Shown in pieces: positions 1 through 23,119 of a stretch of DNA of 23,119 nt. Both the position numbers and the translations under genes were made by a program. Each line of letters starts with the position of its first letter. Position 1 is the first letter of the stretch. The DNA is from a virus. The stretch lies in IMG/VR virus record IMGVR_UViG_3300032245_000564, positions 1 through 23,119 of that record; one strand, given 5' to 3'. The notes below the pieces were generated by a model. The model did not search any database, was not told where the DNA came from, and worked only from the letters and a program-made list of their open reading frames with translations.

Positions 1-273
1 CCACCGTTCTAGACAAATGATGACCTTCTGTTCAATCAAACGACTGAGCATGTGAATCTGCCCCGCTGTCCGTTGTGCTGCCTCATGTTCGCCCTTGGCG
101 ATCTGCTGCAACAGGATCGGAGCCAGCTTGATGATGCGCGCAGACAAATCTTCTGCCGCAAGCGCAAGCATGTCAATGTCTCGACGCAAGTCTGCGAGGG
201 TGTCTATTGTCTTTAGACGTTGGCGTTCGCTGATCTGCTCCAACGCCAAATCACCTCGCAAACCTTCTTTCAT
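1..273 (-). CDS. Hypothetical helical protein, partial (C-terminus outside window)
   Basis: An open frame begins with ATG at 273 and stays open for 91 codons to the window edge. Its ATG overlaps the TGA of the upstream cistron as ATGA (270-273), the coupling pattern used throughout this operon, and that is the main reason to believe it. The translation starts MKEGLRGDLALEQISERQ. It is rich in Leu, Ala, Glu, Arg and Ile with no Pro in the first part, so it is probably mostly alpha-helical and perhaps a coiled coil. I recognise no catalytic motif and no family. It is the most distal gene seen of the minus-strand replication operon. Confidence 0.6.
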   Translation of the reverse strand, partial: MKEGLRGDLALEQISERQRLKTIDTLADLRRDIDMLALAAEDLSARIIKLAPILLQQIAKGEHEAAQRTAGQIHMLSRLIEQKVIICLERW

Positions 274-479
274 CGATCAAGCCAATCTCTTGGTGACATC
301 ATGCTGTATTTGCTACGCGCATCTAGATCAATCTTTGACACCATTGCTTTGAAATCTTTGCAACGTTTGCACTTGTCGCATTTTATATCGCAAGGCTTGT
401 AGACTTTACATCCAACGCTTTCGGGTGAGGGTCGGGGGGCGGCTTCAAACACTGCTTGACCAATTGCGTAGCCTCGCAA
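270..479 (-). CDS. Small cysteine-rich hypothetical protein
   Basis: This frame of up to 69 residues has a mid-protein cysteine cluster CDIKCDKCKRC (C-x3-C-x2-C-x2-C) plus one earlier Cys, which suggests a bound metal ion such as zinc. The rest is unremarkable and I recognise no family. The 479 start is a TTG. A GTG at 452, eight bases inside the end of the upstream gene, would give 60 residues and fits the short overlaps of this operon better. Its TGA overlaps the ATG of the next cistron, which supports it as a real gene. Function is unknown. Confidence 0.5.
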   Translation of the reverse strand: MRGYAIGQAVFEAAPRPSPESVGCKVYKPCDIKCDKCKRCKDFKAMVSKIDLDARSKYSMMSPRDWLDR

Positions 480-693
480 TTTCAGCGCGGGCGCATTCGT
501 AATGGGCTGGTCCCCATGACCAGCAATTTTCCAAATGCGTGATTTTTTTATACTCTTCTAATGCTTTGGAATAATTGTCAAACGCCTGCTCTTTTGCTAA
601 CGCAGCGCGTAACATTGGCGCAACCTCATCTAAAGGTTCGCCACTTTCAATTGCGCCCAGCACTAGCCGCGCTGCCTTTTCGAGTTCGCTCAT
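445..693 (-). CDS. Small hypothetical protein (82 aa)
   Basis: An 82-residue, probably mostly helical protein starting MSELEKAARLVLGAIESG. The ATG at 693 has a good ribosome site, GAGGGA, six bases upstream. It has no recognisable domain; the N-terminal half is Ala/Leu/Glu-rich and the C-terminal half contains a WSWG motif. It overlaps the upstream cistron by 47 bases and the downstream one by up to 35. The clear ribosome site and its place in the operon make it likely real, but I cannot assign a function. Confidence 0.6.
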   Translation of the reverse strand: MSELEKAARLVLGAIESGEPLDEVAPMLRAALAKEQAFDNYSKALEEYKKITHLENCWSWGPAHYECARAEIARLRNWSSSV

Positions 694-961
694 ATCTATC
701 CCTCAGTTCATTACGTTGTGCCAACACACACTCAGGACGCACGCAATGGTAGTCACAAGCATGGATGTCCCGCACTTCCACAACTTGCGTTGTAAACCGA
801 TCATTTTCAAAATCGTAGAACAATCCTCTCATTTTTAGGTCGCGCACACAATCGCGCAACGTTTCCGCTGCCCTATCTCGATCAGACATCGGCAACGAAA
901 AATCGTCTTTTCGCGCGCGCATTCGACGGGCTAAAGCAATGATTCGGTCAGTTCTAATCAT
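647..961 (-). CDS. Small hypothetical protein with C-terminal Cys/His cluster
   Basis: A 104-residue protein starting MIRTDRIIALARRMRARK. I chose the ATG at 961 over the upstream one at 991 because it overlaps the TGA of the preceding cistron as ATGA. The N-terminal half is basic and helical. Residues 67-78 hold HACDYHCVRPEC, a Cys/His cluster that might bind a metal ion. The C-terminal tail is Arg/Lys/Ser-rich. I recognise no family. It lies in the distal, accessory part of the replication operon between a membrane peptide and another unknown gene. Confidence 0.6.
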   Translation of the reverse strand: MIRTDRIIALARRMRARKDDFSLPMSDRDRAAETLRDCVRDLKMRGLFYDFENDRFTTQVVEVRDIHACDYHCVRPECVLAQRNELRDRYERTRKGSAASAGRN

Positions 962-1125
962 TTCATCCCCGCAAGCATCACATACATCCAAGCTGCATAG
1001 ACGACCACAATCGCCAACGGCAGGATGTAGTGCTGTTTGGGGAACTTGAGCTTTTCCACATGGAGCTTGGCGTAAGGCCCAAATGCCGACTTCATCGTGC
1101 GTGGTACGAATTGCTTGTTGCTCAT
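958..1125 (-). CDS. Small single-span membrane protein (55 aa)
   Basis: The ATG at 1125 is preceded by AAAGGAG about seven bases away, and both ends show ATGA overlaps, with the helicase stop upstream and with the next gene at 958-961. The product begins MSNKQFVPRTMKSAFGPY, has a basic amphipathic N-terminal half, then one hydrophobic stretch of about 20 residues (ILPLAIVVVYAAWMYVMLAG) reaching almost to the C-terminus. That predicts a single inner-membrane helix with the basic part in the cytoplasm. Its role is unknown; a membrane anchor or a host-directed peptide are both possible. Confidence 0.7.
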   Translation of the reverse strand: MSNKQFVPRTMKSAFGPYAKLHVEKLKFPKQHYILPLAIVVVYAAWMYVMLAGMK

Positions 1126-2531
1126 GCTGTCTCCTTTAGTTCTCGATACCGTTTCACTGCGCTTCTCAGATCAGCTTGGGTAGACGCCTTGTCGTTTAGC
1201 GCAAGGGCCTGAGCCTGATCCAATGTTGACTGCATCAGGATGCGGTGGCAGATCACCGGCACACCTTGACCTTGGCGGCGCACCCGAGCGTTGAACTGCT
1301 CATATAGGTCGAGTGACCAATTCAACCCGAACCACACCAGGATGTGCCCGTTGTCCTGCAACCCGTCGATACCGTGACCCATCGACGCCGGATGGCCGAT
1401 CATCAAAGGGCATTCCCCAGCTTTCCAGCGGCGCATGGCACTGACCAGTGACCGCTCGCTCTTACACTCGGTCAGGTTGATTGGGTTCAGATGCTTGAAC
1501 CGAGTCATGATCCGCTCTGCATCGCTTCGATAAGCATAGGCGCACAGAACCGGAGAACCCTGAGCCTCATCAATGATGTCCTCCAGTGCATCGAGCTTGA
1601 GTTCATGCACCGGCTCCCATAGCGGCATGCCTGCTACGGGGTACATGGCACCGTTGGAGAATTGCAGGCACTTGTTGGTCAGCGATGCCTGATTAAACAT
1701 CTCGACCGTGGTGCCACTGTCGAGCGTCAGGAAGAACTCACGCTCCATGCGCTCATACATGTCCCGCAGTTCCCCAGGCATCTCGATCTCGATGTCGTTG
1801 ACCATCAGGTCGGGCAGCGGGTTGTAGTCCTCCGCACTCATCTCCAACGTGATGTCACCGATCAATGTCTTGATCTTGTCCTCAGTGTCGTCAAACGGCA
1901 CCTCTTTATACGGCCCAACCTTGCGATAAAACCGTGTGCGAAACGCAGTCTTGCTGGTGCCAAGACGCTCACCACGATCCACTACCAAGAACTGACCATG
2001 TAGGTCTTTGTAGCCATTGCTGGCCGGTGTGCCGGTGAGTCCTGTAGACCAGTCGAATTGGTCTGCGATCTTGCGAAACGCTTTCACCCGATTGGTGTTG
2101 CTGTTCTTCATCTTGCTGATTTCATCCCACACGATCCCGTTAAACGGCATGGGGCGTTTCTTGGCTACGAAATAAGTTTGGATGGTGTCACTCAGCCACC
2201 CCAGGTTTTCGTAGTTGATCAGGTAGATGTTCGCAGGGCGCATCAGTGCGCGCGTGCGTTGATCGCGTGAACCTGTCAACAGACTGAACGTCAGGTCTTT
2301 AGTATGCTGCCACTTCTCAGCCTCTTGACGCCACACCAGTCGGATGACTCGGATCGGAGCCACGATGATGACGCTGCGCAAGTAGCCCACCGACAACAAG
2401 TGCGCGAGTGACGTTAGCGTGATGACAGTCTTGCCCAGTCCCATGTCGAGCCAAAGCATCGAGCTTTGCCGAGTGGACTGGAAGTTGACTGCCTTTTGCT
2501 GATACGGATGAAGCAAGTTGGGAGTTAACAT
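1122..2531 (-). CDS. SNF2-type DEAD/DEAH-box helicase
   Basis: This is a superfamily 2 ATPase of the SNF2-like group, expected to translocate on or remodel DNA during phage replication or recombination. With the ATG at 2531 (469 aa), the Walker A motif DMGLGKT is at residues 29-35, motif II is DEIS at 136-139, motif III LTGTP is at 165-169, and the C-terminal lobe ends in the motif VI region ARVRRQGQ at about 415-422, close to the SNF2 R-x-x-R-x-G-Q signature. I preferred this start to the one at 2597 because it has a G-rich ribosome site and overlaps the methylase stop by only 7 bases, whereas the longer version overlaps by 73. Such helicases commonly sit beside VRR-NUC and DUF2800/DUF2815 genes in phage replication modules, as here. 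Confidence 0.93.
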   Translation of the reverse strand: MLTPNLLHPYQQKAVNFQSTRQSSMLWLDMGLGKTVITLTSLAHLLSVGYLRSVIIVAPIRVIRLVWRQEAEKWQHTKDLTFSLLTGSRDQRTRALMRPANIYLINYENLGWLSDTIQTYFVAKKRPMPFNGIVWDEISKMKNSNTNRVKAFRKIADQFDWSTGLTGTPASNGYKDLHGQFLVVDRGERLGTSKTAFRTRFYRKVGPYKEVPFDDTEDKIKTLIGDITLEMSAEDYNPLPDLMVNDIEIEMPGELRDMYERMEREFFLTLDSGTTVEMFNQASLTNKCLQFSNGAMYPVAGMPLWEPVHELKLDALEDIIDEAQGSPVLCAYAYRSDAERIMTRFKHLNPINLTECKSERSLVSAMRRWKAGECPLMIGHPASMGHGIDGLQDNGHILVWFGLNWSLDLYEQFNARVRRQGQGVPVICHRILMQSTLDQAQALALNDKASTQADLRSAVKRYRELKETA

Positions 2532-3085
2532 GCCGCACCCCACTGCGCAGCCATCGCATCGGCAATCCCCTGATACGTCCTGCTGCGTTCCTTCCATCGA
2601 GTAGGGCTAGGTGCCATGCGATGTACGCGGGCTTCCCTACCATCCACAATGTCGGTGGGTGTAAGCGGCGGCAAATTCTTCAACCACAAGCACGTGGCTT
2701 TTGTTTCACCGTGACCAAACATCCACGGTTGTACAACCTGAGTGGGCTTGCGAATCGCGGTGCTGATGATGCTGATCGGGTTCTCTAGTGCGATTTTCTC
2801 AATTGGTGCGTCAAGTAGTTTGCGCACAAACTCAAGTGCTTTTTGCTGAACTCCGCTTTTTCTTTTTTCTTCAAAGTGGCGCGCACCGCTGACTGCAAGA
2901 TGTGTGCATGGGGGATGACAGATCATCATGTCCCATCCACATTCAATAATGTCAAACACATCACCCTTGTAGTGCAGACCGGAAACTTCCGACTCCAATA
3001 GATCGCAGGACATCGCAAAGTGTCCCATCCTGCTAAAAGCGTCCCGCACTCTGCCGGAATACTCACACGCAACCAAGACGTTCAT
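2525..3085 (-). CDS. Small DNA cytosine-5 methyltransferase-like protein
   Basis: This 186-residue protein resembles a short form of C5 DNA methyltransferases. The start MNVLVACEYSGRVRDAF looks like the SAM-binding motif I. HPPC at residues 57-60 places the catalytic Cys60 in motif IV. ENP at 101-103 matches the ENV motif VI with its catalytic Glu. It is far shorter than ordinary C5 methylases (over 300 aa) and has little room for a target-recognition domain, so specificity may be relaxed or supplied by a partner, or the reaction may differ. Its ATG overlaps the VRR-NUC stop as ATGA. A phage enzyme of this kind would most plausibly modify phage DNA against host restriction; that role is inference. 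Confidence 0.8.
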   Translation of the reverse strand: MNVLVACEYSGRVRDAFSRMGHFAMSCDLLESEVSGLHYKGDVFDIIECGWDMMICHPPCTHLAVSGARHFEEKRKSGVQQKALEFVRKLLDAPIEKIALENPISIISTAIRKPTQVVQPWMFGHGETKATCLWLKNLPPLTPTDIVDGREARVHRMAPSPTRWKERSRTYQGIADAMAAQWGAAC

Positions 3086-3366
3086 ATCCCCATCACCATC
3101 AGATCAATCATCAGCATTCCATCCTTTACATTGTCAATTACGAATACGTTTACTTTGTGCTGTCGAAGTCTGTGGTGCTCGCGTTCCTGCGCGTCTGTGG
3201 GCTTTTGCCCCTCACGCTTGAACTCGCAAAAGAACATCCTGCCATTGGACATGATGAACAATCGGTCGGGTACTGCTGCTCTGCTTGGACTGGTGAACTT
3301 GTACGCTAAGATGTTCTTAGTCTTTGCGTACTCGCAGACTTTTTCTTCAATCTGCTTTTCCAGCAA
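3082..3366 (-). CDS. VRR-NUC domain nuclease
   Basis: A small PD-(D/E)XK-fold nuclease of the VRR-NUC family. The core is visible as VPDRLFI (Pro-Asp of motif II), CEFKREG (the E-x-K pair) and a following conserved Gln in PTDAQE. Free-standing phage VRR-NUC proteins of about 90-110 residues are thought to act on branched or flapped DNA. No ATG is available at the N-terminus. I chose the TTG at 3366, or the adjacent CTG at 3363 with GAGGTGG six bases upstream, because family members begin near LLEKQIEEKV. A GTG at 3423 with AAGGAG upstream gives a 113-residue version but overlaps the previous gene by 77 bases. The stop overlaps the methylase start as ATGA. Confidence 0.87.
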   Translation of the reverse strand: MLEKQIEEKVCEYAKTKNILAYKFTSPSRAAVPDRLFIMSNGRMFFCEFKREGQKPTDAQEREHHRLRQHKVNVFVIDNVKDGMLMIDLMVMGI

Positions 3367-3574
3367 TTTCCACCTCGATAAGTTTTGCCAAGTAATGCGA
3401 AGCCTTGCGCAGGTCTTCCACACCGCCCTTCTCCTTCCAACGACTCACATACTTGACGATGTTGCCTTCCAAATACCCCAGGTTGTTTGCCACGATGTAG
3501 TCCCAAGGCTGGATCGCCTTGGTAACGTAATGCGTGCCACCATGCTGCATATCGTTCATGCGAGAATTAGGCAT
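3347..3574 (-). CDS. DUF3310-family protein
   Basis: A 75-residue protein with the DUF3310 pattern: an N-terminal GGTHY, then QPWDYI, a central NIVKYVSRWKEKGG and DLRKASHYLAKLIE. The family is widespread among phages as a small nucleotide- or replication-associated protein, but its biochemical role is not settled. The ATG at 3574 has AAGGAGG about ten bases upstream. The internal ATG at 3559 overlaps the polymerase stop as ATGA but has no ribosome site, so I kept the first. It is translationally coupled to the polymerase and overlaps the VRR-NUC start. Confidence 0.88.
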   Translation of the reverse strand: MPNSRMNDMQHGGTHYVTKAIQPWDYIVANNLGYLEGNIVKYVSRWKEKGGVEDLRKASHYLAKLIEVEIAGKAD

Positions 3575-5394
3575 AGCTTTTCCACCTCCTTCACATAAAA
3601 ATCAAAGTCAACCGGCAGCGAGATGTCCTTGATGTCGTTGCACACTTGCACACCCCATCCTGACTGCACACCGATCTTGCGCCACTCTGTTTTATCTTTG
3701 AGCGGCGGCATCCACTTCACCAGTGAGTCGCCACCTTCGGCAACGTAATACCGACTTGTGTTCTGAATGGTCTTGTACTGCCCATTCGATTCGACGCTCA
3801 GGTGCGAATTGCGAGGCACCTTGATGCGACACATGAAGTCCATGATGTCGGGCCATCGCTCAATCGTTTCCCGAATAGGCGCACCTTCAACCAGCACCTT
3901 CTCTGCGACCTTCGCCACCACCAGTGCTGAAGCGTCCTGATGCCATGCCATGTTGTACTCATACGCACCCTTGCGCTTGAGTGACCCATCTTCGTATTGC
4001 CCAATGTAGTTGTTCACATCGCGGATCATCATCGCGCGGTAGGTCTTTTGCTCCATCTGAAGTCCGGTCTGTTGCTCCCATTCCCGAACCCAATACTCAA
4101 CCTGATCCACGCAATCGTATGGCAACCTGATCGTTAATCCGTCAGTGTTAGCCTGGATCATCTGCACTCCATGAAACTTGAGTAGTTTCTCAGCCAACAT
4201 GCAGAGCAACAGTTGACCGTTGAGCGTGATCTGCATCGTGAACAGCGGATCGTAAAAGATGCTGAACTTGTTGTTGCTGTCACCGTAGACACCGTTCAAC
4301 GCGAGCTTGAGCATTGCGTTTTCGGCAGACCCCTTCGGGTAGCTTTTACGTTGCTCGAAAAGCTCACCGTAGATCGAGCAGAACCGATTAGTCAGATGTG
4401 CGGGGTGGAACCCGCACTGGATCGCCAAGGTCGGGTAGTAACTGGTGACATCCAAGTCGATGATGACGTTATCGTCATCCGACTCCACCACCATCGACTC
4501 AACCGACCCATGAATGCCGCCGAGTCCGAACACAAACTCAAACCCGTTGATGCTGGCTCGCAAGTCCTTGAAGACACCTTTTGTCTCAGTGATCGACTGA
4601 CCGAGTAGCCAGTTGTGAACCCGAACAAACTCAGGCTGACTGAAGTTGATCCACGGCAGAATCGCGTCCTTCAAGTGAATCACCGGACGCAGTGTCTGCA
4701 ACGGCTCGCGCCCATCGGGGCCGACCTTGTAGCACTGCACACCGGCTGACTCAAGCTCCATCGCAAAGTAGTCTTTGCCGATCTTCGTATCGTTGTGGTT
4801 CATGAAGTCGCGCTTGAGCTTCGCACTCAGTTCTTCTCTGAACCGAATCATCGGCAACGTGTGCTGATAGAACCGTTTTGTCTGCGCCACATCGTGCTGG
4901 TTGTACAGCTTGAGCTTTTGGATATCTTGGCGGTCAAGTATGGTGCCAACAGGAAACGGTAGATCAGCAATCGAGTCTGCCCGCATGTTGAACTCCAAAG
5001 CCTTTAGACCAGTGCTGCGGGCTTTGTTGTCGAAGTGGTGAATCTTGAACAGATCGATCTGCTCGACCATGCGATCAGTGGGCTTGACCATGTGCTTCCA
5101 TCGGTCATCACCATCCTGCCCCTGAATAATCGCCTGGGCTTTGTCGTACAGCGCCGCTGCGCTTGCCTTACCCATCTGCATGAACGTGTGAAGAACCGGA
5201 TAGTCAAACCCAAGGTTGTTGAATCCGACCATCCGGTGCTTACCGTTGCGCAACCAGTGCAAGAACTCCCGCAAAGCATCGGAGTCGTTGCACCAGTCGC
5301 TGATTTCAAACGACCATTGAGCAGGCAAGTCCGCGTGCTCCACGGCAACCGTGAACGCATTCGGAAAAGTCTCAATGTCGTAAATGAAATCCAT
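3556..5394 (-). CDS. Family B DNA polymerase with 3'-5' exonuclease domain
   Basis: The replicative polymerase, 612 aa, with a proofreading domain followed by the polymerase domain. Exonuclease motifs are YDIET (Asp6, Glu8), GFNNLGFDYP (57-66, Asp64) and YNQHD (Asp168). The polymerase motifs are A, DLDVTSYYP at 313-321; B, K363 with NGVYG at 367-371; and C, NTDG at 416-419. Motif C normally reads DTDS, so the first Asp is Asn here while the key second Asp is kept. It is short for family B and resembles compact phage enzymes. Its ATG overlaps the stop of the ssDNA-binding protein gene as TAATG, so expression is probably coupled. No terminal protein gene is evident, so protein-primed replication is not supported. 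Confidence 0.92.
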   Translation of the reverse strand: MDFIYDIETFPNAFTVAVEHADLPAQWSFEISDWCNDSDALREFLHWLRNGKHRMVGFNNLGFDYPVLHTFMQMGKASAAALYDKAQAIIQGQDGDDRWKHMVKPTDRMVEQIDLFKIHHFDNKARSTGLKALEFNMRADSIADLPFPVGTILDRQDIQKLKLYNQHDVAQTKRFYQHTLPMIRFREELSAKLKRDFMNHNDTKIGKDYFAMELESAGVQCYKVGPDGREPLQTLRPVIHLKDAILPWINFSQPEFVRVHNWLLGQSITETKGVFKDLRASINGFEFVFGLGGIHGSVESMVVESDDDNVIIDLDVTSYYPTLAIQCGFHPAHLTNRFCSIYGELFEQRKSYPKGSAENAMLKLALNGVYGDSNNKFSIFYDPLFTMQITLNGQLLLCMLAEKLLKFHGVQMIQANTDGLTIRLPYDCVDQVEYWVREWEQQTGLQMEQKTYRAMMIRDVNNYIGQYEDGSLKRKGAYEYNMAWHQDASALVVAKVAEKVLVEGAPIRETIERWPDIMDFMCRIKVPRNSHLSVESNGQYKTIQNTSRYYVAEGGDSLVKWMPPLKDKTEWRKIGVQSGWGVQVCNDIKDISLPVDFDFYVKEVEKLCLILA

Positions 5395-6038
5395 TACTGA
5401 GGCATCATGAACGGAGGCAGAGGCATCGGGGCTGCGGCAACAGGAGCGGCAGGCGCAGCCACGGCACCGAACATGCTGGATGCGTCAGCAGCACCCTCAC
5501 CGAACGCCTTGTCGTCGCCAGCGAACTGGATCGCCACTAAGTCGCAGCGCACACCGCGCCCGTGCTTGTTGTCCTGCAACCAAGGCTTGACGGCAGCGTT
5601 TACACGACAACCACCGTACATGGCGCGGGTCAGTGCCTGATAAGCCATCGTGTTCGCAGGATCGACTGGCTGACCGTCAGCCTGGATTACCTGCGGAGGC
5701 GTATCCCGACCGGCAGTGATGAACACGTTGCCAGCGTAGCCATCATACGGGGCGAAGGTCTTCTTGTTGACCTTCTCCTCACCGCGTCCATAGCAGCGGG
5801 TCTTGCGGTCACCATTGATCATGCTCATCACGGTGTTGGCGTGCTCTTTCCATTTGTCGAGCGCCATCGCACCGTACCGCTGCATGAACTGGGCAAAGCC
5901 AGCGTGATCCTGCGGCATGATGAACTCGCAGTTGTACGAAATACGGGTAGCACCCGTAACTTCGTTGACCTGCTTCTGCGGTTCTGCGATGTGCGGGAAC
6001 GACAGACGCACGTTGCTGAGATAGATGATGTCCGACAT
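5394..6038 (-). CDS. DUF2815 single-stranded DNA-binding protein
   Basis: A 214-residue protein of the DUF2815 family, considered a phage ssDNA-binding protein with an OB fold like T7 gp2.5. Recognisable features are the N-terminal IIYLSNVRLSFPHI, the middle YDGYAGNVFITAG, and CRVNAAVKPW before the end of the fold. After about residue 170 comes a low-complexity Ala/Pro/Met tail, a likely flexible arm for binding partner proteins, though it lacks the strongly acidic tip typical of SSBs. I chose the ATG at 6038 because CAGGAG lies eight bases upstream; the ATG at 6065 would overlap the nuclease gene. The neighbouring DUF2800 nuclease is its usual genomic partner. Confidence 0.88.
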   Translation of the reverse strand: MSDIIYLSNVRLSFPHIAEPQKQVNEVTGATRISYNCEFIMPQDHAGFAQFMQRYGAMALDKWKEHANTVMSMINGDRKTRCYGRGEEKVNKKTFAPYDGYAGNVFITAGRDTPPQVIQADGQPVDPANTMAYQALTRAMYGGCRVNAAVKPWLQDNKHGRGVRCDLVAIQFAGDDKAFGEGAADASSMFGAVAAPAAPVAAAPMPLPPFMMPQ

Positions 6039-6043
6039 AACAA

Positions 6044-7345
6044 TTACTCCTGAGTTGTTAACCATGACGGTAGGGATTCCACTGCACCGAAGAGCGGCGC
6101 AGCGTTGACTGTGATAGCAGTGCGGCTATCACTAGCAAGTGCGACGACAGGCTCGCCATACGTCTTGCTGACGTACTCGGATTCCATCGTTTTGAGTTGA
6201 CGCTCGGAAAGCGTCTTGCTGGTAGCAGCGTCACCGCTGCCCTTTTCCCATTTGAGCTTTTCAGCCTGAGCGGGACTTACAAACTTGGACACATACAACG
6301 CCGATTTAGGCACGCCCATGCGCTTGAGCTTGTCCTCCATCTCCTCATCGGAGTAGCGCCACGAACGGGTGCCGCGACCGTTGACCAGCTTCAGACCGGC
6401 GATGGTCTGACCAGCACGCAGGCGGCGCTGGGCTTCCTCATGCACACCATCGAGTAGTGTCCGCATGAGAGGCGCAGCCTCCATGATCTGACGAATTTGA
6501 TCGTCAGTCATACTCTTTGGGTCTTTGTCTGCGCTTTGCTGCGCAAGGTCAAGCGGGGCCGCTTGAATGGGACTAAACATCATTCCGATTCCTTCCATTA
6601 CGTTTACTGCCAGTGCGGAGCAAGCGCCCTTCGCACGGCAAAATTTACATTGACTATCACCAGGAACCAACGGGGCATCAGGATCGTCTGTTGCCGCCAC
6701 TTCAGCCTTTAGCTTATCGACATTATCGGCAAACCAGCCAATCGGTCGATCATCATACCGCACCGCCATCCCACCTTTCATCCGCAGTTTAGGCTGGATC
6801 ACTGTCATACGGATCGACTGGCAAGGCCAAGGTAAGTCGATAACCTCGGCCAACGTGCCGTAGGCGTACTGCTCCAGTTGAAGAATGGCGCTGTCCCACG
6901 CATCAGTCATGCCATCCTTGTAGTCGATGATCTCAAGCGTGTCTTCGGTGATGATTTGGCAATCCACCGTCCCGCCCATGTCGCTGCGTCCAAAGATCGA
7001 CTCAGGATTAACCTTTCGCTCCGACACCACCTGCGGATGCTTACCCTGCATATGAAGAATAAAGATCCGCTCACAGATGTAGTTAACGGCTAACCACACC
7101 CGCTCGGCGCGATCCTCATCAACTACGAAGTCGCCTTCATGGTCGGTAAAGGTCTGACCAATGAACGTGTGTGGATCTTTAAGCCCATCATTGATGCAGT
7201 GTTCAAGCAGCGTGTGCGAGTGAGTACCATCAATCGCAGCAGGCCCGGACGGTTGCTCCGGGTACTTTTCTTCTTCACGGATTGAGCCAGGGCAAGCCCG
7301 GAACCGATACCGCTTTGAGGGTGAACGCGAGGCGTGCGTGCTCAC
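6044..7345 (-). CDS. DUF2800 Cas4/RecB-like nuclease
   Basis: A 433-residue PD-(D/E)XK nuclease of the DUF2800 family, related in layout to Cas4 and the AddB/RecB nuclease domain. Visible catalytic elements are GGTVD (Asp128) and IIDYKDG (Asp141, Lys143), followed by the helical QLEQYAYG. One Cys near the N-terminus (Cys18) and CKFCRAKGAC at 233-242 (C-x2-C-x5-C) match the four ligands of a Cas4-type 4Fe-4S cluster. About 170 C-terminal residues are less conserved and may be a DNA-contacting extension. The start is a GTG at 7345 overlapping the previous stop as GTGA. Its likely role is DNA end processing during replication-linked recombination, working with the adjacent ssDNA-binding protein. 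Confidence 0.88.
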   Translation of the reverse strand: MSTHASRSPSKRYRFRACPGSIREEEKYPEQPSGPAAIDGTHSHTLLEHCINDGLKDPHTFIGQTFTDHEGDFVVDEDRAERVWLAVNYICERIFILHMQGKHPQVVSERKVNPESIFGRSDMGGTVDCQIITEDTLEIIDYKDGMTDAWDSAILQLEQYAYGTLAEVIDLPWPCQSIRMTVIQPKLRMKGGMAVRYDDRPIGWFADNVDKLKAEVAATDDPDAPLVPGDSQCKFCRAKGACSALAVNVMEGIGMMFSPIQAAPLDLAQQSADKDPKSMTDDQIRQIMEAAPLMRTLLDGVHEEAQRRLRAGQTIAGLKLVNGRGTRSWRYSDEEMEDKLKRMGVPKSALYVSKFVSPAQAEKLKWEKGSGDAATSKTLSERQLKTMESEYVSKTYGEPVVALASDSRTAITVNAAPLFGAVESLPSWLTTQE

Positions 7346-7716
7346 CGCAGTGCCTCAACCTTGCTGTGGAACTCGGCGTAATGTTCAGCCTTCACATCGT
7401 TGATGTTCGCGTAACCCATCCCGGTCAGGATGGCTTGGATCTCCTGCCCTTTTGCGGGGCCGACAGCACGGTACACATCCATGACGTACTGGATGAGTCC
7501 TTTGGCGTCTGCAAACGGTGCCGGTGCAGCCGCAACAACAGGAATGGGTTGCGGCACAACAACAGGTGCTGGGGCCGGTGCAGGCGGGGCAACCGGAGCG
7601 GGTTGGACGGCAACGGACGGCAACGGACGAGCTGCACCGGTGCCATATGCTGCGATGGTTGCGGTCAGTGCCGTGATCGCGGCAGTCAGTGCTTCAATTT
7701 TCAGTTCGATTGACAT
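7342..7716 (-). CDS. Hypothetical protein with Pro/Ala-rich linker
   Basis: A 124-residue protein in three parts: a short helical, possibly self-associating N-terminus (MSIELKIEALTAAITALTAT), a Pro/Ala/Val low-complexity linker from about 30 to 68, and a compact C-terminal domain with GLIQYVMDVYRAVGP and a terminal helix. The ATG at 7716 has TAAGGA eight bases upstream. It overlaps the regulator gene by 23 bases and the nuclease gene by 4. The layout of two folded ends joined by a flexible tether suggests an adaptor in the replication complex, but I recognise no family and the role is inference. Confidence 0.7.
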   Translation of the reverse strand: MSIELKIEALTAAITALTATIAAYGTGAARPLPSVAVQPAPVAPPAPAPAPVVVPQPIPVVAAAPAPFADAKGLIQYVMDVYRAVGPAKGQEIQAILTGMGYANINDVKAEHYAEFHSKVEALR

Positions 7717-7900
7717 ACAGTTTTTCCTTACGGGTTACGGGTGCTGCGATGGTGAGGCGATCTTCAACGAAAGCCTCGATTAGTTCACGCAAGATGTCGG
7801 CAGGTGTGCCGAACTTGATTGCCTTAGCGTGAAAGCTGCGCCGCGTCGAGCTTGTTACTCGCACGGTCAAAACGTTGTTTAAGGGTTGTTTGCTTATCAT
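7694..7900 (-). CDS. Ribbon-helix-helix DNA-binding protein
   Basis: A 68-residue protein with the ribbon-helix-helix pattern: a short strand NVLTVRVTS at about 9-17, helix A SSTRRSFHAKAIKFG, and helix B PADILRELIEAFVEDRL. Such proteins dimerise through the strand and insert it into the major groove. It is the first gene of the minus-strand replication operon and sits next to a divergent control region with an inverted repeat, so it is well placed to repress its own operon and perhaps the primase. The ATG at 7900 has no ribosome site, and the candidate -10 lies only about ten bases upstream, so the message may be leaderless. A role as regulator is inference. Confidence 0.75.
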   Translation of the reverse strand: MISKQPLNNVLTVRVTSSTRRSFHAKAIKFGTPADILRELIEAFVEDRLTIAAPVTRKEKLYVNRTEN

Positions 7901-7902
7901 GC

Positions 7903-7931
7903 TTGCAAGTGTGATACCGATGACCTACACT
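7903..7931 (+). promoter_or_regulatory. Weak candidate promoter for the primase gene
   Basis: On the plus strand TTGCAA (7903-7908) and TACACT (7926-7931) are separated by 17 bp, each matching the sigma-70 consensus at 4 of 6 positions. It overlaps the same inverted repeat as the leftward promoter, so one repressor could block both. It is the only plausible plus-strand promoter I see before the primase. Confidence 0.3.
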
Positions 7932-7933
7932 TG
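7906..7933. promoter_or_regulatory. Candidate operator: 7-bp inverted repeat
   Basis: CAAGTGT (7906-7912) and ACACTTG (7927-7933) form a perfect inverted repeat. The half-sites are spaced 21 bp start to start, close to two helical turns, as expected for a dimeric or tetrameric repressor on one DNA face. It covers the promoter-like elements on both strands and lies beside the ribbon-helix-helix gene. Confidence 0.45.
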
Positions 7934-7937
7934 TCAA
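7911..7937 (-). promoter_or_regulatory. Candidate promoter for the minus-strand replication operon
   Basis: On the minus strand a perfect -35 TTGACA (7932-7937) is followed after 15 bp by TATCAC (7911-7916), a 4/6 match to the -10 consensus. The spacing is short. Transcription from it would begin about four bases before the ATG at 7900, giving an almost leaderless message. Confidence 0.4.
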
Positions 7938-7948
7938 CACCCCAAGGC

Positions 7949-7975
7949 AAAAAAAACCCCGCGAAGGGCGCGGGG
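7949..7975 (-). terminator. Rho-independent terminator reading leftward
   Basis: CCCCGCG (7957-7963) and CGCGGGG (7969-7975) form a 7-bp GC-only stem with a 5-base loop. On the minus strand it is followed directly by eight T residues (7949-7956). It therefore stops leftward transcripts, including any that cross the primase gene in antisense, just before the replication operon promoter. It has no T-run in the plus direction. Confidence 0.7.
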
Positions 7976-8001
7976 CTGAACGGAGAGAAAAGGACAAACA
8001 C

Positions 8002-8025
8002 ATGAACACCAAAGACACTATATGA
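8002..8025 (+). CDS. Seven-codon leader ORF coupled to the primase
   Basis: ATG at 8002 opens a seven-codon frame encoding MNTKDTI. Its TGA (8023-8025) overlaps the primase ATG (8022-8024) as ATGA. A good ribosome site, AAGGA, lies about nine bases before the leader ATG, whereas the primase ATG itself has none. This arrangement suggests ribosomes load on the leader and restart on the primase gene. The peptide itself probably has no function. Confidence 0.45.
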   Translation: MNTKDTI

Positions 8026-10454
8026 GCATTCTGCAATCAGTGCAATCACATCCTGCGTCAGTCGATGCGTACATCCGACACGGGTGGAGTCTTGTCCCGA
8101 TACCTGCTGGCACCAAGGGGCCGCGCACGCCTGCGTGGAACCTCAAAGAGAATGCACTGCGTAGTCAGACCGATCTGCCTGCGGGCTTTGGCATCGGACT
8201 GGCCCATGCGTACAGCGGCACGATGGCGCTCGACATCGACAACTGGAACGCCACGGTCAAGCACGGCATTGACCTAGCGGCACTCTACGCTGCGCCTGAT
8301 GCCGTGATCGTTGACAGCAGCAGGCCGGGGCACGGCAAGTTGCTGTATGCCATGCCGTTTGCATTGCCATCGAAGAAAATCATTGTCGATGGTGTGACCG
8401 CTTTCGAGCTTCGATGCGCAACTGCATCGGGCTTGACTGTGCAGGATGTGCTGCCGCCAAGCATCCATCCTGACACAGGTCAACCGTACAGATGGGCTGG
8501 CAGTGGTCATTGGACAAGACTGCCGCTTATCCCTGAGTCGATTCTGTTGTTGTGGCAGTCGATGCTCAACGATGACAAAGCGCGCAGCATTCCGACAGAT
8601 GGGCCGATTGGTGCATCGTGGAGTGAAATTAAATCGGCAGTCGATGCAATCCCGCCCACCTGCACGCGAGATGAGTGGATCAGTGTCGGCATGGCGCTGC
8701 ACTACGCTGGCACACAGACCGACCAGCTCAATGAGTCGTTCCATGTGTGGGATCAGTGGTCGCAGGGTGCGCCTGATAAGTATCCTGGCGCACATTCGAT
8801 GGTGGTGCAGTGGTCGAGCTTTAGACCGGACAAGGCGACTGCGGTCAAGCTCGGCACGCTCTACTGGCTTGCTAAAGAGAACGGGTGGGTGCGTCCACCT
8901 ATCGATGTTGCTGGTCTGTTCGCAGCGTTGCCAGTGCTCAGTCCTGCGACAGTGATCGAGGACTTTAGACCACCCGCGCCCGACATCGATCTGAGTCTGT
9001 TCCCAAAAGTCTTAGGCCAGCGAGCACAGGAAGTCAGTGAGTCCATCGGATGCGATCCACTGATTCCAGCCTTCGCTGGCCTAGCCGCAGTATGTGCGGT
9101 AGTCGATGCGCGGATTAGACTTGAGTTGATGCCTGGTTTCAAAGTGCCACCAGTTTTGTGGCTTATGACGATTGGTGCGCCAGCAGACAAAAAGTCTCCC
9201 GGTAGTAAACCCATGCTGACTGTGCTCAAAGCCATCGAGCTTGAGGATAGGCCACGATATCAGCAAGACTTACTTGATTGGGAAGGCAAGGAGGCAGCAC
9301 ATGCTGCTGCGAAGCGGGCGTTCTTAGAGTTCGCAGCCTCACCTGAAGCTCTGCTAGGTGGGTCGCAGCCACCCATCGTACCCAATCTTCCCGCAGCACC
9401 TGCTCCGTTGCGATTCACCATATCGGATGTAACCAGTCAGAAAATGGTGCGACACGCAGCAGAGCGCCCGCGTGGTTTGCTGCTGTACCTTGATGAAATG
9501 GCAGCATGGGGCAAAAAGCTCACAGACAAGCATACGGGTGAGGATAGATCGGCATGGGTGGTCTCGTATGAGTCTGATTACTACGAAATGGATCGGGTTG
9601 GTGCTGGCAGCATCTTTTGTGAGAATTTAGCAGTTAGCATTTTCGGAAACATTCAACCCCGAGTGTTTTCCGAACTTTTGCCGAACATGAGCACAGACGG
9701 ACTGTTGCAACGGTTCATTCCTGTTGTGCTGCGTGGTGGTCGGGCAAAACTGGGCAACCCCATGCCTGAGTGGGCGGGATCGACTGCGCAGTGGGAGTCT
9801 ATGCTGCGCATGATCCATTCGATTCCCGAACAGACCTACACAATGTCGGATAGTGCGTACACTGAGTTCCGCGCATTCCAGGAATGGTATGAAGAGCGTA
9901 AGCAGGATGAGCGCCTGCTGTTGTCGAATGATGTGTTCATGACCGCATTTGGCAAAATCGAAGGCACCACGGGTAGGCTTATCCTGATATGGCACATCAT
10001 GGAGCATCCGCACCAGTCGCGGGTCGATGTGCAGACAGTGCGTACTGTTGTTCAACTTGTGCGGCAGTACGTCATATCGGCGTTGCGCTACGCATTTGGT
10101 GAGCTTGACTCGTTTAGTGGTTGGATAGCCGACTACATCATCCAGTTTTGCGACAAGGGCACAATTACGATGTCGGAACTGCGAAGGGCTGCGAAGCGGC
10201 AATTCGATGGTGTGTCGCAGCACATGCAGGAACAGACGATTCTAAACAACATGCGAGAGCTTGAGGAGGCAGGGTGGGCGATTCGCATCGATGACGGGTC
10301 ACGCGAGCACCAGCACCATGCAGAGTGGGCACTGAATGCAGGATTGAAGGAACGGTTCGCAGACTATCGTCGTCGCGTGGTGCAGGCTAAACAACGGCGC
10401 AAGGACGAGCGGCATGGTGTAAAGATGCCGCCCATATGGGGTAACGATGACTAA
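8022..10454 (+). CDS. Primase-polymerase / DUF3987 helicase-like replication protein
   Basis: An 810-residue multidomain replication protein. The N-terminal part (about 14-185) is a bifunctional primase/polymerase domain with ALDID as the acidic metal-binding motif near residue 70, SRPGHGKLLY, and PPSIHPDTGQPYRW. Residues of about 205-295 resemble a PriCT domain, with DEWISVGMALHY and a W-x-x-W pattern. The rest is a DUF3987-type ATPase-like region with GAPADKKSPGSK near 384-395 in place of a classical P-loop and a Walker B-like LLLYLDEM near 486-493. It probably makes primers and may unwind the origin. It is the only plus-strand gene of the left half, isolated between two minus-strand operons, and ends by overlapping the convergent gene by 4 bases. 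Confidence 0.88.
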   Translation: MSILQSVQSHPASVDAYIRHGWSLVPIPAGTKGPRTPAWNLKENALRSQTDLPAGFGIGLAHAYSGTMALDIDNWNATVKHGIDLAALYAAPDAVIVDSSRPGHGKLLYAMPFALPSKKIIVDGVTAFELRCATASGLTVQDVLPPSIHPDTGQPYRWAGSGHWTRLPLIPESILLLWQSMLNDDKARSIPTDGPIGASWSEIKSAVDAIPPTCTRDEWISVGMALHYAGTQTDQLNESFHVWDQWSQGAPDKYPGAHSMVVQWSSFRPDKATAVKLGTLYWLAKENGWVRPPIDVAGLFAALPVLSPATVIEDFRPPAPDIDLSLFPKVLGQRAQEVSESIGCDPLIPAFAGLAAVCAVVDARIRLELMPGFKVPPVLWLMTIGAPADKKSPGSKPMLTVLKAIELEDRPRYQQDLLDWEGKEAAHAAAKRAFLEFAASPEALLGGSQPPIVPNLPAAPAPLRFTISDVTSQKMVRHAAERPRGLLLYLDEMAAWGKKLTDKHTGEDRSAWVVSYESDYYEMDRVGAGSIFCENLAVSIFGNIQPRVFSELLPNMSTDGLLQRFIPVVLRGGRAKLGNPMPEWAGSTAQWESMLRMIHSIPEQTYTMSDSAYTEFRAFQEWYEERKQDERLLLSNDVFMTAFGKIEGTTGRLILIWHIMEHPHQSRVDVQTVRTVVQLVRQYVISALRYAFGELDSFSGWIADYIIQFCDKGTITMSELRRAAKRQFDGVSQHMQEQTILNNMRELEEAGWAIRIDDGSREHQHHAEWALNAGLKERFADYRRRVVQAKQRRKDERHGVKMPPIWGNDD

Positions 10455-10705
10455 GAGTCCATCAGTTTCCTGATGTCTGCGAGAATCAATGCTTTCTGTC
10501 TCGGACCACGCTCGGGGCAGTGCGTTATTAGACCACGGTCAAAGTCCACGCGAGAAACGATCAAGTAATCGTGAAACTGCCCGACCTGCACACTGATCGT
10601 GTCGGTCACTTTGACTTCCCCATCAATGCTGTCGTCGCCATTAGTCCATGATTGGACAGTGAACCCATACTTGCGCAAGAACGCTGCAATTGCTTCAGGT
10701 GTCAT
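10451..10705 (-). CDS. Hypothetical protein (84 aa)
   Basis: An 84-residue protein starting MTPEAIAAFLRKYGFTVQSW, followed by an apparently beta-rich middle (DGEVKVTDTISVQVGQF, YLIVSRVDF) and a C-terminal helix with KALILADIRKLM. I recognise no family. It is the last gene of the small-gene minus-strand operon, and its TAG overlaps the end of the primase gene on the other strand. It starts three bases after the HTH gene stop, so the two are co-transcribed. Confidence 0.6.
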   Translation of the reverse strand: MTPEAIAAFLRKYGFTVQSWTNGDDSIDGEVKVTDTISVQVGQFHDYLIVSRVDFDRGLITHCPERGPRQKALILADIRKLMDS

Positions 10706-10708
10706 GAT

Positions 10709-10966
10709 TTATTCTCCGATTGGTTTACGAGTACGGCCACGATGATCGGTCCTTGCCTGCGGTAAGAATGCGGGCATCAAACCTGGTGCTATCGCATCGA
10801 GTGTGTTGAGCACTTCGATCAGTCGATACGCAGCAGCAGACGGTTCTCTGTGTCCATCGAGCCACTTGCGCGCAGTGGTCTGAGGCACACCTAGCAGGTG
10901 TGCCAGTCCCTTGTCTGTTAGGTCATGGCGGGCAACCAGTGCCCGCACTTGGTCCTGTGCACTCAT
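10709..10966 (-). CDS. Helix-turn-helix DNA-binding protein
   Basis: An 85-residue protein with a Cro/CI (XRE)-like helix-turn-helix at about 16-38: LTDKGLAHLLGVPQTTARKW, ending WLDGHREPS, the common entry to the next helix. The C-terminal 20 residues are basic. Small proteins of this kind usually regulate transcription. The palindromes near the promoters at 13296-13383 or around 7906 are possible targets, though nothing in the sequence links them directly. The ATG overlaps the stop of a 23-residue membrane peptide as ATGA. Confidence 0.75.
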   Translation of the reverse strand: MSAQDQVRALVARHDLTDKGLAHLLGVPQTTARKWLDGHREPSAAAYRLIEVLNTLDAIAPGLMPAFLPQARTDHRGRTRKPIGE

Positions 10967-11034
10967 TTGTGCCTTCCAACGATGAACAGCAGGATGACGT
11001 TAACGATCAGAGCGATCAATTGATTGTCCCCCAT
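10963..11034 (-). CDS. 23-residue single-span membrane peptide
   Basis: The ATG at 11034 lies inside the end of the previous gene and the TGA overlaps the HTH gene start as ATGA. The peptide begins MGDNQ, then runs LIALIVNVILLFIVG, a hydrophobic segment long enough for one membrane helix, and ends RHK, so it would be oriented by the positive C-terminus. There is no ribosome site, so translation would depend on coupling. It is too short for standard gene finders. The length, hydrophobic profile and exact stop/start fit suggest it is real; the function is unknown. Confidence 0.5.
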   Translation of the reverse strand: MGDNQLIALIVNVILLFIVGRHK

Positions 11035-11219
11035 GCGTTCGGATTGCAACGATAGAACTCATCACGTTGTTCGTCGGTCATGTGATCGACCGCATCGCGC
11101 AGATAACCTAGCAGTTCGGCAATGTCAGCGTCTGCATCGATGACGCACGCGATCAATTCGGCAACTTGAATGTTGCCAGCAGCATACGCCTGGCGTTCTC
11201 TTTCAGTCAGTGTGAACAT
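11016..11219 (-). CDS. Hypothetical protein (67 aa)
   Basis: A 67-residue acidic helical protein starting MFTLTERERQAYAAGNIQVAEL, with repeated Asp/Glu and Ala and a DHMTDEQRDEFYRC segment. The ATG at 11219 has AAGGA six bases upstream, located right after the stop of the 32-residue membrane peptide. The end overlaps the 23-residue peptide start by 19 bases. I recognise no family and can assign no function. Confidence 0.6.
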   Translation of the reverse strand: MFTLTERERQAYAAGNIQVAELIACVIDADADIAELLGYLRDAVDHMTDEQRDEFYRCNPNAWGTIN

Positions 11220-11227
11220 GTGAGTCC

Positions 11228-11326
11228 TTAGAATGAGAAAAGGAAAACAACAGCAAGGTAAAACCCTGCGCCCACTGCTACTGCAAACAGCAGCCCTTGC
11301 CAGAATTCGATGTCGTCGTCATTCAT
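11228..11326 (-). CDS. 32-residue single-span membrane peptide
   Basis: The ATG at 11326 overlaps the TGA of the upstream gene as ATGA, with AAGGA just before it. The product begins with the acidic MNDDDIEFWQ and continues GLLFAVAVGAGFYLAVVFLF, one clear transmembrane segment ending at the C-terminus. Acidic residues outside and no positive tail suggest an N-out/C-in topology, but that is uncertain. It ends nine bases before the next gene and its TAA is part of that gene's ribosome site region. The function is unknown. Confidence 0.55.
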   Translation of the reverse strand: MNDDDIEFWQGLLFAVAVGAGFYLAVVFLFSF

Positions 11327-11523
11327 TCCTTGTTCTCCAATTCCAATTCGATATAACGGATCAAAAGCTCGCGCAGTGCGTCCAGTGCAGGATCGGCAGT
11401 AAATACGATGCTGGCAATGCCACCATCATCGATGCCCATATGCTGCTGCACATGGGCACACATGGCATCGAGTCCCACATCGAGTGCCTCGCGTGCCAGT
11501 GCGTCAATCATTCGTTCTCTCAT
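11323..11523 (-). CDS. Hypothetical protein (66 aa)
   Basis: A 66-residue protein, MRERMIDALAREALDVGLDA at the N-terminus and ALDALRELLIRYIELELENKE at the end, so probably two amphipathic helical segments around a DDGGIASIVF loop. It overlaps both neighbours by 4 bases (ATGA at each end), which is good evidence of a true cistron. I recognise no family and no active-site motif. Confidence 0.6.
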   Translation of the reverse strand: MRERMIDALAREALDVGLDAMCAHVQQHMGIDDGGIASIVFTADPALDALRELLIRYIELELENKE

Positions 11524-11786
11524 GATTGAATGCTCCCTATCACGATATGACGCAGTGCTGTGTCGATGTGGTCATCGTTTGCATATGGGTATAACGTGTC
11601 GAGAGCAAATGAGAGAAGGCCAGATGCATAGAATAAATCCCATCTGTAACGCTTGTCGGGATCGCTCACATGCTCACATGCTGCGAGTGCTGCACGATGT
11701 GCCTGTAGGCGTTCGATGCCCAGTCTCATGCACGTTTCGACTATTGCTTCGCGCATATGCTTGATGTGCTCGGGTTTGATTTTCAT
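11520..11786 (-). CDS. Hypothetical protein (88 aa)
   Basis: An 88-residue protein starting MKIKPEHIKHMREAIVETCM, helical, with AHRAALAACEHVSDPDKRYRWDLFYASGL in the middle and TALRHIVIG near the end. This Y-R-W-D pattern recurs in small uncharacterised phage proteins as far as I can recall, but no function is known to me. The ATG at 11786 has AGGGA about ten bases upstream, within a leader ending ACACACCATG that is shared with several cistrons further upstream. Confidence 0.65.
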   Translation of the reverse strand: MKIKPEHIKHMREAIVETCMRLGIERLQAHRAALAACEHVSDPDKRYRWDLFYASGLLSFALDTLYPYANDDHIDTALRHIVIGSIQS

Positions 11787-11799
11787 GGTGTGTGCGTCC

Positions 11800-11922
11800 C
11801 TAGAATAATGCTGGTGGTAGGTCGGGCTGTTTGCGCTTTGGCCGGTATGCCCTGCGCAGCCGACCGAATGGCCAAGCAGGGTCTGTCTTAAAGGGCCACG
11901 ATGGGATCGGCTCGGGTTTCAA
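11800..11922 (-). CDS. Possible 40-residue Pro/Arg-rich peptide (TTG start)
   Basis: Between two clear genes there is a 40-codon frame whose TTG start overlaps the upstream TGA as TTGA, the TTG counterpart of the ATGA overlaps seen nearby. The product reads LKPEPIPSWPFKTDPAWPFG at its start, with a WPF repeat, followed by an Arg/Lys-rich stretch and DLPPALF. It ends 14 bases before the next ATG, and without it this gap would be unusually long for the operon. There is no good ribosome site, so it may be chance. Confidence 0.35.
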   Translation of the reverse strand: MKPEPIPSWPFKTDPAWPFGRLRRAYRPKRKQPDLPPALF

Positions 11923-12233
11923 ACGTCAAACCCGATGTCGAACTCAAACGCTTGCAGTTCCTCATCGGTCATCTGACCAGTGCACAGCAGCCACAAGTCT
12001 CCGTCTTGATGGAGTGTGTAGCACGCTCCACTTCTCCAGTATTGAAACTCTCGCAGAATCTCATCCCATGCGTCCCAGTAGTGCTCCGAGTCGGGGCCTG
12101 CTGCGCACTGCTCGCGTGCCCAGTCAGACACACCAATGACGCGTCCCATGCTGGGATCGAGGCACTCCTCGACGAAACGCTGGGGGATGTAGATACCACT
12201 GGCATCCGATAAAATTAAAGTTACGGCATCCAT
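11919..12233 (-). CDS. Uncharacterised phage protein (104 aa)
   Basis: A 104-residue protein with an N-terminal SDASGIYIPQRFVEEC, a middle HYWDAWDEILREFQY and a C-terminal GACYTLHQDGDLWLLCTGQMTDEE. I recall this arrangement from a widespread family of uncharacterised phage and plasmid proteins; no activity is established to my knowledge. It is acidic and rich in aromatic residues. The ATG at 12233 has GAGGG about seven bases upstream, made from the stop region of the preceding gene. Confidence 0.72.
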   Translation of the reverse strand: MDAVTLILSDASGIYIPQRFVEECLDPSMGRVIGVSDWAREQCAAGPDSEHYWDAWDEILREFQYWRSGACYTLHQDGDLWLLCTGQMTDEELQAFEFDIGFDV

Positions 12234-12242
12234 AATTGACCC

Positions 12243-12563
12243 TCAGAATGAAGAACAGAAAACGATTGAATCGTCCAGCACTGCGACAACGGTAGTCATT
12301 TCCTCAAGGTAGCGGGTAGCGACTACCTGTGCTCCCTCGTCGTAGTCATCATCGAGCTTGTAGTCGTACATCACTTGCTCAAATGTGGACTGTGTGTAGT
12401 CGCAGCAGATAGCGATTACATCAAGTTCTATCTCCTCGCCTGTCTCCTCCTCGTACTCCTCGAAATATTCGAAGAGCACATCGAGTGCTGCATAGGTGAA
12501 GTTATTTGGTCGCATCTGTTCGAATGCACGATGGAAGTCGTAGCAAGAAACGGTAGTTTTCAT
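12243..12563 (-). CDS. Highly acidic uncharacterised protein (106 aa)
   Basis: A 106-residue protein starting MKTTVSCYDFHRAFEQM, followed by a strikingly acidic stretch, FEYFEEYEEETGEEIELDV, then AICCDYTQSTFEQV and DYKLDDDYDEGA. The acidic signature LFEY-(E-rich)-TGEEIELDVIAICCD belongs to a phage/plasmid family I recall as uncharacterised. The strong negative charge is compatible with DNA mimicry, as in some anti-restriction proteins, but that is speculation. I chose the ATG at 12563, with GGAGA upstream inside the conserved leader, over the frame's first ATG at 12659, which lies across the leader and the previous gene. Confidence 0.78.
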   Translation of the reverse strand: MKTTVSCYDFHRAFEQMRPNNFTYAALDVLFEYFEEYEEETGEEIELDVIAICCDYTQSTFEQVMYDYKLDDDYDEGAQVVATRYLEEMTTVVAVLDDSIVFCSSF

Positions 12564-12578
12564 GGTGTGTTCTCCGAA

Positions 12579-12597
12579 TGGGGAGCAGTGCTCCCCA
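12579..12597 (-). repeat. Hairpin in the leader of the acidic protein gene (copy 1)
   Basis: A 9-bp perfect stem, TGGGGAGCA with TGCTCCCCA, around a single centre base. It is nearly identical to the one at 13054-13072 and sits the same way, just upstream of GGAGAACACACCATG. No T-run follows on either strand, so it is not an intrinsic terminator. It could mark an RNA processing or stability site, or a protein-binding palindrome. Confidence 0.8.
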
Positions 12598-12606
12598 GTG
12601 TGTGAG

Positions 12607-12807
12607 TCAGCGAGTGGTTTTCGACTTGGGCTTTTCATCACGGCATGTGTCGCACACACCAGTTGTGATGAAGTCCCGCTTGTATCGCGCCTTCAATGTC
12701 GCAGTAGTGGGAACTTGAAAAACGCTGGGGGGTTTGAAAGTCCCGCAACGGGAGCAGGCCTGCTCCGGTACGAAATAATCAGTTAGGGCTTGCTGTAGTG
12801 CTTTCAT
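12607..12807 (-). CDS. Small zinc-finger-like protein (66 aa)
   Basis: A 66-residue protein with two CxxC pairs, Cys18/Cys21 in CSRCG and Cys52/Cys55 in CDTCRDEK, separated by 30 residues. This is typical of a zinc-ribbon-like fold. FKPPSVF after the first pair and a basic tail KPKSKTTR follow. Phages and hosts both use such small zinc-binding proteins to bind nucleic acid or modulate RNA polymerase; which applies here cannot be told. The ATG at 12807 follows AGGACAACACACC, the same leader type as the gene starting at 13272. Confidence 0.68.
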   Translation of the reverse strand: MKALQQALTDYFVPEQACSRCGTFKPPSVFQVPTTATLKARYKRDFITTGVCDTCRDEKPKSKTTR

Positions 12808-12829
12808 GGTGTGTTGTCCTGTGTGTGGG

Positions 12830-13036
12830 TCAGCGGGTTTTGTTGAGGATGGTTAGAGCTTTGGCTGCTAAGTCGTAGGGATCGGCTACATCGTGAACGT
12901 CATAGCCGAGGATCGCCAGTGCTGCGTAGACGGCAGTCTTGAGACTGACCCCATCGTTCGACGCCTTGTAGTAGCGGGCAACTTGTACGAGTGCTGTGAC
13001 AGTGTGCAGTGACTTGGCTAGGGTTTTCTGAGTCAT
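12830..13036 (-). CDS. Hypothetical protein (68 aa)
   Basis: A 68-residue, largely helical protein starting MTQKTLAKSLHTVTALVQ, with KTAVYAALAILGYDVHDVADPYDLAAKAL in the second half. I recognise no family. I used the ATG at 13036 because GGAGA lies nine bases before it and matches the leader of the gene at 12563; the ATG at 13063 falls inside the leader hairpin region. It is flanked on both sides by short leaders, so each cistron here appears to be translated independently rather than by overlap. Confidence 0.6.
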   Translation of the reverse strand: MTQKTLAKSLHTVTALVQVARYYKASNDGVSLKTAVYAALAILGYDVHDVADPYDLAAKALTILNKTR

Positions 13037-13053
13037 GGTGTGTTCTCCGATAG

Positions 13054-13072
13054 TGGGGAGCACTGCTCCCCA
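13054..13072 (-). repeat. Hairpin in leader (copy 2)
   Basis: The second copy of the TGGGGAGCA/TGCTCCCCA hairpin; only the single central base differs from copy 1. It precedes GGAGAACACACCATG of the gene starting at 13036. As with copy 1, there is no T-run, so it is not a terminator. Confidence 0.8.
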
Positions 13073-13086
13073 GTGTGCGTAGTCAA

Positions 13087-13272
13087 TCAGATGACGAATT
13101 CTGGGTGGTTGCGAACACTGAAAATGTCAGCGTAATCGAGCAATGCTAAACGGCTACGCTTGGTCATCGCACTGCGAATCAGCGCCGACAGTGAACGAGC
13201 GACCAGATCTGACATGCCCATCTTATGAGCGACGGCAAGCTTCGTTACTTCGCGAATCTCAGACTTGTTCAT
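13087..13272 (-). CDS. Hypothetical protein (61 aa)
   Basis: A 61-residue protein, MNKSEIREVTKLAVAHKMG at the start, then DLVARSLSALIRSAMT and a C-terminal VRNHPEFVI. I recall similar small proteins from phages of beta- and gammaproteobacteria with the same ARSLSALIR core and NHPEF end, all uncharacterised. It is the first gene of the small-gene operon and lies about 40 bases downstream of the candidate promoter start point. The ATG at 13272 is preceded by AGGACAACACACC; the longer frame from 13299 begins in the palindrome at the promoter and is not favoured. Confidence 0.65.
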   Translation of the reverse strand: MNKSEIREVTKLAVAHKMGMSDLVARSLSALIRSAMTKRSRLALLDYADIFSVRNHPEFVI

Positions 13273-13295
13273 GGTGTGTTGTCCTGTGTGGGTTG

Positions 13296-13314
13296 TCATG
13301 CACTGAGTGCATGA
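13296..13314. promoter_or_regulatory. Palindromic operator candidate at the promoter start point
   Basis: TCATGCACTGAGTGCATGA is an 8-bp perfect inverted repeat around TGA. It covers the expected transcription start (about 13313) of the leftward promoter at 13320-13348, the position where a repressor would block initiation. It could equally form a hairpin at the 5' end of the message. Confidence 0.5.
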
Positions 13315-13319
13315 GTGAA

Positions 13320-13348
13320 ACTATACCTGTACCTTGTACTGTGTGCAA
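13320..13348 (-). promoter_or_regulatory. Candidate promoter of the small-gene operon
   Basis: On the minus strand TTGCAC (13343-13348) and TATAGT (13320-13325, 5/6 to consensus) are separated by exactly 17 bp. The -35 is a poor match. Transcription would begin near 13313 and give a leader of about 40 bases to the ATG at 13272. Operator-like repeats on either side support regulation here. Confidence 0.5.
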
Positions 13349-13383
13349 TAGGGAATCGTTCCACTTTTGTGACTTATTGCACA
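13342..13383. repeat. 9-bp inverted repeat over the -35 region
   Basis: TGTGCAATA (13342-13350) and TATTGCACA (13375-13383) are perfect inverted copies, 33 bp apart start to start, about three helical turns. The left arm overlaps the -35 of the leftward promoter, so this may be an activator or repressor site. Confidence 0.5.
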
Positions 13384-13585
13384 ATGTTGGAGTGAGTGTG
13401 CCAACTGGACGCAAAACGAGTAGGTCGATTTTGAGGAAACCTATAATTCTGTACCCACTGGAAAATAGTCTAGAAACGCTCTAAAGAGACCCGTACATCG
13501 TATGGTTAATCGGTCTGCGCCTGCTCTAAATTTCTCCCAGATTTTGACTTACGCTTTTCCGGCGACTTGGCACATGGCCCTGACC

Positions 13586-13608
13586 CACTGTGCAACATGG
13601 GCACAGTG
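13586..13608. repeat. 8-bp inverted repeat
   Basis: CACTGTGC (13586-13593) and GCACAGTG (13601-13608) flank a 7-base spacer. Related TGTGCA words follow at about 13607-13612 and 13628-13633, so this may be part of a cluster of protein-binding sites. Confidence 0.55.
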
Positions 13609-13680
13609 TGCACATGTTCTGCACCTTGTGCAAGTGATGCCTGTCTTGCTGGGGCATATGGTACTGCGACCCCTTTTACC

Positions 13681-13742
13681 AGCCTACCGCCCCAGTGAGT
13701 GCTCACTAACCTAGCCTACCGCCCCAGTGAGTGCTCACTAAC
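13681..13742. repeat. Two tandem copies of a 30-bp repeat, 32-bp period
   Basis: Copies at 13681-13710 and 13713-13742 are identical over 30 bases, separated by CT. Each contains AGTGAG-TG-CTCACT, a 6-bp inverted repeat. Exact identity in noncoding DNA suggests recent duplication or a binding site kept in two copies. Confidence 0.9.
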
Positions 13743-13744
13743 TT

Positions 13745-13795
13745 GGGGCATCAAAGGGGTCGCGCCAGCAAAGGGGTCGCGCGGCTCGATGCCCC
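13745..13795. repeat. Inverted repeat enclosing two 13-bp direct repeats
   Basis: GGGGCATC (13745-13752) and GATGCCCC (13788-13795) form an 8-bp inverted repeat. Between them AAAGGGGTCGCGC occurs twice, at 13753-13765 and 13770-13782. The reverse complement of its first 11 bases, GCGACCCCTTT, also occurs at 13666-13676, so the region could fold into alternative stems. Confidence 0.85.
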
Positions 13796-13856
13796 CGGCT
13801 AGGGCCGAGCGCAACATGCAATAGCGCCGGTGGCACCACGAACACCGTAAAAAATT

Positions 13857-13884
13857 TTTATAAATATAAGTTGCACGTTGTCTA
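13857..13884 (-). promoter_or_regulatory. Possible second leftward promoter
   Basis: On the minus strand TAGACA (13879-13884, 5/6) and TATAAA (13857-13862, 5/6) are 16 bp apart. A transcript would cross the repeat region before reaching the gene at 13272, more than 570 bases away, so it may instead be a regulatory or primer RNA. It could also be a chance product of the A/T-rich run. Confidence 0.25.
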
Positions 13885-13928
13885 TTTATGCGGTAGCAAG
13901 ACACTTCCCGTGCTAGGATCAGGACACT

Positions 13929-14483
13929 ATGGATAAACAAACTCTTGATTCCGTAGGCGCAGAAACTGCGGTAGCTACAAACTCCAATTCGTTGCCGGAT
14001 TGGCTAACCGCTCCTGCGCCACGCCCACCCGCCACATCGAGCCAGGGTCGCGCTTTGCTGTTCGATCTGTACGAAGCGGTCTTTCCTCGCGTACTCGATA
14101 AGATTTACAGCGGCTCGACCTTGCAGGCCGCGCTCAAGGATGACTTTCGAGACATTGACGCTGGTGCGTTCATGCGATGGATCAAGAAAGACCCCGACCG
14201 GCACGGTCTGTACAAAGAGGCCAAAGAGATTCGCACTGAGGCTTGGGCAGGCAGGCTCATCGACCATGCGGTAGGTGCTGACTTGGCCGAGGACGTTCAG
14301 CGTTCCAAGGTAGCGGTGGACGCCTACAAGTGGCTGATGGCTGCGGACAATCGTCGCGTGTATGGCGAGACAAAACAGATTGACTTCGGTGGCACCATCT
14401 CGATCAACAGCGTGCTGGCTGCGGCACGCGAGCGGATCGTGAACGTGATCGACATCACTCCCCAACTGGAGATGGACGACTGA
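13929..14483 (+). CDS. terS: Terminase small subunit
   Basis: A 184-residue protein placed directly before the large terminase gene. The N-terminal 35 residues are a disordered Ala/Pro/Ser stretch. Then LYEAVFPRVLDKIYSGSTLQAALKD and FMRWIKKDPDRHGLYKEAKEIRTEAWAGRLID form the helical DNA-binding and oligomerisation core usual for small terminases. The C-terminal part (from about 150) likely contacts the large subunit. It recognises the packaging site on phage DNA. The ATG at 13929 is preceded by two AGGA motifs, the nearer only about four bases away. Its TGA overlaps the large subunit ATG as TGATG. Confidence 0.85.
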   Translation: MDKQTLDSVGAETAVATNSNSLPDWLTAPAPRPPATSSQGRALLFDLYEAVFPRVLDKIYSGSTLQAALKDDFRDIDAGAFMRWIKKDPDRHGLYKEAKEIRTEAWAGRLIDHAVGADLAEDVQRSKVAVDAYKWLMAADNRRVYGETKQIDFGGTISINSVLAAARERIVNVIDITPQLEMDD

Positions 14484-16021
14484 TGCAGAAGCCCATCTAC
14501 AGCGCCGAGGAGGAGATGGTGCTGATGACTCAGTTGTGGTCGCCGCAGATTGCCGATGACCCCGAGACATTCGTTATGTTTGTCTTCCCGTGGGGGCAGC
14601 CGAACACACCCTTGGAGAAGTTCAAGGGGCCGCGTATGTGGCAGCGTAAGGTGCTGCGCGAGCTTACAACGTTCATCAAGGCTAACCGGGGTAAGCTGAC
14701 CAACAATGAACTAATCGACGCGATGCGCGATGCCACGGTGTCGGGTCGAGGCATCGGGAAGTCGGCACTGGTCAGTTGGCTGATCCTGTGGATGCTGACC
14801 ACGCGCATAGGATCGAGCGTGATCGTAAGCGCCAACAGCGAGAACCAGCTTCGTAAGGTCACTTGGGGCGAACTGACCAAGTGGGCAACGATGGCGCTCA
14901 ACGCCCACTGGTGGGAACCGACCGCGACAACCCTGGTGCCCGCGCAGTGGCTGGCCGAGCTTGTCGAGCGTGACCTCAAGAAGGGCACACGCTACTGGGG
15001 CGCAGAGGGTAAGCTGTGGTCAGAAGAAAACCCTGATTCGTATGCCGGTGTGCACAACATGGACGGCATGATGGTTATTTTCGATGAGGCGTCCGGTATC
15101 CCCGACAGCATATGGTCGGTGGCCGCGGGGTTCTTTACAGAGAACATCCTCGACCGTTACTGGCTCGCGTTCAGCAACGGACGACGCAACCAGGGCTACT
15201 TCTACGAAGCGGTCGAGGGTAGTAAACGGGACTTTTGGAACTCGCGCAAGATCGACGCTCGCTCAGTCGAAGGCACCGACCAGTCGATCTACAACCAAAT
15301 CATCGAAGAGTACGGCGCAGATTCTGACCAAGCCCGTATCGAGGTGTATGGCGACTTTCCCAAGAGCGGTGACGATCAGTTCATCGGGCCGTTTGTAGTC
15401 GATGAGGCAGTCAAACGCCCGCTCTACAAGGACGCCACCGCACCCATCGTCATCGGCGTAGACCCCGCTCGCAGCGGCATGGACTCCACCGTCATCGTAG
15501 TGCGCCAAGGACGGGACATCACCTCGATCAAACGCTACCAAGGCGACGACACCATGACCGTTGTCGGGCACGTAATTGAGGCCATCGAGGAGCATAAGCC
15601 CACTTTGACCGTAATTGACGAGGGTGGGCTTGGCTACGGCATCCTTGACCGGCTGGTTGAGCAGCGTTATAAGGTCAAAGGGGTTAACTTTGGCTGGAAA
15701 GCTAAAAACTCGGTCATGTGGGGCAATAAACGGGCCGAGTTGTGGGGCGAAATGCGCAATTGGCTCAAAACTGCCTCAATTCCAACCGACCGACTGCTTA
15801 AAAACGACCTGACTGGACCTAAAACCAAGCCCGACAGCAGCGGCAAAATATTTTTAGAGTCCAAAAAGGACATGAAGTCGCGCGGATTGGCTTCTCCCGA
15901 CGCTGCGGACGCTATTGCAGTAACTTTTGCGTTCCCGCTGGCCCACCGAGAGTACAATCCTAAGCTGCCCCGGCGTGCAATGGCTCCCGGAGGAGTCAGT
16001 AACTCTTGGATGGGATCGTAA
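14483..16021 (+). CDS. terL: Terminase large subunit
   Basis: The DNA packaging motor, 512 aa, with an N-terminal ATPase and a C-terminal nuclease. Walker A is SGRGIGKS at 87-94 and Walker B is MMVIFDEAS at about 196-204, with the catalytic Glu at 202. The RNase H-like nuclease has [12 protein letters not shown] (Asp327), VIDEGG (Asp379) and SPDAADA (Asp473/Asp476). All key residues are present and the length is normal. It pumps DNA into the prohead through the portal and cuts it. It starts overlapping terS and ends overlapping the next gene as TAATG, so the late genes are translated as a coupled series. Confidence 0.96.
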
Positions 16022-16155
16022 TGCCACTCAAAAAGTCTCCGTCAAAAGAAGCATTCCGTAAGAACGTAGCAGCGGAAGTAAAAGCGGGCAAGCCTCCTAA
16101 ACAGGCAGTAGCCATCGCTTATTCGGTCAAACGTGAAGCGGCGAAGAAGAAATGA
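16021..16155 (+). CDS. Tiny basic protein (44 aa), DUF6496-like
   Basis: A 44-residue, very Lys-rich protein starting [20 protein letters not shown], followed by [22 protein letters not shown]. This matches small phage proteins I recall from the same position between terminase and portal (DUF6496-like); no function is known. The ATG overlaps the terL stop as TAATG and the TGA overlaps the next ATG as ATGA. The high charge suggests contact with DNA or with the acidic surface of a head component, which is inference. Confidence 0.75.
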
Positions 16156-16301
16156 AAAAGCCCGGACTGTACGCCAACATCAACGCTAAACGCGAGCGCA
16201 TCAAAGAAGGTTCCGGCGAAAAGATGCGCAAGCCGGGAACCCCAGGCGCGCCGACGACAAAAGATTTCAAAGAGTCTGCCAAGACTGCGAAAAAGAAATG
16301 A
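16152..16301 (+). CDS. Tiny basic protein (49 aa) before the portal gene
   Basis: A 49-residue protein, [20 protein letters not shown] at the start, then [27 protein letters not shown]. The LYANI-AKRERI and GEKMRKPG elements are typical of a small phage family commonly found next to portal genes; its function is unknown to me. Both ends overlap neighbours as ATGA. Like the preceding gene it ends in a run of Lys, and it is probably intrinsically disordered. Confidence 0.78.
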
Positions 16302-18367
16302 GCCAAAAAGAAATGCTTGATACGATGCGCGACCGTCTAAAGACGGCCATCGCAGCGTATTCAGACTCACGCGAAGATGAGCTAGACGATCTTCGCTTTA
16401 TGGCTGGCTCACCTGACAACCAATGGCAATGGCCTGCGGACGTATTGGCGACTCGCGGTGCGGTGCAAGGTCAGACCATCAACGCACGCCCCTGCCTGAC
16501 CATCAACAAGCTGCCCCAGCACGTTCGGCAGGTCACCAACGACCAGCGTCAAAACCGGCCCAGTGGCAAGGTCATCCCCGCAGATGATAAAGCCGATCCC
16601 GAGGTTGCTGAAATCTTCAACGGACTGGTGCGCCACATCGAGTACATGTCGGACGCAGACATTGCCTACGACACTGCCTGCGAGAACCAAGTCACTTACG
16701 GCGAAGGCTACATCCGCCTGCTGACCGAATATTGCGACGAAAACACGTTCGATCAGGATATTCGGATCGGACGTATTCGCAATTCGTTTTCGGTTTACAT
16801 GGACCCGATGATCCAAGACCCTTGCGGCTCAGATGCGCAATGGTGCTTTATCACCGAGGACATGACTAAGACTGAATATGAGCGCATGTATCCTAACGCA
16901 GCGCCCATCACCAGCATCATGTCACAAGGTATTGGCGATCAAGCCCTGTCAATGTGGATTACGCAAGAAACAATTCGTATTTCTGAATATTTTTACTATG
17001 AAACGAAACAAGAAACTCTAAATCTGTACCCCGGCAACGTGGCCTATTTTAAGGGCACGCCCGAGGACAAACAGATGCAGATGATGGGGATGAAGCCCAT
17101 CAAATCGCGCCAAGCCGACCGCAAACAGGTTAAATGGTGCAAGACCAACGGTTACGAAGTCCTAGAGGAACGGGACTGGGCTGGCAAGTGGATTCCTGTC
17201 GTCCGAATCGTTGGAAACGAGTTTGAAGTAGACGGGCAAATGTACATTTCGGGCCTTGTGCGCAACGCCAAGGATGCGCAGCGGATGTACAACTATTGGG
17301 TGAGCCAAGAAGCAGAGATGCTGGCGCTGGCACCCAAAGCGCCGTTTATTGGCTACGGCGGGCAGTTTGAGGGCTACGAACAGCAGTGGAAAACGGCTAA
17401 CACTACCAACTGGCCGTATTTAGAGGTCAATCCCGACGTTACAGACGGTCAGGGTGGGACACTGCCATTGCCCCAACGGGCATTGCCTCCAATGGCGCAA
17501 ACAGGGCTTATTCAAGCCAAAATGGGCGCTGCGGACGACATCAAATCGACCACGGGGCAGTACGACTCCAGTATCGGCGCGACCTCCAATGAACGCTCGG
17601 GCAAGGCGATCTTAGCTCGCGAGCGTCAAGGCGATACCGGCACTTATCATTTCGTAGACAACCTTGCGCGTGGCGTGCGGCACATCACGCGGCAAATAAT
17701 TGATCTAGCCCCGAAGATTTACGACACGCAGCGCATTGCTCGGGTCATTGGTCTTGACGGTGAAACCAGCATGGTCAAGATGAACCCTGACCAGCAGGAG
17801 CCTGTGCGCGAGATTCGGGATGAATCGGGTATTGTCATTGAAAAGATTTACAATCCCAGCGTTGGCAAATACGACGTTGTGGTGACCACTGGGCCGTCCT
17901 ACATGACTAAGCGTCAAGAGTCGATGGAGGCCATGTCGCAGATTTTGCAAGGTAATCCCGGCCTCTGGTCAGTCGCTGGTGACTTGTTCGTCAAAAACAT
18001 GGACTGGCCGGGTTCTGCTGAAATGGCTGAACGCCTGCGCAAGACCATTGATCCGAAGTTGATGGAAAATCAAGACGATCCGGCGCTGCAAGCTGCCAAC
18101 CAGCAAATTCAAGCAATGGGTCAAGAAATGGAAGGTATGCGCAACATGCTCCAAAGTATCAGCAACTCGATGGAGTTCCAAGAGTTGCGGATCAAAGAGT
18201 ATGACTCCGAGACTAAACGCATCAGTGCGGTCGCAGCGGGTATGCAGCCTGAGCAAATTCAAGAGATCGTAGTGCAGACGTTGCGCGATGTAATGGAGCT
18301 TGGCGTGCAGATGCCGGGCCCGCCCGAAATGATGCCTGAGGCTGAAGAGCCGGGGATGGAACAATGA
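16298..18367 (+). CDS. Portal protein, P22 type
   Basis: A 689-residue portal protein of the P22 gp1 family. Twelve copies form the ring through which DNA enters the head and to which the tail attaches. Recognisable parts are the N-terminal WPADVLATRG, then INARPCLTINKLPQHVRQVTND with QNRP and the following VIPADD, a helical wing, and the stem/clip and crown regions. The C-terminal about 90 residues are rich in Gln, Met and Glu and likely form the barrel or a flexible tail. Its length is close to the family norm (about 700). It starts on the stop of the preceding tiny gene and its own stop overlaps the next gene as ATGA. Confidence 0.94.
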   Translation: MSQKEMLDTMRDRLKTAIAAYSDSREDELDDLRFMAGSPDNQWQWPADVLATRGAVQGQTINARPCLTINKLPQHVRQVTNDQRQNRPSGKVIPADDKADPEVAEIFNGLVRHIEYMSDADIAYDTACENQVTYGEGYIRLLTEYCDENTFDQDIRIGRIRNSFSVYMDPMIQDPCGSDAQWCFITEDMTKTEYERMYPNAAPITSIMSQGIGDQALSMWITQETIRISEYFYYETKQETLNLYPGNVAYFKGTPEDKQMQMMGMKPIKSRQADRKQVKWCKTNGYEVLEERDWAGKWIPVVRIVGNEFEVDGQMYISGLVRNAKDAQRMYNYWVSQEAEMLALAPKAPFIGYGGQFEGYEQQWKTANTTNWPYLEVNPDVTDGQGGTLPLPQRALPPMAQTGLIQAKMGAADDIKSTTGQYDSSIGATSNERSGKAILARERQGDTGTYHFVDNLARGVRHITRQIIDLAPKIYDTQRIARVIGLDGETSMVKMNPDQQEPVREIRDESGIVIEKIYNPSVGKYDVVVTTGPSYMTKRQESMEAMSQILQGNPGLWSVAGDLFVKNMDWPGSAEMAERLRKTIDPKLMENQDDPALQAANQQIQAMGQEMEGMRNMLQSISNSMEFQELRIKEYDSETKRISAVAAGMQPEQIQEIVVQTLRDVMELGVQMPGPPEMMPEAEEPGMEQ

Positions 18368-18726
18368 GTTGCGCTGACTTTGTAGGGGCGCTGTTTTTGG
18401 CGCGAGATGTGGCGCACAGCGTCCATCTGAATACCCGTTCTTACGCAAAACATGTAGCGCTTAATGAGTTCTACGACAACATCGTGGAACTAGCGGATAA
18501 GTTTGCTGAAGCCTATCAAGGTCGGCATGGTTTGATCGGGCCGATCACGCTGAAGTCGGCTCGCAAGACTACCAACATCTTGGAGTTCTTGCAAGATTCG
18601 CTTGCTGAGATCGAAGATGCTCGGTACAAGGTCTGCGAAAAGACCGATACACCCATTCAGAACATCATTGATGAGATTGTTGGGCAGTACCTGTCCACTC
18701 TCTACAAACTTCGTTTTTTGGCGTAA
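18364..18726 (+). CDS. DUF5856 (ferritin-like) protein
   Basis: A 120-residue, all-helical protein beginning MSCADFVGALFLARDVAHSVHL, with SYAKHVALNEFYDNIVELADKFAEAYQGRHG and a C-terminal IIDEIVGQYLSTLYKLRFLA. I recognise it as the DUF5856 type found in many marine and freshwater phages, whose His/Glu-bearing helices resemble a ferritin-like/Dps fold. In a virus it could be carried in or coupled to the head, but no activity is proven to my knowledge. It overlaps the portal stop as ATGA. Confidence 0.75.
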   Translation: MSCADFVGALFLARDVAHSVHLNTRSYAKHVALNEFYDNIVELADKFAEAYQGRHGLIGPITLKSARKTTNILEFLQDSLAEIEDARYKVCEKTDTPIQNIIDEIVGQYLSTLYKLRFLA

Positions 18727-18729
18727 TAA

Positions 18730-20136
18730 ATGGCTCTTGCGCTATTTGACCGAATACAAGAAACCAGTACAACTACTGGAACAGGCTCGCTTACTCTTAC
18801 TGGAGCGGTTCTTGGGTATAGAACTTTTCTTTCAGTTAACACTGGTGCAGCTCAGGATCAACACTATTACACAATAACTGACCAAACTGCCAGCGCAAAT
18901 TGGGAAGTAGGTTTTGGTGAATATGATGTAGCAACCAACACCTTTACTAGAACTACTGTTCTCTCATCGTCAAATGCTGGGGCGTTAGTTAATTTTACAT
19001 CCGGCGCGTTGTATATTTTTGCAACGTATCCGGGTGGTAGAGCAGTTTATGTAGATTCGACTGGCTTAATAAGAGCCAATGCTGCAACACCTGCTGTATT
19101 AGCTATACAAAATGGCGGGACAAACTCTGATAACGTAACTAAAGCATTTGCAGCAGTTAAAGGTTTTGTTTCCTCTGCCACGCCAACAACATTAACGCTG
19201 GATAATGGTAGTGAATACTACCAAGTTTTTACGGGCACTGGAGCAGGGACTGCGCGTTTACCCAACCCTCTTGTGGGGGCGGTAGGTGTTGGTACAGCTT
19301 ATTGCATCGTAAACAATAGCACCACCGCAGGGGCTATCCGAAATTCAACCGGTGCTACTTTATACGTCACAATCCCGCCGGGGGTTACTGTAGAGTGTGT
19401 TCTAGTAGACGCTCTTGTAAATACAGCAGCATCTTGGAAATTTAATTTTTGGTTTCCGCAAGTCTCAACCACGGGTTCTGTACAGCTTACATCCCCAACG
19501 CTTGCGGCGGGTATTGCGACTGCTTCTAGAGCGCCGCTTAAATACACTTCGGGTACAAACCTAACAACGGCTGAGGCAGGGGCTAAAGAATACGACGGTG
19601 TAGTGTTTTTTTCTACGCCTAACGCAACGTCAGGCAGGGCGTATGAGCCTTCAACGCACATTTTCCGATTAGCGGCAAACGGTTCTGCAATTGGCCCTGC
19701 AATTGCCAATTTCTTTGGGGCTACCAGCGCGATTAACTTGGTGGCTAACGGTTTTTACGAAATCGAAGCGCACTGCTATTTCCTAAAAACTACAGCAGAT
19801 GTTGTCACGGTCACTATTACTACGTCAGTCGCCCCTCTTAACCTAAACGGCGTTATCCAAACCGGAGCGGTTACCGGCGGCACAGCAACCGGCGCGGCGC
19901 AACAAATTGCGCTGTTTAACAGCACAGCAACTGGAGCGGCGTTTGGTGCAACGGGAACATTGACTACAGGCGTCAATCACTACATGAAGATTTCGCTGAT
20001 TGTTGATGCAGCGGCTTCAAACAGCAACTTGCGTATCAACTTTACCTCCGGCACTGGTACAGTTACACCGTTGCGCGGTTCTTACTATAAAACCACCCGC
20101 TTACCAGCGGCTAATACCGGCTCTTTTGCGGCGTAA
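18730..20136 (+). CDS. Putative fibre or virion-surface protein
   Basis: A 468-residue, Thr/Ala/Gly/Ser-rich beta protein with few charged residues. Residues 1 to about 105 form a domain I have often seen at the N-terminus of phage fibre-like proteins, with MALALFDRIQETSTTTGTGS, VLGYRTFLS, YYTITD, WEVGFGEY, TRTTVLSSSN and YPGGRAVYVD. The C-terminal about 180 residues (from HIFRLAANG, through NFFGATSAINL and NHYMKISLIVD) look like a compact beta sandwich. The position among head genes suggests a head fibre or decoration protein, though a tail fibre is possible. Its coding sequence is visibly richer in A and T than its neighbours, so it may be acquired. Confidence 0.65.
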   Translation: MALALFDRIQETSTTTGTGSLTLTGAVLGYRTFLSVNTGAAQDQHYYTITDQTASANWEVGFGEYDVATNTFTRTTVLSSSNAGALVNFTSGALYIFATYPGGRAVYVDSTGLIRANAATPAVLAIQNGGTNSDNVTKAFAAVKGFVSSATPTTLTLDNGSEYYQVFTGTGAGTARLPNPLVGAVGVGTAYCIVNNSTTAGAIRNSTGATLYVTIPPGVTVECVLVDALVNTAASWKFNFWFPQVSTTGSVQLTSPTLAAGIATASRAPLKYTSGTNLTTAEAGAKEYDGVVFFSTPNATSGRAYEPSTHIFRLAANGSAIGPAIANFFGATSAINLVANGFYEIEAHCYFLKTTADVVTVTITTSVAPLNLNGVIQTGAVTGGTATGAAQQIALFNSTATGAAFGATGTLTTGVNHYMKISLIVDAAASNSNLRINFTSGTGTVTPLRGSYYKTTRLPAANTGSFAA

Positions 20137-20141
20137 TCATC

Positions 20142-20423
20142 ATGTGGACTGTCACAGCTTTGTATGCTCAGTCGCAAGAAATTCTCACTGTTGCTTGGCT
20201 GGTGGAAATTACAGACGGGGTAAATACCGCAAGAAAAGGAGGGGAAACTAATTTGCCTACCCATCCCGTACCTTACGCAAGCCTTACCGAAGCGCAAGTC
20301 ATTGAGTGGGTCAAAGAAGAGTTAGGCGCAGACAACGTAGCGGCAATTGAAGCTGATTTGAACGCGCAAATTTTGTACATGCAAAACCCTTTACCAATTC
20401 TTCCGTTGCCTTGGGCACAATAA
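20142..20423 (+). CDS. Small phage protein, DUF7936-like (93 aa)
   Basis: A 93-residue protein starting MWTVTALYAQSQEILTVAWL, with a strand-rich first half and a helical second half containing PYASLTEAQVIEWVKEELG and the Pro-rich end LPILPLPWAQ. This layout resembles a small protein often found next to fibre or decoration genes in podoviruses (DUF7936-like); the exact role is not known. It follows the fibre-like gene after five bases, so it may assist or attach to it. Confidence 0.65.
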   Translation: MWTVTALYAQSQEILTVAWLVEITDGVNTARKGGETNLPTHPVPYASLTEAQVIEWVKEELGADNVAAIEADLNAQILYMQNPLPILPLPWAQ

Positions 20424-20426
20424 GCA

Positions 20427-20582
20427 ATGTTGGGGTTTCAGCCTATAGCGGCTGCGCCTTTAAGCGCAATCATACGCCCAACCCCACCAACACCCCCATC
20501 ACCGGGGGATTCCGGGACATCAGTTGCTATCCGATCTTTTAACTTAGCAATTGTTATTCGATCTTTTACTAGGAAATCTTAA
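20427..20582 (+). CDS. Small proline-rich protein (51 aa)
   Basis: A 51-residue frame from the ATG at 20427 beginning MLGFQPIAAAPLSAIIRPTP, then a Pro/Ser run, and two RSF repeats (IRSFNLA, IRSFTRK) near the end. Its TAA overlaps the ATG of the next gene (TAATG), and it begins three bases after the preceding stop, so it fills the space exactly like a real cistron. MLGF followed by Pro/Ala is familiar from small phage structural-region proteins, but no function is known. Confidence 0.55.
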   Translation: MLGFQPIAAAPLSAIIRPTPPTPPSPGDSGTSVAIRSFNLAIVIRSFTRKS

Positions 20583-20887
20583 TGGCACTCAATCTCAAAG
20601 CTGTTACAACCCGTTTGGGCTACCAGCAAATCACTTCTGTGTCAGCGGCTGTCGGGCTAACTGTGCCCACACGCGATCTGAACGGCATGAATTGCAAGCC
20701 TGCTATTGCGTTGATTGTGGCCGAAGGCGCGGCGGTTCGTTGGCGCGACGATGAAGTTGACCCGACAGCTTCAATTGGGATGCCGTTGGCTATTGGCGTC
20801 ACGCTGCAATACGACGGTGACTTGGGTAAAATCAAGTTTATCGAGCAGGCAGCTTCGGCTAAGATCAACATCTCTTACTACGCTTGA
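20582..20887 (+). CDS. Small virion-associated protein (101 aa)
   Basis: A 101-residue, beta-rich protein with TSVSAAVGLTVPTRDLNGM, then AVRWRDDEVDPTASIGMPLA, LQYDGDLGKIKFI and the end SAKINISYYA. The VRWRDD-PTAS-GMPL and ISYY pattern is typical of small proteins encoded in phage structural regions and thought to form part of the virion, perhaps a surface or tail component. AGGA lies about eight bases before the ATG. It is coupled to the proline-rich gene by TAATG. Confidence 0.72.
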   Translation: MALNLKAVTTRLGYQQITSVSAAVGLTVPTRDLNGMNCKPAIALIVAEGAAVRWRDDEVDPTASIGMPLAIGVTLQYDGDLGKIKFIEQAASAKINISYYA

Positions 20888-20894
20888 GGCGGTC

Positions 20895-21383
20895 ATGAAC
20901 GTCTACAATGACAATCCGGCGGTCAACTACGTCGAATACTTTACTGTCCAGTTTCCCAAAGACCTCGCTGCAATGGCGCAGATGCGCGATGAGCTTGCCA
21001 AACGGCAAGGCTCAATGACCGCTGTTGAAGATGCGCTGGCTGATCGGCAGAAGGCTAAGGACGAACTGGCTACTGCTAGGGCTGAAGCTGCTGAATTAAA
21101 GTCAACGGCTAAGGCTACTAACGACGCAGCGACCAAAAAGAAGCAGGTTTTGGACTTGCGCGAAAAGGATGTTGAGGCGCGTGAAGATGCGTTTTACACC
21201 AATGTCAGCGTCAAGGAAAAAGAACTGACGGTTAGAGAAACCCGACTTGCGGTTCAGCAAGCTGACTTGGAAAACAATCAAACCAAACTTGATAAATTGC
21301 GTGACGCACTGCAACAAGAACGCGAACAGTTTGATGCTCGCGTTAAATCTTTCCAAGACAGAGTTGCATCGCTCAGCGTTTAA
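20895..21383 (+). CDS. Coiled-coil protein before the scaffold gene
   Basis: A 162-residue protein from the ATG at 20895, with GAGG five to six bases upstream. The N-terminal 30 residues (MNVYNDNPAVNYVEYFTVQF) are not coiled; the rest, from about 35 to 155, is almost continuous Lys/Glu/Ala/Leu helix (QKAKDELATARAEAAELK, KEKELTVRETRLAV, TKLDKLRDALQQEREQFD), strongly predicting a long coiled coil. Its place between virion proteins and the scaffold suggests an assembly or virion-internal role. An upstream in-frame extension to 20715 runs across the previous gene and is not supported. Confidence 0.75.
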   Translation: MNVYNDNPAVNYVEYFTVQFPKDLAAMAQMRDELAKRQGSMTAVEDALADRQKAKDELATARAEAAELKSTAKATNDAATKKKQVLDLREKDVEAREDAFYTNVSVKEKELTVRETRLAVQQADLENNQTKLDKLRDALQQEREQFDARVKSFQDRVASLSV

Positions 21384-21398
21384 GGTATATTAACGGCA

Positions 21399-21430
21399 CT
21401 AGCGCCGACCGCTAGGGATTCCTCGGAATC
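21399..21430 (+). promoter_or_regulatory. Two adjacent hairpins in the scaffold leader
   Basis: CTAGCG/CGCTAG (21399-21404 and 21410-21415, 5-base loop) is followed after one base by GATTCC/GGAATC (21417-21422 and 21425-21430, 2-base spacer). The second ends only three bases before the scaffold ATG and contains the only GGA-like ribosome site, so folding could hide it. This may tune scaffold translation. Confidence 0.5.
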
Positions 21431-21433
21431 AAA

Positions 21434-22186
21434 ATGGAAGAAAACGAAGTACCAGCGGTAGAAATACCCGCGCCGGAACCGGAAGCCACGGCAGCACCGG
21501 AACCCGAAGTAACTGAAGCGCCGGAACAACCTAAGACTTTTTCGCAAGAAGAAGTTGATGCGTTGATTGGCAAGCGACTGGCCCGAGAACAGCGCAAATG
21601 GGAACGAGAGCGCGCACCCGCGCCTCAGATCGAAGCTCCACGCGACCTCCCGCCGCCTGAGCAGTTTGAGTCTGTTGAAGCGTATGCCGAAGCACTGGCA
21701 ACGCGCAAAGCAGAGGAAATGCTCAACCGACGCGAAGCCGACAGACTTCAGTCTGAGATGTTGGAAGCGTTTCACGACCGTGAAGAAAAGGCCCGTGAGA
21801 AGTACGATGACTTTGAACAAGTCGCGTACAACCCGAGCCTGAGAATTACGGAGGTGATGGCTCAAACAATCAAGGCTTCCGATGCTGGCCCCGATGTAGC
21901 CTACTACCTTGGGACTAACCCGAAAGAAGCGGATCGTATTTCCCGTTTGACCCCGTTCCTTCAAGTGAAGGAGTTGGGAAAACTTGAGGCAAGGCTGGCT
22001 GATAACCCGCCCGTTAAACGTACTTCATCCGCACCGGCACCCATTGCGCCGGTAACCGCTAGGACAACCGGCTCGCCAGCTTTCGATACGACCGACCCGC
22101 GCTCAATCAAGTCCATGTCCACTTCGGAATGGATCGAAGCAGAGCGGGCACGGCAGGTCAAAAAGATGCAGGCCAAACTTCGTTAA
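21434..22186 (+). CDS. Scaffolding protein
   Basis: A 250-residue, highly charged, mostly helical protein immediately before the coat gene, the usual place for the assembly scaffold. Residues 1-35 are Pro/Glu/Ala-rich (repeats of PEPEA/APEQP). TFSQEEVDALIGKRLAREQRKWERE follows, a pattern common to phage scaffolds. Helical segments continue through the middle, then a Pro/Thr-rich linker, and the C-terminus is basic (RARQVKKMQAKLR), matching the coat-binding end of P22-type scaffolds. It directs coat subunits into a closed prohead and is then lost. I see no protease gene nearby, so release without cleavage, as in P22, is likely. Confidence 0.87.
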   Translation: MEENEVPAVEIPAPEPEATAAPEPEVTEAPEQPKTFSQEEVDALIGKRLAREQRKWERERAPAPQIEAPRDLPPPEQFESVEAYAEALATRKAEEMLNRREADRLQSEMLEAFHDREEKAREKYDDFEQVAYNPSLRITEVMAQTIKASDAGPDVAYYLGTNPKEADRISRLTPFLQVKELGKLEARLADNPPVKRTSSAPAPIAPVTARTTGSPAFDTTDPRSIKSMSTSEWIEAERARQVKKMQAKLR

Positions 22187-22196
22187 GGATTAGACC

Positions 22197-23119
22197 GTGG
22201 CAAATAGTATTCTTACCATTGACATGATCACGAGGAAAGCTCTCGAAATTCTTGAGAACAATCTTGTGATTACCCGCAACGTGAACCGCCAGTACGACGA
22301 CAGCTTCGCCGTCGAAGGTGCTAAGATTGGTTCAACCCTGCGTATCCGTCTGCCCGACCGTGCGCTGGTGACTGACGGTGCCGCCCTGCAAGTGCAGGAC
22401 GACAACGAGCAATACACCACCCTGACCGTTGCGTCGCAAAAGCACATTGGCGTGAACTTCACGACCGCTGAACTGACGATGCAGTTGGATGACTTTGCTG
22501 ATCGTGTTCTGAAGCCGCGTATCTCGCAATTGGCGGCATCCATCGACAATGATGTTTGCACCGCCTACCGAGGCATCGCCAACTCGGTCGGCACCCCCGG
22601 CACGACTCCTTCGACTTCGCTGGTCATGCTGCAAGCCCAGCAGAAGATGAACGAGTTCGCCGCGCCGATGGCTCCGCGCTACCTCACCGTCAACCCGGCG
22701 GCGAATGCGTACTTGGTCGAAGGCATGAAGGGTTTCTTCAACCCCACCGACACCATCAGCAAGCAGTTCAAGAACGGCATGATGGGCACCGGCGTGCTTG
22801 GCTACGATGAAGTCAACATGAGCCAGTCGATTTATCAGCATACAAACGGTGACTGGGGTACGTCGATCACTTCGACGGGCACCATTTCTGTTCAAGGCAC
22901 CACTTCACTGCCGATCAGCTTTACCGGCTCGACGGAGTCTTGGACCGTGGGTGATGTGTTTACCATTGCCAACGTGTTTGCGGTCAACCCGCAAACCCGC
23001 CAATCGACCGGCTCGCTTCAGCAATTCACTGTGACCGCCGCTGCGACGGGTTCTTCGACGGCTACTTTGTCGATTTACCCGGCGATCTACACCTCGGCGA
23101 ACGCACTGGCGACCGTCAA
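22197..23119 (+). CDS. Major coat protein, P22 type (partial)
   Basis: A GTG at 22197 with AAGGA seven bases upstream opens a frame that runs off the window after 307 codons. The product begins VANSILTIDMITRKALEILE, followed by NNLVITRNVNRQYDDSF, GAKIGSTLRIRLPDR, KHIGVNFTTAELTMQLDDF, and later LTVNPAANAYLVEGMKGFFNP with IYQHTNG. This is the pattern of the P22 gp5 coat family (HK97 fold with an inserted domain). Family members are about 400-430 residues, so roughly 100-120 residues are missing. It builds the icosahedral shell around the scaffold. Confidence 0.92.
   Translation, partial: MANSILTIDMITRKALEILENNLVITRNVNRQYDDSFAVEGAKIGSTLRIRLPDRALVTDGAALQVQDDNEQYTTLTVASQKHIGVNFTTAELTMQLDDFADRVLKPRISQLAASIDNDVCTAYRGIANSVGTPGTTPSTSLVMLQAQQKMNEFAAPMAPRYLTVNPAANAYLVEGMKGFFNPTDTISKQFKNGMMGTGVLGYDEVNMSQSIYQHTNGDWGTSITSTGTISVQGTTSLPISFTGSTESWTVGDVFTIANVFAVNPQTRQSTGSLQQFTVTAAATGSSTATLSIYPAIYTSANALATV

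Follow-up and report, generated by a model that had tools for sequence, protein, structure and literature searches.

The results presented here indicate that the intergenic region upstream of terS in an uncultivated freshwater phage is probably a packaging-initiation locus, with a conserved 68-bp element (13797-13864) as its core, a headful mode of packaging and an accessory array of repeats upstream. The phage is podovirus-like with a P22-type portal, and is represented by IMG/VR record IMGVR_UViG_3300032245_000564, the full 23,119 bp of which were analysed and are referred to as the window. From sequence comparison we infer that the terminase would dock at the element, that the first cut of a packaging series would probably fall within it, and that packaging would then proceed by headful measure (pac mode). 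The short-repeat array upstream may help in recognition as an accessory region, read most likely by the small terminase and exchanged together with terS.

An earlier note on this DNA had described the repeats at 13586-13869 as a candidate packaging site or replication origin. All of these repeats are present, and the proposal is partly supported in that packaging is favoured over an origin. A packaging site near terS gains support, through comparison, for the conserved element and not for the repeats as such. Two features go beyond the earlier note: the right edge of the region is a separate element, and a 20-nt inverted repeat bounds a block upstream (Table 1).

Packaging sites have been established in a limited number of cultured phages only. 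With a DNA motif that leads to the terminase genes, packaging sites could be proposed for phages that have not been cultured, and satellites or transduction-prone DNA would be easier to flag.

Table 1. Features of the terminase-upstream region, in window coordinates.
Feature	Position	Strand	Remarks
20-nt inverted repeat bounding upstream block 13397..13574	13397-13416/13555-13574	.	Partly conserved in L002 and L003
8-bp inverted repeat	13586-13593/13601-13608
8-bp inverted repeat with degenerate GCAC..TGTGCA units	13586..13633	.	Repeated 30-bp counterpart in L002
Two identical 30-bp copies	13681-13710 and 13713-13742	+	Start-to-start 32
Oriented palindrome AGTGAGTGCTCACT	13694-13707 and 13726-13739	+	One per 30-bp copy
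Enclosing inverted repeat	13738-13752/13788-13802		80% over 15 nt
Two 17-bp tandem units with AAAGGGGTCGCG	13749..13782	+	Inverted 11-bp copy at 13666-13676
13-bp direct repeat CAAAGGGGTCGCG	13752-13764 and 13769-13781		In 17-bp units, 94%
Conserved terminase-linked element	13797..13864	+	Candidate packaging-initiation core; profile E 1.4e-9
GGnCC box	13802..13806	+	4/5 positions invariant or nearly so in alignment
CRCRAA box	13837..13842	+	Begins 35 bp past GGnCC box start
A/T tract of element	13848..13869 (about)	.
TGCTAGGAT	13911..13919	+	Possible extended -10 of terS promoter; conserved before terS in close relatives
terS	13929..14483	+	Sf6 gp1 family, type A; PF20901 E 7.5e-13; PDB 4dyc E 2e-10
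terL	14483..16021	+	phrog_2 E 6.9e-38

The conserved element and its position relative to terL

The repeats sit in a divergent intergenic region (13300-13928), with a leftward small ORF on one side and terS on the other. No intrinsic terminator was found in the region, and BLAST against INPHARED gave no match to it; BLAST searches with the conserved element returned weak, chance-level matches only. Relatives were gathered by TerS and TerL, the regions upstream of their terS genes were compared, and a profile was built from the common block. This block consists of AGGGCC, followed about 30 nt on by GGCACCACGAAC and then by an A/T tract. The resulting element is bipartite, with a GGnCC box, a CRCR box 35-36 bp on, and the A/T tract. 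The spacing between box starts is 35-36 bp in 89 of 92 distinct elements, and the A/T tract of relatives begins 3-13 bp past the CRCR box. Conservation is lowest between the boxes, where positions 24-27 carry less than 0.3 bits each. Boxes at a fixed spacing around an uninformative middle are the imprint expected of a protein that contacts two DNA sites at a fixed geometry. A structured RNA was also considered and was rejected: there is no Rfam match, and the element has no conserved fold (RNAalifold gave 0 pairs on 24 elements). The single-sequence RNA folding z of -3.5 is plausibly due to the palindromes.

Each of nine full-length relatives has a single copy of the element, located on the terL strand. 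To avoid the bias of a protein-based collection, all of IMG/VR was also searched with a degenerate 25-nt core of the element's DNA. This DNA-only scan returned 40 contigs. In every one of the 39 that could be tested, terL is encoded on the same strand as the element and lies 0-850 nt downstream of it; the fortieth stops inside the element. In another set, collected by TerL and including a small number of bacterial MAG contigs, the element precedes terL in the majority of members; most of those that lack it begin beyond its expected position. The element is a single oriented site near the terminase genes, 0 to about 1.9 kb upstream of terL.

The relatives carry three types of TerS: A, the Sf6-like type of the window; B; and C, which matches phrog_309. 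Type B has no family match and is a putative TerS, judging from its place, its size and its predicted helix pattern. An assignment of type B by fold was set aside, as the model was of low confidence and its best match, PaP3 TerS, was weak. In profile comparison the three types are alike only across the C-terminal 32-65 residues. Gene order differs as well: in type C the element follows terS and abuts the start codon of terL (terS-element-terL). Some type-C relatives (L097:1967-2413, also L106) have an insertion between element and terL, a gene for a Mom-like DNA modification protein (phrog_1384, PF25680). The element stays beside terL in the type-C order and despite the inserted gene. Its median identity is 0.64 between TerS types and 0.64 within type A, compared with 0.49 for shuffled sequences. 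TerL identities of 0.13-0.20 obtained for L007, L010, L012 and L015 in this comparison stem from estimated gene coordinates and were disregarded as artefacts. Moreover, a type-A relative (L010) and a type-B relative (L099) have a nearly identical core, and their likeness ends at the core borders. The undiminished identity between TerS types, together with this pair, indicates that the element follows terL rather than TerS type. Conservation in relatives, on which the earlier note had made its proposal depend, has two sides: the element is conserved and the position of the array is kept, whereas the repeat units themselves turn over.

Repeat arrays and TerS type

The repeats at 13586-13790 are lineage-specific arrays that are separate from the conserved right edge, and their units follow TerS type. 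Repeated 9-mers cover 99 nt of the 400 nt that precede the element in the window; 60 first-order Markov shuffles average 16 nt and reach 56 nt at most. The dense clustering that first drew attention to the region is thus above chance, and is equalled by only 1 of 109 other contig windows. The oriented palindrome consists of two 6-bp arms flanking TG, and at up to 3 mismatches it occurs 11 times in the window versus 2.3 expected, both strands counted. TGTGCAA, considered as an iteron, is not enriched in the window. Units resembling the 17-bp tandem units are present in L002 and, more weakly, in L003.

Repeat-rich sequence upstream of the element is common among relatives. At 107 of 135 loci the 400 nt preceding the element contain more repeated sequence than any of the shuffles, and many of the exceptions are type C. 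Of 74 type-A regions, 51 contain at least two copies of ACCCnnnGGGT, which no type-B or type-C region does; 9-bp tandems are found in 32 of 45 type-B regions. The 3' end of terS contains four or more GTTAC units in all 25 type-C regions and in regions of no other type; type-C genomes have no intergenic array before the element and carry these short units within terS instead. Upstream of the element in the type-B relatives L197, L202, L204 and L099 are 9-bp tandem pairs, each genome having its own unit (CATGACTAC, TTGCCTACA, TTGCTGACA and CATGACCCA).

On the TerL tree there are only two changes of TerS type. The association of array with TerS is therefore clade-level, and it was dropped as independent evidence. 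It is compatible with TerS-specific recognition and also with linkage by descent. In addition, one palindrome class is common to types A and B and to unrelated phages, so not every unit is specific to a TerS type. The results suggest a modular site, in which the core goes with TerL and the array goes with TerS. A modular site would make the question of what each terminase subunit reads a testable one.

Packaging mode, alternative roles and known packaging sites

The lineage of the window phage bears on the mode of packaging. Its TerS matches PF20901 and PDB 4dyc, its portal matches phrog_156 (P22-type), and its TerL is, among the characterised phages compared, nearest to those of epsilon15 and a Lederbergvirus and remotely related to P1 PacB; identities to characterised phages of 35-37% indicate a remote kinship. 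The kinship of TerS, TerL and portal favours headful packaging, and the element is more likely to serve as a pac site in headful packaging than as a cos site. If it were a cos site, staggered nicks in the GC-rich part would generate cohesive ends, and the A/T tract would be a small-terminase or bending site. We regard this as unlikely, and retain it because the A-tract beside the HK97 cut can belong to the TerS site (PMC11331095). The HK97 TerS site is 15 bp with an A-tract and lies 15-29 bp past the cos cut; the layout of the element, a GC-rich part and then an A/T tract ahead of terS, resembles this arrangement (PMC11331095). The HK97 left end before terS reads CCCGATTTTTTTAGTTTT. However, a nicking dyad should be constrained, and it is the stretch between the boxes that has drifted most, with no conserved dyad found there. 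None of the nine full-length contigs ends in the element, nor do contig ends in general accumulate at it, but metagenome contigs have little power to test this and mosaicism near terL is a confounder. Four of the nine close by an overlap of 109-127 nt away from the element, and these are assembly circles rather than virion ends. The window TerL has no BLAST match to the TerL of PaP3 or HK97, and the match to lambda TerL (27 residues, E 5) is not meaningful.

Headful packaging from the element must also be weighed against roles outside packaging. The locus could be the regulatory region of divergent operons, in which a regulator of phage or host origin would bind the palindromes and arrays as operators, controlling early or late transcription, and the element would be part of the control. 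For the repeats alone, regulation is a strong rival: the arrays lie within a divergent intergenic region, palindromic units are typical of dimeric repressors, terS-terL is usually first in the late operon, and the palindrome also precedes unrelated terminase genes. For the locus as a whole, regulation is improbable. The element keeps to terL even where it lies between terS and terL, at the very start codon of terL, and the interval separating it from terS differs by hundreds of bases among relatives, which is ill-suited to a core promoter and indicates that the element is not one. Still less probable, and to our minds a marginal reading, is the replication origin, in which the repeats would be iterons and the A/T run an unwinding element. 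Iteron-like repeats do lie next to an A/T tract, some relatives have DnaA-box-like units (TTGTCCACA-like; an array in L254), and the cumulative skew minimum falls near the element in 2 of 9 genomes. However, neither the minimum nor the maximum of GC skew, which the earlier note had named as a check, falls consistently at the element, whether in the window or in nine full-length relatives. DnaA boxes are not enriched (0.078 versus 0.062 per kb), no initiator gene adjoins the region (the primase gene is 3.3 kb distant), type C has no intergenic array at the element, and the A/T tract is part of the terL-linked element.

A packaging locus in two parts is of a known kind, represented by SPP1, lambda and P1. 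The P1 pac site has short repeats around the cut, inside pacA. P1 resembles the window family in its remote TerL kin (PacB) and in having repeats within pacA, much as type-C terS contains GTTAC units, but its repeat unit differs from that of the window family. The cos sites of lambda and HK97, which combine cosN with a TerS-binding part, share with the window a GC-rich part and an A/T tract followed by terS. Unlike these sites, the element has an unconserved middle, the contigs give no sign of fixed ends, and TerL is not close. The SPP1/SF6 pac site comprises pacL boxes, the pacC cut and pacR; its repeated boxes lie on one side and are distinct from the region of cleavage (PMC4737164). The comparison with SPP1/SF6 is one of layout, the cut site in the window being a candidate: both have a two-part layout at terS (PMC4737164), whereas in the window family the fixed-spacing core follows terL and the array units differ by TerS type. 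P22 and Sf6 are similar in their Sf6-family TerS, P22-type portal and a TerL of the wider group. The P22 pac site is a 22-bp asymmetric site inside terS (PMC7672466), whereas the core described here is intergenic and follows terL. The new parts are the TerL-linked core common to the TerS types and a palindrome found across phage families.

The palindrome in other phages and its similarity to SlmA sites

The palindrome of the 30-bp copies belongs to the class GTTAGTnAGTGCTnACTAAC. Occurrences of AGTnAGTnCTnACT or its reversed-centre variant number 36 in 2.07 Mb of loci, and every one lies 16-236 nt before the element. A scan of IMG/VR for GTTAGTnAGTGCTnACTAAC matched at least 120 viral contig stretches, compared with 0 for a reversed-pattern control. 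A further 129 loci were taken from among the matches listed for GTTAGTnAGTGCTnACTAAC and a variant pattern, and are not a random sample; 63 of them have the element of the window's family. TerL was seen in 100 of the 129, counting L339 and L370 on weak TerL matches, and the palindrome is upstream of terL in all 100. Of these, 37 were recognised through TerL queries of other kinds (phrog_2, phrog_38 and phrog_15 types), and in 33 of the 37 the palindrome is within 2 kb of terL. No TerL was found with the queries used in 27 of the 129 loci, and of these 27 one has a replication-initiation gene nearby and one a RuvC-like gene. The association of palindrome and terminase is therefore strong but not exclusive. 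Several copies of GTTAGTnAGTGCTnACTAAC precede terminase genes among L260-L388 (e.g., L268:825-892, L346:11997-12248 and L291:6677-6759); by TerL, the terminases in these examples are unrelated to the window family. A host repeat was rejected as the source of the palindrome, as in the only MAG with matches all of them were on the phage contig. The exact palindrome strings were not found in the literature searched.

It is possible, and we suggest it tentatively, that GTTAGTnAGTGCTnACTAAC is a phage-borne signal placed before terminases of different families, and that a single shared protein reads it (SlmA, for example, or some other TetR-like factor). Packaging or late expression would then be tied to a regulator independent of TerS. 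A palindrome upstream of terminases across families is the unexpected part of these results, if it is a real shared signal.

A narrower proposal is that the palindromes are SlmA-binding sites (SBS), through which the host nucleoid-occlusion factor would be recruited to phage DNA, for a division block or for marking of the packaging region. It has sequence likeness in its favour and is nonetheless improbable. The E. coli SlmA consensus is GTGAGTACTCAC (PMC3116907), and in each of the two window copies GTGAGTGCTCAC matches 11 of its 12 core bases. Two sites with at most 1 mismatch are found in the window versus 0.04 expected, and the exact E. coli core with TTA flanks occurs in 15 contigs, in 11 of them before a terminase or the element. 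Three MAGs with phage pieces of the family encode orthologues of SlmA with 46-57% identity and an intact VSEAALYRHF helix (the query was the E. coli sequence, confirmed against PDB entries). In addition, SBS on multicopy plasmids inhibit Z-ring formation in E. coli (PMC4117426). However, the window palindrome differs from SBS in having a central G instead of A, in being oriented and in being clustered before phage terminase genes. The window-type site GTGAGTRCTCAC is not enriched over a reversed control in 94 genomes of the same class as the putative hosts, the link between phage and host rests on MAG binning, and most relatives carry units other than the SlmA-like palindrome. No paper linking SlmA sites with phages was found in the mainly open-access literature searched. 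Two MAG contigs (L254 and L255) assigned to Rhodoferax and to a betaproteobacterium contain phages of the family with element and arrays, hinting at betaproteobacterial hosts.

Finally, several genes elsewhere in the window are of interest. Directly after the portal gene, 18364-18726 (+) matches DUF5856 and phrog_858 (starvation-inducible regulator). A single protein of 810 residues encoded at 8022-10454 (+) fuses Prim-Pol, PriCT_2 and DUF3987 (helicase-like) domains. Adjoining the start of this divergent Prim-Pol gene, 7694-7900 (-) encodes a small protein that by eye is like a ribbon-helix-helix repressor, and it may be a protein that binds the array.
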